Assembly: GCF_025457605.1 (NCBI RefSeq)
Contig: NZ_JAMZFY010000002.1
Span: 806,001 to 870,000 of the forward strand
Direction of reading: 5' to 3'
Source: Haloarcula laminariae
GTDB lineage: Archaea > Halobacteriota > Halobacteria > Halobacteriales > Haloarculaceae
Length of the DNA stretch: 64,000 nt
In this document: in pieces, positions 1-64,000 of the stretch
How positions within the stretch are numbered: position 1 is the stretch's first letter
Layout: each line of letters opens with the position of its first letter
The notes under the pieces: generated by a model
Databases searched by the model: none
What the model saw: only the letters and a program-made list of their open reading frames with translations
Told to the model about the DNA's origin: nothing
Position numbers and translations under genes: made by a program

Positions 1-118
1 TCCCCCCGGCGATGCGCTGGGCGCCTACCGCCAGAAAGCCGAGTAGCAGGCCGAACACCAGGGCGATGAGCCCCGGCTTTCGCATCCGCGGGTGGAACAG
101 GGAGATGTCGTCGCTCAT
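1..118 (-). CDS. Membrane protein, N-terminal 39 residues only
   Basis: A minus-strand reading frame starts at the ATG whose complement is at 116-118 and runs off the left edge of the window. It begins MSDDISLFHPRMRKPGL and then has one clear hydrophobic segment at about residues 17-34, so it is probably an integral membrane protein with a short cytoplasmic N-terminus. It is divergent from the nucleoside phosphorylase gene, with an 80-base shared promoter region. The family cannot be told from this fragment. Confidence 0.6.
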   Translation of the reverse strand, partial: MSDDISLFHPRMRKPGLIALVFGLLLGFLAVGAQRIAGG

Positions 119-198
119 GACTGGGCTGTCGCGACGGACCCACGTCATTGTTCCGGAGAATCCACCGCGGTTTTACCCCCCGCCACCGAACGGCCGGC

Positions 199-924
199 AT
201 GGCCAAACAGCCCCACCTGCTGGTAGAATCGGGCGACCTGCACGACGTCGTCTTGCTGCCCGGCGACCCCGGCCGCGTCGACCGCATCGCCGGCCACTGC
301 GAGGACAGCGAGGTCGTCGCACAGAACCGCGAGTACAAGCTCGTCAACGCCACCTACAAGGGGCGGGACCTGACGATCTGTTCGACCGGCATCGGCTCGC
401 CGTCGGCCGCTATCGCCGTCGAGGAACTGGCCGCCGTCGGCTGCGAGACGTTCGTCCGCGTCGGCACGACCGGCGCGCTCCAGTCCGGTATCGAAATCGG
501 CGACATGGTCGTCGCCACCGGCGCCGCCAAGGACGAGGGGACCACCGAGCGCTACGAGGACACGGCCGTCCCGGCGGTCCCGTCCTACGACGCGCTGACC
601 GCCCTGGTCGATGCGGCCGAGGCGAACGGCGAAGACGTCCACGTCGGGCCGGTCGCCACGGACGACGCCTTCTACGCCGAGACCGACGAGTACGTCCGGG
701 ACTGGGAGGCCGCGGGGCTGCAGTGCGTCGAGATGGAGGCCGCCGCCATCTTCTCGCTGGCCCGACGGAAGGGCCTCTCCGCCGGCGCTATCTGTACCGT
801 CGACGGCAACCTCGTCGAGGGGACACAGAAGGGAGAGACCGACGACGAGGAACTCCCCGAGAAGGCGAGCAACAACGTCGAGCGGGCCATCGACATCGCG
901 CTGACGGCCGCGGCCTCGCTGTGA
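199..924 (+). CDS. udp: Uridine/purine nucleoside phosphorylase
   Basis: A 241-residue protein of the trimeric/hexameric nucleoside phosphorylase family (PNP/UDP), which cleaves nucleosides with phosphate to give base and ribose-1-phosphate in nucleoside salvage. The phosphate-binding GDPGRV motif lies near residue 22, and the EMEAAAIF motif that contacts the ribose is near residue 175. Length fits the family. The start at 199 is chosen because homology begins at MAKQPHLLVE and a TTTTA box lies about 27 bases upstream, as expected for a leaderless haloarchaeal gene; a longer frame from 148 would add 17 residues unlike the family. Base preference (uridine or purine) is not decided by sequence alone. 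Confidence 0.9.
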   Translation: MAKQPHLLVESGDLHDVVLLPGDPGRVDRIAGHCEDSEVVAQNREYKLVNATYKGRDLTICSTGIGSPSAAIAVEELAAVGCETFVRVGTTGALQSGIEIGDMVVATGAAKDEGTTERYEDTAVPAVPSYDALTALVDAAEANGEDVHVGPVATDDAFYAETDEYVRDWEAAGLQCVEMEAAAIFSLARRKGLSAGAICTVDGNLVEGTQKGETDDEELPEKASNNVERAIDIALTAAASL

Positions 925-967
925 GGCGGCCGGGAAGCTTAGGGGCCCGTCCGTTCACCCGTTAGCT

Positions 968-2422
968 ATGCTCAAGGAGTTCATCCAGCGGCTCCGCGCG
1001 CTGGCGCTTCGCCTCCGTCGGGTCGAGCGCCGGGAGCTGCGGGAGTTTCGCCGCTGGGCCGAGACGACCGACCGGCTGGTCCACCTCTCGGTGCTCGTGT
1101 TCGTCCCGCTGCTCATCGGGCTGGTGACGCTGCTGTCGAACGCCGTCCCGGCGCTGTCGTTCCTGCTCTTTCCGCCGCTTGCCTCCGGCAGCTACACGCT
1201 GTTTGCGAACCCGCGCGGGAAGTACGCCGACCCCGGGCAGTTCGTCGCCGGGCTGACCATCGGCGCGGCCTGCGGGCTGGGGGCCCTGTGGGTGTCGAGC
1301 GCGTTTCTCACGGTCCCCGCGGGACAGCTCCGCGTCGCCGCCGGCGCGGCCGTCCTGGCGACGCTCGCCACGGGCCTCATCACCTGGCCCTTCGACATCG
1401 AGGAGCCGTCGGCGTACTCGACGGCGCTGCTGGCGCTGCTGGTCCAGCCGGCCCAGCGGCTGGCCTTCCTGGGAAGTATCTTCCTCGCGAGTTCCCTCGT
1501 CGCCGTCGTCTTCGTCGTCTGGCGCAACCGGTTCTACGACCGGCGGGCGACGGTGCTGTACGAGTCGACGACCGGCGACGACCACGTGCTGGTCCCGATG
1601 CGCGGCGACCACGCCCACGCGACGGCGATGCTCGCCGCCCGCCTGGCCGCGGCCCACGAGGCCGGCAAGGTCGTCCTGCTCGATATCGTCCCGGACACCG
1701 AGGCCGCCGAGGCCGAGCGGGCGATGCTGAACGGGGGCGCGGGGGCCGGCGGCGTGGAAGCGGCCGGCGTCGACCAGGCGGACGAGGTGAGCGACGCGCT
1801 CCGCGAGCGGGTCGACCGGCTGGAGTCGCGGGCCGCGACCGTCGAGACGCGGGTCGGCGTCCCCTGTCAGGTGGTCGTCGCCGCCGGGGAGGAGCCGGCG
1901 GCGGCGACGCTGCAGGCGGCCGAGTCGACGAACTGCGACCTCATCGCCGCCCCCTACGAGAGCGAACACGGCGCCCTGACGGCGTATCTCCGCCAGCTGT
2001 TCCGCGGGCGGACGGACGTGCTCGTCCACCGCTCGCGCAACGGCCGGACCCGCTGGCGGCGGGTCCTGGTCCCGGTCAGGCGGGCCAGCGACGTGGCCCA
2101 CCACATGGTCGATTTCGCCGTCCGCCTCGCCGGCGGGAGCGGTCGCGTCGCGGTCGCGACCTGCATCGGCGACGGCGGGGACAGGCGGCGCGCCGAGTCG
2201 ATGCTGGCCGACCTCGTCGAGCCGTTCGCGGGCGCCATCGAGACGCGCGTCAGCGGCGCCGACATCCGCTCGTTCCTCGCCGGCACGGCCGAGGCCTACG
2301 ACCTCGTCGTCATCGGTGCGAGCCGGGACCGGAGCGCGGCCTCCCGACTCATCGCGCCGCCGACCTTCGAGCGGCTGGACGACATCGAGACGGACGTGGC
2401 TATCGTCGACCGGAGCCACTAG
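968..2422 (+). CDS. HPP-family membrane protein fused to universal stress protein domains
   Basis: A 484-residue fusion. Residues about 35-185 hold four hydrophobic segments with the HPP-family style region (SFLLFPPLASGSYTLF). The rest, from about residue 200, is cytoplasmic and resembles two consecutive UspA-like Rossmann halves: one begins near DDHVLVPMRG, the second near WRRVLVPVRR at about residue 365. HPP proteins are poorly characterised integral membrane proteins (some plant and cyanobacterial members move nitrite); USP domains often bind ATP or sense stress. A regulated transporter is an inference. The gene is convergent with the K+ channel gene that follows. Confidence 0.8.
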   Translation: MLKEFIQRLRALALRLRRVERRELREFRRWAETTDRLVHLSVLVFVPLLIGLVTLLSNAVPALSFLLFPPLASGSYTLFANPRGKYADPGQFVAGLTIGAACGLGALWVSSAFLTVPAGQLRVAAGAAVLATLATGLITWPFDIEEPSAYSTALLALLVQPAQRLAFLGSIFLASSLVAVVFVVWRNRFYDRRATVLYESTTGDDHVLVPMRGDHAHATAMLAARLAAAHEAGKVVLLDIVPDTEAAEAERAMLNGGAGAGGVEAAGVDQADEVSDALRERVDRLESRAATVETRVGVPCQVVVAAGEEPAAATLQAAESTNCDLIAAPYESEHGALTAYLRQLFRGRTDVLVHRSRNGRTRWRRVLVPVRRASDVAHHMVDFAVRLAGGSGRVAVATCIGDGGDRRRAESMLADLVEPFAGAIETRVSGADIRSFLAGTAEAYDLVVIGASRDRSAASRLIAPPTFERLDDIETDVAIVDRSH

Positions 2423-2476
2423 AGACTGCTCGCCGCGTCCGCTGTGGTGCCCGAGCGGTCGCTGACGAAACCGGTC

Positions 2477-3646
2477 CTACAGGTCGCTCTCGTCCTCGAC
2501 GTCGAGCAGGTGGTCGGCGACCGATTCCATGCCCTCGCGGCCCAGCGCCGACTGGACGAGCAGGTGGCCGCCGATGACGGCCGGGCTGATGACGGTGTCG
2601 GCCCCCGCCCGGCGGAGCTTCTCGACGTTCTCGCGGTCGGTCGCGGCGGCGACGATGTTGAGTTCGGGGTTGAGCGCGCGGGCCGTCAGGATGGCCAACG
2701 CGTCCTGGGCGTCGTCGTTCGTGGCGGCGACGACCGCCCGCGCCTCGTGGATGCCGGCCCGCTCTAGGGGGGCCTCGTCGCTGGGGTCGTCGGTCAGCAC
2801 GGCGATGTCGCGCTGCTGGAGCCTGGCCGCCTTATCCGGGTCCGGCGTCACGACGACGAAGTCGGTCGCCCCGGCCAGTTCGTCGAGTATCGGTTCCGTC
2901 AGGTCGCCGTAGCCCAGAACCACCACGTGGTTCTCGAGCAGGTCGAGTTGAGCATCAGTCATGTTGCCGAGTGCCTCCGAGAGGCGTTTTTCGATGGCGG
3001 GCCCCAGCAGGGTCCCCAGCGCGATGGCGAAACTGGCCGTCCCCAGCACCACCACCGTCATCCCGAACAGCGTCGCCCGGTCGGTCGCCGGCGTCACGTC
3101 CCCGTAGCCGACCGTGCTGGCGGTTACGAGCGTGTAGTAGAACGCGTCGGTCAGCGTCGAGACGCCGTTGAACTCCTCGCGAAGCGCCCACGTCCCGACG
3201 GTGCCGTACACCTGCGCGCCAAGCAGCGCGGCGCCGGCGGCGAGCTGGGCCGTCGAGAGGTCGAGGTCGCGGTCGAACCGGTGCCGGTTGACCAGCAGCG
3301 TCGGCAGCGACACGAGCGAGAGGACGACAAGCGGCAGGGAGAGCACGGAGAGCCGCGAGGTCTGAACCACGCCCTGGACCGCCGCCACCGGGAGTAGGGC
3401 GACCATCAGGTACCAGGCCACACGGAGCCGGCGGCGCAGCCCGGTCACGCCGACGAGCAGCGTGAACCCGGTCAGCGCGCCGGTAAACCCCACCGCGAGC
3501 TGGAAGCTCTCGGGGATGTACCGCGTGAGGAACCCGCCCACCGGCGCGGTGATGTTGGCCACGCCAGTGGCGAAGGACAGCACCGCGACGAGCGTCGGTA
3601 ACAGTATCGTCGCCCGGGCGCTCAGCCAGTCCCGCGACCAGTCCAT
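2477..3646 (-). CDS. Two-transmembrane potassium channel with cytoplasmic RCK (TrkA-N) domain
   Basis: A 389-residue protein. Hydrophobic segments occupy residues 10-200 and include a pore loop with the K+ selectivity filter TVGYGD at 178-183. A cytoplasmic Rossmann-type RCK domain starts near residue 238 (VVVLGYGDLTEPIL), where the usual GxGxxG is GYGDLT. The layout is like archaeal MthK-type channels but with extra N-terminal membrane segments. It should pass K+ across the membrane under nucleotide or ion control; halophiles depend on K+ as main cytoplasmic cation. Which ligand gates it is not visible. Confidence 0.88.
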   Translation of the reverse strand: MDWSRDWLSARATILLPTLVAVLSFATGVANITAPVGGFLTRYIPESFQLAVGFTGALTGFTLLVGVTGLRRRLRVAWYLMVALLPVAAVQGVVQTSRLSVLSLPLVVLSLVSLPTLLVNRHRFDRDLDLSTAQLAAGAALLGAQVYGTVGTWALREEFNGVSTLTDAFYYTLVTASTVGYGDVTPATDRATLFGMTVVVLGTASFAIALGTLLGPAIEKRLSEALGNMTDAQLDLLENHVVVLGYGDLTEPILDELAGATDFVVVTPDPDKAARLQQRDIAVLTDDPSDEAPLERAGIHEARAVVAATNDDAQDALAILTARALNPELNIVAAATDRENVEKLRRAGADTVISPAVIGGHLLVQSALGREGMESVADHLLDVEDESDL

Positions 3647-3758
3647 ACCACCCCGTCGCTACCGTCGGCTGTAAATGTACTGTCCCCGAAGCCGGTGGGA
3701 CAGTCGTTGGCACGCACCAATCCGAACGTTCAACCGCGAACCCGCCCTACCAGGATGT

Positions 3759-4283
3759 ATGTACGCGGTCGTCGGCTGTAGCGAGTGCAGCGCCCTCTGG
3801 GTCGTCGAGGGGCGGCCGGAGACGAGCCAGTGTCCCCGCTGTGGGAGCCGGCGCCAGCACGCCAAACGCCGGACGTTCGTCGAGACCGACGATGAGGACC
3901 ACGCCCGCGAGGTGCGGGCGTCGATGCTCGCCAACCGGCAGGACCACGGGGAGGCCTTCGCCGAACTCGACTCCTTTGCCGACATGGACCGCCAGGTCGA
4001 GACGTCGGGCGTCGACGACGACACCTACCTGGAGGCGTCGGGCGTCGACAGCGACGCCGTCGCCGCTGCCGCCGACCGCGCCGGGCAGGGGGCCGGCGGC
4101 GGTCGGAGCCGCAAGGAGACCGTCCTCGCGGCCCTTCGCGACCTGGAGGCGCCCACGGAGGCCGACGTGGTCGCCTACGCCGAGGAACGCGACGTGCCGG
4201 CCGACTACACCCGGCGGGCGCTGGCGAAGCTCGTCCGGGCCGGTCGGGCCAGCGAGTCCGGCGGGAGCTACCGGCTCCTATGA
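3759..4283 (+). CDS. Zinc-ribbon protein with C-terminal winged-helix-like region (DUF5817 type)
   Basis: A 174-residue protein starting MYAVVGCSECSALWVVEG. Two CxxC pairs (CSEC near residue 7 and CPRCG near residue 28) form a likely zinc ribbon; the last 70 residues, after a Gly-rich linker, look like a small helical winged-helix domain (RKETVLAALRDLEAPTEADV). It matches a haloarchaeal family that I recall as DUF5817; function unknown, nucleic-acid binding is a guess. The start at 3759 places the zinc ribbon at the N-terminus; the upstream frame from 3675 is unlike the family. It overlaps the next gene by 4 bases (ATGA), so the two are probably translated together. Confidence 0.78.
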   Translation: MYAVVGCSECSALWVVEGRPETSQCPRCGSRRQHAKRRTFVETDDEDHAREVRASMLANRQDHGEAFAELDSFADMDRQVETSGVDDDTYLEASGVDSDAVAAAADRAGQGAGGGRSRKETVLAALRDLEAPTEADVVAYAEERDVPADYTRRALAKLVRAGRASESGGSYRLL

Positions 4284-4624
4284 CCGGCCTGGACCTCGAA
4301 GCCGGGCCGGTCGCCGTCGGCTCGCTCGTCGGGCTGGCCGGGCTCCTCTTTCTCGCCGCGCCGGTGGTCGCCCCGGTCCCCGTCGGCGGGCTGACCGTCA
4401 GCCCGGTCGCGCTCTCGGCCGTGACGCTGACCGCCGGCTTCGCGCTCGGGACCGTCGTCTTCGCCCTGCGCGGCCGGCGGCTGTTCGCGATAGCTCACGG
4501 CGTCTTCGCCGTCGCCTGGGCGCTGCTCGTGGCCGGTCCCCTCCTCGGGAACGGCGACCTGCTGCTGGCCGGCGTCGTGGTGCTGGTCGCCGGCGTCGGC
4601 TTCCTGCTGAGCCAGACTCGCTGA
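4280..4624 (+). CDS. Small membrane protein, unknown function
   Basis: A 114-residue protein with four hydrophobic segments (about residues 12-32, 36-60, 68-86 and 90-110) and hardly any soluble part. The start ATG overlaps the stop of the zinc-ribbon gene (ATGA at 4280-4283), which suggests translational coupling. I do not recognise the family. Confidence 0.7.
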   Translation: MTGLDLEAGPVAVGSLVGLAGLLFLAAPVVAPVPVGGLTVSPVALSAVTLTAGFALGTVVFALRGRRLFAIAHGVFAVAWALLVAGPLLGNGDLLLAGVVVLVAGVGFLLSQTR

Positions 4625-4658
4625 CAGCGCCGCGGGGTCTCGGAGACGGGGCGGTCGG

Positions 4659-5216
4659 CTACATCAGGTCGACGGCGTCGTCGAACAGCGGCTTCAGGCG
4701 GCTGATGGTCTGTTCGTCGTGGGCGCCCGGGTCCAGGTGGAAGTGGGAGACGGCGTCGGCGTCCCGGAGCTGTCCGGCGAACATGTGGAGGAACTTGAAG
4801 ACGGGTTTGAGCTCAGCGAACTGGAGCATCTCCGTCATCGAGTCGAAACAGGCGACGAGCTGGCTGTCGTCGTCGTGGTCGTTGAGGTAGTTGTTGAGCC
4901 GCATCCCGAGCCCCGTGATGTCGTTGGGGTTCGCCGTCGTGACGAAGACGTTCTCGGGGACGCCGTCGTCGCCCGAACGCCCGCCGGGCTGGTCGCCGAC
5001 GACGACGATGCCCATCCGGCCCGGCAGGCCGCCGTGGTGGTCGCGCCACCGGCTGACGAGTTCCGTCGGGGTGTCGGAGTAGGTGACGTGTAACACGTCG
5101 AGGCGCTCGGGCGGGCCGGCGTCCTGCAGGTCGAGGCATATCTCCCGCTTCTCGTCGCTGAGCGAGGGAGCCATCACGATGACGTTCGAGCCGGGCGGCG
5201 GGGCGTCGGTCGCCAT
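4659..5216 (-). CDS. DUF7504-type RecA-like protein, partner of the KaiC-like ATPase
   Basis: A 185-residue soluble protein starting MATDAPPPGSNVIVMAPSL. It has the alternating beta/alpha pattern of a RecA-like fold, but no Walker A lysine is visible where one would be expected, so it is likely not an ATPase. It resembles haloarchaeal proteins annotated as DUF7504 or HTR-like (recalled, not searched). Its ATG shares one base with the stop codon of the upstream KaiC-like gene (TAATG), which implies coupled translation and a joint role. Confidence 0.7.
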   Translation of the reverse strand: MATDAPPPGSNVIVMAPSLSDEKREICLDLQDAGPPERLDVLHVTYSDTPTELVSRWRDHHGGLPGRMGIVVVGDQPGGRSGDDGVPENVFVTTANPNDITGLGMRLNNYLNDHDDDSQLVACFDSMTEMLQFAELKPVFKFLHMFAGQLRDADAVSHFHLDPGAHDEQTISRLKPLFDDAVDLM

Positions 5217-6745
5217 TACCGGCCCCCGTCACCGAGCGTCGATTCGGCGCTGCCCGCGCCGGGCGGTTGCTGGACCCGCATGTACGGCTCCCGCTCGATG
5301 TACTCCACGAGGCGGGTCGACCCCATGAACCCGCTCGGCGACTTCTGGAGTTCGATGTACTGCAGCCCCTTGTCGGTCACCCACGTTTCGAGGGTCTGCC
5401 AGGCGCCGTTCTCGTAGAACGCGGCGAGTTCGTCGTCCAGTGTCGCGGGGTTGAACAGGTACAGCGAGGTGTCGCCGGGCCGGTAGAGGTTCTCCTCCTC
5501 CCAGAACCGTATCTGTCGGAGCTCGTCGTCGGACAGCACGGGGAGCTGGGCCTCGACGTTGAGGGCGCTGAACATCGGCCGGTCGCCCCGACGGTCGTCG
5601 ATGGTCCGGAAGACCGCGGCGGGGTTGTCGGTGTCGTGCTCCTGGGGTTTGAACACGTTCCGTTTGGTGTTCTCCCAGATGTTGGCGAAGTCGACGAGGA
5701 AGAGGTCGTCGTCTGCCAACATCTCCTCCATGTCGCCGATACGCTCGTCGATGATGGTCCGTAGCCGCTTGGGCGGCAGTTCCACGGGCGGGATGATGGT
5801 TATCGGCATCCCCGCCTCGTGGGACTGGACCAGGAGGTTCGTCAGGATGGAGTGGGGGCTGGCCTGCCCGTCGTGTTCCAGCAGCAGGGTGCCGCCCTTG
5901 ACGATGCCGCCGCCCATGAGGTGGTCGAGGCCGTCGATACCCGTCGACATGTGGTCCGAGGGGACGAACTCACCGGGGTGGGTCCGCAGCCGCGGCGAGA
6001 TGCGCAGCCCCTCGTGGGTGAACGTTATCTCGTGGACGCGGGTGTCGTGGTCGACGCCGCGCATCTTCACGACCTCGATGAAGCGGTGGTAGTCGCCGCC
6101 GACGTTCTCCCGCCAGAGCCGGAGGACGCCGTGGGTGTTGAACTGGACGGCGTCGCTGGCGGCGACGGTCTTTACGTCCTGCTGGCTCACGTCGGGCTGG
6201 GACTCCTCGGCGGTGAACAGCGCCGTCGCGCCGAACTCGTCGTTCAGCAGTCGGATGAAATCCAGCAGCGTCCGCCGGAACGTGTCCTGGTCCTCGCCGA
6301 TGGCCGACAGTCCCGAGACGGAGTCGAGCACCACGCGGTCGGCGGGCGCGAACCGTTCGAGGTACTGCGTGATGTACTTCGACTCGAAGGGGGCGGAGTA
6401 GTCGCCCCCGAGCATCTTCCCGCCCTCCAGGGTCTCCAGCGTGAGCTCGCGCTCGTCGCCGCTATCGACGGTCTGGCCGGGCGTCGCGTGCAGCGACGTA
6501 ACGGTGAGGTTCTCGTGTTCGAGGTCGAACGCGAAGTCGGCGAAGGCGTCGTCGAGCTCCTCGAAGGTCTGTTCGGTGCTGATGTAGAGACAGTCCTCGT
6601 CGCGGGCCAACCCCTCGGCGAGGAACTGCATGGCCAGCGTCGACTTCCCCGTTCCCGGGCCGCCGGTGACCAGCACCGTCCGGTTCTCCGGGAGTCCGCC
6701 GTCGAGGATGCTGTCTAGGGTCTCACTGCCGGTCGGGACGGGCAT
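5216..6745 (-). CDS. KaiC-like RecA-superfamily ATPase with degenerate second domain
   Basis: A 509-residue protein. The N-terminal half is a KaiC/RadA-type ATPase: Walker A GGPGTGKST at residues 28-36 and a Walker B strand ending in VVLDSVSG near residue 140. The second half starts like another KaiC domain (STGIDGLDHLMGGGI near residue 270), but where a Walker A would be it reads LLLEHDGQASPHS, without GK[ST], so it should not hydrolyse ATP. Archaeal KaiC-like proteins act in signalling, often with kinases, motility or DNA-related partners; the precise role here is unknown. It lies 71 bases downstream of a UspA gene and overlaps the DUF7504-type gene. Confidence 0.82.
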   Translation of the reverse strand: MPVPTGSETLDSILDGGLPENRTVLVTGGPGTGKSTLAMQFLAEGLARDEDCLYISTEQTFEELDDAFADFAFDLEHENLTVTSLHATPGQTVDSGDERELTLETLEGGKMLGGDYSAPFESKYITQYLERFAPADRVVLDSVSGLSAIGEDQDTFRRTLLDFIRLLNDEFGATALFTAEESQPDVSQQDVKTVAASDAVQFNTHGVLRLWRENVGGDYHRFIEVVKMRGVDHDTRVHEITFTHEGLRISPRLRTHPGEFVPSDHMSTGIDGLDHLMGGGIVKGGTLLLEHDGQASPHSILTNLLVQSHEAGMPITIIPPVELPPKRLRTIIDERIGDMEEMLADDDLFLVDFANIWENTKRNVFKPQEHDTDNPAAVFRTIDDRRGDRPMFSALNVEAQLPVLSDDELRQIRFWEEENLYRPGDTSLYLFNPATLDDELAAFYENGAWQTLETWVTDKGLQYIELQKSPSGFMGSTRLVEYIEREPYMRVQQPPGAGSAESTLGDGGR

Positions 6746-6816
6746 GGGTGTTCTGTCCTACCTCCGTGGCCCCGTGGTAAATCTGTGCTGCCGGCAGTAT
6801 CAGTCGTGAGACTCCA

Positions 6817-7248
6817 CTAGTCGATGTGGACCACGAGAACGGGGACCGGCGAGTTCTCGACGACCCGCTCGGTGACGCTCCCCAGGTTGGCCACGCGGTC
6901 GCGGCCGGTGCGCCCGTGGGTCCCCATCACGACGAGGTCGATGTCGGCCGTCTCGGCGTACTCCACGATGACTTTGTGCGGGATTCCTTCCTCCATCCGC
7001 GTCTCGACCGACAGGCCGGCCTCCTCCCCGCCGACGGCGATGTCGTCGAGCGCGACCTCGCCCTCTTCCTCCAGGGACTGGCGCACGTCGTCCTGCGTGT
7101 CCTTCTCGGCGGCCAGCACCAGCCGCCGGTCGACGACGTAGAGCCCGTGTACCACCGCGTCGTTGTCGCGGGCGATGGAGACGGCGTGGCTGAGCGTCTC
7201 CGTCGTCCCGGCGCTCCCGTCGGTCGCGACCAGTACGTTGTCGTACAT
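6817..7248 (-). CDS. Universal stress protein UspA family
   Basis: A 143-residue single-domain UspA protein starting MYDNVLVATDGSAGTTETL. The nucleotide-binding signature near the C-terminus is visible as MGTHGRTGRDR followed by GSVTERVV, the G-2x-G-9x-G(S/T) pattern of ATP-binding USPs. Start at 7248 gives the usual family N-terminus; a frame from 7299 would add 17 unlikely residues. It is transcribed towards the KaiC-like gene and may share an operon with it. Confidence 0.88.
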   Translation of the reverse strand: MYDNVLVATDGSAGTTETLSHAVSIARDNDAVVHGLYVVDRRLVLAAEKDTQDDVRQSLEEEGEVALDDIAVGGEEAGLSVETRMEEGIPHKVIVEYAETADIDLVVMGTHGRTGRDRVANLGSVTERVVENSPVPVLVVHID

Positions 7249-7396
7249 CCCGTGGAACTGTGTCCCGACGGTACATAGTACTCCCTGTTGGCACACCACA
7301 CGAAGCCCGTCCGTCCGCTTCGAGGCCCCCGACCGACGGGGCTTCGCTGGTCATGGCACACACTTTTGCGCCAGCCAGTCGTCATTTCTGATTGTC

Positions 7397-7969
7397 ATGA
7401 ACGGTGAGCGACAACTGGTGGCCGACCGGGCGGAGCTGTACGTTCGGTCGCTACTTCCGGAGGGATACAGCAAACAACAGGGGGCGACACTGGAGGCGGT
7501 CAGCGACCTCGTCGAGGACGGCGTCATCGGGGAACGGCGCGTGCAGGTGTGTGGACACCAGATACCGGTCTCTATCGCCGCGACCCGGACCGCGGTCGGC
7601 GAGCGCCTCGTCACCAGACTGGCCGCCTTTCGGGAGTGGGCGCGGCACAACGACTGCTCGCTCGCGCCCGCGATGGAGGTCCGCGAAGTGGACGGGTCGT
7701 TGACCGGCGACAGCTACCGGGCGCTACGTCTCCCGTCGGTACTGCTCGCGGAGTACCGGGACGGCGAGCTCAGCTGTGTCACTCCCCACCACGACGGCGA
7801 CACCTTCTGCTGTGTCGAGGACCGCCTCGACGGGCTGGCGTCGGGGGAACAGCGGGCCTTCGAACCGGTGGAACACACGCCGCCGCTCGCTCCCGCGGGA
7901 GCGCTCGAAACCGCGTCCGGGACGGACGACGCCGACGCTGGGGAGTCCACCCCCCTCCAGCGGCGGTAG
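7397..7969 (+). CDS. Haloarchaeal HTH-domain protein
   Basis: A 190-residue protein starting MNGERQLVADRAELYVRSL. The first 70 residues look like a helix-turn-helix region (YSKQQGATLEAVSDLVEDGV). Two CxC-like cysteines occur at SCVTPHHDGDTFCCVEDRLD, and the acidic tail is disordered. It resembles haloarchaeal proteins annotated simply as HTH-domain proteins. It has its own start 148 bases from the divergent uspA. Role as a regulator is inferred from the N-terminal domain only. Confidence 0.65.
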   Translation: MNGERQLVADRAELYVRSLLPEGYSKQQGATLEAVSDLVEDGVIGERRVQVCGHQIPVSIAATRTAVGERLVTRLAAFREWARHNDCSLAPAMEVREVDGSLTGDSYRALRLPSVLLAEYRDGELSCVTPHHDGDTFCCVEDRLDGLASGEQRAFEPVEHTPPLAPAGALETASGTDDADAGESTPLQRR

Positions 7970-8025
7970 TGTCCCCTCGCCCCCATCTCAATACACTTAT
8001 CCCCGGCCGCTAACGTAGCGTGGGT

Positions 8026-9954
8026 ATGAGCACGGTCACGGTCACTCTGCCGGACGGGTCCACGCTCTCGATGGACGAAGGCAGTACGGTCGAGGATGTC
8101 GCCTACGAAATCGGACCGGGACTCGGTTCGGACACCGTCGCGGGCGTCGTGGACGGAGACCTGGTGGACAAACACACCCCTCTCACCGAGGATGTCGAAC
8201 TCGTCATCGTCACACCCCAGAGCGACGAGTACGTCGACGTGCTGCGCCACTCCGCCGCCCACGTCTTCGCCCAGGCGCTCCAGCGGGAGTTCCCCGAGGC
8301 GACACTGACCATCGGACCGTGGACCGACGACGGCTTCTACTACGACGTGACCGGCGTCGACCTGGACGAGGACGACCTCGAAGACGTCGAGGCCGAGGCC
8401 GAACGCATCATCGAGGCCGACTACGACATCGTCCGCGAGGAGGTCTCCCGCGAGGAGGCGTTCGACCGCTACGAGGACAACCCGTTCAAGCAGGACATCC
8501 TCGAAACCGAGGCCGCCGACGAGGACCCGGTCTCCTTCTACAGCCAGGACGACTTCTACGACCTCTGTCAGGGCCCCCACGTCGAGTCGACCGGCGAAAT
8601 CGGCGGCTTCGCGCTGCTGGAGATATCGGCGTCGTTCTGGCGCGGCGACGAGGACAACGAGACGCTGACCCGGGTGTACGGGACGGCCTTCCCGACCGAG
8701 GACGGCCTGGAGGAGTACCTGGAGATGCGACAGCAGGCCCAGGAGCGGGACCACCGGAAGATCGGCCAGGAGATGGACCTCTTCTCCATCGACGAGACCA
8801 CGGGACCGGGGCTCCCGCTGTACGAGCCAAACGGCAAGAAGATACTCAACGAGCTGTCGGACTACGTCGGCCAGCTCAACCGGGAGGCCGGCTACGATGA
8901 GATAGAGACCCCCCACGTCTTCCGCACCGAGCTCTGGAAGAAGTCGGGCCACTACGAGAACTACGTCGACGACATGTTCCTGCTCGACGTCAACGACGAG
9001 GAGTACGGCCTGAAGCCGATGAACTGCCCGGGACATGCGACCATCTTCGACCAGAAGTCCTGGTCCTACCGCGACCTCCCGGTGCGGTACTTCGAGGACG
9101 GGAAGGTCTACCGCAAGGAACAGCGCGGCGAGCTATCGGGTCTCTCCCGCACCTGGGCCTTTACCATCGACGACGGCCACCTGTTCGTCCGGCCCGACCA
9201 GATAGAGCAGGAAGTGCTGGCGACCGTCGACATCATCCTCGATACGCTGGACACGTTCAACCTCGACTACACCGTCCAGTTCGCCACCCGCCCCGAGAAG
9301 AGCGTCGGCGGCGACGAGATATGGGAGAAAGCCGAGAACCAGCTCGAATCGGTCCTCGACGAACAGGACATCGACTACGTCGTCGAGGAGGGCGACGGCG
9401 CCTTCTACGGCCCGAAGATCGACTTCGCGTTCGAGGACGCCCTCGGCCGCAACTGGGACGGCCCCACGGTCCAGCTGGACTTCAACATGCCCGAGCGGTT
9501 CGACCTCACCTACACGGGCGAGGACAACGAGGACCACCGCCCGGTGATGATTCACCGCGCGCTGTATGGCAGCTACGAGCGGTTCTTCATGGTGTTGACC
9601 GAACACTACAACGGGAAGTTCCCGCCGTGGCTCGCCCCCGAACAGGTCCGCATCCTCCCCGTCTCCGACGACAACATCCCCTACTGCGAGCAGCTGCGGG
9701 ACGAGCTCGACGACTACCGCGTCGAGATAGAGGACCGCTCCTGGACCGTCGGCAAGAAGATTCAGGTCGCCCACGACGACCGCGTCCCGTACATGCTCAT
9801 CATCGGCGACAACGAGGAAGAGGCGGGCAACATCTCCGTGCGCGACCGCAAAGAGCGCGAGGAGACCGACATCCCTCTCGACGAGTTCGCCGACCATCTG
9901 GAGACCGAAATCGAGCAACAGCGGACCGCCGTCACCTTCCTCGCCGGCCGGTAA
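8026..9954 (+). CDS. thrS: Threonyl-tRNA synthetase, bacterial-type with TGS and editing domains
   Basis: A 642-residue enzyme that charges tRNA-Thr. Order of domains: TGS at residues 1-63, N2 editing domain with HSAAH at 75-79 and [15 protein letters not shown], class II catalytic core, and a C-terminal anticodon-binding domain. The zinc ligands of the family are all present: Cys in LKPMNCPGH, His in DDGHLFV and His in [13 protein letters not shown]. This is the bacterial type rather than the archaeal type with a D-aminoacyl-tRNA deacylase-like editing domain. Start at ATG 8026 fits the family; a GTG two codons earlier is possible. Its last 13 codons recur downstream of the next gene (see repeats). 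Confidence 0.96.
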
Positions 9955-9955
9955 C
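9916..9955 (+). repeat. Direct repeat, left copy: 3' end of thrS
   Basis: A 40-base segment covering the last codons of thrS ([12 protein letters not shown] and stop) plus one base. An identical copy sits at 15558-15597, immediately after the surface-protein gene, exactly 5,642 bases away. With one mismatch the match extends to 9911. Confidence 0.95.
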
Positions 9956-10013
9956 GGGCGTTTCTGTCGATTTCACGCGAACTGAATCTTACGCCTGAGA
10001 ACTGGGCCATAAC

Positions 10014-10080
10014 GGCTTTTATCTGATACTCCCGCGGTGTTAGTGAACCGTCGCTTGCGGGGCTGTCGGTGACAGTGGAG
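10014..10080 (+). promoter_or_regulatory. TATA box and ribosome binding site of the surface-protein gene
   Basis: A TATA-like GCTTTTATC lies at 10014-10022, about 65 bases before the ATG at 10088, so the transcript should carry a leader of about 45 bases. A GGAG ribosome binding site is at 10077-10080, seven bases before the ATG. This leadered arrangement differs from the leaderless style of many neighbours. A small inverted repeat CTGTC-ggt-GACAG is at 10063-10075. Confidence 0.5.
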
Positions 10081-10087
10081 CTTTACG

Positions 10088-13000
10088 ATGAAATTGGTAC
10101 AGGGCCGAGGCGGGACCGGGTCGCACGGTGAACAGAGCTATCAACTGCGTCGTCTTCGGGCATTGTGTCTGTCGGTGCTGCTTTTGGGGATGACACTGGC
10201 TATCGCCCCGGTCGGGACGGCGGCGGCCGCGGGCAACGTGAGCGACCCGGCGTTCGTCTACGTCCAGGATTCGGCGCCGGGCGAACTAACAATCGTCGCA
10301 AACGACGGGACGAAAGTCGGCACCGGCGTCGACGAGTCGACCTACGCTATCCGTGCCATCGGTCCATCGGTCGACTACGACGGCGACGGGAACCTCGAGG
10401 TGCCGTACACGCAAGACGACGGGACGAACGGGCCGGCACTGAAGGTCGTCGACGTCGAGACCGGAACTGTCGATGTACTAGTCAAAGACACGATAGCCAA
10501 GGATAACAAACTGGCTGTCGGGGACTGGGACGCCGACGGTAACCCCGACATCTTCTACGTGACACACAGCAACCTCGCCACGGGCAACGGGGTCGGCCGG
10601 GTCGACGCGGACACGTCGCCGACGGAGATAATCCAAAACGACGGGGAGTTCGACGCGAAGCCGAAGGCGTACATGGGGACCGCCGACGTGACCGGCGACG
10701 GGGTCAGGGACCTCGTCTGGTTCGACGACAGCTCGGCTATCAAGTACACGAACAACAGCGCCAAAAACGGCGGCACGGACATCGAGAAACTCGACACCAG
10801 CAACACGCCGGGGAGTGGGGCGAACGCCGGTGTCGGCGAACCAGTCGACCTGGACGATGACGGGAAAGTTCGGTTCCCGGTTATCGACAGCTCCGGCTAT
10901 CCGGCCCTCCTCGACCTGGCCGGGGGCACGAAGATAAGGCTCGGCGACAACAAGGCCGGCGAGAAGACCGGTGTCGCGACCGGCGATTTCTACGGCGACT
11001 CGCGAGAGGAACTGGTGTACGTCGACGGCAGCGGAACCGTCAGGTACGTCGAGACGACGGACAGTAACCAGGCCACGGGCGACATCGAAATCGGCGGGAA
11101 CACGTACAATGCGCGGGCGAGTGAGGGAATCGCCGTGGGGCAGACGACCGTCACACAGCGACTCGACAGTCTCGACTCCACGAGCCCCACTCTCGATGGC
11201 GCTACCGCCGTCGGTGACAACAGCTACGTTGAGGTAACGTTCAGCGAGGGCGCGTACGCGAACGCGGACGGCTCCGGCGGGCTCTCAGCGAACGATTTCG
11301 ACGCGACGCTGAGCCAGAACGGCGGGTCTGCGACCGGCGTCACGGTCGATAGCGTCACCGATACGGGCGGTGCGGCGACAACTGGGGGCGAGCGGACCGT
11401 CCGGCTCCAGGTGACGGTCTCTAACGGTCCGGCGAGCGGTGACGAGACCGTCGATGTCGCCCCGGCTGACGGAAGCGCCATCTACGACAGCGCCGGAAAC
11501 GCGATGTCAAGCAGCGCGACCACGACCGCGACGCTGTCCGACCGGCAGGCCCCGAGCGACCCGGCCAGCACGTCGCCGAGCGACGACGCGGACGGCGTCG
11601 CGGCTGACGCCGCCGTCGACCTGACCTTCGCCGAGGACATCCGAGCGGGAACCGGCGCTATCGCCATCAAGCAGTCGAGCGACGACGCGACCGTCGAGTC
11701 GGTAGACGTGACTTCGCAGCAGGTGACCGTGTCCGGCAAGACGCTGACGGCCGACCCGTCGACGACGCTAGACGGCGGCACCGACTACTACGTCACCGTC
11801 GATTCGGGCGCCGTCACGGACACGGCCGGTAACGCCTACGCCGGCTTCACCGACCCGACGACGCTGAACTTCACTACCGCAGACACCGCGGTGCCGACTG
11901 TCACCGGCGGGACGGTGTCGTCGGACAACAGCTACGTCGATGTCACGTTCAGCGAGGGCGTCTACGCGAACGCCGACGGCACCGGCGGTCTCACCGCGGC
12001 CAACCTCACGGCGACGCTCTCCGGCGACAGCGACGGTTCCGTGAGCGGTGTCAGCGTCGACGCAGTCACCCGGACGGACGGAACTGACGCCACGGGCGGT
12101 GAGTCCACGGTTCGGGCCTCGCTGTCTATCTCCGGGACGCCGTCGGGCGACGAGTCCGTCGACATACAGCCGACTGACGGGCGGTCGGTGTACGACGCTG
12201 TCGGCAACGCGATGAGCGACACCGAGTCGACGGGGTCGCTCTCGCTGGCCGACCAGCAGGCCCCCTCGTTCAGCGCCGGTCCGTCGACGAGTTCCGTCGG
12301 TGTGAGCGGGTTCGACATTGACTTCACCGCTGACGAGAGCGGCACCGGGTACTACGTCGTCGTAGACGACGGGGCGGCCGCGCCCTCGGTGTCGCAGGTG
12401 AAAGCCGGCGTCGACGGGAACGGGAACGCCCCGGCGGACAGCGGGAGCGGCAGTATCTCGGCCGGGGTCCAGACGACGTTCTCGGCCTCCGGTCTCAGCG
12501 AGGCCACGTCGTACGACGTGTACGTGGTTGCGGACGACGGTGGCAACGCGAAGCTGGCCCCGAAACTCGACCAGACGACCGCGGACACGACGGCACCGAC
12601 CGTCACCGGCGGGACGGTGTCGTCGGACAACAGCTACGTCGATGTCACGTTCAGCGAGAGCGTCTACGAGAATGCCGACGGCACCGGCGGGCTCGTCGCC
12701 GGCGACTTCGAGGCGACGCAGTCGGGTGACAGCGACGGCTCGGTGAGCGGTGTCAGCGTCGACGGCGTCACCCGGACTGACGGCAGTTCGACGACCGGCG
12801 GGGAGACCACGCTCCGGGTCTCGCTGTCGGTTTCGGGCACTGCCTCTGGCGACGAGTCGATCGATGTCGGGCCGGTCGACGGGAGTGCAATCTACGACGG
12901 CGCCGGCAACGCGATGGCCGGCGGCGTGACGGTGACCACGACGCTGTCCGACCGGCAGGCCCCGAGCGACCCCGCGAGTAGCTCACCGACCGACGGCGCC

Positions 13001-15517
13001 GGCGGAGTGGCAAACGACACCACGATAGAGCTGACCTTCGGTGAGGACGTACAGACTGGAAGCGGCGCTATCGCGGTGAAAAGCGCCAGTGACGACACGA
13101 CCGTCGAGTCGATAGACGTGACCACGAGTCGGGTGAGCGCATCGAGCAAGACGATTACGGCCGACCCAACGACGACGCTAGACGGCGCCACCGATTACTA
13201 CGTCACCGTCGATTCGGGTGCCGTCATGGACACGGCCGGCAACGCCTACGCCGGTTTCACCGACTCGACGACGCTTAACTTCACTACTGCCGATGTCACC
13301 GCACCGACCGTCGACGCCCTCTCGGCGACGAACCCGACCGGCCGGGACGTGACCGTCACCGTCGAGAGCGACGAGCAACTGGCGACCGTCACGGCCGACC
13401 TCAAGGGCCCGGAATCGACCACCCTCTCGACTGGCGCGTTCAGCGAGGCTGTCGACGGGGACACGTACACCTACACGGCCACCTACGGCGCGAGCAGCGA
13501 CGGCGACTACACCACAGCGCTGACCGCGGCGGTCGACGCGGCCGGCAACGACGGTGCGGGCGGACAGACCGATACCGTCACCGTCGACACCGCCTCGGCC
13601 AGCACTGTCTCGTCCAGCACCGACGACGGTGACACCAGCGAACCGAATATCGACGGGTTCGCGGCGTCCGCAACGAACGGGTCGGTCGAACTGACCGTCC
13701 GGAGCGACGTACCGCTGGCGTACGTCGAGGCCACTCTCGACGGGCCCGAGGTGGCGACGCTCACGACGGACGCGTTCACCGAGTCCGATCGCGTCTTCGG
13801 CTACACCTACACGACCCGCTACGACCCCGCGATAGGGGGCGAGTACACCGCCGAGCTGACGGCCGCGACGGACGATGCCGGCAACGATGGGGCCGACGGG
13901 CAGTCAACCACCGCCACCGTCGAGTCGGTCGTCCCGCCGGAGCAGTTCACGCTGTCCGAGACGGCCGACGGACTGCGTGTCTCGGTCCGTTCGCGAGCCG
14001 CGCTTGACGTGCTCAACGTCAGTGTCGAGGGCCCCGAGAACGCCACACGCTCGCTGTCGACGTTCGACGCGACGACGACGGCCGACGGTGATACGGTGTA
14101 CGCGGCGACCGTCGCTGTGACTACCGAGGGGAGCTACACGGCGACCTTGACCGACGCGACGGTCGACGGTCAGCCGATATCGACCGGGCAGACGGACACC
14201 GCTGCGGTGGCGAACGGGTTCACGCTCGACCCGCGGGCAAGCAGCAACGACGTGGTCGTCGGCAGCAACGTCACGCTGACCGCCGGCGGCGATTTCCCGA
14301 CGGACGCCAAGCCGACCTACGAGTGGGACCTCGACGATGACGGCGAGGGCGACCGGAGCGGGCGGACCGTCACTGCGGCGTTCGACGAGCCCGGACGCCA
14401 CTACGTCGACCTCGTCGCAGTGGCCGACGGGCGCACGCTGACCGGGTCGGTGACGGTGAGCGTCCGCAACCGAACCGGGCCCAAGCCGGGCATCGACCGT
14501 CGAAGTCTCGACTTCGGCCGCGTCGCGGTGGGCGAGACGGTCCGAATGAACCTCACGGTGTACAACCCCGACAGTTCCGGGACCGGCTACACCATCTCGT
14601 CGTCCGATCTCGTCGGGGAGACGCCCGGAGCCTTCGCCGTCGGCAGCGACTTTCCGGTGACACTCGAACCCGGTGAGCGTCACACGATACCCGTCTCGTT
14701 CACGCCGACCAGTCGCGGGGACAAACAGGCCCAGCTCCAGCTGTTGCCCGCAGCCCCGTCGAGCCCGCAGCTCACCGTCTGGCTATCCAGCGAGCGAAGC
14801 TACATCCTCGTCCAGGAGGTATCCACGAACAGCTCCGTGAACGCCACCGTCAGCGTCGACGCGTTCAATGTGGACACCGACGGGCAGCTCGAAATCAACG
14901 TCTCACAGCCCGGCTCGCGCCGGCAGGCGGTGACCGTCGACGAACTCGGGATGGTCACAGCGGGCGACGACACCTTCGACATGGCCATCACCCACGCGCC
15001 GACGCCGATGTCGGCGGTCCACGAACCGGCACCGGGCCGACAGAACCTCCAGTACATCCGGCTGACCCACCGCAACAACGACTCGCTACGCTTTGCGGAC
15101 ACCGCGGTCCGGTACCGTGTCGACAGGCGCGCGCTCCCGGAGAGTACCGACCCGGGGGCCGTCGAGTTCTCCCGCTGGAACGGCACTGCCTGGAACTTCT
15201 CCGCGACCGGGACCCTCGTCGACCGGACGGCGACGCACTACGTCTATCGGGTCGAGACCCCGGGCTTCTCGCAGTTCGTCGTCACCGGCCCGACGGAAGA
15301 CGCCGTGGCAGCCGACGGCACTACGACGGCTGGACCGGAGCCTGATGGCGGTGAGACTCCTGCAGATGGCGGTGTCACGACGACTGACAGCGAGGGGCTG
15401 CCGGCTTCCTGGCCGGGTCTCGCCGTCGGCGGCGGACTGAGTGCCGTCTTGCTACTGTTGTTCGTCTTGAGACGACGCGATGAGGACGAGACGGTCGAGG
15501 ACGACCGGAAGCCGTGA
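10088..15517 (+). CDS. Giant surface protein with Ig-like repeats, PKD domain and C-terminal membrane anchor
   Basis: A 1,809-residue exported protein. Residues 1-48 are a signal peptide ending near AAAAGN. Residues 50-360 form an FG-GAP/VCBS-like region with acidic calcium-type loops such as DYDGDGNLEV, DWDADGNPDI and DVTGDGVRDL. Residues about 367-1068 are alternating SwmB-like and Big_5-like Ig domains (about six, with near-identical segments), 1071-1375 are three further Ig-like units, 1378-1460 is a PKD domain (YEWDLDDDGEGDRSG), then a choice-of-anchor-like beta domain (IDRRSLDFGRVAVGE). The end has a Thr-rich stretch, one hydrophobic segment (LAVGGGLSAVLLLLFVL) and RRR, which anchors it in the membrane; it is not a clear PGF-CTERM signal. 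Likely cell-surface adhesion or envelope protein. The whole gene sits between the two thrS-tail repeats. Confidence 0.85.
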   Translation: MKLVQGRGGTGSHGEQSYQLRRLRALCLSVLLLGMTLAIAPVGTAAAAGNVSDPAFVYVQDSAPGELTIVANDGTKVGTGVDESTYAIRAIGPSVDYDGDGNLEVPYTQDDGTNGPALKVVDVETGTVDVLVKDTIAKDNKLAVGDWDADGNPDIFYVTHSNLATGNGVGRVDADTSPTEIIQNDGEFDAKPKAYMGTADVTGDGVRDLVWFDDSSAIKYTNNSAKNGGTDIEKLDTSNTPGSGANAGVGEPVDLDDDGKVRFPVIDSSGYPALLDLAGGTKIRLGDNKAGEKTGVATGDFYGDSREELVYVDGSGTVRYVETTDSNQATGDIEIGGNTYNARASEGIAVGQTTVTQRLDSLDSTSPTLDGATAVGDNSYVEVTFSEGAYANADGSGGLSANDFDATLSQNGGSATGVTVDSVTDTGGAATTGGERTVRLQVTVSNGPASGDETVDVAPADGSAIYDSAGNAMSSSATTTATLSDRQAPSDPASTSPSDDADGVAADAAVDLTFAEDIRAGTGAIAIKQSSDDATVESVDVTSQQVTVSGKTLTADPSTTLDGGTDYYVTVDSGAVTDTAGNAYAGFTDPTTLNFTTADTAVPTVTGGTVSSDNSYVDVTFSEGVYANADGTGGLTAANLTATLSGDSDGSVSGVSVDAVTRTDGTDATGGESTVRASLSISGTPSGDESVDIQPTDGRSVYDAVGNAMSDTESTGSLSLADQQAPSFSAGPSTSSVGVSGFDIDFTADESGTGYYVVVDDGAAAPSVSQVKAGVDGNGNAPADSGSGSISAGVQTTFSASGLSEATSYDVYVVADDGGNAKLAPKLDQTTADTTAPTVTGGTVSSDNSYVDVTFSESVYENADGTGGLVAGDFEATQSGDSDGSVSGVSVDGVTRTDGSSTTGGETTLRVSLSVSGTASGDESIDVGPVDGSAIYDGAGNAMAGGVTVTTTLSDRQAPSDPASSSPTDGAGGVANDTTIELTFGEDVQTGSGAIAVKSASDDTTVESIDVTTSRVSASSKTITADPTTTLDGATDYYVTVDSGAVMDTAGNAYAGFTDSTTLNFTTADVTAPTVDALSATNPTGRDVTVTVESDEQLATVTADLKGPESTTLSTGAFSEAVDGDTYTYTATYGASSDGDYTTALTAAVDAAGNDGAGGQTDTVTVDTASASTVSSSTDDGDTSEPNIDGFAASATNGSVELTVRSDVPLAYVEATLDGPEVATLTTDAFTESDRVFGYTYTTRYDPAIGGEYTAELTAATDDAGNDGADGQSTTATVESVVPPEQFTLSETADGLRVSVRSRAALDVLNVSVEGPENATRSLSTFDATTTADGDTVYAATVAVTTEGSYTATLTDATVDGQPISTGQTDTAAVANGFTLDPRASSNDVVVGSNVTLTAGGDFPTDAKPTYEWDLDDDGEGDRSGRTVTAAFDEPGRHYVDLVAVADGRTLTGSVTVSVRNRTGPKPGIDRRSLDFGRVAVGETVRMNLTVYNPDSSGTGYTISSSDLVGETPGAFAVGSDFPVTLEPGERHTIPVSFTPTSRGDKQAQLQLLPAAPSSPQLTVWLSSERSYILVQEVSTNSSVNATVSVDAFNVDTDGQLEINVSQPGSRRQAVTVDELGMVTAGDDTFDMAITHAPTPMSAVHEPAPGRQNLQYIRLTHRNNDSLRFADTAVRYRVDRRALPESTDPGAVEFSRWNGTAWNFSATGTLVDRTATHYVYRVETPGFSQFVVTGPTEDAVAADGTTTAGPEPDGGETPADGGVTTTDSEGLPASWPGLAVGGGLSAVLLLLFVLRRRDEDETVEDDRKP
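11901..11956 (+). repeat. Internal direct repeat in surface-protein gene, copy 1
   Basis: A 56-base segment identical to 12603-12658. It encodes the start of a SwmB-like Ig domain (VTGGTVSSDNSYVDVTFSE). A longer diverged repeat with a 1,410-base period also exists, for example 11761-11880 against 13171-13290 (SKTLTADPSTTLDG and SKTITADPTTTLDG domain ends). Recent internal duplication or gene conversion is the simplest explanation. Confidence 0.9.
12603..12658 (+). repeat. Internal direct repeat in surface-protein gene, copy 2
   Basis: Identical to 11901-11956 at the base level, 702 bases apart, in the third SwmB-like domain. Confidence 0.9.
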
Positions 15518-15521
15518 ACAG

Positions 15522-15596
15522 TCGGAGTCCGACGGCCACCTCGGAACCGAGGTCGAACAACAGCGGACCGCCGTCACCTTCCTCGCCGGCCGGTAA
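15522..15596 (+). pseudogene. Remnant of the 3' end of a second thrS
   Basis: In one frame this reads [20 protein letters not shown] and then LAGR-stop, against [19 protein letters not shown] then LAGR-stop in the intact thrS. The last 12 codons are identical; upstream the two diverge in the way of synonymous and conservative change (H-L-x-T-E-V/I-E kept). It has no start and begins right after the stop of the surface-protein gene. It is best read as a truncated piece of a thrS C-terminus left by integration or recombination. Confidence 0.75.
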
Positions 15597-15597
15597 C
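15558..15597 (+). repeat. Direct repeat, right copy: duplicated thrS 3' end
   Basis: Identical over 40 bases to 9916-9955. Together the two copies bracket the surface-protein gene and its promoter, the pattern expected of attL/attR sites or of recombination between two thrS 3' ends. No integrase or transposase gene lies between them. Confidence 0.92.
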
Positions 15598-15614
15598 CGC
15601 GCTCGCCGAGCCGG

Positions 15615-16454
15615 TTACGTCTCCTCGTCTTTCAGCTCGTCCAGCTCCGCCTCGACCTCGCTGTCGTCGACGCTGCCGACGGTATCGTCCTCTAGCTCCG
15701 CTTCCAGTTCCGTTTCGACGGCCTCGCTCGCGTCGTCGGTGTCGTCGGTCGCTCCCCCCTCGCCCATCTCGGCTTTCAGCGTATCCAGCTCAGCGTCGAC
15801 CTCGCCGTCCTGCTGGAGCTCATCCAGCTCCTTGTCCAGCTGGCTGCGGTCGTCGAGCTGGTTCTCCAGGGCGCCCTCCTCCCGGAGTTCGTCCATCGCC
15901 TGCGAGCGGGCCTCCATGTCCTCGGTGCGCTCCTCCGCGCGCTCGATGGCTCGGCTCACGTCCTCCATCTCCTCGCCCGCCCCGGTCATGGCCTCGTTGA
16001 CCCGCACGGAGGCCTTGGCGGCCTCGTGGCGGGCCTTCATCGTCTCCTTTTTCGTCCGGAACTGCTCTATCTGGCGCTGGAGTTCGTCCTTCTGCTCGAC
16101 CAGCTGGTCCTGCTGGGACTGGAGCTGCGCTATCTGGCCGTCCAGTTCCTCTATCTGGCTCATCTTCTGCTTTTTCTTCTCCAGGGCCTTCCGGGCCAGG
16201 TCGTCGCGGTCCTGCTCGACGGCCTGGCGGGCCTGGTCGTTGTGCTTCTCGACGTTCTCCTCCAGGCGGCGCTTTTGAATCTCCAGGCGCTTTTTCTGGG
16301 TCGTCAGGTCCGCGATGCCCTGCTTGACGTCCTGTAGCTCGTCGCGGAGCTGTTCGTAGCTGTAGTCGAGCGTCTCCGTCGGGTCTTCCGACCGGTTCAG
16401 GACGGCGTTGACCTTCGACCTGATGACGTACGATGCGCGCGAGAGGATTCCCAT
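15615..16454 (-). CDS. pspA: PspA/IM30 (Vipp1) family membrane-stress protein
   Basis: A 279-residue protein starting MGILSRASYVIRSKVNAVL, the typical amphipathic N-terminal helix of PspA/IM30, followed by a long coiled coil rich in Q, E, K and R (residues 30-215) and an acidic haloarchaeal tail with repeated E-L-D. PspA proteins form ESCRT-III-like oligomers that protect or remodel membranes. A TTAAA box around 16480 lies about 25 bases before the ATG, consistent with a leaderless transcript. It is divergent from the hydrolase gene. Confidence 0.9.
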   Translation of the reverse strand: MGILSRASYVIRSKVNAVLNRSEDPTETLDYSYEQLRDELQDVKQGIADLTTQKKRLEIQKRRLEENVEKHNDQARQAVEQDRDDLARKALEKKKQKMSQIEELDGQIAQLQSQQDQLVEQKDELQRQIEQFRTKKETMKARHEAAKASVRVNEAMTGAGEEMEDVSRAIERAEERTEDMEARSQAMDELREEGALENQLDDRSQLDKELDELQQDGEVDAELDTLKAEMGEGGATDDTDDASEAVETELEAELEDDTVGSVDDSEVEAELDELKDEET

Positions 16455-16548
16455 GTCCCACAGTTCGGGTCTCTGACCTTAAACTTCTTTCATGGGTGTG
16501 GGTCGCCGTGTCGACAGCTACACGGTCCCTGTGGCCGACAGTCCAGCC

Positions 16549-17127
16549 GTGAGCGACCCCGTCGTCGTCCCCGGCGGCCGCGAGGTCGCCGGGCGCCTGG
16601 ACCGCCCCGACGCCGACACCGCCGTCGTCGCCTGCCCGCCCCATCCCCAGCACGGCGGCTCCCGGTCGGACCCGCGGCTCCGGGCCGTGAGCGACGCGCT
16701 GGCCCCAGACGCGGCCTGTCTCCGCTTCGATTACGGCCCCTGGGACGACCAGCGCGGCCCGGCGCTGTGTACGACCGACGCCGAGCGAACCATCGCCTGG
16801 GCCGCCGACCGCTACGACCGCATCGGCCTGTTCGGCTACAGCTTCGGCGGCGGTGTGGCGTTGCGGGCGGCCGCCCGAACCGACGCGTCGCTCGTCGCCT
16901 GTTCGGTCCTGGCGCCGGCCGTCGAGGCCGAGGCGCTCGACGCGGTCGGCTGTCCGTGTCAGGTCGTCGTCGGCGAGCGCGACACCACAGTCGACTGGGC
17001 GCCCGTGGCCGACCGCGCCGCGGCGCTGGGCCACGCAGTCGAGCGGCTCCCTGAGACCCACCAGTTCCGCGGCGGCCTCAATCGGGTCGGCCACCTCGTC
17101 GGACGGTTCCTGGCGACCCGGCTGTGA
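16549..17127 (+). CDS. Alpha/beta hydrolase (dienelactone-hydrolase-like)
   Basis: A 192-residue protein from the GTG at 16549. It shows the GYSFGGG nucleophile elbow (Ser), a later Asp in [12 protein letters not shown] and a His in [10 protein letters not shown], which make up a plausible catalytic triad. The start is uncertain: an ATG at 16492 would add 19 residues, but it lies only about 10 bases after the TTAAA box at 16480, so GTG at 16531 or 16549 is more likely. Substrate unknown. Confidence 0.78.
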
Positions 17128-17179
17128 CCCGGCAGCTGCCGGCCCTATATTTATACTACATACCGCACAATAGTCACGT

Positions 17180-17377
17180 ATGGCAACGGCCGGCCCAGCG
17201 CCGCTCGCCCGGCGTGCCAGCCACGGCGCCGTCTCCCTCGCCGCCGGCTTTCTGGCCGGTCTCGCGCTGTTTCTCGCCGTCGGCGCCTCGGCGGGTGACG
17301 CGGTGTTCTCAGCGCTGGCGCTTGCGGCCCTGGTCGCGGTCACCCGGACGCTGTTACGGCCGGCCGTCCGCCCGTAG
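17180..17377 (+). CDS. Small two-segment membrane protein
   Basis: A 65-residue protein, starting [20 protein letters not shown], with two hydrophobic segments (about residues 18-35 and 40-55). A strong TATA-like ATTTATAC at about 17150 lies about 28 bases before the ATG, which supports expression of a leaderless transcript. No family recognised. Confidence 0.55.
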
Positions 17378-17501
17378 CGGGCGTCGTCGCCCCCGCCGGC
17401 CCGGGACGGTCGGCTCGGGGCTTGTGCCCGTACCAGTGACACTCGCTGGCGAAGATAGCGCGCTCCGAAACCGTTTTGAGGGCACGGGAGCCACCGACAG
17501 T

Positions 17502-19169
17502 ATGCCGACCGAACCCGAAACGGACTACGACCCGGAACTGGGTCGGAAGTTCATCTTCGTCACCGGCGGCGTGATGTCAGGCCTGGGGAAAGGCATCACT
17601 GCCGCCAGCACGGGCCGCCTTCTGAAAAACGCCGGGTTCGACGTGACCGCGGTCAAGATTGACCCGTATCTCAACGTCGACGCCGGGACCATGAACCCCT
17701 TCCAACACGGCGAGGTGTACGTCCTCAAGGACGGCGGGGAAGTCGACCTCGACCTGGGGAACTACGAGCGGTTCCTGGACATCGACATGACGTTCGACCA
17801 CAACGTCACGACGGGCAAGACCTACCAGCACGTCATCGAGAAGGAACGCTCGGGCGACTACCTGGGTCGCACCGTCCAGATTATCCCGCACATCACCGAC
17901 GACATCAAGCGCCGCATCCGGGAGGCCGCCGAGGGCAACGACGTCTGTATCATCGAGGTCGGCGGCACCGTCGGGGACATCGAGGGGATGCCCTACCTGG
18001 AAGCGCTGCGGCAGTTCGCCCACGAGGAGGACGAGGAGGACATCCTCTTCACCCACGTGACGCTCGTCCCGTACTCGAAAAACGGCGAACAGAAGACCAA
18101 ACCGACCCAACACTCCGTGAAGGAGCTCCGGAGCATCGGGCTCCAGCCGGACGTGCTGGTCGGCCGCTGTTCGGACAAGCTCGACATCGACACCAAGGAG
18201 AAGATAGCGCTGTTCTGTGACGTGCCCACCGACGCCGTCTTCTCGAACCCCGACGTCGACGACGTCTATCACGTCCCGCTGATGGTCGAGGAGGAGGGGC
18301 TAGACGAGTACGTCATGGAGCGACTCGACATCAAAGACGAGGCCCTGCCCGAGGGCGAGCGCGAGAACCGCTGGCGCGAACTTGTCACCCAGCAGACCGA
18401 CGGCGAGGTCGACGTGGCGCTCGTCGGCAAGTACGACCTGGAGGACGCTTACATGTCCGTCCACGAGGCGCTGAAACACGCCGGCCTGGAGAAGAACGTC
18501 GACGTCAACGTCCACTGGGTCAACTCCGAGAAGATGCCCGACCACCACGAGAGCCGGATGCGCGATGCCGACGCCATCGTCGTCCCCGGCGGCTTCGGCA
18601 CCCGCGGGACCGAGGGCAAAATCGAAGCCATCCGGTACGCCCGCGAGAACGACGTGCCCTACCTGGGTCTGTGTCTGGGCTTCCAGCTCGCGGTCATCGA
18701 GTACGCCCGCAACGTCCTCGGGCTTGAGGGCGCCCACTCCGCGGAGCTCGACGAGGACACCCCCCACCCCGTCATCGACATCCTGCCCGAGCAGTACGAG
18801 GTCGAGGACATGGGCGGGACGATGCGGCTCGGCGCCCACGAGACCGACATCGAGCCCGGGACGCTGGCCGCGGCGCTGTACGGCGGGGACTCCTGTACGG
18901 AGCGACACCGCCACCGCTACGAGGTCAACCCCGAGTACTTCGACGAACTGGAGTCCGCCGGGCTGAAGTTCTCCGGGCGCTCTGCCAACCGTATGGAGAT
19001 ACTCGAACTCGCGTCCGAGGAGCACCCCTACTTCATCGGGACGCAGTTCCACCCCGAGTTCCGCTCGCGACCGACGCGTGCGAGCCCGCCCTTCGTCGGC
19101 CTGCTGGAGGCCGTCCTCGGCGACGAACCACACGCGCCCGACGACACGGGGACGGAGGTGAGCCACTGA
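17502..19169 (+). CDS. pyrG: CTP synthase
   Basis: A 555-residue enzyme that makes CTP from UTP, ATP and glutamine. The synthetase domain is N-terminal, with the [14 protein letters not shown]-loop near residue 15 and [13 protein letters not shown] further on; the C-terminal class I glutamine amidotransferase domain has the nucleophile Cys in LGLCLGFQ and its His/Glu in QFHPEF. The start at 17502 gives the normal family N-terminus. The stop overlaps the ATG of guaA (TGATG), so the two are translated together. Confidence 0.97.
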
Positions 19170-20086
19170 TGGTGAACCCCGAGGAGTTCATCGAGGAGAA
19201 AATCGAGGAGATTTCCGAGGCGGTCGGCGACAAGAACGCCGTCATCGGCCTCTCCGGTGGGGTCGACTCATCGACGGCCGCGGCGCTGGCCTACGAGGCC
19301 ATCGGCGACCAGCTCACCGCCGTCTACGTCGACACCGGCCTCATGCGGAAAGGCGAGACCGACGAGATTCGCGAGACGTTCGACTACATGGACTCGCTGC
19401 GCATCGTCGACGCGAAGGACCGCTTCCTCGAGGAACTCGGCGGCGAGACCGACCCCGAGGAGAAGCGCCACATCATCGGCGAGCAGTTCATCCGGGAGTT
19501 CGAACAGGTCGCCCGCGAGGTCGACGCCGACTACCTCGTCCAGGGGACCATCTACCCCGACCGCATCGAGTCGGAGGGGACCATCAAGTCCCACCACAAC
19601 GTCGGCGGGCTCCCCGAGCGCATCGACTTCGACGGCATCGTCGAGCCGATGCGGGACCTCTACAAGGACGAGGTCCGCGAGGTCGCCCGCGCGCTCGACC
19701 TGGAGGAGATTATCTCCGAGCGGATGCCGTTCCCCGGCCCCGGCCTCGCGGTGCGAATCATCGGCGAGGTCACCGAGGAGAAACTCGAAGTCGCTCGCGA
19801 GGCCAACCACGTCGTCGAGGAGGAACTGGAGGAGTACGAGCCCTGGCAGGCCCTGGCCGCCGTCATCGGCAAGGCCACGGGCGTCAAGGGGGACAACCGC
19901 GTCCACGGTTGGGTCGTCGCCGTCCGCTCCGTCGAATCCCGCGACGGGATGACCGCCCGCGCCCAGGAACTCGACTGGGACACCCTCCAGCGGATGCAGA
20001 GCCGTATCACGGGCGCCCACGAGAACGTCGCCCGCGTCGTCTACGACGTGACGCACAAACCGCCCGCGACCATCGAGTACGAATGA
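19169..20086 (+). CDS. guaAb: GMP synthase, ATP-pyrophosphatase subunit (subunit B)
   Basis: A 305-residue protein equal to the synthetase half of GuaA. The PP-loop [13 protein letters not shown] is near residue 30 and the dimerisation domain follows, ending PPATIEYE as in the family. It adenylates XMP and accepts ammonia from a separate glutaminase subunit, as in most archaea; that subunit (guaAa) is not in the window. It is coupled to pyrG upstream and overlaps the next gene by 4 bases (ATGA), a purine/pyrimidine triphosphate operon. Confidence 0.96.
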
Positions 20087-20394
20087 ACGTCGTGCTCGTC
20101 GGGGACGACCCCGAACGGATGCGTGAGGCGCTGGAGAGCGAGGGCCACACCGTCGCCGTCGCCGACGTGGGCAACCGCCCCGGGCTGGAGGACGCCGGCG
20201 TGATGGACGCCGAGGTGTACCTGCTGACCGAGATGTCCCAGGCCACCTCCATCGTGGTCGCGAAGGACCTCAACCCCGAGCTACGGGTGGTCGTCTACGC
20301 CGAGGGCTCGCTGCCCGACTTCGCCTCCCGGCAGACCGACCTCGTCGTCGACCCCGACCTGCTCGGGCCCGACGCGGTCGCGGAAGAGCTGTAG
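20083..20394 (+). CDS. Small Rossmann-like protein of the pyrG-guaA operon (DUF7126 type)
   Basis: A 103-residue protein, [19 protein letters not shown] at the N-terminus, resembling a minimal TrkA-N/Rossmann domain. Haloarchaeal homologues sit at the same place and are sometimes labelled CTP synthetase, which is probably an artefact of gene order; I recall the family as DUF7126. The ATG at 20083 overlaps the guaA stop (ATGA), so it should be co-translated. A regulatory or nucleotide-binding role is inferred only. Confidence 0.78.
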
Positions 20395-20413
20395 CGACTC
20401 GCCGCGCCTGTTT

Positions 20414-21088
20414 TCAGAGCCGTCCCACCGCGTCCGCCAGCCGCTCGCTTCCGCCCGTCTTGAACGGGACGCCGTGGCCCATCCCGGCGACCTCGTAGTC
20501 TGGCGCCCGCTCGGCCAGCGAGCGGATGCTCTGTGCGACATCGCCCGTGTCGTAGCTCAGCAGCCACGGCGAGGGGTGAAAGCGCCCGTCGCCCCGCTCG
20601 ACGACGAGGTCCCCCAGAAACGCCGCCGACAGCGTCTCGCTGACGTAGCAGACGTGACCCGGCGTATGGCCGGGCGTGTCGTAGACGGTGAACGAGCCGA
20701 CGGTGTCGCCGTCGTCGAGCGGCTCGACGGGGTTGTCGGGCGTCGAGATGAGGGGGCGGCCGAGTCGCTGGACGAACCCCTTGTGGTTCGACAGCGGCGC
20801 CTTCCGCTCGCCGGCGACGAAGGGGGCGTCCCTCGCGCCGACGTGGATAGTCAGCTCGACGCCGTCGAAGGCCGAGAGGCCGCCGACGTGGTCCACGTCG
20901 TAGTGCGTGAGGAGGATACGGTCGAGGTCCCGCAGCTCGAAGCCCGCGTCGCGGAGCCCGCCGATGAGGTCGCTGGCGTGAAAGCGCGTCCCGGTGTCGA
21001 CGAGCGTCAGGGCGCCGTCGTCGACGAGGTAGGCGTTGGTTCCTCCGAGGTCGTACCACCAGATATCGTCGGCCAGCGGAGTGACCAT
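20414..21088 (-). CDS. MBL-fold metallo-hydrolase
   Basis: A 224-residue beta-lactamase-fold hydrolase. The first metal motif reads THYDVDHVGG, so the second His of the usual HxHxDH is Asp; the later ligands are in DTPGHTPGHVC, LGDLVV and GMGHG. The Asp variant occurs in related archaeal members and may shift metal preference. Substrate unknown (thioesters, lactones or glutathione adducts are typical for the fold). Confidence 0.88.
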   Translation of the reverse strand: MVTPLADDIWWYDLGGTNAYLVDDGALTLVDTGTRFHASDLIGGLRDAGFELRDLDRILLTHYDVDHVGGLSAFDGVELTIHVGARDAPFVAGERKAPLSNHKGFVQRLGRPLISTPDNPVEPLDDGDTVGSFTVYDTPGHTPGHVCYVSETLSAAFLGDLVVERGDGRFHPSPWLLSYDTGDVAQSIRSLAERAPDYEVAGMGHGVPFKTGGSERLADAVGRL

Positions 21089-21133
21089 AGCGGGGGTTCG
21101 GCGCCCGGGTGGAAAATTCGCTCGAAACGACGG

Positions 21134-21958
21134 TCAGAACGGCAGCTGTGACCTGAGGAACTGGCCGGCCGTCTTCGACTTCGAGGGGTTGCGAATCCAC
21201 GCCATCTCGTCGTCGGTCAGCTCGAAGTCGAAGATAGCCATGTTGGCTTCCAGGTGGTCGCGGCTGGAGGCCTTGGGGATGGCGGCGACGCCCGCTTGCT
21301 GGACCAGCCAGCGCAGCGCGACCTGTGCGGGGGACTTGCCGTGGCGGTTCCCGACCTGGACCAGCGCCGGGTCCGAAAGCACGCCGCCCCGCGCCAGCGG
21401 GCTGTACGCCGTCAGGAGCACGTCGTGGATGCGACAGTAGTCCAGCAGTTTCCGCTGGTCCCAGTAGGGGTGGTACTGGACTTGGTCGGTGAGGATAGGG
21501 GCCTCGGAGAGCTCGCGGGCCCGGTCCAGGCGGTCGGGCGAGAAGTTGCTGACGCCGATATGCTCGACGAGCCCCTCCTCGACGAGGCCGTTCATGGCGT
21601 CGAGGGTCTCGGAGAGCGGCGCCATCCACGGGGTGTTGGGCCAGTGGATGAGCAGGCAGTCGAGGTAGTCGGTGCCGAGCTTGTGCAGGCTCTCGCGGGT
21701 CGACTCCCGTACCGACCTCGCGTCCCGGTTCGAGCCGTCGAGCTTGGTGACGAGAAAGAGGTCTTCGCGGTCGACGTCGGCGGCTTCGAGGCCCAGGCCG
21801 ACCCGGCGCTCGTTGCCGTAGGCCTGGGCGGTGTCGACGTGGCGATACCCAAGCTCCAGGGCCGTTTCGACCGTCTCGGTGCATCTCGGGCCGGTCAGCT
21901 GCCAGGTACCCAGCCCGAGCGCGGGGACCGAGGTGCCCTGAACCTCGATGGTTTCCAT
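21134..21958 (-). CDS. Aldo/keto reductase
   Basis: A 274-residue NADPH-type aldo/keto reductase (TIM barrel). The catalytic tetrad is visible as Asp and Tyr in HVDTAQAYGNE, Lys in VTKLDG and His in LLIHWPN. The NADP-binding end shows AIPKASSRDHLEAN. Length is typical. It reduces aldehydes or ketones; the substrate is not evident. It lies 45 bases upstream of the MBL gene on the same strand and may be co-transcribed. Confidence 0.92.
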   Translation of the reverse strand: METIEVQGTSVPALGLGTWQLTGPRCTETVETALELGYRHVDTAQAYGNERRVGLGLEAADVDREDLFLVTKLDGSNRDARSVRESTRESLHKLGTDYLDCLLIHWPNTPWMAPLSETLDAMNGLVEEGLVEHIGVSNFSPDRLDRARELSEAPILTDQVQYHPYWDQRKLLDYCRIHDVLLTAYSPLARGGVLSDPALVQVGNRHGKSPAQVALRWLVQQAGVAAIPKASSRDHLEANMAIFDFELTDDEMAWIRNPSKSKTAGQFLRSQLPF

Positions 21959-22008
21959 ACCTGAACTACGCCCGCCACGGGGATAACGGCGACGCCGAAG
22001 CGCGGGCG

Positions 22009-22971
22009 CTATCGCTCGAGGATGGCCCCGCCCGCGCCGACGGCGATGTCAGTGGCGCCGCGGACGACGGCTTGCAGGTTCGCGCCGGTCGGGGTCTGGC
22101 GCTGCGTCCAGCCGTCGGCCAGTTCGTACACCGCGCCGCCCCCGCCGACCGTGAGGCCGGCGCCGTCGGCGTCGGTCACTTCGATGTCCCGCAGTCCGGC
22201 GTCGCCGGTGTCGGTCGGGGTCCACTCGACTCCGTTCCAGTGGAAGACCATCCCGCCGCCACCGGAGACCCAGACGTCGTCGAAGCCGTCCGAATCGACG
22301 CCGTAGAAGTTGACGTTGGCGTCGGCCAGGCCGGTCTTGTTCCACGTCGAGCCGTCCTGTGTCCGGAAGACGGACTTGTTGCCGTCGACGATGTGGCCCG
22401 AGCGGACGCCGAAGAAGTCGACGGCGTTGATGGCCGACCCGGAGCCCGGCGTCACGTAGTCCCAGGGCTGGGTCGCGCCGTTCTCGAAGGAGTAGTACAG
22501 CTTCCCGGAGTCGCCGGCGACGTAGACGTTCGCCTCGCCGGCCGCGCCGGTCACCGAGATGTCGTTGAAGTTGTTGGTCGCGTCGTTGGGCGCGCTGTGG
22601 TCGGTGACGACGCCCGTCGAGATGTCGTACTCGCCGATGGCGCCGGAGCTACCGACGAACCAGAGCGCCTGGCCGTCGTCGGTGACGTCCGCGCCGTAGA
22701 TGTTGTTGCCGTTTCCGGTCGGGCCGCCGTCGAGGACCTTCTCCCACCCTTCGGTGGTGCGTTCGAGGACGATACCGCCGCCGCCGACGGCGTAGGCGCC
22801 GGCGTCGGCGTACTCCACGTCGTGGAGCGTGTTGCCCGTGGGGGCGCTGACGGACTCCCAGCCGCTACCCGCCATGGCGCTCCCGGAGAGGGCCGTGGTG
22901 CCTATCGCCGCTGTCAGTGACGCGCCGATACCTCGGAGGACGTTGCGTCGGGTCGCAGAGCGGTCGGACAT
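22009..22971 (-). CDS. Tat-exported beta-propeller-like protein
   Basis: A 320-residue protein with a Tat signal (ATRRNVLRGIGASLTAA, cleaved near SAMAGSG) and then about seven repeats of a roughly 42-residue beta unit with motifs such as GAYAVGGGGIVLERT, VYVAGDSGKLYYS and DVWVSGGGGMVFHW. The pattern resembles WD40/YVTN or photosystem-stability-factor-like propellers. It should fold in the cytoplasm and be exported to the cell surface or medium. Ligand unknown. Confidence 0.82.
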   Translation of the reverse strand: MSDRSATRRNVLRGIGASLTAAIGTTALSGSAMAGSGWESVSAPTGNTLHDVEYADAGAYAVGGGGIVLERTTEGWEKVLDGGPTGNGNNIYGADVTDDGQALWFVGSSGAIGEYDISTGVVTDHSAPNDATNNFNDISVTGAAGEANVYVAGDSGKLYYSFENGATQPWDYVTPGSGSAINAVDFFGVRSGHIVDGNKSVFRTQDGSTWNKTGLADANVNFYGVDSDGFDDVWVSGGGGMVFHWNGVEWTPTDTGDAGLRDIEVTDADGAGLTVGGGGAVYELADGWTQRQTPTGANLQAVVRGATDIAVGAGGAILER

Positions 22972-23168
22972 TGCAATCGGTCCATCTGCCGAGAGGCACT
23001 TGAAGGGGGGTCGTGGTTAACGCCGATTTAGACCGTTTGTACGGTTTGAAACCGGATTTTTGCCGACGTAAAACGGACGAACGGCCGGAACTGGGCTCGA
23101 TTCGCTCGCCGGGAAAAATCGGGTTAAAACGAGTGAAACGTAAGGGCGTAAACGAGATTGAGCGACGG

Positions 23169-24194
23169 TTACCCGTCGAGCTGGTCGACCAGTACCGGCG
23201 CTTCGGTGGCCAGAATCTCCCTGACAGCCAGCGCCGCCGCCTCGGCGTCGCCGGGCAGACAGAAGACGAGCGTCCCGTCGCTGACGCCGGCCGCCGACCG
23301 GACGCCCACGATACCGGTGCCGACGTGGTCGGCCAGCCGGGAGCGAAACGCCTCGCCGAAGCCCGGCAGCGCCTTCTCCAGCAGCGGGTGGACCGCCTCG
23401 ACGGCCATCTCGTCGGCCGACAGCCCGACGCCCCCGACCGTGACGACGACGTCGACGGCCTCGCGGCCGACCAGCGTGTCGACCATCTCCTGGATGCCGT
23501 CGTAGCCGCCACGCAGCCGCTCGCGCCGCACGACCGCGTGCCCGGCCGTCTCGAAGGCCGCCGCCACGGTGTCTTCGAGGGATTCCCGGTCGCCGGACAC
23601 CGTCACGACGGCCACGTCGACGGACCGGGCGGGTGCGGCCTGTGGCGCCGCGTCGGTCGCTGGCTGTTCCGGCCCGCTCCCCGTGGCGTCCGCCTCGGTC
23701 CCTGCCGACTCGTCTCCCCCGGCCGGCTCCCCGAGCGGGTCGGCCGCCTCCGCGTCGGTCACCTGTGCAGCGGCGTCTGTTGACCCGGACCTGTCCGCGC
23801 CGGTATCGGCCGCCCCCGCCTCGTCCGGTCTTGCATCTCCGGCCAGCGGGTCCGCCGCCGTAGCGTCGTCCGTCTCGGTGGTGGCGTCCTCGGCCAGCGG
23901 GTCCCCGACACCTTGCTCCGTAGCGTCGGCCGTCTCGGTGGTGGCGTCCTCGGCCAGCGGGTCGTCGGCTTTCCCTACCCCAGCGTCGTCCATCTCGGTA
24001 GTGCCGTCTTCGGCCAGCGGGTCGCCGGCTCCGTCCGCCCCAGCGTCGGCCGTCTCGGTGACGGTGTCCTCGTCCGGCTCCGAGGGCTCCTCGTCCGCAT
24101 CCGCGTCGTCCTCGCTTGCGTCTGCGGTCTCCGACGACGAGTCCGCGTCGTCGGTGGGGCCACGGCGCGTATCGCGGGACTGGAAATCGACCAT
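23169..24194 (-). CDS. moaB: MoaB/MogA-family molybdopterin protein with acidic repeat insert
   Basis: A 341-residue protein. It begins MVDFQSRDTRRG, as haloarchaeal MoaB proteins do; then residues about 13-195 are a very acidic, low-complexity stretch, and only residues about 196-341 are the MoaB/MogA domain (VAVVTVSGDRESLED, VVVTVGGVGLSADEM, FCLPGDAEAAALAV). The enzyme family adenylates molybdopterin in molybdenum-cofactor synthesis. Three or four copies of a 20-residue unit (DPLAEDATTETADATEQGVG type) fill part of the insert. The canonical GGTG of the family is GGVG here. A start at 24194 is chosen because of the conserved N-terminal peptide. Confidence 0.82.
   Translation of the reverse strand: MVDFQSRDTRRGPTDDADSSSETADASEDDADADEEPSEPDEDTVTETADAGADGAGDPLAEDGTTEMDDAGVGKADDPLAEDATTETADATEQGVGDPLAEDATTETDDATAADPLAGDARPDEAGAADTGADRSGSTDAAAQVTDAEAADPLGEPAGGDESAGTEADATGSGPEQPATDAAPQAAPARSVDVAVVTVSGDRESLEDTVAAAFETAGHAVVRRERLRGGYDGIQEMVDTLVGREAVDVVVTVGGVGLSADEMAVEAVHPLLEKALPGFGEAFRSRLADHVGTGIVGVRSAAGVSDGTLVFCLPGDAEAAALAVREILATEAPVLVDQLDG
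23862..24080 (+). repeat. 60-base tandem repeat inside moaB
   Basis: Three to four units with an exact 60-base period; for example GCGTCCTCGGCCAGCGGGTC recurs at 23883 and 23943 and with two changes at 24003. Each unit codes for 20 acidic residues on the minus strand. Copies differ by few bases, so the expansion is recent or maintained by slippage or recombination. Confidence 0.9.
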
Positions 24195-24314
24195 GTCGGG
24201 ACAACGGGCCACGCCGAGTAAACAGTTCCCCCGACGCGCTGGGCGCTCCTGACGGCCGATAGTTGTGGCGAATAATACGGAAAATTTATGCGAACTTCGG
24301 CAGAGAAATGTGGT

Positions 24315-24476
24315 ATGGAAGGGGTAATCCACGTGGTGTGTCACGAATGCCCGTTCGAGGGGCTCTACACGTCTCCGAGGGCCGCGGCGGGGAAACGCGA
24401 GACCCACAAGCACCGGCACGACCACCGTGTCAGCCGCCTCGAAATCAGCCGGCCGGAGCCGCTGACAGACGTCTGA
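24315..24476 (+). CDS. Small zinc-finger-like protein
   Basis: A 53-residue protein, MEGVIHVVCHECPFEGLYTS at the N-terminus, with one CHEC pair and a run of His (HKHRHDH) that can complete a metal site. It resembles the one-domain zinc fingers typical of haloarchaea. Start at ATG 24315 puts the CxxC at residues 9-12; an upstream in-frame ATG at 24288 would add nine residues. Function unknown, nucleic-acid or protein binding is possible. Confidence 0.62.
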   Translation: MEGVIHVVCHECPFEGLYTSPRAAAGKRETHKHRHDHRVSRLEISRPEPLTDV

Positions 24477-24649
24477 GCGGCGCTGTTCCGACACGGGACC
24501 GTCCTCCGCAGGTGTGTCTCGGACCGCCAGTGTTTTGCGCCCGCTGACCCGACGGTGAGCCATGCAGGCAGTTCAGGTCGCTGTCCGGGAATCGGAGTTC
24601 GCGCGGCCCCCGCGCTCGCGCGGGCCCGCCGCGCAGGCAGGTGCGTTCG

Positions 24650-24952
24650 ATGGATAGCGACGCGGCCGACGACGGTGACCGCGATAGCTACGTCCACCGG
24701 CCGAGCGGTGAACCGCCCCGCCAGGCCGAGACCGGCGAGGAGTTCGGCACCGAGGGGTGGATACTCGTGGGTATGGTGCTCGTGGGCTTTCTCGTCGTCC
24801 CCGTCGCCATCCTGCTCCTGCCGGCCGCACAGTCCGTCGTCCGCTCGCTCGGGCTGACGCTCCGTGCGGCCTATCTGGCCCTGCCGCTGGTCCCGGCGTT
24901 CCTGCTGGGGGCCGTCGCGGTGTGGTCGGCGCTGCGCTCACGCCGGTCGTAG
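24650..24952 (+). CDS. Small two-segment membrane protein
   Basis: A 100-residue protein with an acidic N-terminus (MDSDAADDGDRDSYVHRPSG) and two hydrophobic segments at about residues 37-58 and 69-94, ending SALRSRRS. A GTG at 24641 is an alternative start. It lies upstream of the histidine-kinase gene on the same strand, but the inverted repeat and TATA box at 25003-25038 suggest separate transcription. Family not recognised. Confidence 0.62.
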   Translation: MDSDAADDGDRDSYVHRPSGEPPRQAETGEEFGTEGWILVGMVLVGFLVVPVAILLLPAAQSVVRSLGLTLRAAYLALPLVPAFLLGAVAVWSALRSRRS

Positions 24953-25002
24953 CCGGGTCGTCGCGGTGCCCGTCCGACAGATGTCCCGGGACCGCCGTCC
25001 GT

Positions 25003-25020
25003 AGTATCGGAGTCGATACT
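25003..25020 (+). promoter_or_regulatory. Inverted repeat before the histidine-kinase promoter, candidate operator
   Basis: A perfect 7-base inverted repeat, AGTATCG-gagt-CGATACT, ends 12 bases before the TATA box TTTATA at 25033-25038. The position just upstream of a TATA box suits an archaeal activator site. The regulator is unknown. Confidence 0.45.
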
Positions 25021-25032
25021 GGGCCGCGAACG

Positions 25033-25038
25033 TTTATA
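25033..25038 (+). promoter_or_regulatory. TATA box of the histidine-kinase gene
   Basis: TTTATA centred about 30 bases before the ATG at 25065, which predicts a transcript that is leaderless or has only a few bases of leader. Confidence 0.5.
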
Positions 25039-25064
25039 CAGGCGTCCTCCCACCTCCGAATCAA

Positions 25065-26837
25065 ATGGTTTCGGCCTCCCTCGCGGTGGTTCTGCTGGCC
25101 GCGGTGGTCGGGATGGGCGTGGCCGCTCTGGTCTGGCTCCACCGCGACCGACCGGGCGCCGGCCCGCTGGCGGCCTTCGTCGTCGCGGCCAGCCTCTGGG
25201 CCGTCGCACACGGGCTCGAACTCGCGGTCCCCGGCGTGGTGTTGATGGAGCGTCTGCTCCAGATACAGCTCACGCTCTCGGTCGTCATCCCCGTCGCGTG
25301 GCTCGTGACGGTCCTCGAATACACCGGGCACCCCCACTGGCTCACCCGCAGGCGGGTCGCGCTGTTGCTGGTAGAGCCCGCAGTCTTCGTCACGCTGGTG
25401 TGGTCGAACGCCGCCCACCGGCTCGTCTGGCGCGGTGGGTCTGTTGTGACAAGCGCCGAGACCTCCACGCTCGTGCCGGTCTGGGGGCTGACCCGCTGGG
25501 GGCATCTCGCGTACATGCTCGTGTTGATACTGGCCGGCGGCGCGCTCCTCATCCGGACGATGCTGCGGACCACCGACCGCTTCCAGGGGCAGGTACTCGC
25601 ACTGCTCGCCGCCATCACCGTCCCGACGGTCGGTCACTCCGTCCACGCGCTGGACCTGGTGCCCGCCCGCTTCGACCCGACGAGCCTGGGCTATGTCGTC
25701 TCCGGCGTGGTGCTGTCGGGGGCGCTGTTGCGGGGGCAGCTCCTGGACGTCGCCCCGGTCACACGCGACCTGGGGCAGGAAGCGGTGTTCACCGAGATGG
25801 ACGATGCGGTCGTCATCGTCGACGAGGCGGGCCGTATCGTCGACGTCAACGACGCCGCCACCGCGTTGTTCTCGGCGGACCCGGCCGCGCTCTCGGGCCG
25901 TGAACTGGCCGCCGAACTGCCCGACCTGGCCGAGACGGTACCTGAAGCGGGCGAGCGCGCACAGACGGAGACCCGCCTGGAACACGACGGCGCCGTCCGC
26001 TACTACGACGTTCGCATCACCCCGCTGTACCGCTCCTACGGCGTCGTCTCGGGCCACCTCGTCAGCCTCCGCGACGTGACGGACCGCCGCCAGCGCGAGC
26101 AGCGCATCGACGTGCTCAACCGACTGCTCAGACACGACATCCGCAACGAGATGAACGTGGTCCGGGGCAACGCCGACCTGCTCGCCGACAGCGTCGACCC
26201 GGCCGAGCGGGACCGCATCGACCGCATCGTCCGGACCGTCGACGGCATCGTCGACCGGAGCAACAAGATCGGCCGCGTCTCCGAGGCGCTCGAACGCGAG
26301 CGCGCCGAGCCGGTCCGACTGCCGGAGTTACTGGGGACCGTCGTCGCCGAGGCCCGGAACCGCTACCCCCGGGCGGATGTCACACTTGATTGCCCCGATG
26401 CGTGCTGGGTCGACGGCTCGCCGGCGCTCTCACTCGCCTTCGAGGAACTGCTGGACAACGCTGTGGAGCACAGCGATGGGGCGCCGAACGTCGATATCGC
26501 GGTCTCCGTGCGGAACGAGGGGGTCGTCGTTCGGGTCAGCGACGACGGGCCCGGTATCGCCGACCACGAGCGGGACGTCATCCTGGCCGGCGAGGAGACG
26601 CCCCTCCAGCACGGCTCCGGGGTCGGCCTCTGGCTCGTGAAGTGGGTCGTCCGTAACGTCGGCGGTACGCTCTCCTTTGTCGACGGCCCGGGGACGACCG
26701 TCGAGATAGAGCTCCCGGCGGCGACGGGGCCGTCGACCGTCGACGACCGGTCGGCGGGCGAACCACCGCGAGACGGGTCGACGGCGACCGACTCAGTGAC
26801 CGACGACTCGGCCGCGGACGGTTCGCCGACGGTCTGA
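25065..26837 (+). CDS. Membrane sensor histidine kinase (7TM, PAS, HATPase)
   Basis: A 590-residue kinase. Residues 1-225 hold about seven hydrophobic segments like the N-terminal 7TM sensor of archaeal kinases, residues about 240-345 are a PAS domain (MDDAVVIVDEAGRIVDVND), the dimerisation/phosphoacceptor region has His357 in LLRHDIRNEMNVV, and the ATPase domain has its N box in EELLDNAVEHSDG, G1 box in VSDDGPGI and G2 box in HGSGVGLWLVKW. The tail is Asp/Ser/Thr-rich and disordered. The ligand and cognate regulator are unknown; no receiver gene is adjacent. Convergent with idi. Confidence 0.92.
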   Translation: MVSASLAVVLLAAVVGMGVAALVWLHRDRPGAGPLAAFVVAASLWAVAHGLELAVPGVVLMERLLQIQLTLSVVIPVAWLVTVLEYTGHPHWLTRRRVALLLVEPAVFVTLVWSNAAHRLVWRGGSVVTSAETSTLVPVWGLTRWGHLAYMLVLILAGGALLIRTMLRTTDRFQGQVLALLAAITVPTVGHSVHALDLVPARFDPTSLGYVVSGVVLSGALLRGQLLDVAPVTRDLGQEAVFTEMDDAVVIVDEAGRIVDVNDAATALFSADPAALSGRELAAELPDLAETVPEAGERAQTETRLEHDGAVRYYDVRITPLYRSYGVVSGHLVSLRDVTDRRQREQRIDVLNRLLRHDIRNEMNVVRGNADLLADSVDPAERDRIDRIVRTVDGIVDRSNKIGRVSEALERERAEPVRLPELLGTVVAEARNRYPRADVTLDCPDACWVDGSPALSLAFEELLDNAVEHSDGAPNVDIAVSVRNEGVVVRVSDDGPGIADHERDVILAGEETPLQHGSGVGLWLVKWVVRNVGGTLSFVDGPGTTVEIELPAATGPSTVDDRSAGEPPRDGSTATDSVTDDSAADGSPTV

Positions 26838-26856
26838 CGCTGTCGGACGGACCGGG

Positions 26857-27417
26857 CTACCGTTCCTCGTCGCGGCGCATCGCGATTTCGAACCACGGGC
26901 AGAGCCGGAGCTGTCGGTAGTACTCCGGGTGCTGGTCCAGGCGGTCGTAGGGGACCCACATGAGCCCGTCGACCTCCTCGGGGTTCGGTGACAGCGACGT
27001 GTCCGTCAGCGTCGCCTGCAGGACCGCACACACTTCCCACTCCAGGCCGGCATTCTCGTAGTACCGCTTGTACTCGAAGCGGTCGGTCACCCGGAGGTCG
27101 TCGTACTGGTCCGGGGTGACGCCGAGTTCCTCTTCGAGGCGCTCCTCGGTCGCCTCGACCTGCGTCTGGCCCTCCACGGGATGGGACGCGACGGTGCCGT
27201 CCCAGTGGGTGTCCCAGAGGCGCTTGTCGGCGGCCCGCTGGGCCAGCAAGACGTTCCCGTCCTCGTCGAACAGCAGGGCGGTGAACGCGCGGTGACGGAT
27301 GCCGTCGCCGGTGTGGGCGTCCAGACGGTTGACAGTCCCCTGCGGGTTGTCGTCGGCGTCGACCGCGATGACGTCCTGCTCGGCGTTCCTGTGTGGCTCG
27401 GCGGCGTCGGAGGTCAT
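26857..27417 (-). CDS. idi: Nudix-type isopentenyl-diphosphate isomerase
   Basis: A 186-residue Nudix protein with the type 1 isopentenyl-diphosphate isomerase layout: HRAFTALLFDEDGNVLLAQRA, a Nudix helix (EATEERLEEELG) and EWEVCAV carrying the two Glu of the active site. In Escherichia coli Idi, Cys67 of NSVCGHP is a catalytic residue; here the corresponding peptide is GTVASHP, with Ala77 in place of Cys, while the metal-binding His79 is kept. It may still isomerise isoprenoid precursors by another route or have another substrate. Start at 27417 (MTSDAAEPHRN) fits a TATA-poor but family-like N-terminus. Confidence 0.82.
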   Translation of the reverse strand: MTSDAAEPHRNAEQDVIAVDADDNPQGTVNRLDAHTGDGIRHRAFTALLFDEDGNVLLAQRAADKRLWDTHWDGTVASHPVEGQTQVEATEERLEEELGVTPDQYDDLRVTDRFEYKRYYENAGLEWEVCAVLQATLTDTSLSPNPEEVDGLMWVPYDRLDQHPEYYRQLRLCPWFEIAMRRDEER

Positions 27418-27540
27418 AATTGCCACCACACCCGGTGGTGTCTTACGCGCTTCGACTTGCTACCGGACTCGGGCGGTCAAATAACGGTAGCTCGCTCGTA
27501 ACTGGGCGTGACGGGGTCGCGATAACTGCCTTCGCTGCCT

Positions 27541-28422
27541 TCAGTCCCAGCGTTCGTCGTCGGTCGGGTCCGGTCCCCTGTCCTCGTCCGTCCCCTCGGA
27601 CTCGTTGTTCGTGTCGGCGATGTCGGCGGGCGTATCGGCGGTCGTCGCCGCGTCCTCGTCCGCGGCGGTCGGTTCCTCACTGGCCGCCGTGGTGCCGGCC
27701 GCAGTCTGCTGTTCGACGCCCGGCTTGACCGGGCCGTCCGGAATCTCCGGGAGTTCGCCGATCTCCTCGCGGTAGGCGTCGGCGAAGCCGGTCGCCCAGA
27801 CGAAGACGATGGCCGAGAAGCCGACGAAGAAGATGAACGGGACGACGAACAGGCCGATGATGGTGATGCCGACGATGGCGCTGACTATCTGCATGAGGAT
27901 GCTGACGACGATGGCGAGCCCGACGGCCCGCAGCATCGTCCCGCTCGTCCCGACCTGCCTTAGCACGTCGATGTCGAAGCCGGCCGCGATTTCGTCCTTG
28001 AGGACGAAGTTCGACAGCACCACCGGCGCCACGATGGCCACCAGGAGGCTCGCGACCAGATTCAGCACGAACCCGAGCAAGGACCCCAGCAGGGAGAAGA
28101 TCTGGCTGCCGATCAGGGCCCCGATGAACGAGAGGACCGCCGACGGAATCCCGGCGACGAGGCCGACGACGATACCGTAGGCGAACAGTATCGCGAACGC
28201 CTTGGCCCCCTGGATTGTGAGGCTGACCATGTCGAAATCGCCCCATTTCGGCGGGTTCGACTTGTCACCGCGGAGGACCTGCCGGATGACCTCCATCATG
28301 TAGCCGTACACGGTGAGAATCGGGATGAACAGCCAGAAGAAAAACAGGAGTACGCCGCCGATTCCGACCCGTTTGATCCAATCCTCGCCCTGAGTCTGGT
28401 ACCGAAGTGCTGCTTCTATCAT
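27541..28422 (-). CDS. DUF4013 multi-pass membrane protein
   Basis: A 293-residue membrane protein starting MIEAALRYQTQGEDWIKRV. About six hydrophobic segments lie within residues 20-225, with KWGDFDMVSLTIQGAKAFA between the first and second, which is typical for DUF4013. The last 65 residues are an acidic, Thr/Ala-rich disordered tail. Function is unknown for the family. The start at 28422 is supported by the family N-terminus; the longer frame to 28620 is not protein-like. Confidence 0.82.
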   Translation of the reverse strand: MIEAALRYQTQGEDWIKRVGIGGVLLFFFWLFIPILTVYGYMMEVIRQVLRGDKSNPPKWGDFDMVSLTIQGAKAFAILFAYGIVVGLVAGIPSAVLSFIGALIGSQIFSLLGSLLGFVLNLVASLLVAIVAPVVLSNFVLKDEIAAGFDIDVLRQVGTSGTMLRAVGLAIVVSILMQIVSAIVGITIIGLFVVPFIFFVGFSAIVFVWATGFADAYREEIGELPEIPDGPVKPGVEQQTAAGTTAASEEPTAADEDAATTADTPADIADTNNESEGTDEDRGPDPTDDERWD

Positions 28423-28737
28423 GTCACCGTAGCAATTCTCGGATACCTGTAAATAACTTATGACTGTCGGAGAACAAAATCCGACCCAGAACGGGACTTC
28501 CCGGACCAGACGTGGCATCGTGATGGGTCCGTCGCAACCGAACCGCGCCCCTACCGACACCACTGATTTTGTGCTGTCCGTCGGCGCTCCTATCGCCGCT
28601 GTTTCCCGCTGCCCCTGCAATCACACGAGGCCTGCTTGGCTGGTCGTACCACGGACTAGCCACTCAGAACAGTTCGGACCGAAGATGAATTGGCCGGGGA
28701 GTTTTGACCCCAATGACGGCCGAGCCGTCGGTTGGAG
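28423..28737. other. Intergenic region, no supported gene
   Basis: A 315-base stretch between the DUF4013 start and tRNA-Ile. Short frames in it have weak third-position GC and one runs into the tRNA. Apart from a TAAATAACTTAT sequence at about 28452 that could be the DUF4013 promoter (on the minus strand), nothing is evident. Confidence 0.6.
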
Positions 28738-28811
28738 TGGGCCAACTCGGATTTGAACCGAGAGCCTCCCGGTTATCAGCCGAGCGCTCAACCTGATTGA
28801 GCTATTGGCCC
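28738..28811 (-). tRNA. tRNA-Ile (GAT)
   Basis: On the minus strand a complete cloverleaf folds: acceptor stem GGGCCAA/TTGGCCC, D stem GCTC/GAGC, anticodon stem CTCGG/CCGGG with loop CTGATAA (anticodon GAT), T stem CTCGG/CCGAG with TTCAAAT loop and discriminator A. No intron and no encoded CCA. A CTATAC sequence about 35-40 bases upstream is a plausible promoter. Confidence 0.97.
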
Positions 28812-28912
28812 TGGTGAGCGCGTTCGATTATTCCCGAGGGGTATAGAAAAGGGTGACGTTTCACCACCGGCAGTGTGAAACCGCCCCAGGGGAGTCTACT
28901 GTCGAGCGCGTG

Positions 28913-29461
28913 TCAGCTGTCCTCTCGCTCCTCGAAGTCCACGTCGGTCGCCTCGTCGGGGTCGAAGCCGCTGCCGTCGCCGCCGGTAGAGCCGCTCGGG
29001 CCGCCAGCGCCGGTGTCGGCCGCGCTGTCCTGGTTGGGGAACCCGCCGATGTACACCTGGCCGGAGGCGAAGCCGCCGGTCTTGGCGTCGATGTAGGGGC
29101 GGACGACCCACCGACGCACCGCCGCGCGAATCGGGATGCGGGTGATGGGGACCGCGAGCAGCAGGCCGACGAAGTCCGTGACGAGGCCGGGCGTGAGGAA
29201 GAACGCGCCGGCGGCGACCAACAGCCCGCCGTCGATGAGCTCGTCGGTCGGCACCTCGCCGGTCGCGAGCTTCTGCTGTATCTTCCGGAGCGTGGTCCGG
29301 CCCTCCGCCCGCACGAGTAGCATCCCCACCAGAGCCGTGAGGACGACCAGCGCCACGATGACCAGCGGCGAGACCGGATAGATGACGCCCGTCGCGAGCG
29401 CGACGAGCAGCACCGCGTCGAACAGCGGAATGAGCAACAACAGGGCGATTGCCCGGAGCAT
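28913..29461 (-). CDS. FxsA family membrane protein
   Basis: A 182-residue protein starting MLRAIALLLLIPLFDAVLLV. It has three to four hydrophobic segments within residues 1-130, including the FxsA-type GLLVAAGAFFLTPGLVTDFVG, and a Gly-rich acidic tail. In bacteria FxsA overproduction relieves phage F exclusion; in archaea the role is unknown. Start at 29461 fits the family; a longer frame to 29530 adds non-homologous residues. Confidence 0.85.
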   Translation of the reverse strand: MLRAIALLLLIPLFDAVLLVALATGVIYPVSPLVIVALVVLTALVGMLLVRAEGRTTLRKIQQKLATGEVPTDELIDGGLLVAAGAFFLTPGLVTDFVGLLLAVPITRIPIRAAVRRWVVRPYIDAKTGGFASGQVYIGGFPNQDSAADTGAGGPSGSTGGDGSGFDPDEATDVDFEEREDS

Positions 29462-29536
29462 ATCCCCGCTTGCAGGGCCGGGCTCAAACGCTTTTGGATA
29501 GTGAGACCAGCCGGCGGGAGGTCTCGACAAAGCGCA

Positions 29537-29591
29537 GCGGCGAGTGTAACGAGCCGCGAGCAGCGAGGTCGCGAACGGAACGAGCGCCTCG
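29537..29591. repeat. Two intergenic hairpins with GAACGGA-type loops
   Basis: GCGGC-gagtgtaacga-GCCGC at 29537-29557 and CGAGG...CCTCG at 29564-29591, the latter enclosing gcgaacggaacgagcg. The loop sequence type recurs at 43315-43338 and 55792-55843. Confidence 0.5.
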
Positions 29592-29677
29592 GAAACGCGC
29601 AGTGGGGAGCGTACCGACCCGCAAGCAGCAGGGAGTCGACCGGCTGGAGAAACCGCGACGCGAAACGGCGGCCGCCG

Positions 29678-31048
29678 CTACCGCTCGTGAACCCGGACCT
29701 CGACTGGTTTGGTGGGCGAGAGCGTGATGCGCATCGCGAGGTCCAGCGGCGGGTCGGTGACGGTCTCGAAGCGGTAGCGCCCGGCGAGGGTCGCGATGGC
29801 GAGTTTCGCCTCCATGCGGGCGAACCGCATGCCGATGCAGTGGCGGGGGCCGCCGCCGAAGGGGTAGTAGGCGTAGTCGGGGAGTTGCGACTCGAAGGCG
29901 TCGGTCCACCGCTCCGGGCGGAAGGCGTCGGGGTCGTCGTACCAGCGTCCGTCACGGTGGACGAGCCACTGGGGAATCGTCAACTGGGCGTCCTGGTCGA
30001 TGTCGTATCTCCCCAGCGTCACCGACTCTGTGGGCTGGCGGAACGTGGTGAACGCGGGCGGATACAGCCGCAGTACCTCCGTCAGTACGTCGTCGAGATA
30101 CGGGAGCTCGAAGAGGTCCGCTGGGGTCGGGTCCGCCCCGCCCAGCACCGAGTCGAGTTCGTCGTGGAGTTTCCGCTGGCGCTCGGGGTGGTGGCCCAGC
30201 AGGAACCACGCGTAGGTCAGGGTCAGCGCCGTCGTGTCGTGGCCCGCCACCAGGAAGGTAAGTAGCTGGTGTCCGAGCCGCTCCCGGCTCATCGTCGCCT
30301 CGTCCAGCGACAACAGCAGCGAGAGGACGTCGTCGCGGGCCTCGCGGTCGGCGGCGCTCTCGGCCCGGCGCTCGGCGATGATGTCGTCCAGCGTCGCCTC
30401 GAAGTCCGCGCGGGCCGAGCGGACCCGCCGGTTCGTCGGAGTCGGCACGGCCAGCGGGACGTAGGCCGACAGCGAGCGGGGGTCCAGCCGCGCCCGGAGC
30501 GCCGACAGCAACGGCTCCAACGCGGCCGCGGTGCGGTCGATGTCCACGTCGAGCAGCGTCTTCCCGAGGACGCGCAGGGTGTACTCGCGCATCGCGGGCA
30601 GGACGTCGACCCGCTCACCGTCGGTCCAGCCTTCACCGGTCGCGGCGGCGAAGTCCGTCATCGAGTCGCCGTAGGCCGCTATCTTCTCCCGGTAGAAGGC
30701 GGGCTGGAGGGCGGTGCGTTGCTCCTTCCACTCCTCGCCCTCGAGCAGAAAGAGCCCCTCGCCGATGTACTCCCCGAGCGACCGCTGGAGCAGGGCGCCC
30801 TTCTCGTAGTTGCCCTCGTCGGTGACGAGTATCCGCTCGACGAGGTCCGGATGGGTGACGAAGTAGCCCGTCGTCCCCGCGACGTTGTACCCCACCACGT
30901 CGGCGTCCATCGCGCCCACGCGGTCGTAAAACCCCAGCGGGTCCCGCAGCATCGAGAGCGTGTTGTCGACGACCGGGACGCGGCCCGGGCGCGGCGGCTC
31001 GTCGCCGGGCGTGACCGGGCCGGGGTGGTCCGCCTCCTGGCTTGCCAT
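29678..31048 (-). CDS. Cytochrome P450
   Basis: A 456-residue soluble P450 monooxygenase. The I-helix oxygen-binding motif AGHDTTA, the K-helix EVLRL (ExxR), the PERW meander motif (FRPERWTD) and the heme-ligand loop FGGGPRHCIGMRFA with the proximal Cys are all present. There is no membrane anchor. It would oxidise an organic substrate using electrons from a ferredoxin; a three-cysteine ferredoxin of the type that serves P450s is encoded about 10 kb away (40415-40756). The substrate is unknown. Confidence 0.93.
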   Translation of the reverse strand: MASQEADHPGPVTPGDEPPRPGRVPVVDNTLSMLRDPLGFYDRVGAMDADVVGYNVAGTTGYFVTHPDLVERILVTDEGNYEKGALLQRSLGEYIGEGLFLLEGEEWKEQRTALQPAFYREKIAAYGDSMTDFAAATGEGWTDGERVDVLPAMREYTLRVLGKTLLDVDIDRTAAALEPLLSALRARLDPRSLSAYVPLAVPTPTNRRVRSARADFEATLDDIIAERRAESAADREARDDVLSLLLSLDEATMSRERLGHQLLTFLVAGHDTTALTLTYAWFLLGHHPERQRKLHDELDSVLGGADPTPADLFELPYLDDVLTEVLRLYPPAFTTFRQPTESVTLGRYDIDQDAQLTIPQWLVHRDGRWYDDPDAFRPERWTDAFESQLPDYAYYPFGGGPRHCIGMRFARMEAKLAIATLAGRYRFETVTDPPLDLAMRITLSPTKPVEVRVHER

Positions 31049-31286
31049 TACACGGCGTTCGTGTGGCCGACAGTTCGGTCTTTCGTCGCTCAGTCGACGG
31101 CTGACTGGCGGCGGTTACTGACAGCCGGGAAGGCCCGCCGGGGCTTTCCAGCTATTGTGCGCAGTGTTCACATGGGCGGTCCGTACTGCATACCGCCTCG
31201 CAGTAGTACGTCCGCCAGCCGCTCGGACACCTGGCAGAACTAGTCGGAGTGACAGCCCCTATGTGTGCCCACCACCGACAGCCGGT

Positions 31287-32900
31287 ATGGACGAATTCGT
31301 GGCGGAGACGAAAGTGGAGTGGCGCGAGTGGGGGCCCGAGGCGTTCGAGCGGGCCGCCGACGGCGACAAGCCGCTCTTGCTCTCGCTGTCGGTGCCCTGG
31401 AGCCCGGAGTGTCGGGCGATGGACCGGGGCGTCTTCGGCGAGCCACGCATCGCGGCCAACATCAACGACGGGTTCGTGCCGGTCAGAGTCGACGCCGACC
31501 GGAACCCGCTGGTCAGGGAACGCTACACGATGGGCGGGTTCCCGTCGACGGTGTTCCTGACGCCGTCGGGCGAGGTCATCAGCGGCTCGACGTTCCTCGG
31601 ACCCGACGGCTTTCGCGGCATCCTCGACTCCGTGCGGGAGTCGTGGGACGCGAAGGGGGCCGCGGCGGGCTCGGTCCCGCGCCAGCTCCAGGACGAGGCG
31701 CCGCCGGCCGGCGAGTTACGCCCGCGCATCGAGGAGCACATGGTCGAACAGCTGTTGGGCTCGTTCGACGACGAGTTCGGCGGCTGGGGGTCGGACGTGA
31801 AGTTCCCGCTGGCCCGGACCGTCGAGTTCGCCCTCGTCCGGGCTCGCGACCAGGCCACGCGTACCCTCGAAGCCATCCAGACCCACCTGCTCGACACCTA
31901 CGACGGCGGCTTCTACCGCTACGCGACGGGGCGGGACTGGTCGAACCCGCGCCGCGAGAAGCTGTTGGACGAGAACGCCGCGCTCGTGCGCGCGTTCGCC
32001 CACGGATACCGCTACACCGGCACCGAGGCCTACCGGGACACGGCCATGCGGACCGTGGAGTACCTGACGACCGACCTCTGGACCGGGGACGCCTTCGCGG
32101 GCAGCCAGGCCGGCGACGACGACTACTACCAGGCGAGCCCGACCGACCGGGAGGACGCCGACGCCCCGCACGTCGACGAGACGGTCTTCGCAGACCGGAA
32201 CGGCCTCGCCGTCGACGGCCTGCTGTGGGCCCACGCTTACACGGACGACGAGCGGGCCGAGCGCCACGCCCGACGCGCGCGTGAGTACGTCTGCACACAG
32301 CTCGTCGACGGGGACGGCGCGGTGATTCACGACGACGCCGCCGACAGCCACCGCGGGCTGCTCATCGACCAGGCCGGGGTCCTGCAGGGGCTGACGACCA
32401 GCTGGCAGGTGCTGGGGGAGGCCGGCCCCGCCGCGGCCGTCGCCGACTGGACTATCGAGCACCGCCAGCAACCGAGCGGCGCGTTCCGCGACGGGCCCAA
32501 CACCGGTGTCGGCCTCTGTGGCCGGTCGCTCCATCCGCTTGACACCACGGTGGAGCTGGCCGACGCCCTCGTCGACCTCGCGGCGCTGACCGGTGAGGAG
32601 CGATACCGCCGAGCCGCCCGCGACGCTGTCGAGTCCTTCGCGGGCGCGGCCGAGCGGATGGGCGTCGAGGTGGCCGGATACGCGAGCGTGGCCGCCCGGC
32701 TCCGGGACCCACAGCGGCTCGTCGTCGGCACCGAAGCGGGGACGGACCTCCACCGGGCCGCGCTCCGCCTGGCCGACCACGAGACGACCGTGGTGCCCGA
32801 CCCCGACGGCGACGGCGTCGCCCGCCGGTACGAGGACGGGACCGTCACCGCCGAGGGCGAGACGCCCGCCAACCTCGAAACGGCGCTGACCACTACCTAA
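31287..32900 (+). CDS. DUF255 / YyaL-type protein with thioredoxin-like and glycosidase-like domains
   Basis: A 537-residue protein of the spermatogenesis-associated-20/YyaL family: an N-terminal thioredoxin-like DUF255 domain (residues 1-130) and a six-hairpin alpha/alpha barrel-like region (residues 190-500, EKLLDENAALVRAFAHGY). The family's usual WCHWCHVM active site reads PWSPECRAM here, leaving one Cys, so redox chemistry by a CxxC pair is not possible. The start at 31287 precedes the conserved domain directly. Function unknown. Confidence 0.85.
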   Translation: MDEFVAETKVEWREWGPEAFERAADGDKPLLLSLSVPWSPECRAMDRGVFGEPRIAANINDGFVPVRVDADRNPLVRERYTMGGFPSTVFLTPSGEVISGSTFLGPDGFRGILDSVRESWDAKGAAAGSVPRQLQDEAPPAGELRPRIEEHMVEQLLGSFDDEFGGWGSDVKFPLARTVEFALVRARDQATRTLEAIQTHLLDTYDGGFYRYATGRDWSNPRREKLLDENAALVRAFAHGYRYTGTEAYRDTAMRTVEYLTTDLWTGDAFAGSQAGDDDYYQASPTDREDADAPHVDETVFADRNGLAVDGLLWAHAYTDDERAERHARRAREYVCTQLVDGDGAVIHDDAADSHRGLLIDQAGVLQGLTTSWQVLGEAGPAAAVADWTIEHRQQPSGAFRDGPNTGVGLCGRSLHPLDTTVELADALVDLAALTGEERYRRAARDAVESFAGAAERMGVEVAGYASVAARLRDPQRLVVGTEAGTDLHRAALRLADHETTVVPDPDGDGVARRYEDGTVTAEGETPANLETALTTT

Positions 32901-32949
32901 AACAGTAAACCTCCGATTCGTTTTTGTCTACCGGCCGATAGGGTTGCGT

Positions 32950-33756
32950 ATGGCAAGCCTGCGCGATCTGGGTCTCTCGGAGTACGAGGCCCGCGCGTTC
33001 CGGTCGCTGCTCGACACCGGGCCGACGACGGCCAAGGAGCTCTCTCGCGCCAGCGACGTGCCGATGGGGCGTATCTACGACGTGCTCAACGGCCTGGAGA
33101 CCTACCGGCTGGTGCGCAGCCAGACGGCCAGCCGGCCGAAGAAGTACGTCGCTGTCGAGCCCGAGACGGCGCTGGACCGGCTGCTAGACGACAAGAAGGC
33201 GGACCTCGAAGCGAAGGCAAAGCAGTACGAGGACATCGTCTCGGAGCTGAACGGTCAACTGGAGGCCGGCAACCACGTCGAGGAGCCCTTCTGGACCGCC
33301 GCCGTCGGGTCCGAGGAGACGCTGAACCTCCTGCTGGAGCGGCTGGCCGCCGCCGACGACCGCATCGTCGTGGTCGGCGCCCCGCCCGCCCAGCAGCTCG
33401 ACATCGTCGAGGCGACCGAACGTGTCGTCGACGAACTGGTCGCCGCCCTGGAACGGGGCGTCGACGTCTCCCTGCTCGTCGAACGGGACCTCTTCGACCG
33501 GCTCCCCGAGGGGGCCAACCGCGCGTACTACGAGCGCCTCTCCGCCTACGACAACTACAGCGCCCGCTACAGCCAGCGCGTCTCGACGACGTTCGAACTC
33601 ATCGACGACACCGAGGTGTGTATCGAGGTCCCGCACCCGCTCGGGCGGGACGAGACGTTCGGCGTCATCGACCTGAAAGACCCCTCCTTCACCGCCGATG
33701 TCAGCGAGGCCTTCGCCGAACACTGGGCCGAGGCGACGCCCGTCGGCCCGCCCTGA
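32950..33756 (+). CDS. TrmB-family sugar-responsive transcriptional regulator
   Basis: A 268-residue protein with a winged-helix N-terminus (LRDLGLSEYEARAFRSLL, residues 2-70), a short coiled coil (residues 78-100) and a TrmB-type effector domain. TrmB regulators bind sugars and control glycolysis or gluconeogenesis genes. The start is ATG 32950; a TTG two codons earlier is in frame. It sits 49 bases after the DUF255 gene on the same strand; a TTTTTGTC stretch at about 32920 may give it a promoter. Confidence 0.88.
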   Translation: MASLRDLGLSEYEARAFRSLLDTGPTTAKELSRASDVPMGRIYDVLNGLETYRLVRSQTASRPKKYVAVEPETALDRLLDDKKADLEAKAKQYEDIVSELNGQLEAGNHVEEPFWTAAVGSEETLNLLLERLAAADDRIVVVGAPPAQQLDIVEATERVVDELVAALERGVDVSLLVERDLFDRLPEGANRAYYERLSAYDNYSARYSQRVSTTFELIDDTEVCIEVPHPLGRDETFGVIDLKDPSFTADVSEAFAEHWAEATPVGPP

Positions 33757-33770
33757 GAAGAACGCCGCCG

Positions 33771-34703
33771 CTACCCCTCGTCCGTCACTTCTTCGCGCAG
33801 GTCCGCCAGCTTCGCGACGCGCTCGGCGTGGGCGTTGTGCTGGTGGATGGACTCGTCGTTGGACTGCTCCATGTAGACGACGGCCTCGTCGGGGAGGTCC
33901 GGGAACCGCTCGACGACGCCCTCGGCCAGCGCCCTAACACAGTCCTCGACGAACTTCGCGTCCTTGTGGGCCTCGAAGGTCATGTGGTCCTCGTCGGGCC
34001 GTTTCGCGAGGTTGTAGATGCGGGCGCTCATGGAGTCGCGGGCGACCTCGATGAGCTCGTTGAGGTCGACCTCGGGGGCCCCGTCGCTCTCGACGGTCAG
34101 CGTGGCGTGGCCCCGCTGGGAGTGACCGGCCTGGGGCATCTTCTCGAGGAACTCGTCGATGACTTCGTCCTCGACGGCCATCTGCTGGAGCGTCTCGCGG
34201 GCGCGGGCCGCCGACATCCCCTGCGAGCAGGGACAGACGGTCATCCCGGTGACCTGTGCGCCGATCTCCTCGCTGGTGCCGTCGTCGGTGGCCGTCGCCG
34301 AGGCGATGATGGTCGCCGTCGACTGGGTGGCCATCTCGCTGGCCGGCGTGGACTCGTGTGTGACGTAGTCGGCTTCCATCCGGACTTCCGCCTTCGTGGT
34401 GTAGTCGTGTTTCTCCAGGAGAAGCTCGGCGGCGTCCCCACAGACGTCCTCGACACGGTAGGCCTGCTCGGAGACCGCGGTTTCGAGCGTCTCGTCGATG
34501 ACTTCCATGTTCCGGGACATGTCCGCCCCCTTCCGCCAGGAGGGGAGGTCCACGAACACTTCGAACTCCGCCATGAGCACGATCGGGTCCCGGTCGCGCC
34601 GGCCCAGCTTGACGAGCTTCTCGACACCGGTGACACCGACGCGGTTGAGACCGACCGTCACGTCCGGACTCGTCGCCTGCACGTCCGGGAGTTGCTGACT
34701 CAT
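33771..34703 (-). CDS. mptA: GTP cyclohydrolase MptA (FolE2 type)
   Basis: A 310-residue enzyme that opens GTP to 7,8-dihydroneopterin 2',3'-cyclic phosphate or related product, the first step of pterin synthesis (methanopterin or tetrahydrofolate). The family signatures are [15 protein letters not shown], the metal-binding [13 protein letters not shown] and a C-terminal [10 protein letters not shown]. Haloarchaea use it to feed folate-type C1 carriers. Two other enzymes of methanogen-like C1 or F420 chemistry are in the window (mch, cofC). Confidence 0.93.
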
Positions 34704-34812
34704 TGGCCCCGCTTAGGACGAGACTCGGTTAGTGCTTTCGGAACCCACAGGCCGCGAATAGACGGCTCTGCCGGCCGCCGGGGGAGCGGGGCGACCGGGT
34801 CCGGGCGCGGGT

Positions 34813-35427
34813 TCACCCCGTCTCCGCTCGCGGTCGGGACCGCCCGATGTCCCGGAACGCCCGGTCGAAGTCCGTCGGGTCGAAGCCGGCCACCAGCTCC
34901 GACAGCGCCGCTTCCGCCGCCTCGATGTCGGCTTCGAGCTCGCCGAACTGCTCGCTCTCGGCCAGCTCTTCGAGGGACTTGCTCTCGACGAGGGCGGCCC
35001 GTTTGGCCGTCAGCGCGTAGTACTCCCGAACCCGCTCGTCGTAGGTGAGACACCGAACGAGACGGGCGACCGTCCCCCGAAGCGCCTTCTCGGTGACCGG
35101 TTTCTGGACGTAGTCGTCACAGGGAATCTCGATGATATCGAAGTCGGCCTCCTCCCCGGTCACCATCGCGACGCGCGCCGCCAGCCCGCGTTCGCGGATG
35201 GCGTCCAGCACTTCACAGCCCGACAGCTTCGGCATCCGCCGGTCAAGCAACACTACGTCGACCGACGGCGAGAGCGCTTCGAGCGCCGCCGGTCCGCTGT
35301 AGGCCGTTTCGACCGCGTACTCACCGTCCAGCTGCGATGCGTACGTCTCCGCCACGTCGACATCGTCGTCGACGACGAGTATCTGTGCCCCCCGGGTTCT
35401 GACATTGTCTCGGCTTACAGGAGACAC
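34813..35427 (-). CDS. HalX-domain response regulator
   Basis: A 204-residue protein. The receiver domain (residues 15-130) has the acidic pair in VVDDDVDVAET, phospho-acceptor Asp in VVLLDRRMPKLSG, the Thr in MVTGEE and Lys in QKPV. A HalX domain follows (residues 135-190), a helical, coiled-coil-like haloarchaeal output domain with unknown target. No kinase is adjacent. A second HalX protein is at 55170-55730. Confidence 0.9.
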   Translation of the reverse strand: MSPVSRDNVRTRGAQILVVDDDVDVAETYASQLDGEYAVETAYSGPAALEALSPSVDVVLLDRRMPKLSGCEVLDAIRERGLAARVAMVTGEEADFDIIEIPCDDYVQKPVTEKALRGTVARLVRCLTYDERVREYYALTAKRAALVESKSLEELAESEQFGELEADIEAAEAALSELVAGFDPTDFDRAFRDIGRSRPRAETG

Positions 35428-35505
35428 AAGGGTCGCAAAAACGTTATGGCGAACACCACGGCGTGACGCTACCGTTCGGACTCCTCCCCCTGTCGTCCCG
35501 CTGGG

Positions 35506-36594
35506 TCACTCCCCCACGATATCGTCGTAGCGGGCGCCCGTCTGTTTGAGCGTGGCCGTGGAGTAGAGCCGGTCGTGGTCGACGGGCAGATACGCCGTCG
35601 AGAGCTCGTCTATCTTCTCGTCGACGGCGTCGGCGTCCCGGCCGTGAATCATGGTAAAGAGGTTGTAGGGCCAGTCCTGTTCAGGGCGGCGCGGCCGGTG
35701 ATAACACAGCGTGACGTAGGGCAAGGTCCCGACGCGTTCGCCGAGCTCGTCGAGCCGGTCGTCGGGGACGTCCCAGACGACCATGCAGTTGTTGTCGAAC
35801 CCGGTGGTGATGTGGTTGACCACGCAGCCGATTCGCTTGACACAGCCGTCGTCCAGAAGCCCCTCGATGGCCGCGAGTACGTCGTCTACGTCGGCGCCGA
35901 CGGCGGCCGCGATGTCCCGGTAGGGCGTCGCCGAGAGCGGGAACCCGTCCTGTATCTCGAGCAGGAGCCGGCGGTCGAGCGGGGAGAAGTCGGCCGCGGC
36001 GTCCTCGCTGATGCGGGTGGCGCTGGCGTCGGTGCCCTCCATCCGGGCCTGGGGGTCCCTCGCTCGCTCGTCCGGCGAATCGCCCTCCGGGCGTGTCTCC
36101 CGGGCGAACCTGTCGCTGTTGACGACGGGGAACTCAAGGTCGATGTAGTAGTCGGTCAGCATCGGGAGCACGAGCACCGAACAGCCGGTCCGGGCCTCGA
36201 TGTCGGCGAGAATCTCGTCGCGCTTCTCGCGGGAGCCGGCGGTGACGACGAACCACATGTTCCACTCGTGGTCGCGGGCGTAGTTGTGGTTGACCTGCCG
36301 GTAGTCGTTGACGACGGCGGCGACCTCGTCGAAGCGGGCCTCGGGGACCGACACCGCGGCCAGCGTCGAGGAACCGATGACCGGCGGGTTCAACACGGCA
36401 CCGAAGCGCCGGAAGATACCGTCGTCCCGGAGCGACTCGACGCGGTCGAGGGCCTCGTCGGCCGGTATACCGAGCCGCTCGCCGACGGCGTCGAAGGGGC
36501 GTTCACGAATCGGAAACCCGCTCTGGAACCCGTCGATGAGTGCGGCGTCGATGTCGTCGATACGCTCCCGCCAGTCACCCGCCCGGAGACTCAT
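35506..36594 (-). CDS. ahbAB: Siroheme decarboxylase, two-domain AhbA/AhbB-like fusion (Lrp/AsnC fold)
   Basis: A 362-residue protein made of two tandem Lrp/AsnC-type units: a winged helix plus RAM-like domain at about residues 1-150, an acidic linker, and a second unit from about residue 198 to the end. Features of siroheme decarboxylase are HNYARDHEWNMWFVV in the first and LCYHRPRRPEQDWPYNLFT in the second. The enzyme makes 12,18-didecarboxysiroheme for heme (or heme d1) synthesis by the archaeal siroheme path. In most organisms AhbA and AhbB are separate. Start at ATG 36594; a GTG two codons earlier is possible. Confidence 0.85.
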   Translation of the reverse strand: MSLRAGDWRERIDDIDAALIDGFQSGFPIRERPFDAVGERLGIPADEALDRVESLRDDGIFRRFGAVLNPPVIGSSTLAAVSVPEARFDEVAAVVNDYRQVNHNYARDHEWNMWFVVTAGSREKRDEILADIEARTGCSVLVLPMLTDYYIDLEFPVVNSDRFARETRPEGDSPDERARDPQARMEGTDASATRISEDAAADFSPLDRRLLLEIQDGFPLSATPYRDIAAAVGADVDDVLAAIEGLLDDGCVKRIGCVVNHITTGFDNNCMVVWDVPDDRLDELGERVGTLPYVTLCYHRPRRPEQDWPYNLFTMIHGRDADAVDEKIDELSTAYLPVDHDRLYSTATLKQTGARYDDIVGE

Positions 36595-36703
36595 TGGCAC
36601 GGCTTAGGAGTCGACGGGTGTATCGTTTTCGGGAGCGAGCGCCGTTCCCGCAAAATGAGAACGAAACGGAGGGGCTTTGAAAGCGCGGTCCCAACCCGCC
36701 CGC

Positions 36704-37789
36704 ATGGCACAAGCGACCCGCGAGTACGGTGACTGGCCGCTGAAGCGGCTGATGACCGAGGTCGTCGGTTCGGGCCACAAGTCCGCCGACGACATGACCC
36801 GCGCGCAGTCCCGCGAGGCGTTCCAGCGCATCCTCGACGGCGAACCGGACCACACGACGCTTGGCGCGTTCTGGCTGGCCAACCGCTGGAAGCGCAACAC
36901 GCCCGTGGAACTGGGCGCGTACGTGGACGTGATGGCCGAGGAGTCAGTCGTCACAGCCGAGCCCGAAGCCGACCCCGTCGACTGCGGCGCGAACTACGAC
37001 GGCAAGGGCCGCTCGGCCATCCTCGGTGTGGCCGCCGGGCTCGTGGCCGCCGCCGCCGGCACTCCCGTGGTCGTCCATTCGGGCGACCGCGTCCCCACAC
37101 AGAAGCAGGACGCCTACAAGCACGTGCTCGACGAACTGGGCGTCCGGACCGAACTCGACCCGTCCGAGAGCGCCGACATGGTCGACGACGTCGGCTTTGG
37201 TTTCTACTACCAGCCCGCGTTCAACCCCGGCGTCGACGCCCTCTTCGAGCGGCGTGACCAGGTGGGCGTCCGCTGTTTCGTCAACACCGTCGAGACGCTC
37301 GCGAACCCGTCCGGGGCGAGCGTCCACCTCGGCAGCTTCTATCACCTGCCCTTCGCCAAGAAGATGGTCCGCACGCTCGTCGAGTCGGAGACGACGGACC
37401 TCGAACGCGCGCTCTTCTTCCAGGGGATGGAGGGGTACGACGACGTCCGCCCCGGCGAGACCATCGTCGCCGAGTGGCCCGCCGAGGGCGACGACGCGGA
37501 CGACGACGGCATCGCCGACTTCGAGATTCGCACGGGCGAATACGGCATGGACGTGACGGGCGACGACCTCGCCGTCGAGGACGTGGCCGGCGAGTCCGCC
37601 GAGATCACCGAGGCGGTGCTGACCGGCGACCGGACCGGCGCCTTCGCCGACGCCGTCACGCTCAACGCCGCCCTGCGAATCTACGCCCGGGACGACGCCG
37701 AGAGCATCGCTGACGGGCTCGAACAGGCCCGCGCGGCCATCGACGACGGCAGCGCCGCCGCCGCGCTCGACGACCTCCGCGCGTTCTGA
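36704..37789 (+). CDS. Anthranilate phosphoribosyltransferase-like protein (TrpD2/YbiB-like)
   Basis: A 361-residue protein with the fold of nucleoside phosphorylase-III/TrpD enzymes: an N-terminal helical domain and a large alpha/beta domain. The PRPP-binding GTGGD loop of true TrpD is changed to CGANYDGKGRS, and the next motif reads AAAAGTPVVVHSGDRVPTQK. That is how the TrpD2/YbiB group differs, so it is probably not the tryptophan-pathway enzyme. YbiB-type proteins bind nucleic acid. Start at 36704 matches the family N-terminus (MAQATREYGDWPLKRLM). Confidence 0.78.
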   Translation: MAQATREYGDWPLKRLMTEVVGSGHKSADDMTRAQSREAFQRILDGEPDHTTLGAFWLANRWKRNTPVELGAYVDVMAEESVVTAEPEADPVDCGANYDGKGRSAILGVAAGLVAAAAGTPVVVHSGDRVPTQKQDAYKHVLDELGVRTELDPSESADMVDDVGFGFYYQPAFNPGVDALFERRDQVGVRCFVNTVETLANPSGASVHLGSFYHLPFAKKMVRTLVESETTDLERALFFQGMEGYDDVRPGETIVAEWPAEGDDADDDGIADFEIRTGEYGMDVTGDDLAVEDVAGESAEITEAVLTGDRTGAFADAVTLNAALRIYARDDAESIADGLEQARAAIDDGSAAAALDDLRAF

Positions 37790-37829
37790 GCGTCGGAACC
37801 GATTTTCCGCGCCCGTCCCTAGCTTCGGT

Positions 37830-38753
37830 GTGACTCTGTCAGAGACCGCCGAGGAGTGGACGGTTCCGGCTGACGACGGCCCCTGGCGCCACGACACCGT
37901 CGAGACGAACGGCGTCCGACTCCACGCCGTCACCGCCGGCCCCGAGGACGGTGACTTGGTCGTGCTTTTGCACGGCTTCCCCGAGTTCTGGTACGCCTGG
38001 CGCCACCAGATTCCGGCCCTGGCCGAGGCGGGCTATCGCGTCGTCGCGCCGGATATGCGCGGCTACAACCGCTCCGAGAAGCCCATCGGCGTCGATGCCT
38101 ACCACATCGACGAACTCGTGGGCGACGTGGCCGGCCTGGTCGCCGCCTTCGACCGAACGTCGGCCCACATCGTCGGCCACGACTGGGGCGGGCTGGTGGC
38201 CTGGCAGACCGCTATCGACCGCCCCGGGACCGTCGACCGGCTGGCTGTTCTGAACGCGCCCCACCCGGCGGCCTACGAGCGCGCGCTGCGGTCGAACCCG
38301 GTCCAGCTCGGCAAGTCCTGGTACGTCGGCTTCTTCCAGCTCCCGGGCCTGCCGGAGTGGAGTCTGGGCGCGCGGGACTTTGCGGCCATCGAGCGGCTGC
38401 TCGGCGACGGAACGGTCCGGCCCGGCGCCTTCTCCGAGACGGACATCGAGCGCTACAAGGCGGCGCTTGGACAACCGGGCGCCCGGACGGCAGCGCTCAA
38501 CTACTACCGGGCGATGGCCCGGCGGACGGCGAAACTGACGCTGACTCGGGGCGGCGTCGGCGACCAGCCGGTGCGGGCGCCGACGCTGCTCATATGGGGC
38601 GAGCGGGACGCGGCGCTCGACGTGTCCCTGACCGAGGGCCTCGACGAGTGGGTCCCCGACCTTCGCGTCGAGCGGCTCCCCGACGCGAGCCACTGGGTGC
38701 AGTCCGACGCGCCCGAGCGGGTGAGCGAGCTACTGCTCGACCACCTCGCGTAG
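37830..38753 (+). CDS. Alpha/beta hydrolase, epoxide-hydrolase or haloalkane-dehalogenase type
   Basis: A 307-residue hydrolase from a GTG start. The oxyanion HGFPEFWYAW motif, nucleophile Asp in GHDWGG, acid in WGERDAAL and His in DASHWVQ are all in place, as in soluble epoxide hydrolases; a cap domain lies between about residues 130 and 240. Substrate unknown. It follows the TrpD2-like gene by 41 bases. Confidence 0.88.
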   Translation: MTLSETAEEWTVPADDGPWRHDTVETNGVRLHAVTAGPEDGDLVVLLHGFPEFWYAWRHQIPALAEAGYRVVAPDMRGYNRSEKPIGVDAYHIDELVGDVAGLVAAFDRTSAHIVGHDWGGLVAWQTAIDRPGTVDRLAVLNAPHPAAYERALRSNPVQLGKSWYVGFFQLPGLPEWSLGARDFAAIERLLGDGTVRPGAFSETDIERYKAALGQPGARTAALNYYRAMARRTAKLTLTRGGVGDQPVRAPTLLIWGERDAALDVSLTEGLDEWVPDLRVERLPDASHWVQSDAPERVSELLLDHLA

Positions 38754-38793
38754 AGCGAACAGCCCACACTCCCGCTGCTCCCCGTTCCGCATC

Positions 38794-38816
38794 GAGGGTT
38801 CCCTTCGGTAACCCTC
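38794..38816 (+). terminator. Hairpin with UUCG loop after the hydrolase gene
   Basis: GAGGGTT...AACCCTC, 7-base perfect arms around a CTTCGG core, 41 bases after the hydrolase stop. It may be a 3' end or processing signal; archaeal terminators are usually T-runs, which are absent here. Confidence 0.35.
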
Positions 38817-38823
38817 ATACCGC

Positions 38824-38864
38824 CCGCGAGGCGACGTGTGGGACTCTCGCGACACGCCTCGCGG
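38824..38864 (+). other. Long hairpin between hydrolase and cyclophilin genes
   Basis: CCGCGAGGCG at 38824-38833 pairs with CGCCTCGCGG at 38855-38864, a perfect 10-base stem that can continue with GTGT/ACAC after a small bulge. It is in the 208-base gap and could be part of an unannotated RNA or a structured 3' end. Confidence 0.45.
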
Positions 38865-38961
38865 TCGCTTGTCAGACCATAGCGGGCTCTGGTCTCGTCC
38901 CCGTACAAGAACGCTCGGTCACAGTGGGCAAGTTTTTCCCCGCCGGTGCCTTCCTTCCTGT

Positions 38962-39510
38962 ATGAGCGACCTGACAGCGACGCTCCACACGACAGAGGGC
39001 GACATCGAAGTGGAACTGTACGAGGAGAAGGTCCCGAACACCGTCGAGAACTTCGTCGGGCTGGCCGAGGGCGCCGACGACTACGACTCCGCGGAGGTCG
39101 GCCCCGGCACCGGCGCCTGGGAGGACCCCGACTCGGGCGAGAAGCGAATCGACCCGCTGTACACCGACATCGAGATCCACCGCGTCATCGACGACTTCAT
39201 GATTCAGATGGGCGACCCGACCGGTACCGGTCGCGGCGGCCCCGGCTACACCTTCGAGGACGAGTTCCACGACGACCTGACCCACGACGAGGCGGGCCTG
39301 CTCAGCATGGCCAACCGCGGCCCCGACACGAACGGCTCGCAGTTCTTCATCACGCTGGGTCCCCAGCACCACCTCAACGGCAAGCACGCCGTCTTCGGCG
39401 AGGTCATCGACGGGATGGACGTCGTCGAGACGATCGGCAACACCGACACGGACCCGAACGACGCCCCGACCACGCCTATCGTCCTCGAATCCGTCGAGAT
39501 ACACCGATAG
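38962..39510 (+). CDS. Peptidyl-prolyl cis-trans isomerase, cyclophilin type
   Basis: A 182-residue cytoplasmic cyclophilin. The active-site signatures are FMIQMGDPTGTGRGGPGY, NGSQFFITL and LNGKHAVFGEV. A haloarchaeal acidic insert follows the first beta strands (residues 40-62). It assists protein folding at prolyl bonds. Start ATG 38962 is preceded by a pyrimidine-rich TTTTTCCCCGCC stretch about 25 bases upstream. Confidence 0.95.
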   Translation: MSDLTATLHTTEGDIEVELYEEKVPNTVENFVGLAEGADDYDSAEVGPGTGAWEDPDSGEKRIDPLYTDIEIHRVIDDFMIQMGDPTGTGRGGPGYTFEDEFHDDLTHDEAGLLSMANRGPDTNGSQFFITLGPQHHLNGKHAVFGEVIDGMDVVETIGNTDTDPNDAPTTPIVLESVEIHR

Positions 39511-39553
39511 CCCGGGGTAACGGCTTTGTCGCCGGCGCTTCTCACCCGAACTA

Positions 39554-40327
39554 GTGGCACACATCGACCGACTCACGGTCTATCCGGTAAAGGGGCTTGA
39601 CCACCTCGACGTCGAGCAGTCGCGGCTCCTCCCGGGCGGAACGCTCGAACACGACCGGGAGTTCGCGCTGCTGGACGATGGCGAGCGGGTCAACGCGAAG
39701 CAGTCCGACCGCTTTCACGCGCTGTCGACCACCTACGACCCGGAGACGGTGACGCTCCGCGTCACCTCGCCCGAGCGCCGCGAGTTCGCCCTCGACACCG
39801 AGTCGGGGCGGGCCGAGGCGGCGACGTGGCTCGCGGACGCACTCGAACTCGACAGCGACCCCCGGCTCGACCGGCGCACGGACCTGGGACACGTGGACCG
39901 GCAGTCGATGGGGCCGTCGGTCGTCAGCACCGCGACCCTGGAAGCGGTCGCCGGCTGGTTCGATGAGATGACAGTCGACAGCGCGCGGCGGCGGCTGCGT
40001 GCGAACATCGAAGTGGGCGGCGTCCCGGCGTTCTGGGAGGACCGCCTCGTCGGCGCGGACGCGCCGGCGTTCCGGGCCGGCGACGTGAATATCGAGGGGG
40101 TCACGCCCTGTGGCCGCTGTGTCGTTCCCTCGCGGGACCCCGACACCGGCGAGCCGACCCCGGAGTTCCGCGAACAGTTCATCACGAAGCGCCGCGAGAC
40201 GTTCCCCGAGTGGGCCGACCGGGACGCGTTCGACCACTTCTACTCGCTGATGGTCATCACCCGCGTGCCGGAGACCGACCGCGGGAAGACCATCGCCGTC
40301 GGCGACGACGTCGAACTCCTCGAGTAG
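39554..40327 (+). CDS. MOSC domain protein
   Basis: A 257-residue protein, GTG start, with an N-terminal beta-barrel (HIDRLTVYPVKGLDHLDVEQ) and a C-terminal MOSC domain containing the single conserved Cys region GVTPCGRCVVPSRDP. MOSC domains bind molybdenum cofactor or transfer sulfur (as in mARC and YcbX). No partner reductase domain is fused, but a ferredoxin gene follows 87 bases downstream on the same strand. Confidence 0.88.
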   Translation: MAHIDRLTVYPVKGLDHLDVEQSRLLPGGTLEHDREFALLDDGERVNAKQSDRFHALSTTYDPETVTLRVTSPERREFALDTESGRAEAATWLADALELDSDPRLDRRTDLGHVDRQSMGPSVVSTATLEAVAGWFDEMTVDSARRRLRANIEVGGVPAFWEDRLVGADAPAFRAGDVNIEGVTPCGRCVVPSRDPDTGEPTPEFREQFITKRRETFPEWADRDAFDHFYSLMVITRVPETDRGKTIAVGDDVELLE

Positions 40328-40414
40328 CTTCGGGGCCGAGCCCCGGCACCATCGTTCCCCCGAAATGCCGCGGAAACCGACACCGGAAAGAACGTCGACG
40401 CGCTACGTGCAGGT

Positions 40415-40756
40415 ATGACAGAGGCCGACGAACCTGTCGACCCCAGCGAGTTCGGTGAGCAGAACGCGCCGCCGGTCGAGGAGATGCCCTACAAGCTCAT
40501 CTTCGAGGCCAACAAGTGCTTCGGCGCGGGCAAGTGCGCCGAGGTGTCGGTGAACTGGTCGCTGGACCTCGATACGGGCATCGGCAAGCCCGAGACCTAC
40601 TTCTTCGGCGAGGACGACCTAGAACACAACATCGCGGCCGCCGACGCCTGCCCGGCCAAGAAGGACCGCGGCGTCATCCACGTCGTCGACCGCCGGACGA
40701 ACGAGGAGATAGCGCCCGATCCGGCCGGCGACGGCAGCCTCTCCGTCGACTGGTGA
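40415..40756 (+). CDS. Ferredoxin with three cysteines, probably [3Fe-4S]
   Basis: A 113-residue acidic protein. Only three Cys are present: Cys35 and Cys41 in CFGAGKC and Cys79 in ADACPAKKD. That C-x5-C...CP pattern matches actinobacterial P450-type [3Fe-4S] ferredoxins (CIGAGQC), in which the second ligand of the [4Fe-4S] motif is lost. It could carry electrons to the P450 at 29678-31048 or to the MOSC protein. The N- and C-terminal extensions are haloarchaeal and acidic. Confidence 0.85.
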   Translation: MTEADEPVDPSEFGEQNAPPVEEMPYKLIFEANKCFGAGKCAEVSVNWSLDLDTGIGKPETYFFGEDDLEHNIAAADACPAKKDRGVIHVVDRRTNEEIAPDPAGDGSLSVDW

Positions 40757-40867
40757 TACTGTCGGCAGCGCCTTCGTGACGGTAGTTGTCACCGCGAACA
40801 CGGCCACGTGAGTGTGGCCGACAGCAACCGAAACCCGTTTTCCCCCGCAGTGTGCAAGGTGAGACGC

Positions 40868-40952
40868 GCGAGGGTAGCCGAGCTTGGCCAAAGGCGGTGG
40901 GCTTAAGACCCGCTCCCGTAGGGGTCCGCGCGTTCAAATCGCGTCCCTCGCA
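40868..40952 (+). tRNA. tRNA-Leu (TAA)
   Basis: An 85-base class II tRNA: acceptor stem GCGAGGG/CCCTCGC with discriminator A at 40952, anticodon stem GTGGG/CCCGC with loop CTTAAGA (anticodon TAA at 40904-40906), a long variable arm (TCCCGTAGGGG) and T arm GCGCG/CGCGT with TTCAAAT. No intron, no encoded CCA. Confidence 0.96.
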
Positions 40953-41034
40953 CTCCCACACTTCTGGTGGCGTCACGTCGCTTCATCTCCGGAAAAAGAC
41001 GCCCGGACTCGCCGTTAGCGGCCGGTCAAGTGTC

Positions 41035-41823
41035 TCAGCTCGAATCCTGGGCCACGAACAGGTCGAAGCCGGTGTCGGCCGGTTCGTCGCCCGGCGAGAG
41101 ATAGCCCGCCGCGAACGCGGTGTAGGCGGTGCCGCCGTTCAGGCTCACGTCGAAGTCGGCGACGACCTCGCCGTCGTTGCTCTCGGTGTCGCCCCGGACC
41201 TCGACCGTGTAGTCGTTTGCTTGCACCTCGGTCGAACCCGACTCCGTGTAGTCGACCCCGTCGAACAGTACGACGTCGCCGCCCGCGGCGGTGATATCGA
41301 CCGCCGGCGCGTCGGGGGAGACGTGGACGACACGCAGGCTGGCCATGTCCTCGCTCGGCGCGCTCGTGTCGTCTTCGAGGATGAGCGGCGCGAACGGCTC
41401 GTCGGCGCCCTCGCTTATCTCGCCGGCCGCGACGACGCTGTAGGCCGTGTCGGCTTCGACGGTAATCGAGTCGTCGAACACCGACGTGCTCTGGTCGCCG
41501 GCGGCCGTGATTTCGACGTCGTGGTCGCCGGCGTCGACTTCGAGGTAGTCGCTCGTGTCTCCGAAGGGAACGTCTTCGAGCACGGCCGACCCGTCCACGT
41601 AGACGTCGACGTTGGGCGCGTCGGGCGACATGTGGGCCACACGGACCATCGCCGTTTCCGACATCCCGCCGCCGTCAGTTTCGGTCTCCGTTTCCGGGTC
41701 CATGCCGTCCGCAGTGCCCGTGGGCGTTCCGTCCCCCTCGCTTCCCCCGCAACCGGCGAGACCGACAGTCGCTGCAGTGCCGATACCGAGCAAGACTCTC
41801 CGTCGGCTTGTATTCGATGACAT
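41035..41823 (-). CDS. DUF4397 lipoprotein with Tat signal
   Basis: A 262-residue exported protein. The N-terminus has a twin-Arg motif (SRRRVLLGIG) and a lipobox LAGCGG, so the Cys should be lipidated and the protein held on the outer face of the membrane. Two DUF4397 beta domains follow (VRVAHMSPDAPNVDVYVDG at about residue 60 and LRVVHVSPDAPAVDI at about 165). A Glu/Thr-rich linker precedes them. Function unknown; such domains occur in surface proteins. Confidence 0.9.
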   Translation of the reverse strand: MSSNTSRRRVLLGIGTAATVGLAGCGGSEGDGTPTGTADGMDPETETETDGGGMSETAMVRVAHMSPDAPNVDVYVDGSAVLEDVPFGDTSDYLEVDAGDHDVEITAAGDQSTSVFDDSITVEADTAYSVVAAGEISEGADEPFAPLILEDDTSAPSEDMASLRVVHVSPDAPAVDITAAGGDVVLFDGVDYTESGSTEVQANDYTVEVRGDTESNDGEVVADFDVSLNGGTAYTAFAAGYLSPGDEPADTGFDLFVAQDSS

Positions 41824-42125
41824 CACTCGACCCGAGGCGTGTCACCGACATAACGTATTTCGCAACTCGGACTAGAATGTCCACCAAATTCGGCTAAAAT
41901 GTGTCGAGAGTCTCTATCGGTCGGGTTTTCGGCGTGTGGCCGAAATGGTTTTATCGGCTATTCCCCGAGTGTGTGATATGGTTGATAGGCGGGCAGTCGA
42001 GCGCCGCGCGCCCCGGGGTCGGCCCGTTGTGGCGACAGGTCCCGCCGCTGTGACGGAGGCGATGTCTGCACTTCCGCCCCCGATGTCGGTAGATTCTTTT
42101 CGTGCCGTCGGGAACCACGTATCGA
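41824..42125. other. Intergenic region with inverted repeat and TATA-like box
   Basis: A 302-base gap between divergent genes. A perfect inverted repeat TTTCGGC-gtgtg-GCCGAAA is at 41927-41945, followed by TTTTATC at 41949-41955. A second TATA-like stretch (TTCTTTT) at about 42096-42102 is the better candidate for the winged-helix gene. The frames in the gap have low third-position GC and are not convincing genes. Confidence 0.5.
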
Positions 42126-42404
42126 ATGGATACGGTCCTCTGGCAGACGCTTGCCGGCACGCGAGGGGGACCGAACCGCGCCCGTGTCCTTCGTGCGCTG
42201 GACGCACAGCCGCGCAACGCCAACCGGTTGGCCGACGACCTCGACCTGGCGTACAACACGGTGCGACACCATCTGGAGGTTCTCGAGGAGAACGGTGTCA
42301 TCACCAGCAGCGACGCCGACTACGGCGTCATCTACCTGCCCAGCGAGCGGGCGAGGGACAACTGGGACACGGTCGAACGGATACTCACACAGGTGGACGA
42401 CTGA
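42126..42404 (+). CDS. Winged-helix (ArsR-like) DNA-binding protein
   Basis: A 92-residue protein consisting of one winged helix-turn-helix: TRGGPNRARVLRALDAQPRN, NRLADDLDLAYNTVRHHLEV and EENGVITSSDADYGVIYLPS (the wing). It starts at ATG 42126, about 26 bases after a TATA-like TTCTTTT. It is followed 54 bases later by a small membrane-protein gene. This pairing recurs in haloarchaea as I recall and suggests a membrane-linked regulator. Confidence 0.85.
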   Translation: MDTVLWQTLAGTRGGPNRARVLRALDAQPRNANRLADDLDLAYNTVRHHLEVLEENGVITSSDADYGVIYLPSERARDNWDTVERILTQVDD

Positions 42405-42458
42405 TATGAACCAACCACGACGACGGACCACGGACGGCACCGGAGGGCACGAAGCGCG

Positions 42459-42743
42459 ATGAGTCTCGTCCTCGACGTCGCGAGAATCGCCGCCGCTATC
42501 AACATCGTACTGCTGGGTGGCGTCATCGCCATCTGGGTCCGGTCCTACCGGGAGATACGCGCGCCGATGACGTTGGGCTCTATCGTGTTTGCGGCCTTCC
42601 TGCTCGCCGAGAACGCCGTCGCGCTGTACTTCTATTTCAACGCGCCCGCCGGGATGCCCGCCCTGGCGGTCGAGGTGATGGCCGTCCTCCAGATTCTGGA
42701 GGCCGTCGGTATCGCCGCGCTGAGCTACGTCACCTGGAAGTAA
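42459..42743 (+). CDS. Small three-segment membrane protein paired with winged-helix gene
   Basis: A 94-residue protein with three hydrophobic segments (residues 6-26, 38-58 and 66-90). I recall the family as DUF7521, found next to small winged-helix regulators in haloarchaea; that label is not verified. It may act as partner or sensor for the upstream regulator. Confidence 0.72.
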   Translation: MSLVLDVARIAAAINIVLLGGVIAIWVRSYREIRAPMTLGSIVFAAFLLAENAVALYFYFNAPAGMPALAVEVMAVLQILEAVGIAALSYVTWK

Positions 42744-42785
42744 CGAACGACGCGCTTTTGCGGCCAAGCGCCCTATCGTGGTCAA

Positions 42786-43298
42786 ATGACCGACGTTCCC
42801 GACGATGTCGCGGCCGCGTTCGACGCCCGCGAGACCTTCGTCCCCGGCGGTAGCGGTTACGTGGTCGAGACGACGAGCTTCGAGGGCCACGTCACCGCGA
42901 GCGAGGGCGAGAAGTGGCGCACCGACTACGAGGTGACCGTTCGAGCGCCGACGCTTCAGGCCGCGACGGCCGACGAGGTCGGCCCCGCCGTTCGCGATGG
43001 CTGGCTCGAAACGCTGGAGCGCCGGCTCGAAGACGCCCCCAAGGCCACCCGCGTCGCCGTCGACCTGGACGACTACACCGTCGAGGTCGACGACGAGGAG
43101 GTCGTCGTCACCTACCGCTTCAGCCTGGGCGGGGAACGGGAGGCCGCAGACGTGGCCAAGGCCTTCGTCGAGTACGTCGAGGGGACCTACGTCGAGGGCA
43201 TCATCCCCGGCTACGAGTACGTCGGCGTCGTCGCCGACCTCATGAGCGCCGCGAGCTCGGGCGGTAGCGAGGGGAGCCGCGGCGGGACGCCGCTGTAG
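42786..43298 (+). CDS. DUF5813 family protein
   Basis: A 170-residue soluble protein starting MTDVPDDVAAAFDARETFVP. It has alternating beta strands and helices (VVVTYRFSLGGEREAADVAKAF) and a short Gly/Ser tail. It matches haloarchaeal proteins recalled as DUF5813, function unknown. No membrane segment. Confidence 0.78.
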   Translation: MTDVPDDVAAAFDARETFVPGGSGYVVETTSFEGHVTASEGEKWRTDYEVTVRAPTLQAATADEVGPAVRDGWLETLERRLEDAPKATRVAVDLDDYTVEVDDEEVVVTYRFSLGGEREAADVAKAFVEYVEGTYVEGIIPGYEYVGVVADLMSAASSGGSEGSRGGTPL

Positions 43299-43314
43299 GG
43301 GAAGGGAAACCAGA

Positions 43315-43338
43315 CGGCGAGCGAAGCGAGCGGCCTGT
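43315..43338. repeat. Intergenic GAGCGAAGCGAG hairpin motif
   Basis: A copy of a motif also seen near 55817-55843 (both continue into agcggcctgtg). It lies between the convergent DUF5813 and RAM-domain genes. Confidence 0.4.
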
Positions 43339-43356
43339 GCTGGGAAAAGTGGTCGC

Positions 43357-43587
43357 CTAGTCCATCGCGATGTACGTCTGCGTGGACTCGACGCCCTCGA
43401 TGTCCTGGACGTGGGTCGCGGCCACGTCCTTGACGGCGGCGGGGGTGTCGACGCTGACCTTCGCGATGAGGTCGACGTCGCCGGCGACGATGTGGGCCTC
43501 CTCGACGCCGTCGATGTGCTCGATTTCCTCCCGCAGCCGGTCGGCGTCGCCGGTGTGGGCCTTGACCATGACGTAGGCGGTGACCAT
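43357..43587 (-). CDS. Stand-alone Lrp/AsnC ligand-binding (RAM) domain protein
   Basis: A 76-residue protein, MVTAYVMVKAHTGDADRLRE at the N-terminus, equal to the C-terminal amino-acid-binding domain of Lrp/AsnC regulators without the DNA-binding part. It starts two bases after the stop of trkA, so it is in one operon with it. The domain forms rings and binds amino acids; here it may tune K+ uptake or another partner. Confidence 0.88.
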   Translation of the reverse strand: MVTAYVMVKAHTGDADRLREEIEHIDGVEEAHIVAGDVDLIAKVSVDTPAAVKDVAATHVQDIEGVESTQTYIAMD

Positions 43588-43589
43588 CC

Positions 43590-44276
43590 TCAGGCACCTC
43601 CCAGCGCTTTGGCGGGGCCGCTCTCCCCGACGACGATGCTCCGGACGTCAGAGAGGGTGTCGAAGTCGGCCAGCACCACGAGGTGGTCCCCGGCGTCAAG
43701 GGTCTCGTCGGGGTCGGGGATGTCCAGCGGGTCGTCCCCCTTCCCGTGGGCGAGCAGGCGGGTGTTGGCAGGCAGTTCGAGTTCCGAGAGCGAGTAGCCT
43801 TTCATGGGTGCGGAGTCGGTGATGGTGAACTCGACCAGCTGGAGATGCTGGGCGATGTCGGCGATAGCGCGGATGTTTCCGCCGAGCAGGGCGTTCTTCG
43901 CGGCGATGGCGCCGAGCCGCTCGGGGTAGATGACCTCGTCCACGTCGGACGCGTAGCGCCGGTATATCTCCTCCCGGTAGTCCTCGTCGATGCGCATGAC
44001 GGTGCGACAGCCGTGTTCCTTGCCGATCATACAGGCGACGAAGTTGTCGTTGAGGTCGCCGGTGAGCGCGCCGATGGCGTCGGCCTCTGCCAGGTTGGCC
44101 GATTCGAGCGTCTCCTCCAGCGCGCCGTCGCCGGCGATGACGTCGAACCCGGCGGCCCGCGCCCGCTCGACGGCGGCTTCGTCGCTTTCGATGAGCGTGA
44201 CGTCGTGTCCGCTCTCCCGCAGCACCCGTGCGGTCCGGAGCCCCACACGGCCGGCACCCACGATAACGTATAGCAT
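43590..44276 (-). CDS. trkA: TrkA family K+ uptake regulatory protein
   Basis: A 228-residue protein with an N-terminal NAD-binding RCK domain (MLYVIVGAGRVGLRTARVL, GxGxxG near residue 7; Asp/Glu at strand 2 in VTLIESDE) and a C-terminal RCK_C (TrkA-C) domain from about residue 140 to 220. It is the cytoplasmic regulator of a TrkH-type K+ transporter, which is not encoded nearby. The RAM gene follows within 2 bases, and a divergent RAM gene lies 136 bases upstream. Confidence 0.92.
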   Translation of the reverse strand: MLYVIVGAGRVGLRTARVLRESGHDVTLIESDEAAVERARAAGFDVIAGDGALEETLESANLAEADAIGALTGDLNDNFVACMIGKEHGCRTVMRIDEDYREEIYRRYASDVDEVIYPERLGAIAAKNALLGGNIRAIADIAQHLQLVEFTITDSAPMKGYSLSELELPANTRLLAHGKGDDPLDIPDPDETLDAGDHLVVLADFDTLSDVRSIVVGESGPAKALGGA

Positions 44277-44412
44277 AGACGGCAGTACGCAACGGGGATG
44301 AATAAAACTACCCCGCCGGTCGGCCCGTTTCGCCCGGTGACCCGTCCCGCGTGTGACTCCCCGCTGTGGACCGCGGGAACGTTTTTGATACTGTGGTACA
44401 ACATACCATAGT

Positions 44413-44643
44413 ATGGCATCCGCGTTCATCATGATAAAGACGGTCGCGGGCAAATCCGAGGAGCTGCTCGCGGCCGTCCGGGAGACGGCGGGCATCACCG
44501 AGGCGCACATCGTCGCCGGTCAGTACGACATCATCGCCGAGGCCACCGGCGAGGAGGTGTACGACGTGATGCAGTCGGTGTCGACGCGCGTCCGTGACCT
44601 GGACGGGGTCGCGGACACCCGGACCTACATCAGCCTGGAGTAG
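44413..44643 (+). CDS. Second stand-alone Lrp/AsnC RAM domain protein
   Basis: A 76-residue RAM protein, MASAFIMIKTVAGKSEELLA, paralogous to the one at 43357-43587 (shared pattern EAHIVAG-x-DxI). It is divergent from trkA. A TTTTTGATA box at 44383-44391 lies about 25 bases before the ATG; the intergenic ACCATAGTATGG gives a short palindrome just at the start. Confidence 0.88.
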   Translation: MASAFIMIKTVAGKSEELLAAVRETAGITEAHIVAGQYDIIAEATGEEVYDVMQSVSTRVRDLDGVADTRTYISLE

Positions 44644-44695
44644 CGCGACGGCGCCGTTCCGACACGGCAAAGGTCGTCGGCCCGCTAGGGGCGGC

Positions 44696-45013
44696 ATGGT
44701 CAGCGTCGTCGGACTCGCCGGACTGCTCGTCATCGTGCTGCTCAACAGCGCCGTGACAGCACTTATGACCCGCTTTTTCAGGGTTCGGCTGAAAACCAGG
44801 TGGGGCGGATTCCTCTACTCCGTCCTGCTCTGTCCGTTCGCGATGTTCGTCGTGTTCATGCTGTTTGCGGTGCTCGGGTTCGGCTCCGGACTGGCACTCA
44901 GCAACGGGGCGGCTATCGCGCTCACGATACTCGTTCCGCTCGCGCTCGGGATGACCTTCGACTACGTCTGGATGCCCTCGCCCGATGAGGTCGAACTGCC
45001 GACCTCGGCGTAG
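44696..45013 (+). CDS. Small membrane protein, unknown function
   Basis: A 105-residue protein with three hydrophobic segments (about residues 3-24, 40-65 and 70-92) and a short acidic tail ending DEVELPTSA. Start ATG 44696 is preferred over the upstream frame, which is unlike a protein. Its stop abuts the stop of tmk on the other strand (45013/45014), leaving no gap for a terminator. Family not recognised. Confidence 0.7.
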   Translation: MVSVVGLAGLLVIVLLNSAVTALMTRFFRVRLKTRWGGFLYSVLLCPFAMFVVFMLFAVLGFGSGLALSNGAAIALTILVPLALGMTFDYVWMPSPDEVELPTSA

Positions 45014-45598
45014 CTACCGACACACGACGTCTCGGACCCGCTCGTAGACCGTCTCCGGGTCCTGTGTGGCGTCCACCCGGACGAAACGGTCGGGGTCGTT
45101 CTCGATGAGGCGCTCGTAGTTCGACCGGACCTCGGCGAGGTACTCGGCCGTCTCGAACTTGTTCGTGGCGCCGCTGCGGCGGGCGGCCGTCTCCGGGTCG
45201 AGGTCGAGATACACCGTTCGGTCGGGCGGCCGGGTCCAGGGCTCGTGGACCCGCTTGACGTACGCCAGCGGGTCGTCGAAGTGGTCACTGGCGGCCAGCG
45301 TGGCACCCTGGTAGGCGTATCTGGAGTCGGAGTAGCGGTCGGAGACGACCAGCCCTCCCTCGTCGAGCGCGGGACGGACCGTGTCGGACAGGTGGGCCGC
45401 GTGGTCGGCGGTGTACAGAAAGAGCTCGGCCAGCGAGTCGGCGTCGTCGTCGCCGATAGAGCGCATGACGGCCTCGCCGTACCAGCTGTCGGTCGGTTCG
45501 CGGGTGAACGTGGCATCGGAGAGCGCGTCGTCGGCTCGCAGGCGCTCCCACACCGTCGTCTTCCCGCTGCCGTCGAGCCCCTCCAGCGTCACGAGCAT
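45014..45598 (-). CDS. tmk: Thymidylate kinase
   Basis: A 194-residue enzyme that phosphorylates dTMP to dTDP. The P-loop GLDGSGKTT is at residues 7-15, the DR(Y/H/S) motif is [13 protein letters not shown], and the LID has [13 protein letters not shown]. Start at 45598 ([13 protein letters not shown]) is the family N-terminus; a longer frame to 45835 has no homology. Convergent and directly abutting the small membrane-protein gene. Confidence 0.94.
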
Positions 45599-45760
45599 AC
45601 CGGTGCGTCGGCGCCGGGGTACGTAAGCGCCCCGAACCCGCCACCGGCCGGTGGGGGCACCGCCCCGTCGCGGTCGACGATACCGGGACGACAACAGCCC
45701 GCACGTACACCAAACTGGTTTCGCCCTATCTTTACGGTCGTTCGGCGGAAAGGACGCCGT

Positions 45761-46663
45761 ATGGACGTACTTGTAGCCGGCGGGACTGGGTTCGTTGGAC
45801 AGCACCTCTGCCGGGAACTCGACGACCGCGGCCACGACGTGACCGCCATGTCACGGAACCCACACGACGCCGAACTGCCCGACGGCGTCGCTCGAAAGGA
45901 GGGAGACGTGACCGACTACGACAGCATCGAGGGCGCCTTCGAGGGCCGTGACGCCGTCGTCTTCCTGCCCGCGCTCTCCCCGCTGTTCAAGCCCGACGGC
46001 GGCGACGAGATGCACGAGGTGGTCCACCTGGGCGGGACCGAGAACTGCGTTCGTGCGGCCGAGGAACACGGCGTCTCCCGGTTCCTCCAGATGAGCGCGC
46101 TGGGTGCGGACCCCGACGGCGCCACCCACTATCTCCGGGCGAAGGGGAAAGCCGAGGAGGCCGTGCGGAACTCGGACCTCGACTGGGTCATCTTCCGCCC
46201 GTCGGTCGTCTTCGGCGACGGCGGGGAGTTCGTCTACTTCACCAAGCGACTCAAGCAGATATTCGCCCCCGCGGTCCCGCTCTACCCGCTCCCGGGCGGC
46301 GGTAAGAAGGCCCACTTCCAGCTCATCTGGGTCGACGACCTCGTGCCGATGCTGGCCGACGCGCTGGCGGGCGAGGAACACGTCGGGCAGACCTACGAGG
46401 TCGGCGGGCCCGAGACGCTGACGCTGCGCGAGGCCACGGAACTGGTCTTCGCGGCAGAGGGCAAGTCCATCACCATCGTTCCCCTGCCGATGCCGCTCGC
46501 GAAAATCGGGCTCCCGGTGCTCGGCTCGCTCGGGTTCCCCATGGGCAGCGACCAGTACGAGGGGCTCGACTTCGACAACACGCCGGCGACCAACGACGTC
46601 GACGCGTTCGGCCGCGACCCCGCGACGCTGCGGACGTTCGGCTCGTATCTCGGCGTCGAGTAG
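45761..46663 (+). CDS. NAD(P)-dependent epimerase, NDUFA9-like (atypical SDR)
   Basis: A 300-residue Rossmann protein ([10 protein letters not shown] at residues 7-16) of the atypical short-chain dehydrogenase group that includes the complex I subunit NDUFA9. The usual YxxxK of classical SDRs is not clearly present ([11 protein letters not shown] stands in its place). Possible quinone- or lipid-related role is inferred from the family. A TATA-like CTTTACGG lies about 30 bases before the ATG. Confidence 0.85.
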
Positions 46664-46907
46664 GTGCTTGCGTAGTCAGGGAAGATAACGGCCGGTACCG
46701 TTCCTGTCGGCTTTCAGCGCTGTCGGGGGTTGCATCGAACAGCCACAGAACACCTATAGGGGGACTTCTCCGCCCCGTCTGGCATTTTTCGCTCCGACCG
46801 AACGTCAGCGAGCTTTTATTTCCTGCTCGAACTTTCATGGATGAGATTTGGGCAAAAAACTTATACGCGCTATCCTACTTACCACTTTTAACCGGAGAAC
46901 TATATCA
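46664..46907 (+). promoter_or_regulatory. Promoter and leader region of cetZ1
   Basis: A 244-base, less GC-rich region. Candidate TATA boxes are TTTTATT at 46815-46821 and CTTATACG at 46860-46867; a GGAG ribosome binding site is at 46894-46897, about 11 bases before the ATG at 46908. A leader of about 20 bases with a ribosome binding site is likely if the second box is used. Confidence 0.5.
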
Positions 46908-48092
46908 ATGAAACTCGCGATGATCGGCTTCGGGCAGGCCGGTGGCAAAATCGTGGACAAATTCCTCGAGTACGACGAGCAGACAGGCTCGGGAATCGTC
47001 CGCTCGGCCGTAGCCGTCAACACGGCCAAGGCCGACCTGCTGGGGCTAGAACACATTCCGGAGGAGAATCGAGTGCTCATCGGCCAGGCCCGCGTCAAGG
47101 GTCACGGCGTGGGCGCGGACAACGAACTCGGCGCCGAAATCGCCGAGGAGGACATCGACGAGGTGCAGGGGGCCATCGACAACATCCCCGTCCACGAGGT
47201 CGACGCCTTCCTGGTCGTGGCCGGGCTGGGCGGCGGGACCGGCTCCGGCGGGTCGCCGGTCGTCGCGAAACACCTCAAACGCATCTACACCGAGCCCGTC
47301 TACGGGCTCGGCGTCCTGCCCGGCAGCGACGAGGGCGGCATCTACACGCTCAACGCCGCCCGGTCGTTCCAGACGTTCGTCCGTGAGGTGGACAACCTCA
47401 TGGTGTTCGACAACGACGCCTGGCGCCAGACCGGCGAGTCCGTCGAGGGCGGCTACGACCACATCAACGAGGAGATCGTCCGACGGTTCGGGGTCCTCTT
47501 CGGCGCCGGCGAGGTAGAGGCCGGCGACAACATCGCCGAGAGCGTCGTCGACTCCTCGGAGATCATCAACACGCTCGACGGCGGCGGGGTCTCGACCGTC
47601 GGCTACGCCTCGGAGGACGTCGAGGTCAGTTCCGGCGGCGGCGGGCTGCTCTCGCGGTTCAAGGGCGACAGCGGCGGTGGCGACGACGCGATGGACACGG
47701 CCAACACGACCAACCGTATCACCTCGCTGGTCCGGAAAGCGGCGCTGGGCCGCCTGACGCTCCCCTGCGAGATCGAGGGCACCGAGCGCGCGCTGCTCGT
47801 CATGGCCGGGCCGCCCAAACACCTCAACCGGAAGGGTATCGAACGCGGTCGCAAGTGGCTCGAAGAGCAGACCGGCTCCATGGAAGTCCGCGGCGGTGAC
47901 TACCCTACCAACGCGCCGAAGGTCGCCGCCTCCATCCTGCTGGCCGGCGTCCACAACGTCCCCCGTATCAAGGAGCTCCAGCAGGTCGCCATCGAGGCCC
48001 AGGACAACATCGACGACATCCGCCAGGAAAGCGAAGATAACTTAGAGAACTTGGTTGAAGACGATGAGGATGAACTCGATCCGCTATTCTAG
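46908..48092 (+). CDS. cetZ1: Tubulin-like protein CetZ1
   Basis: A 394-residue FtsZ/tubulin-superfamily GTPase. The nucleotide T4 loop GLGGGTGSGGSP is near residue 108, with MIGFGQAGGK at the N-terminus, and the whole sequence closely follows the CetZ1 of Haloferax volcanii as I remember it, including the conserved end DEDELDPLF. CetZ1 assembles at the envelope and controls rod shape and swimming. The start at 46908 gives the family N-terminus and has a ribosome binding site. Its 3' end overlaps the next gene by about 29 bases. Confidence 0.95.
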   Translation: MKLAMIGFGQAGGKIVDKFLEYDEQTGSGIVRSAVAVNTAKADLLGLEHIPEENRVLIGQARVKGHGVGADNELGAEIAEEDIDEVQGAIDNIPVHEVDAFLVVAGLGGGTGSGGSPVVAKHLKRIYTEPVYGLGVLPGSDEGGIYTLNAARSFQTFVREVDNLMVFDNDAWRQTGESVEGGYDHINEEIVRRFGVLFGAGEVEAGDNIAESVVDSSEIINTLDGGGVSTVGYASEDVEVSSGGGGLLSRFKGDSGGGDDAMDTANTTNRITSLVRKAALGRLTLPCEIEGTERALLVMAGPPKHLNRKGIERGRKWLEEQTGSMEVRGGDYPTNAPKVAASILLAGVHNVPRIKELQQVAIEAQDNIDDIRQESEDNLENLVEDDEDELDPLF

Positions 48093-48855
48093 GGCGACCG
48101 TTGCGCTGCTTTGCGTCGTCGGACTGCTGGCCGTCGCGGGCACAGCGAGTGCCTTCACGGTCTCGACAGCCAGCGACGTGCCCAACGAAACCGCCGTCGG
48201 CAGCGAGGTGTCGGTGACGTACGTCATCGAGGACCCGTACGACGGCCCCCCGAACGAGTACACGCTCGAAGGGGAGACCGAACTGGAGAACGTGAGCTGG
48301 ACCGTCGAGGTGTTCGACCAGGGTGACAGCGTCGACCAGACGACCTACGGCGACCAGTCGTTCAGCCAGCCGATGGACCGCGACGGCGACCAGAACGGTG
48401 ACGAGGTCCGCATCACGCTCGAAGGGACCGTCCCGGCCGTCGGGAACTACACCTACGAGCCCGCGGAGAACTACACCGTCGCTGAGTTCACCCGCACGGC
48501 CGGGAGCAACGAGAACCAGTTCCGTAGCGACTCGGCACATCACTACACCGAGGAGAGCCGCGAGGCCCGACAGGCTATCGACGCCGCTGGCACGGCCATC
48601 GAGGAGGCAGGCGGCAACAGCGAGGCGGAGAACCTCCGGAGCAACGCCATCTCCTCTTACGAGAACGGCAACTTCGAGAACGCCATCGACCTCGCTAACG
48701 AGGCACAGAACACGGCCCAACAGGCCCAGCAGAGCCAGCAGACCACGCAGACGCTGCTGTACGCGGCCGGCGCCGTCGTGCTCCTCCTCCTGCTCGGTGG
48801 CGGCGGGTACTACCTCTACAGCCAGTCCAAAGACGACGACTACAGCAAGCTGTAA
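48064..48855 (+). CDS. Secreted membrane-anchored protein overlapping cetZ1
   Basis: A 263-residue protein: signal peptide 1-30 (ATVALLCVVGLLAVAGTASA), a beta-rich extracellular region (about 31-145) with four N-glycosylation sequons, a helical, TPR-like region with coiled-coil tendency (about 160-228), one transmembrane segment (231-252) and a 10-residue acidic cytoplasmic end. Its start (48064; ATG 48070 is also possible) is inside the last codons of cetZ1, and its stop overlaps cofC (TAATG). The overlap points to coupled translation with CetZ1 and maybe a membrane partner. Confidence 0.82.
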   Translation: MRMNSIRYSRATVALLCVVGLLAVAGTASAFTVSTASDVPNETAVGSEVSVTYVIEDPYDGPPNEYTLEGETELENVSWTVEVFDQGDSVDQTTYGDQSFSQPMDRDGDQNGDEVRITLEGTVPAVGNYTYEPAENYTVAEFTRTAGSNENQFRSDSAHHYTEESREARQAIDAAGTAIEEAGGNSEAENLRSNAISSYENGNFENAIDLANEAQNTAQQAQQSQQTTQTLLYAAGAVVLLLLLGGGGYYLYSQSKDDDYSKL

Positions 48856-49466
48856 TGCGGCTCGTCGTCCCCGTCTCGGGGTCCGACCCGAAAACGCGCC
48901 TCTCTCCCGTTCTCACGCCCGACGAGCGCCGCGAGTTCACCGAAGCGATGCTCGCGGACGTAGTGACGGCGCTCGACGCGGCGGGCCACAGTCCCGAAGT
49001 CGTCGCGACGGCACCCGTGGCGTGTGACGCGCCGGTCACCGTCGACGAACGCGGCCTCGACCCGCTGGTCAACGACTTGCTCGCCGAGGCAGACGGCCAA
49101 CTGGCGGTCGTGATGGCCGACCTCCCGCTGCTCACGCCCGCGGCCGTCGAGACGCTGTTCGAACCCGACGCCGACGTGGTACTGGCCCCGGGGCTGGGTG
49201 GCGGGACCAACGCGTTCGTCTCGCGCCACCCCGAGTTCCGCGTGGACTATCACGGCGCGTCGATACGGGACCACCGACAGATTGTCCGCGAGGCGGGCGC
49301 GACTCTCGCCGATATCGACTCCCGGCTGTTGGCGACGGATATCGACGAGCCGGGCGACCTATCGGAGGTCCTGCTCCACGGCGACGGGGCCGCCGCGGAC
49401 TGGCTCCGCGACGCCGGCTTCGAGTTGGTCGTCGACGACGGCCGCGTGGCCGCTCAGCGGACGTGA
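48855..49466 (+). CDS. cofC: 2-phospho-L-lactate guanylyltransferase CofC
   Basis: A 203-residue nucleotidyltransferase that activates phospholactate (or phosphoenolpyruvate) with GTP in coenzyme F420 synthesis. The family start MRLVVPVSGSDPKTRLSPVL and the MADLPLLTP motif (metal Asp) are visible; LAPGLGGGTNAF follows. The ATG shares a base with the stop of the upstream gene (TAATG). Other cof genes are not in the window. Confidence 0.92.
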   Translation: MRLVVPVSGSDPKTRLSPVLTPDERREFTEAMLADVVTALDAAGHSPEVVATAPVACDAPVTVDERGLDPLVNDLLAEADGQLAVVMADLPLLTPAAVETLFEPDADVVLAPGLGGGTNAFVSRHPEFRVDYHGASIRDHRQIVREAGATLADIDSRLLATDIDEPGDLSEVLLHGDGAAADWLRDAGFELVVDDGRVAAQRT

Positions 49467-49518
49467 GCGGACCGCCGGAGGCGAGACGCTTACGGTCCTC
49501 TGGCCCGAACCGGAGAGC

Positions 49519-50082
49519 GTGCAGTACGACCGGCTCACCAAGGGAATCGCGGTCGTCTTCGGCGCTCTCACAGCCGTGCTGACCGTGGTCGGTTTGCTGA
49601 CCAGTCCGGCCGTGCTTTTTCTGGCGCTGATGTTCGGGGCCTCGACGTACCTGATGTACTACCACCTCAGCGGGAAGATGGCCGCGAGCGTCTACGAGCG
49701 CGTCGAGCGGCGCGCTGCGGCGGACGCCCGCGGCGACGGACGCGGTGGCTTCGGCGCGGGACCGCGCGAGGAGTGGGAACCGCCCCGCGATAGCCGGGCG
49801 GGCCGGGCCGCCGAGCGCGTGCGACAGGAGCGGGCCCGCCGACAGCGGACCCGACGCGGCCGCCAGCAGGCGGGGCGGCGCCGCCAGCGCGTTCAGCAGT
49901 CCGCCGGTCCGAGTCCGGCGGAGGCCTACGACAGGCTCGGGCTGACCCCCAGCGCCGACGAGAGCGAGGTCAAACAGGCCTATCGCGACCGGGTCAAGGA
50001 CGCGCATCCCGACACCGACAGCGGGAGCGAGCGGGAGTTCAAGCGGGTGCAAGCGGCCTACGAGACGCTCACCGAGGACTGA
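49519..50082 (+). CDS. Membrane-anchored DnaJ-domain protein
   Basis: A 187-residue protein from a GTG start. Two hydrophobic stretches (about residues 8-28 and 33-50) are followed by an Arg-rich, low-complexity linker and a C-terminal J domain (AYDRLGLTPSADESEVKQAY) whose HPD signature is intact (DAHPDTDSG). Proteins of this layout recruit Hsp70 to a membrane; a partner cannot be named. The very basic linker is unusual for a halophile. Confidence 0.82.
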   Translation: MQYDRLTKGIAVVFGALTAVLTVVGLLTSPAVLFLALMFGASTYLMYYHLSGKMAASVYERVERRAAADARGDGRGGFGAGPREEWEPPRDSRAGRAAERVRQERARRQRTRRGRQQAGRRRQRVQQSAGPSPAEAYDRLGLTPSADESEVKQAYRDRVKDAHPDTDSGSEREFKRVQAAYETLTED

Positions 50083-50124
50083 ACGGACCGCAACGACCAA
50101 ACCCGTGCCGGCGCCACTCCCTGT

Positions 50125-50802
50125 ATGACAGAGACGCCGCCGCTGGTGGTCGATATCGACGGTACGCTCACCGACGACTCCCGCGCCGTGGACCCGCGGG
50201 TGTTCCCCGTCCTCTCGGAGTGGCCCGAACCCGTCGTCGTCGCGACGGGCAAGGCGATGCCCTACCCCATCGCGCTCTGTGAGTTCATCGGCATCGACTA
50301 CACCGTCATCGCGGAGAACGGCGGGGTGGTGTTTGTCGAGGCCACGGACACGCTCCAGATTGAGGGCGACAAGGCGGCCTGTCTCGCCGTCGCCGAGGCG
50401 TACCAGGAGCTGGGATACGAGCTGGGATTCGGCGAGGTCGACCTGGCGAACCGGTGGCGCGAGACCGAGGTCGTCGTCGACCTCTCCCAGCCCGGCGAGC
50501 CGTTGCGACGGCTGGCCGAGGAGCACGGGCTGGAGTTCCTGGACACCGGCTACGCGTACCACGTCACGGACGCAAGCATCAACAAGGGAACGGGACTGAC
50601 GGCCGTCTGTGCCGAGCTAGGGCTCGAACCGTCGTCGTTCCTCGCGGTGGGCGACTCCGAGAACGACGTGGAGGCCTTCGACGTGGCGGGCGAGTCTGTG
50701 GCCGTCGCAAACGCCGACGAGACGGCCCTAGCCCGGGCCGACCGCGTCACCGAGGCGAGCTACGCCGACGGGTTCCTCGAAGCGGTCGAACCGTACCGGT
50801 AG
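50125..50802 (+). CDS. Phosphoglycolate phosphatase (HAD superfamily)
   Basis: A 225-residue HAD hydrolase of the archaeal phosphoglycolate phosphatase/SPP-like group. Motif I is VVDIDGTLT, motif II is VVATGKA, and motif IV reads AVGDSENDVEAF. A C2-type cap is between residues 80 and 160. Expected substrate is 2-phosphoglycolate, but related sugar phosphates are possible. Confidence 0.9.
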   Translation: MTETPPLVVDIDGTLTDDSRAVDPRVFPVLSEWPEPVVVATGKAMPYPIALCEFIGIDYTVIAENGGVVFVEATDTLQIEGDKAACLAVAEAYQELGYELGFGEVDLANRWRETEVVVDLSQPGEPLRRLAEEHGLEFLDTGYAYHVTDASINKGTGLTAVCAELGLEPSSFLAVGDSENDVEAFDVAGESVAVANADETALARADRVTEASYADGFLEAVEPYR

Positions 50803-51017
50803 GGGCGAGCTGGCGACACCGACGCGCCGACCGGCAGCGGGGCTGGTGTCACACGACGGCTGGACCCCGCTGATACGTTGGCTACATAGCTCTCCGTGGC
50901 CCCGGCTTTACGTATGAACCTTCGCTGTGAGAGATAGAGACAACCACCGTACTCAACAGGGAGAAGGGACCCCATACCCGGGGAAAGCTTTTATCTGCCC
51001 CTCCGTAACGGACCTCC

Positions 51018-52643
51018 ATGAGCCCCGACCGGGCCGTCCTCCAGCGCGCGCTGGACCGCGGCGAACAGGAGGGCGGCAGCGTCGAGTTCAAAGAACGGCT
51101 CACTGAGGACCTCCACCTCTCGGAGGGACGGCTGGAATCGCTGGCCGCGCAGCTTCGCCACCGGGTCCTCTCCGGGGACGGCGAGGCGACCTACGTGGTC
51201 GGCGTGACCGACGACGGCGGGCTGGCCGGCATCTCCCCCGACGACTTCTCCGAGTCGATGGACGTGCTGAGCCTGCTGGCCGAGGAGGCCGGCGCCCACA
51301 TCGAGGAGGTCCAGACGTGGGGCATCGACGACGGGAACGAGGCCGACGGGGAGACGACCCAGGGCATCGTCGGCGTCGCTACCATCCGCGAGGGCGCGGT
51401 ACTGGAGGACGACGACCACATCGTCGTCGGGACCGCCGGCCACGTCGACCACGGCAAGTCCACGCTCGTGGGCTCGCTCGTCACCGGGGAGGCCGACGAC
51501 GGCGAGGGCAGCACGCGGGGCTTCCTTGACGTCCAGCCCCACGAGGTCGAACGCGGGCTCTCGGCCGACCTCTCGTATGGCGTCTACGGCTTCGACGCGG
51601 ACGGCCCGGTCCGGATGGACAACCCCCACCGCAAGACCGACCGGGCCCGCGTCGTCGAGGAGTCCGACCGCCTGGTGAGCTTCGTCGACACCGTCGGCCA
51701 CGAGCCCTGGCTTCGCACGACGATTCGCGGGCTGGTGGGACAGAAGTTGGATTACGGCCTGCTCACCGTGGCTGCCGACGACGGCGTCACCGAGACGACC
51801 CGCGAGCACCTGGGTATCCTGCTGGCGACCGAACTCCCGACCATCGTCGCGCTGACGAAGGCCGACCTGGTCACCGACGAGCGGGTCACCGAAGTCGAAC
51901 GCGAGGTAGAGCGCGCGCTGCGGGAGGTCGACAAGACGCCCCTCCGGGTCGCGCGCCACGGCGTCGACGCGGCCATCGAGGAGATATCCGAAACGGTGGT
52001 CCCCGTGGTGACGACCAGCGCCGTGAGCGAGCGCGGCCTGGACACGCTCGACGAGATGTTCGAACGGCTGCCCAAGACCGGCGGCGAGGTCGGCGAGTTC
52101 CGGATGTACATCGACCGGACCTACAACGTCCAGGGCGTGGGCGCCGTCGCGTCCGGCACCGTGAAATCCGGCGAGGTCGAGGCCGGCGACGAACTCCTGC
52201 TCGGCCCGATGCAGGACGGGGGATTCAGAGAGGTCGAGGTCCGCTCCATCGAGATGCACTACCACCGCGTCGACGAGGCCAAAGCGGGCCGCATCGTCGG
52301 CATCGCGCTCAAGGGGGTGCGCGAGGCCGACATCGAGCGCGGGATGGTGTTGCTCCCCCGGGACGCCGACCCCGAGCCGGTCCGGGAGTTCGAGGCCGAG
52401 GTGATGGTGTTGAACCATCCGACGCGGATCGGCGACGGCTACGAGCCGGTCGTCCACTTGGAGACGATCAGCGAGGCCGCGCAGTTCTACCCTGAAGGCG
52501 GCCAGTTGCTCCCGGGCGACGCCGGCGGGACGACGGTCCGGTTCAAGTTCCGACCGTATCTGGTCGAGGAAGGCCAGAAGTTCGTCTTCCGCGAGGGCCG
52601 CTCGAAGGGGGTCGGCACGGTCACCGACGTGGGGACCGAGTAG
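51018..52643 (+). CDS. GTPBP1-family translational GTPase
   Basis: A 541-residue protein of the GTPBP1/GTPBP2 family, related to EF-Tu. An N-terminal domain (residues 1-130) is followed by a G domain with G1 AGHVDHGKST, G3 DTVGHEPW and G4 TKAD, then beta-barrel domains II and III. Eukaryotic members act in mRNA surveillance and rescue of stalled ribosomes; the archaeal role is unclear. A GCTTTTATC TATA box is at 50988-50996, about 27 bases before the ATG. Confidence 0.93.
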   Translation: MSPDRAVLQRALDRGEQEGGSVEFKERLTEDLHLSEGRLESLAAQLRHRVLSGDGEATYVVGVTDDGGLAGISPDDFSESMDVLSLLAEEAGAHIEEVQTWGIDDGNEADGETTQGIVGVATIREGAVLEDDDHIVVGTAGHVDHGKSTLVGSLVTGEADDGEGSTRGFLDVQPHEVERGLSADLSYGVYGFDADGPVRMDNPHRKTDRARVVEESDRLVSFVDTVGHEPWLRTTIRGLVGQKLDYGLLTVAADDGVTETTREHLGILLATELPTIVALTKADLVTDERVTEVEREVERALREVDKTPLRVARHGVDAAIEEISETVVPVVTTSAVSERGLDTLDEMFERLPKTGGEVGEFRMYIDRTYNVQGVGAVASGTVKSGEVEAGDELLLGPMQDGGFREVEVRSIEMHYHRVDEAKAGRIVGIALKGVREADIERGMVLLPRDADPEPVREFEAEVMVLNHPTRIGDGYEPVVHLETISEAAQFYPEGGQLLPGDAGGTTVRFKFRPYLVEEGQKFVFREGRSKGVGTVTDVGTE

Positions 52644-52691
52644 CCGCCGTTAGGTACCCTCTCTTTATCAGCCGGGCGCTTCGGTAGTGGC

Positions 52692-53306
52692 ATGGAGTTG
52701 CTCGTCTTCGGTGCCGGGGGCCGCGTCGGTCAGCGTCTCTGTGGGTGTGCGGTGTCCGACGGCCACGGTATAACGGCGTTCGTCCGCGACGCCGCTCGGG
52801 CGCCCGACGGAGTCTCGGTCGTCGAGGGGGACGTGACCGACCCCGGAGCCGTGGCCGACGCCGTCGGCGGCCACGACGCCGTCTGTAGCGCGCTGGGCCC
52901 GACCGACGGGGCCGACCTGGCTCTGTTCGATACCGGTATCGAGAACCTCGTCGCGGCGATGGAAGCCAGCGGCGTCGAGCGGTTGGTCGCCGTCGCCGCC
53001 GCGGGTATCCTCCAGGCCACGCCGGGACGGCTCCGACTCGATATGGCCGGCTTCCCCGAGACGGAACGACCTCTCGCCGCCGCCCACAGAGCGGTGTACG
53101 ACCGGCTCCGCGAATCGGCGCTCGACTGGACGCTCGTCTGCCCGCCCCGGATGCCGGACGGCCCGCCGACGAACCACTACCGCATCGCGGTCGACTACCT
53201 CCCCGAGGGCGGCCAGTCGGTGTCGACCGGCGACGTGGCACGGCTCGTCTACGAGGCGGCCGTCGACGGTCGCCACCGCCGCGAACGGGTCGGTATTGCC
53301 TACTGA
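52692..53306 (+). CDS. NAD(P)H-binding atypical SDR protein
   Basis: A 204-residue Rossmann protein (FGAGGRVGQRL near residue 6) like flavin reductase/biliverdin reductase B or SdrA-type NAD(P)H-binding proteins. It has VEGDVTDP and LDWTLVCPPRM motifs of the group. No substrate clue. Its last 7 bases overlap the minus-strand gene at 53300. Confidence 0.85.
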   Translation: MELLVFGAGGRVGQRLCGCAVSDGHGITAFVRDAARAPDGVSVVEGDVTDPGAVADAVGGHDAVCSALGPTDGADLALFDTGIENLVAAMEASGVERLVAVAAAGILQATPGRLRLDMAGFPETERPLAAAHRAVYDRLRESALDWTLVCPPRMPDGPPTNHYRIAVDYLPEGGQSVSTGDVARLVYEAAVDGRHRRERVGIAY

Positions 53307-53779
53307 CTCGGGACGAAGCGGTCGTCCGCACGCACGAGCGAACCAAACACTACCGCCCACCCGAGGAGATTCTCGACCCGCGCCCGCCAGTTGCGCTCCC
53401 ACTCCGGGTCGCGCTCGCGCTCCCAGCGCGGGACCCGCTCGCGGACCGCCTCGAACGCCGTCGCGGGGCTGTCCGCACCCCCCTCGACGGCTTCGTGCAA
53501 CTCGGCGACGAGGAACACCTCTTCCCGGTAGGCCGTCGCGAGCGCGTCGCGGTCCGGGTCCGCCCGCGTTCGATGGTACCCCCGGTCGGTCTCGGCGACC
53601 AGCCCGAGGGCCTGCAGGAACGTCAGGTACTCGCGGGCCCGCTCGCGCTCGCTCACGTCGGTCGCCCGCTGGATGGCCAGACAGCAGTCCGCGGCACCGT
53701 CCGGAACGAGCGGTATCGCCCCCCGGGCCGTCCGGAGAAAGTCCAGCGAGCGGGCCGGCGGGGCGACCTTGTACCGCAT
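53300..53779 (-). CDS. Haloarchaeal protein downstream of mch, unknown function
   Basis: A 159-residue soluble protein starting MRYKVAPPARSLDFLRTARG. The centre (residues 35-75) looks like a winged helix (AREYLTFLQALGLVAETDRGYHRTR), and the C-terminal part is Arg/Glu-rich helical. Its ATG shares a base with the mch stop (TGATG), so it is expected to be co-translated with Mch. Convergent with the NAD(P)H-binding gene, with a 7-base overlap. Confidence 0.72.
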   Translation of the reverse strand: MRYKVAPPARSLDFLRTARGAIPLVPDGAADCCLAIQRATDVSERERAREYLTFLQALGLVAETDRGYHRTRADPDRDALATAYREEVFLVAELHEAVEGGADSPATAFEAVRERVPRWERERDPEWERNWRARVENLLGWAVVFGSLVRADDRFVPSQ

Positions 53780-54714
53780 CAGAGCCCGAAGCTCTCGGCC
53801 AGCACGTCCTCGCTCGTCCCGCCGACGACGTGGGTGTCGCCCCCGACCACGTCAACCGTGACCTTCGCCGGCCCGAACAGCTCGACCGGGAGCTCGGCGA
53901 AGTCCCAGTCGACGTCCTCGAAGACGCCTTCCAGCGGGCGGCCGTACTCCGCGCCCGCGACGGAGGGGACCTCGTCAATGACTTCGCTGACCGGCTCGTC
54001 GACGGTCAGGTGGACCTCGCTCCCGTAGGCCAGGGCGTCCGTGGTCCGGGCCATCGCCGTCGGCTCGTCGGCGGCGACGGGGGCGACCGGCGCGCGCCCG
54101 TTCGCCGAGAGCACCTCCGCCGGGTCGTAGCCCAGCTCGGCCAGCCGGAAGACGGCGAGCTCGGCGGCCCGCGCCGCGCTCACGACGCTGCCCGTGACGC
54201 TCGCGGTGGCGAAGACGGGCAGGAAGACGCCGGTCTCCGGGACGCCGGTGCGCTCTGCGACCTGCGCGGCGACGGCCTCGTCCGGTAGCTGGTCGGTCTC
54301 GACCGCGAGAACGGCGAACTGCTCCTCCTCCCGGTAGCCGATGCGCCCGAAGATGTCCTCCTCGGCGACCAGCGCGCGGGCCGGCCCGCTCCCGAGCCCC
54401 TCGAAGTCGTCGGTCGCGAGCTCCCAGCCGCCCTTCTGCGAACAGAGTAGCGCCAGCGCCGGGTGGTCCGTCGCGAGTTCGACGTGTGTCAGGGGGGCGT
54501 CCCCGACGCGTTCCATCCCGGTCTGGACCGTCGCCAGCCCGGCCGTCTGCAGTTCGGCGAGCACCAGCCCGGCCTCGACGGCGCCGGGGACCTCGACGCC
54601 GAAGTCGAGCACCGCGGCGTCGCCCTCCAGGGCGTGGACGTCTATCGTCAGTTCGTCGGCGAAGTCGATGGCCTCGTCGACCAGCTCCGTGGCCATCCGA
54701 TTGAGCGTGTTCAT
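53779..54714 (-). CDS. mch: Methenyltetrahydromethanopterin cyclohydrolase
   Basis: A 311-residue enzyme that interconverts 5,10-methenyl and formyl forms of tetrahydromethanopterin. Signatures include DFGVEVPGAVEAGL, FGRIGYREEEQF, ANGRAPVAPVA and VGGDTHVVGGTSEDVL at the C-terminus. In haloarchaea, which lack methanogenesis, it is thought to serve C1 transfer with a folate-type carrier. It follows the MTH1187-family gene by 24 bases and is coupled to the downstream unknown gene. Confidence 0.94.
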   Translation of the reverse strand: MNTLNRMATELVDEAIDFADELTIDVHALEGDAAVLDFGVEVPGAVEAGLVLAELQTAGLATVQTGMERVGDAPLTHVELATDHPALALLCSQKGGWELATDDFEGLGSGPARALVAEEDIFGRIGYREEEQFAVLAVETDQLPDEAVAAQVAERTGVPETGVFLPVFATASVTGSVVSAARAAELAVFRLAELGYDPAEVLSANGRAPVAPVAADEPTAMARTTDALAYGSEVHLTVDEPVSEVIDEVPSVAGAEYGRPLEGVFEDVDWDFAELPVELFGPAKVTVDVVGGDTHVVGGTSEDVLAESFGL

Positions 54715-54738
54715 ACCCCGCTTTCGCCAGCCGGCCTT

Positions 54739-55068
54739 TTAATTGCCGCCTTCGGCGTCGCTCCGTGCTTCCCGGCCCAGCTCGGACTCGACCCTGTCGA
54801 CCTTCTCGCTCGCCCGCTGGTCGACCCCGCGCTTGTCGTCTATCTTCAGGAACGTCTCGACGCGGTCGGACTGGGCGCCGACGGCCTCGTGGGCGGCGTG
54901 GGCGGCCGCGAACAGCTCCTCGCTGTCGTCGGCCTCGATGACGGTGCCCATCGGCGTCGTCTCGTACTCCACGTCGAACTCGTCCAACGCGGCGACCGCG
55001 TCGGCGACGTAGGGCGCCATGCTCTCCTCGACGACCGGTGCGACCGACAGGAACCCGATGCAGGTCAT
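54739..55068 (-). CDS. MTH1187/YkoF-family thiamine-binding protein
   Basis: A 109-residue ferredoxin-fold protein of the MTH1187 family, starting MTCIGFLSVAPVVEESMAPY with the conserved VEYETTPMGTVIEA strand. Members bind thiamine or related ligands and are tetramers. Here it is first gene of the mch operon. Start at 55068 matches the family; eight more codons upstream are in frame. Confidence 0.88.
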   Translation of the reverse strand: MTCIGFLSVAPVVEESMAPYVADAVAALDEFDVEYETTPMGTVIEADDSEELFAAAHAAHEAVGAQSDRVETFLKIDDKRGVDQRASEKVDRVESELGREARSDAEGGN

Positions 55069-55169
55069 ACGCCCGCCTGGGTCCGGCTTCACCCTAACGC
55101 TGGTGTTTGCCGGCGCCCGAACTGTCCAGTCTGAACATTTATTGTCACTCCATACACACGCTGTGGCAA

Positions 55170-55730
55170 ATGTCGGATGGGGGAAATGTCCTCGTCGTCG
55201 AAGGCGACGACGAACTCCGGGCGGCCTACGACCGGGTACTCGCTGAGTTCTACTCGGTTTCGACGGCGGCGTGTGGGGAGCGGGCCTTCGAGACGATGAC
55301 TGACGACACCGACGCCGTCGTGCTTGACCGACCGCTCCCGAAGATGTCGGTGGCCGCGCTCGTCGGCGAGCTCACGGCCCGGTACGACCGCTGCTGTGTG
55401 GGGATGGTGACCAGCAGCGAACCGCACTTCGATGTCACCCGGTGGCTGGGCATCGACGACTATCTCGTCAAACCCGTGACCACCGAACAGTTGCGAGCCA
55501 CCGTCGACCGACTCATCGCGCTGGCCGAGTACGGCGCTATCTACTGGCGACTGAGCCAGAAGCGCGTCAGAAAGAGTGTGCTGGTCCAGGAGAAATCGGC
55601 CGCCGAACTCGAACGGAGCGGCGAATTCCAGCGTCTCGAGGACGAAATCGACCGATTGGAGGCCGAACTTGACGACATCGTCGACGAAGTGAGCGAGACG
55701 GCGCGCGGTCTGAAGCACCACGACAGCTGA
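55170..55730 (+). CDS. HalX-domain response regulator, second copy
   Basis: A 186-residue protein. The receiver region has acidic VEGDDELRAAY (usually DD at this place), phospho-acceptor Asp in AVVLDRPLPKMS, MVTSSE and KPVT. The C-terminal HalX domain is a helical coiled-coil-like region (ELERSGEFQRLEDEIDRLEA). It is related to the regulator at 34813-35427. The start at 55170 (MSDGGNVLVVEGD) follows a TTTATTG box by about 30 bases. Confidence 0.87.
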   Translation: MSDGGNVLVVEGDDELRAAYDRVLAEFYSVSTAACGERAFETMTDDTDAVVLDRPLPKMSVAALVGELTARYDRCCVGMVTSSEPHFDVTRWLGIDDYLVKPVTTEQLRATVDRLIALAEYGAIYWRLSQKRVRKSVLVQEKSAAELERSGEFQRLEDEIDRLEAELDDIVDEVSETARGLKHHDS

Positions 55731-55741
55731 AACGGCCAGGA

Positions 55742-56022
55742 GCGCGCTCTGTCGCGCGACTCGGGGAAGGGCAGGCAGTCAAGATGAGCATACGCCGAGC
55801 GAAGTGAGGCGTTTCGCAGGCCGCGAACGGAGTGAGCGGCCTGTGTTTTTCCCATGTTTTTGCGAGGAGCGGGTTGCGGGCCGACGGCCCGCAACCGAAC
55901 GACGTGGCGGCTGTGCCGCCACGCAGCGCCCACAGCGAGCCGAAGGCTCGCGAGGACACCCGACGTGGTTCGAGAGAGCGCGTCGCGCTCTCTCGTCATG
56001 CCGAGACGGCTCTGCCGTCTCG
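55742..56022. repeat. Array of perfect short hairpins
   Basis: Eight inverted repeats in 281 bases: 55742-55757 (5 bp stem), 55792-55812 (5), 55817-55843 (8), 55872-55896 (11), 55903-55923 (9), 55935-55951 (7), 55971-55995 (11-12) and 56002-56022 (9). Most loops are three bases (gac, tgt, gaa, tct). There is a T-run (GTGTTTTTCCCATGTTTTTG) after the third hairpin, which may terminate the HalX gene. The region has no supportable gene and lies between a regulator gene and tRNA-Gly. Confidence 0.85.
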
Positions 56023-56043
56023 TAGCAAAGTAAAAAGTGGAAA

Positions 56044-56115
56044 TGCGCTGGCTGGGATTTGAACCCAGGTTGTGACCATGGCAAGGTCACGTGATACCAA
56101 CTACACTACCAGCGC
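56044..56115 (-). tRNA. tRNA-Gly (GCC)
   Basis: A 72-base tRNA on the minus strand: acceptor stem GCGCTGG/CCAGCGC, D arm GTGTAGTTGGTATCAC, anticodon stem TGACC/GGTCA with loop TTGCCAT (anticodon GCC), T arm CTGGG/CCCAG with TTCAAAT and discriminator A. No intron, no encoded CCA. Confidence 0.96.
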
Positions 56116-56337
56116 GCACCGTTTCGCACGTCGCCTCTCTGCATTCCAAAGTGGCGGGGGTGATAGTAAAAAGCCTTCCGCTTCGCGGGGAAATCACGGG
56201 GCCGGAGCGGGGCCTTCGTGTGGAAAGTCACCACGGGACGGGCTTTTGGAAGCGGCAATCCGTGGGCTGGGAATTCAGGTGGGAGGGGGTCCGTAGTGGC
56301 GTGTGAACGCGTCTCAACGCACGCGCGAAGCGGGGTC

Positions 56338-56344
56338 TTTTTAC
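56338..56344 (+). promoter_or_regulatory. TATA-like box before the SPOUT/ribosomal operon
   Basis: TTTTTAC about 60 bases before the ATG at 56402, which predicts a leader of roughly 35-40 bases holding the hairpin at 56380-56399. A weak call. Confidence 0.4.
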
Positions 56345-56379
56345 CGTAGGGGCGGAGTAGTATCGCTACAGTCTAGTGG

Positions 56380-56399
56380 CGTGACGTGGAAGCGTCACG
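56380..56399 (+). promoter_or_regulatory. Leader hairpin touching the start codon of the SPOUT gene
   Basis: CGTGACG-tggaag-CGTCACG, a perfect 7-base stem with a 6-base loop, ends two bases before the ATG at 56402. There is no ribosome binding site between stem and start. If formed in the mRNA it would affect entry of the ribosome at the first gene of the operon. Confidence 0.5.
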
Positions 56400-56401
56400 G
56401 C

Positions 56402-57247
56402 ATGACGACCAGCGTACTCGTGCCCGACTCCCTCACACGGGAAGCCGAGGACCGCCGCGAGGCGACTCGGAAGCTCGGATACGTGGCCCGCGCGGCCACG
56501 GTGTTCCGGGTGGACCGGCTGACAGTGTATCCCGACCCGGACGGTCGGGGCAAGTGGGAAGACGGGTTCGTCGAAACCGTGCTGCGGTACGCCGCGACGC
56601 CGCCGCACCTCCGAAAGGAGATGTGGGGCAAGCGGGACGAACTAGAGTACGTGGGCGTCCTGCCGCCGCTCCGCGTGCGTTCACAGACCGGCTCCGGATC
56701 CGAGGGTTCGGGGTCGTTAAGACAGGGAATCGTGACCGAGGTCGGAGCTGATGGGCGCGTACGGGTCAATTGCGGAATGCAACACCCGATCTCCCTTCCC
56801 GTCCCAGCGGATATGGACGTGGAAGTCGGGGAGCGCGTGACCGTCAGGGTCTCTTCGCGACGGCCGGTCCGGGCGAAACTCGTCGACGCCCCCACATCGG
56901 GGTTCGACGTCGTTTCCGCGGACCTCGATACGGCACTCTCGCGTGACGACGCCGGACTCACCATCGCGTCATCGCGGTACGGTGAGCCGGCGACGACTCG
57001 TCGCCTGGGCGAACTGGCCCAACGACGGACCCGCGAGGGCGACATGACGGTCGCCTTCGGGGCACCCGAGCGTGGGTTACCGTCCATACTCGACGTGGAC
57101 CCGGACGCCGTCCGGGGAGACCAGCAGAACGACGAATCCACAGGGTTCGACCTCTGGCTGAATACGGTTCCGAACCAGGGCAGCGAGGTCGTGCGAACGG
57201 AAGAAGCACTGTTCGCCTCCCTCGCCTGTCTAACCCTCACGGAGTAA
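56402..57247 (+). CDS. SPOUT-class RNA methyltransferase family protein (DUF171)
   Basis: A 281-residue protein starting MTTSVLVPDSLTREAEDRRE. It has the split SPOUT methyltransferase fold with an inserted OB-like domain (RQGIVTEVGADGRVRVNCGM, residues 100-160) and a C-terminal knot region (GDMTVAFGAPERGLPSIL, LNTVPNQGSEVVRTEEALF). Members are putative rRNA uridine-N3 methyltransferases. The gene lies immediately before rpl3, its known position in archaea, and should be first in the operon. The start at 56402 leaves a leader with a hairpin. Confidence 0.9.
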   Translation: MTTSVLVPDSLTREAEDRREATRKLGYVARAATVFRVDRLTVYPDPDGRGKWEDGFVETVLRYAATPPHLRKEMWGKRDELEYVGVLPPLRVRSQTGSGSEGSGSLRQGIVTEVGADGRVRVNCGMQHPISLPVPADMDVEVGERVTVRVSSRRPVRAKLVDAPTSGFDVVSADLDTALSRDDAGLTIASSRYGEPATTRRLGELAQRRTREGDMTVAFGAPERGLPSILDVDPDAVRGDQQNDESTGFDLWLNTVPNQGSEVVRTEEALFASLACLTLTE

Positions 57248-57251
57248 ACGA

Positions 57252-58268
57252 ATGCCACAACCAAGCAGACCACGCAAAGGCTCGCTGGGCTTCGGCCCGC
57301 GCAAGCGCTCGACGAGCGAGACGCCTCGCTTCAACAGCTGGCCGTCCGACGACGGGCAGCCGGGCGTCCAAGGGTTCGCCGGCTACAAGGCTGGCATGAC
57401 ACACGTCGTGCTCGTCAACGACGAACCCAACTCCCCCCGCGAGGGGATGGAGGAGACTGTCCCGGTGACAGTCGTCGAGACGCCGCCGATGCGCGCCGTC
57501 GCCCTGCGTGCGTACGAAGACACGCCGTACGGTCAGCGTCCGCTGACGGAGGTATGGACCGACGAGTTCCACTCGGACCTCGATCGGACCCTCAACCTGC
57601 CGGAGGACCACGACCCGGACGCTGCTGAGGAACAGATCCGCGACGCTCTCGGAGACGGTCGACTGGGCGATGTGCGTCTCATCACGCACACCGTCCCCGA
57701 CGCCGTCCCGAGCGTCCCGAAGAAAAAGCCCGACGTGATGGAGACTCGCGTCGGCGGTGGGTCCGTTTCGGACCGCCTCGACCACGCCCTCGAGCTCGTC
57801 GACGACGGTGGCGAGCACGCGATGAACGACATCTTCCGCGCCGGTGAGTACACCGACGTGGCGGGCGTCACCAAGGGTAAAGGGACACAGGGTCCCGTCA
57901 AGCGGTGGGGCGTCCAGAAGCGGAAGGGCAAACACGCCCGTCAGGGCTGGCGCCGACGCATCGGCAACCTCGGCCCGTGGAACCCATCCCGTGTGCGCTC
58001 GACGGTCCCCCAGCAGGGGCAGACCGGCTACCACCAGCGCACCGAGCTCAACAAGCGCCTCATCGACATCGGCGAGGGCGACGAAGCCACCGTCGACGGC
58101 GGCTTCGTCAACTACGGCGAGGTCGACGGGCCCTACACGCTCGTCAAAGGCTCGGTCCCCGGCCCGGACAAGCGCCTGGTGCGCTTCCGGCCCGCGGTCC
58201 GACCCAACGACCAGCCGCGCCTCGACCCCGAGGTGCGCTTTGTCTCCACAGAATCGAACCAGGGATAA
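57252..58268 (+). CDS. rpl3p: Ribosomal protein L3 (uL3)
   Basis: A 338-residue large-subunit protein binding 23S rRNA near the peptidyl-transferase centre, with MPQPSRPRKGSLGFGPRKR at the N-terminus and the Trp-finger region KGKGTQGPVKRWG. Four bases separate it from the SPOUT gene stop. Starts the S10 cluster L3-L4-L23-L2. Confidence 0.98.
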   Translation: MPQPSRPRKGSLGFGPRKRSTSETPRFNSWPSDDGQPGVQGFAGYKAGMTHVVLVNDEPNSPREGMEETVPVTVVETPPMRAVALRAYEDTPYGQRPLTEVWTDEFHSDLDRTLNLPEDHDPDAAEEQIRDALGDGRLGDVRLITHTVPDAVPSVPKKKPDVMETRVGGGSVSDRLDHALELVDDGGEHAMNDIFRAGEYTDVAGVTKGKGTQGPVKRWGVQKRKGKHARQGWRRRIGNLGPWNPSRVRSTVPQQGQTGYHQRTELNKRLIDIGEGDEATVDGGFVNYGEVDGPYTLVKGSVPGPDKRLVRFRPAVRPNDQPRLDPEVRFVSTESNQG

Positions 58269-58271
58269 TCC

Positions 58272-59012
58272 ATGCAGGCAACTATCTACAATCTGGACGG
58301 CGAGGCCGACGGCGAGGTCGAGCTCCCCGGTGTCTTCGAGACAGCGGTCCGCTCGGACCTCATCGCCAAGGCCGTACACGCCGCCCAGGCAAACCGAAAA
58401 CAGGACTACGGAACCGACGAGTACGCCGGCCTGCGAACGCCGGCAGAGTCGTTCGGTAGCGGCCGCGGGCAGGCACACGTCCCCCAACAGGACGGCCGTG
58501 CCCGCCGCGTCCCGCAGGCGGTCAAGGGCCGCGCGGCCCACCCGCCCAAGGCCGAGAAGGACCGCTCCGTCGACATCAACGACAAGGAGCGCCAGCTCGC
58601 CGTCCGGTCGGCACTCGCCGCCACGACGGACGCCGAACTCGTCGCCGAGCGCGGCCACGAGTTCGACCGCGAGGAGCTCCCCGTCGTCGTCTCCGACGAC
58701 TTCGAGGACCTGGTCAAGACCCAGGAGGTCCTGGGACTGCTCGAGGCGCTCGACATCGCGGCAGACATCGAGCGCGCCGACGAGACCAAGATCAAGGCCG
58801 GGAAGGGCTCGATGCGCGGTCGGAAGTACCGCCGCCCGTCCTCCGTCCTCTTCGTGACGAGCGACGAGCCGTCGAAGGCGGCCCGCAACCTCGCGGGCGT
58901 CGACGTGGCCACGGCCCGTGAGGTCAACGCGGAAGACCTCGCGCCCGGCGCCACGCCCGGTCGGCTCACCGTCTTCACCGAGTCCGCCGTCGAGGAGGTG
59001 GCCGAGCGATGA
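58272..59012 (+). CDS. rpl4p: Ribosomal protein L4 (uL4)
   Basis: A 246-residue protein with the archaeal N-terminus MQATIYNLDGEADGEVELPG and the internal loop GSGRGQAHVPQQDGRARRVP that lines the exit tunnel. It overlaps L23 by 4 bases (ATGA), so the two are translated together. Confidence 0.98.
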   Translation: MQATIYNLDGEADGEVELPGVFETAVRSDLIAKAVHAAQANRKQDYGTDEYAGLRTPAESFGSGRGQAHVPQQDGRARRVPQAVKGRAAHPPKAEKDRSVDINDKERQLAVRSALAATTDAELVAERGHEFDREELPVVVSDDFEDLVKTQEVLGLLEALDIAADIERADETKIKAGKGSMRGRKYRRPSSVLFVTSDEPSKAARNLAGVDVATAREVNAEDLAPGATPGRLTVFTESAVEEVAER

Positions 59013-59266
59013 GCTGGGACGTCATCCGATACCCGCACGTCACCGAGAAGGCCATGAACGACATGGACTTCCAGAACAAGCTCCAGTTCGTCGTCGACGA
59101 CGCCGCCGGCAAGCCGGAAGTCGCCGAGGCCGTCGAGGAACAGTACGACGTGACCGTCGTCGGCGTGAACACGCAGAACACGATGGACGGCGAGAAGAAG
59201 GCCGTCGTTCGCCTCTCAGAGGACGACGACGCGCAGGAAGTCGCCTCCAGAATTGGGGTGTTCTAA
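59009..59266 (+). CDS. rpl23p: Ribosomal protein L23 (uL23)
   Basis: An 85-residue protein at the exit of the polypeptide tunnel, docking site of SRP. WDVIRYPHVTEKAMNDM is the family start. ATGA overlap with L4 upstream and a two-base gap to L2. Confidence 0.97.
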   Translation: MSWDVIRYPHVTEKAMNDMDFQNKLQFVVDDAAGKPEVAEAVEEQYDVTVVGVNTQNTMDGEKKAVVRLSEDDDAQEVASRIGVF

Positions 59267-59268
59267 CC

Positions 59269-59991
59269 ATGGGACGACGAATCCAGGGACAACGACGCGG
59301 TCGCGGGACGTCCACGTTCCGGGCGCCCTCGCACCGCTACAAGGCGGACCTTCAGCACCGAAAAGTCGAAGACGGCGACGTTATCGCCGGGACCGTGGTC
59401 GACATCGAACACGACCCGGCCCGCTCGGCGCCCATCGCGGCCGTCGAGTTCGAGGACGACGACCACCGCCTCGTGCTCGCGCCGGAAGGCGTGGGCGTGG
59501 GCGACGAACTGCAGGTCGGCGTCAGCGCCGAAATCGCCCCCGGGAACACGCTCCCGCTCGCGGAGATTCCCGAGGGTGTGCCGGTGTGTAACGTCGAGTC
59601 CAGCCCCGGTGACGGTGGCCGCTTCGCCCGCTCGTCGGGCGTCAACGCCACGCTGCTCACCCACGACCGCAACGTCGCGGTCGTGAAGCTCCCCTCCGGG
59701 GAGATGAAGCGACTGGACCCGCAGTGCCGCGCGACCATCGGCGTCGTCGCCGGTGGCGGCCGGACGGACAAGCCGTTCGTCAAGGCCGGTAACAAGCATC
59801 ACAAGATGAAAGCCCGCGGGACGAAGTACCCACGCGTCCGTGGTGTCGCGATGAACGCCGTCGACCACCCCTTCGGTGGCGGCGGCCGACAGCACCCCGG
59901 CAAGCCCAAGTCCATCTCCCGCAACGCCCCACCGGGCCGCAAAGTCGGGGACATCGCCTCGAAGCGGACCGGTCGAGGTGGTAACGAATGA
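59269..59991 (+). CDS. rpl2p: Ribosomal protein L2 (uL2)
   Basis: A 240-residue protein needed for subunit association and peptide transfer. [20 protein letters not shown] is the archaeal N-terminus; the conserved [14 protein letters not shown] holds the important His. The last 4 bases overlap S19 (ATGA). Confidence 0.98.
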
Positions 59992-60410
59992 GTTCGGAAT
60001 ACCAGATCGGCCACGAGGGGGACTTCACCTTCCGAGGCCACACGCTCGACGAGCTGCAGGACATGGAGCTCGAAGAAGTCGCGGAACTGCTCCCCGCTCG
60101 CCAGCGGCGAAGTATCGAACGCGGTCTGACCGAGGAAAAGCAGAAGCTCCTCGCGAAGGCCCGCGACGCCGAGGAGGAGGAGACGGCCAACAACCCCATC
60201 CGCACGCACCTGCGCGACATGCCGGTGCTGCCGGTGATGGTCGACCTCACCTTCGCCGTCCACAACGGTCAGGAGTTCGAGCGCGTGCGCGTCGAGCCCG
60301 AGATGCTCGGCCACTACCTCGGTGAGTTCCAGCTCACCCGCAGCTCGGTCGAACACGGTCAGGCCGGCATCGGGGCGACACGCTCCTCGAAATTCGTACC
60401 GCTCAAGTAA
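59988..60410 (+). CDS. rps19p: Ribosomal protein S19 (uS19)
   Basis: A 140-residue small-subunit head protein. The typical archaeal [20 protein letters not shown] and the [11 protein letters not shown] region are present. Two bases separate its stop from L22. Confidence 0.97.
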
Positions 60411-60412
60411 TC

Positions 60413-60874
60413 ATGGGAATCAGCTACTCAGTCGACGCCGACCCGGAGACCACCGCGAAAGCGATGCTTCGGGAGCGGCAGATGAGCTTCAAGCACAGCA
60501 AGGCTATCGCCCGCGAGATCAAGGGCAAGACGGCCGGCGAGGCCGTCGAGTTCCTCGATAGCGTCATCGCCGGCGACCAGCCGATCGCGTTCAAACAGCA
60601 CAACTCGGGCGTCGGCCACAAGTCGAAGGTCGACGGCTGGGACGCGGGCCGGTTCCCCAAGAAGGCCAGCGAGGCCTTCCAGGACCTGCTCACGAACGCC
60701 ATCGGCAACGCCGACCACCAGGGATTCGACGGTGAATCCATGGAGATCATGCACGTCGCCGCCCACAAGGTCGGCGAGTCGCAGGGTCGCAAACCGCGCG
60801 CGATGGGCCGGGCTTCCGCCTGGAACACGCCGCAGGTGGACGTCGAACTCGTCCTTGAGGAGGTCGAAGGCTAA
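60413..60874 (+). CDS. rpl22p: Ribosomal protein L22 (uL22)
   Basis: A 153-residue protein with a beta hairpin reaching into the exit tunnel. It starts [20 protein letters not shown] and shows the C-terminal [25 protein letters not shown] overlap with S3. Confidence 0.97.
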
Positions 60875-61794
60875 TGGCCGACGAACAGCAGTTCATCGAG
60901 GACGGGCTCCAGCGGACCCAGATAGACGAGTTCTTCGCAGAGGAACTCGGTCGCGCCGGCTACGGCGGCATGGACGTCGCCAAGACCCCGATGGGCACGC
61001 AGATCGTCCTCAAGGCCGAAAAGCCCGGGATGGTCATCGGCAAGGGCGGGAAGAACATCCGGAAGATCACGACGGAACTCGAGGAGCGGTTCAACCTCGA
61101 CGACCCGCAGATCGACGTCCAGGAAGTCGAGGAGCCGGACCTCAACGCCCGCATCGTCGCGGACCGCCTGGGCAACGCCCTCGAACGTGGCTGGTACTTC
61201 CGCAAGGCCGGCCATACCACCATCGACCGCATCATGGAGTCGGGCGCGCTCGGTGCCGAGATCGTCCTCTCCGGGAAGGTCACGGGTGCACGCTCGCGCG
61301 TGGAGAAGTTCAACCGCGGCTACATCAAGCACAACGGCGAACCCGCCGAGGACATCGTCGACAGCGGCGTCGGCGTCGCCGTGATGAAGCTGGGCACCAT
61401 CGGTGTCCAGGTGCGCATCATCCCGCCGGAGGCGGAGCTCCCCGACGACTTCGAGGTCTACGACGACGTCGAGGTCGAGGACTACGTCGCCGACACGGAC
61501 GGGGAAAGCGTCGAGGAACTCCTCGAAGGCGAACCCGAAGAGGCCACCGAGGCCGAGGAAGCGGCCGACGACGCCACCGAGGCCGACGCGGCCGCGCCCG
61601 ACGAAGAGGTCATCGAGGAAGAGGTCGACGTCCCCACTGACGACGACGTGGAGGACGTCGACGTCGACGAACTCGAAGAGGCCGTCGACGAGGAACTCGA
61701 CGAGGAGACTGAGGCCGAAGCGGAAGAGCTCATGGACGAGATGGACGACGCGGACGACGAGTCCGCCGACGACACCGAGGAGGCTGAGCAGTAA
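60874..61794 (+). CDS. rps3p: Ribosomal protein S3 (uS3) with acidic tail
   Basis: A 306-residue protein. Residues 1-205 are the KH domain ([18 protein letters not shown]) and the S3 C-terminal domain; the last 100 residues are a strongly acidic E/D/A-rich tail, low in complexity, as in haloarchaeal S3 but at the long end. It binds mRNA at the entry site. TAATG overlaps with L22 before and L29 after. Confidence 0.97.
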
Positions 61795-62012
61795 TGGCTG
61801 TCCTCCACGTCCAGGAGATCCGCGACATGACCCCCGCCGAACGCGAGGCGGAGCTCGAGGACCTCAAGACGGAGCTGCTCAACGCTCGCGCCACGCTGGC
61901 GGCGGGCGGCGCCCCGGACAACCCGGGCCGCATCAAGGAACTGAAGAAGGCCATCGCCCGAATCAAGACGATTCAGGGCGAAGAAGGCGACCTCCAGTCG
62001 GAGGACGAATAA
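61794..62012 (+). CDS. rpl29p: Ribosomal protein L29 (uL29)
   Basis: A 72-residue helical hairpin protein next to the exit tunnel; [20 protein letters not shown] start, INPG-like [15 protein letters not shown] motif. ATG and TAA share bases with both neighbours (TAATG on each side). Confidence 0.97.
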
Positions 62013-62299
62013 TGCCACTGACACCCGAGACGCTCACACGACACGAACTCGTCGGCCTCGACGTCGAGGTCGTCGCCGCGTCCAACCCGGACGCAGTCGG
62101 TATCAGCGGCTCGGTCGTCATGGAGACGACCCAGCTGCTGACGGTAGAGCGAGACGCTCGGGTGTGGCACGTGCCGAAGGCGGACGCGACGTTCGCGTTC
62201 ACGCTCGACTCGGACGAGACAGTCCGTGTCGAGGGCGAGCGACTCGTCGACCGTCCCGCCCGACGCACAGCGAACGCAGGTGATTCCAAATGGCGCTAG
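62012..62299 (+). CDS. rnp1: Ribonuclease P protein component 1 (Rpp29/Pop4)
   Basis: A 95-residue Sm-like barrel protein of archaeal RNase P, which trims tRNA 5' ends. The region HELVGLDVEVVAASNPDAVG and the LTVERDARVWHVPKADATF strand pattern mark the family. Its place between L29 and S17 is the archaeal norm. It overlaps S17 by 10 bases. Confidence 0.95.
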   Translation: MPLTPETLTRHELVGLDVEVVAASNPDAVGISGSVVMETTQLLTVERDARVWHVPKADATFAFTLDSDETVRVEGERLVDRPARRTANAGDSKWR

Positions 62300-62616
62300 G
62301 ACTGAACGTACAGGAACCGGAGACGGCCTGTTCCGACCAGAACTGCCCCTTCCACGGAGAGCTCTCCGTGCGCGGGCAGACACTGGAAGGAGAGGTCGCC
62401 TCCACTGACATGGAGAAGACCGTCGTCGTCGAACGCGAGTACGACGTGAAGGTGCCCAAATACGACCGCTTTATGAAGCGGCGGAGCCGCGTCCCGGCTC
62501 ACGCACCCGACTGTCTCGACCTCGCGGTCGGTGACACGGTCACGATAGCAGAGTGTCGACCGCTCTCGAAGACAAAGAGCCACGTCGTTGTGGCTATCGA
62601 GGACGGTGAGCAATAA
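62290..62616 (+). CDS. rps17p: Ribosomal protein S17 (uS17)
   Basis: A 108-residue OB-fold protein. The N-terminal [10 protein letters not shown] is the archaeal extension with two Cys; [20 protein letters not shown] and [14 protein letters not shown] are the family core. TAATG overlap with L14. Confidence 0.97.
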
Positions 62617-63014
62617 TGGAGGCGCTCAACGCCGACGTCACCCAGGGCCTGGAGAAGGGCTCGCTGATCACGTGTGCCGACAACACCGGCGCACGCCAGC
62701 TGAAAGTCATCTCCGTTCACGGCTACTCGGGGACGAAGAACCGCCATCCGAAGGCGGGGCTGGGCGACAAGATCACGGTCTCGGTCACCAAGGGGACACC
62801 CGAAATGCGTCGCCAGGTGCTCGAAGCCGTCGTCGTCCGCCAGCGCAAACCCATCCGCCGTCCCGACGGCACCCGCGTCAAGTTCGAAGACAACGCGGCC
62901 GTCATCGTGGACGAGAACGAGGACCCGCGCGGGACCGAGCTGAAAGGCCCCATCTCGCGGGAAGTCGCCGAACGGTTCGGGAGTGTCGCCTCCGCAGCGA
63001 CGATGATTGTATAG
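62616..63014 (+). CDS. rpl14p: Ribosomal protein L14 (uL14)
   Basis: A 132-residue large-subunit protein at the bridge with the small subunit. [18 protein letters not shown] and [19 protein letters not shown] are the family motifs. Confidence 0.98.
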
Positions 63015-63018
63015 AACC

Positions 63019-63381
63019 ATGACAACACAACCAGACAAACAGCGAAAGAGCGATCGAGACGCCCCGCTGCACGAGCGACACAAGCAGGTGCGGGCCACGC
63101 TGTCGGCCGACCTCCGCGAGGAGTACGGCCAGCGCAACGTCCGCGTCAACGCCGGGGACACCGTCGAGGTGCTCCGTGGCGACTACGCCGGCGAGTCGGG
63201 CGAGGTCCTCACCGTCGACCTCTCGGATGCCGTCATCCACGTGGAGGACGTCACCCTGGAGACCACCGACGGCGAGGAAGTTCCCCGCCCGCTCGACGCC
63301 TCGAACGTTCGGGTCACGGACCTGAACACCGAGGACGAGCGCCGCGAGGCGCGTCTCGAATCGGAGGATGATTCCGCATGA
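63019..63381 (+). CDS. rpl24p: Ribosomal protein L24 (uL24)
   Basis: A 120-residue KOW-domain protein ([40 protein letters not shown] is the KOW). ATG at 63019 is taken as the start; it is four codons inside a longer frame. ATGA overlap with S4e. Confidence 0.96.
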
Positions 63382-64000
63382 GCAAGCATCAGAAGCGCCT
63401 GTCGGTGCCAAACAGCTGGCCCGTCGAGCGCAAGACGGCAACGTTTACGGTCAAGGCCGGTGCCGGCCCGCACGGTGAGTCGGGGGTCCCCCTGCTCATC
63501 GTCCTGCGGGACGTGCTGGGCTACGCCGACAACCGCAAGGAAGCGCGCTACGCGCTCAACGAGGACAACGTCCTCATCAACGGGAAGGCCGTCTCCGACG
63601 AGGAACGGCCCGTCGGGATGTTCGACATCATGGCCTTCACCGAGCGCGAGGAGTACTACCGCGTCTTCCCCGGCGAGGGCGGACGGCTGGCGCTGACGGC
63701 CATCGAGGCCGACGCCGCCGAGTCCAAGCTCGGGAAGATCGCCACCAAGACCAACGTCGCCGGCGGCGACGTCCAGCTCGGTCTCCACGACGGTGAGACG
63801 CTCATCGTCGAGGACGGCGACCAGTACTCGGGCGGCGACTCCGTCGTCGTCGACAACGAGACCAGCGAGGTCATCGCCCACTTCGAGTACGAAGAGGGCG
63901 CGCTGGTCACGGCCGTCGACGGCGCCCACGCGGGCGAGATCGGCACCGTCGACGAGATTCAGGTCACCCCCGGCTCGGCCCAGAACAACGTCCTCGTCGA
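63378..64000 (+). CDS. rps4e: Ribosomal protein S4e (eS4), 3' end outside the window
   Basis: The first 207 residues of the archaeal/eukaryotic S4e: [20 protein letters not shown] at the start, an S4-like RNA-binding domain (residues 40-90), then the central beta domain and the beginning of a KOW motif ([16 protein letters not shown]). The gene continues past base 64000; about 25-30 residues should be missing. Confidence 0.95.

Follow-up and report, generated by a model that had tools for sequence, protein, structure and literature searches.

Introduction

Replacement flexible genomic islands, as treated in the parts of PMC4033161 drawn on here, show peaks of divergence at their borders and carry surface cargo, and the S-layer island of Haloquadratum walsbyi is included among them. 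Genomic islands in tRNA and tmRNA genes are marked by a regenerated gene and a displaced 3' fragment of it (sections cited from PMC4383910). Homology-facilitated illegitimate recombination, described for bacteria and shown by experiment, makes a homologous join at one end and an illegitimate join at the other (cited portion of PMC3240628). In archaea, the VARTIG modules of Thermococcales are large Ig-domain proteins shaped by recombination in which the C-terminal Ig domain and the downstream genes vary, and their authors state, in the part of PMC8416519 cited here, that no closely resembling module occurs in other archaea.

We analyzed a 64,000-nt stretch of the Haloarcula laminariae genome (the window; RefSeq assembly GCF_025457605.1, contig NZ_JAMZFY010000002.1, positions 806,001 to 870,000, forward strand), where a giant gene for a putative surface protein lies between thrS and pspA. 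The locus is like the replacement islands in its surface cargo between conserved flanks and perhaps in its divergent border gene, homologous recombination having been proposed for both, but it consists of a single gene with a displaced border-gene end, and one genome per species was compared. It also shares the regenerated gene and the displaced 3' fragment with the tRNA/tmRNA islands, whereas thrS is a protein gene and the insert is one gene that contains no integrase. The two unlike joins of homology-facilitated illegitimate recombination would fit the thrS scar, which we read from sequence rather than from an experiment. With VARTIG it has in common that recombination shaped a large Ig-domain protein of an archaeon, although in the giant gene internal domains vary and the conserved pspA comes next. 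Classing the giant gene as a VARTIG was considered and rejected, since a VARTIG has variable Ig genes downstream and pspA is conserved in the genus. The gene belongs to known kinds, the haloarchaeal giant surface proteins and the surface islands, and its entry left an unusually clear trace.

Results and Discussion

A giant gene between thrS and a displaced thrS end

The insertion site comprises the following features.

8020-9954, forward strand: thrS, threonyl-tRNA synthetase, left flank
9820-9954, forward strand: thrS 3' end, about codons 601-645 including the stop, diverged from near relatives; candidate donor-derived segment
10088-15517, forward strand: giant surface-protein gene, an uninterrupted open reading frame of 1809 aa
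15536-15596, forward strand: displaced relic of the thrS 3' end, about 60 nt, from alignments to the thrS end and to L033
15615-16454, reverse strand: PspA/IM30-family gene, right flank (PF04012, E=2.1e-33)

The thrS end is present twice in the H. laminariae genome, as the 3' end of thrS itself and just behind the giant gene, where positions 15525-15597 are 86% identical to 9883-9955, with the last 40 nt exact and the flanks differing. Homology of the relic to the empty site begins near 15536, and the relic with its downstream DNA matched empty thrS-pspA junctions at 114 of 132 (L033) and 111 of 132 (L034) positions. In the two close relatives with an empty site, thrS and pspA are 25 and 28 nt apart, measured to the end of the tblastn match.

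To survey the genus we used 32 Haloarcula genomes including H. laminariae; thrS was found in 30 of the 31 others, and 29 were judged after leaving out G025 (no thrS match) and G028 (the contig ends behind thrS). The interval was empty in 2 of these 29 and held 1.3-6.9 kb in the remaining 27, and the giant gene was absent from all 29 thrS-pspA stretches fetched. Seven proteins of the interval were identified: a citrate-type transporter (two genomes), a diacylglycerol kinase, an ABC-2 protein, a CARDB protein and a membrane protein without Pfam family (two genomes); no recombinase was among the seven. Genes for m346, diacylglycerol kinase and the citrate-type transporter are common in this interval in Haloarcula (L035-L061), in varying sets, and are missing from the interval of H. 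laminariae and of the two empty-site relatives.

On these comparisons the gene at 10088-15517 appears as a single-gene insertion at the thrS 3' end, the sampled relatives being without the gene there. The sequence-only reading of this DNA had been concerned with the Ig domains and did not mention insertion of the entire gene or the displaced thrS end beside it. The regenerated target, the displaced fragment and the empty site in relatives by which integrase-borne genomic islands are recognised were all found. One structural gene makes up 5.4 of the 5.6 kb of the insert, in which no integrase was detected (no PF00589 match); the nearest PF00589 match in the genome lies about 56 kb away. The base composition of the giant gene gave no foreign signal, as its GC3 was 0.85, compared with 0.92 in thrS and 0.90 in pspA.

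Origin of the functional thrS end

Over 21 nt, 25 of 30 relatives were nearer to the relic than to the functional thrS end, one was equally near to both and four were nearer to the functional end; these relatives are not independent. It is as if the functional thrS end had come with the insert, the relic being the copy closer to most relatives. Codons 601-629 of thrS showed a 2.8- to 4.3-fold excess of differences over the rest of the gene against each of the four nearest relatives (p 7.5e-05 to 5e-10). The divergence ratio of the thrS end exceeded 1 in 30 of 31 genomes, so the region is variable across most of the genus, and the highest ratio was that of L035, which has no relic (3.63, vs. 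3.49 in H. laminariae); the two are mutual near neighbours. When positions 9815-10087 were compared with 392 genomes of the order in search of a donor, 128 of the 392 matched in the thrS end, two candidates being scored per genome, and nothing matched beyond that end except a few bases (best match 85% over 142 nt).

A second displaced thrS end in another family

Among the 128 matching genomes, two thrS-end matches were found only in H. laminariae and in G211, a member of another family. In G211 a 159-nt thrS-end repeat, 86% identical, lies 949 nt downstream (L124:2672-3779), and the cargo between the copies is an HPP membrane gene and a scrap of m346; G170 and G197 keep the G211 gene order intact. 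The relic of G211 was not clearly closer to relatives than its functional thrS end.

A pattern search for the thrS end matched 29 of 146 family genomes, with two copies in H. laminariae alone, and the best direct thrS-end match in other Haloarcula was 24 nt long (L054, E=3.7e-04, vs. E=4e-21 in H. laminariae). Fifteen further genomes of the order had no direct copy and two weak inverted ones (L127, L137). From a pspA scan 80 of 227 loci were kept, 20 of them with thrS, and in these 20 only weak thrS-end copies were seen: three loci had matches of 54 nt at 74% or of 17-28 nt, and the gene order of one of them differs.

Route of gain

With moderate confidence we propose that the gene encodes a secreted, membrane-anchored stalk, that it was probably gained as a single-gene island at thrS-pspA by recombination anchored in the thrS end, and that its Ig array was rearranged. 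Recombination anchored in the thrS 3' end would have let the island enter the thrS-pspA junction, the incoming DNA replacing the thrS end and carrying the giant gene along. The right end of the insert would have joined the recipient thrS about 60 nt before its end, which would leave the relic beside pspA. Unequal crossing-over and short conversion events among the repeats may have rearranged the Ig array, either earlier, in the donor lineage, or once the gene had arrived.

We favour gain anchored by homology, of the type proposed for replacement flexible genomic islands, because of the pattern of relic and thrS end, the lack of an integrase, and a surface cargo and candidate border divergence like those of replacement islands. 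The main rival is site-specific integration of a small element for which the thrS 3' end served as attB, the two repeats being attL and attR and the integrase acting in trans or having been lost. A regenerated target with a displaced fragment does mark integrase islands in tRNA genes (PMC4383910, in the part cited), the 40 exact nt that end both copies between differing flanks would suit a crossover core, and the genome has 13 PF00589 match rows elsewhere, some of them pieces of one frame. Yet the insert itself, nearly filled by its one structural gene, carries no integrase, and the G211 repeat is 159 nt long at 86% identity. Such an event also implies a native thrS up to the core, whereas the relic is the copy closer to 25 of the 30 relatives, and we consider this explanation unlikely.

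Tandem duplication of thrS or of its end, followed by decay and by insertion or growth of a surface gene between the copies, appears still less probable. Although the thrS 3' end alone is duplicated, in two separate genomes, the genome has no second thrS match apart from the relic, the right flank aligns directly with the empty junction, and the best relative of the giant gene (in G098, another genus) sits elsewhere, with no thrS match in its 19.5-kb stretch. That the gene was ancestral at thrS-pspA and was lost in the other Haloarcula is very improbable, as it is in 0 of the 29 covered stretches and the thrS relic that matches the empty site would be left unexplained, even though the interval varies across the genus and single genomes lack genes there.

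The displaced thrS end marks where the island begins and ends and in which order the steps took place; with homologous exchange this can seldom be read. A wider proposal, which we put forward tentatively and hold to be possible rather than probable, is that small gene cargoes have repeatedly been captured at the thrS 3' end of haloarchaea through anchoring homology and without an integrase; these captures would leave displaced thrS-end scars, and their cargo would include giant surface genes with recombined Ig arrays. With a case from a second family as well, the mechanism can be put to the test in a survey. The best literature matches of a limited search had no mention of thrS; we make no claim of its absence from print.

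Architecture of the giant protein

The features within the gene are, in order:

10160-10216, forward strand: hydrophobic N-terminal segment, aa 25-43, probable signal peptide core (hydropathy)
10178-11182, forward strand: N-terminal FG-GAP-like region with four DxDxDG loops (Pfam, profile of homologues, loops)
11183-11548, forward strand: A1 domain, without Pfam family
11549-11887, forward strand: B1, Big_5 domain (Pfam)
11888-12259, forward strand: A2 domain, a seven-strand beta sandwich by model (pLDDT 65.5)
11900-11956, forward strand: 57-nt exact segment, first copy (= 12602-12658)
12260-12592, forward strand: C domain; fn3 match no better than E=0.13; present four times in the ortholog of G098
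12593-12958, forward strand: A3 domain, apparent mosaic with an A2-like front and an A1-like tail
12602-12658, forward strand: 57-nt exact segment, second copy (= 11900-11956)
12959-13300, forward strand: B2, Big_5 domain, 73% identity with B1 (Pfam)
13301-14212, forward strand: repeated domains D1, D2 and D3; D1 and D2 49% identical
14237-14458, forward strand: PKD domain (Pfam)
14471-14743, forward strand: choice-of-anchor D / ASH domain (NCBIfam NF012200, 47.1 bits, cut-off 45; Pfam ASH)
15080-15289, forward strand: PGF-pre-PGF-like region, below cut-off (TIGR04213, 18.9 bits vs. cut-off 28)
15413-15469, forward strand: C-terminal hydrophobic segment, probable transmembrane anchor, followed by RRR (hydropathy)

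The protein thus begins with the hydrophobic N-terminus and the FG-GAP-like region, continues with A1-B1-A2-C-A3-B2 and D1-D2-D3, and ends with the PKD domain, choice-of-anchor D, the PGF-pre-PGF-like stretch, a linker in which acidic residues and threonine are abundant, the second hydrophobic segment and RRR. Hydropathy peaked at aa 25 and 1776, with RRR after the second peak, and the protein is acidic (D+E 14.9% vs. K+R 5.0%). The N-terminal signal, the C-terminal segment with a basic end and the acidic composition that characterise a membrane-anchored haloarchaeal surface protein all appear to be present. The PGF-CTERM sorting model of archaeosortase substrates gave no match at E <= 1, PGF_pre_PGF alone being hit, below its cut-off.

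Of the two kinds of Ig domain that the sequence-only reading had named, the Big_5-like one was borne out, as Big_5 (PF13205) matched two stretches with 95.3 bits (cut-off 23.6). The SwmB-like assignment did not hold: A1-A3 had no Pfam match above chance, and the SwmB/SWM profile was unmatched by A1-A3 at E <= 5 and by the whole protein at E <= 1. The A domain also lacked a sequence match in the PDB (best E=0.97). A structure model of A2, built with A1 and A3 as the alignment, gave a seven-strand sandwich of middling quality (pLDDT 65.5, pTM 0.56), for which the best Foldseek match had E=0.051 and none reached 0.001. VIA-align applied to the top-ranked Foldseek chains placed the S-layer protein SbsC first (Z 6.6, which is below 8, rmsd 3.1-3.2, 93-94 aligned) and archaellum FlaG second (Z 5.7). 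The model hints that A may be an Ig-like surface domain, though the structural likeness may be just a common arrangement.

Four DxDxDG loops start at residues 96, 146, 200 and 254, and a fifth lies in the PKD domain at 1414. Against Pfam FG-GAP_3 the N-terminal region scored 26.5 bits, just short of the cut-off of 26.9, and a profile of 12 N-terminal homologues found cartilage acidic protein 1 (CRTAC1, 9etn) with E=2.3e-07 for the whole sequence and no individual stretch passing by itself; structure prediction of the region was unusable (pLDDT 33.5). The region is like cartilage acidic protein 1 and its FG-GAP repeats by profile similarity, and differs from it in being a head joined to an Ig stalk; its propeller fold is putative. 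An FG-GAP-like head that binds calcium is likely on these grounds. The earlier idea of calcium-dependent folding is plausible for this N-terminal region, whereas the Ig array has no pointer to calcium.

From the sequence features we infer a secreted surface stalk made up of a calcium-binding head, a chain of Ig-like spacers and a C-terminal anchor. A role in adhesion, recognition or exposure to viruses is a guess from this architecture.

Repeats within the Ig array

The exact repeat that had been reported 702 bases apart is real, with a length of 57 rather than 56 nt (11900-11956 = 12602-12658); the 300 nt around it are 81% identical at the same offset. Likewise, the 1,410-base period was confirmed, as 11438-11737 and 12848-13147 are 75% identical with exact runs of 34, 23 and 18 nt, and it links A1-B1 to A3-B2.

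The same reading had seen recent duplication or gene conversion in these repeats. Among 118 aligned A2/A3 codons, 64 are identical, 22 differ synonymously and 32 non-synonymously. A run of 19 identical codons gave p=0.0001 against shuffles of all codons and p=0.017 when the amino-acid-identical codons alone were shuffled, for a segment that was picked after it had been seen. The corresponding run of A1-B1/A3-B2 gave p=0.023 (all codons) and p=0.64 (amino-acid-identical codons alone). Since only the A2/A3 run stood out in the stricter shuffle, there is modest support for the view that a short patch, the 57-nt segment, was recently homogenised between A2 and A3. Recent duplication of whole domains is not supported by the sequences: identity at the protein level is 85/122 (70%) for A2/A3 and 76/120 (63%) for A1/A3, compared with 74/122 (61%) for A1 and the A domain of G098 in another genus. 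The conversion part of the claim was thereby retained for one patch, while the repeats themselves are old.

A3-B2 appears to be a recombinant mosaic of A2 and A1-B1. The first two segments of A3 have nucleotide identities of 0.88 and 0.78 to A2, and its last segment is 0.82 identical to A1 vs. 0.66 to A2. The segment trees conflict: in the front-segment tree A2 and A3 paired (support 0.889) and A1 grouped with G098, whereas in the tail-segment tree A1 and A3 paired (0.878) and A2 grouped with G098 (0.674), each tree having six short sequences and hence limited support.

Domain numbers in related genes

To the N-terminal query the G098 protein has 55% identity over residues 83-339 and, in a different frame, 64% over residues 3-88. 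This frame change near the N-terminus of the ortholog (L103:6650-6940) may be a sequencing error or a broken gene. The array differs between the orthologs, because the A/B/C/D counts by HMM are 3/2/1/3 in H. laminariae and 1/0/4/1 in G098, the single D of G098 being detected only with the HMM filters off. The suggestion that domain number is labile was in this way supported between orthologs, with one genome per species compared. Different domains were multiplied in each lineage (A and B here, C in G098), an example of length change in an archaeal surface stalk.

The A domain is present in 4 of 392 genomes of the order (E <= 1e-10) and is single-copy in the other three, so among the A-bearing genes found it was multiplied in the H. 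laminariae gene alone. G120 and G084 have one A and one B-like domain each (hmmsearch, filters off). Two plasmid records matched, at only 36% and 27% identity, and a pattern search with the N-terminal region over genome contigs gave 42 matches, none of them a relative. G120 and G084, which belong to two genera, share a surface protein of about 2565 aa (L226/L227) that is 93% identical over its full length, which suggests transfer between genera.

Elsewhere in the window, an open reading frame on the reverse strand (23169-24563) has an acidic stretch of repeats of about 20 residues, with a 60-nt tandem repeat at 23840-24072, and its C-terminal part presumably resembles MoaB/MogA proteins.
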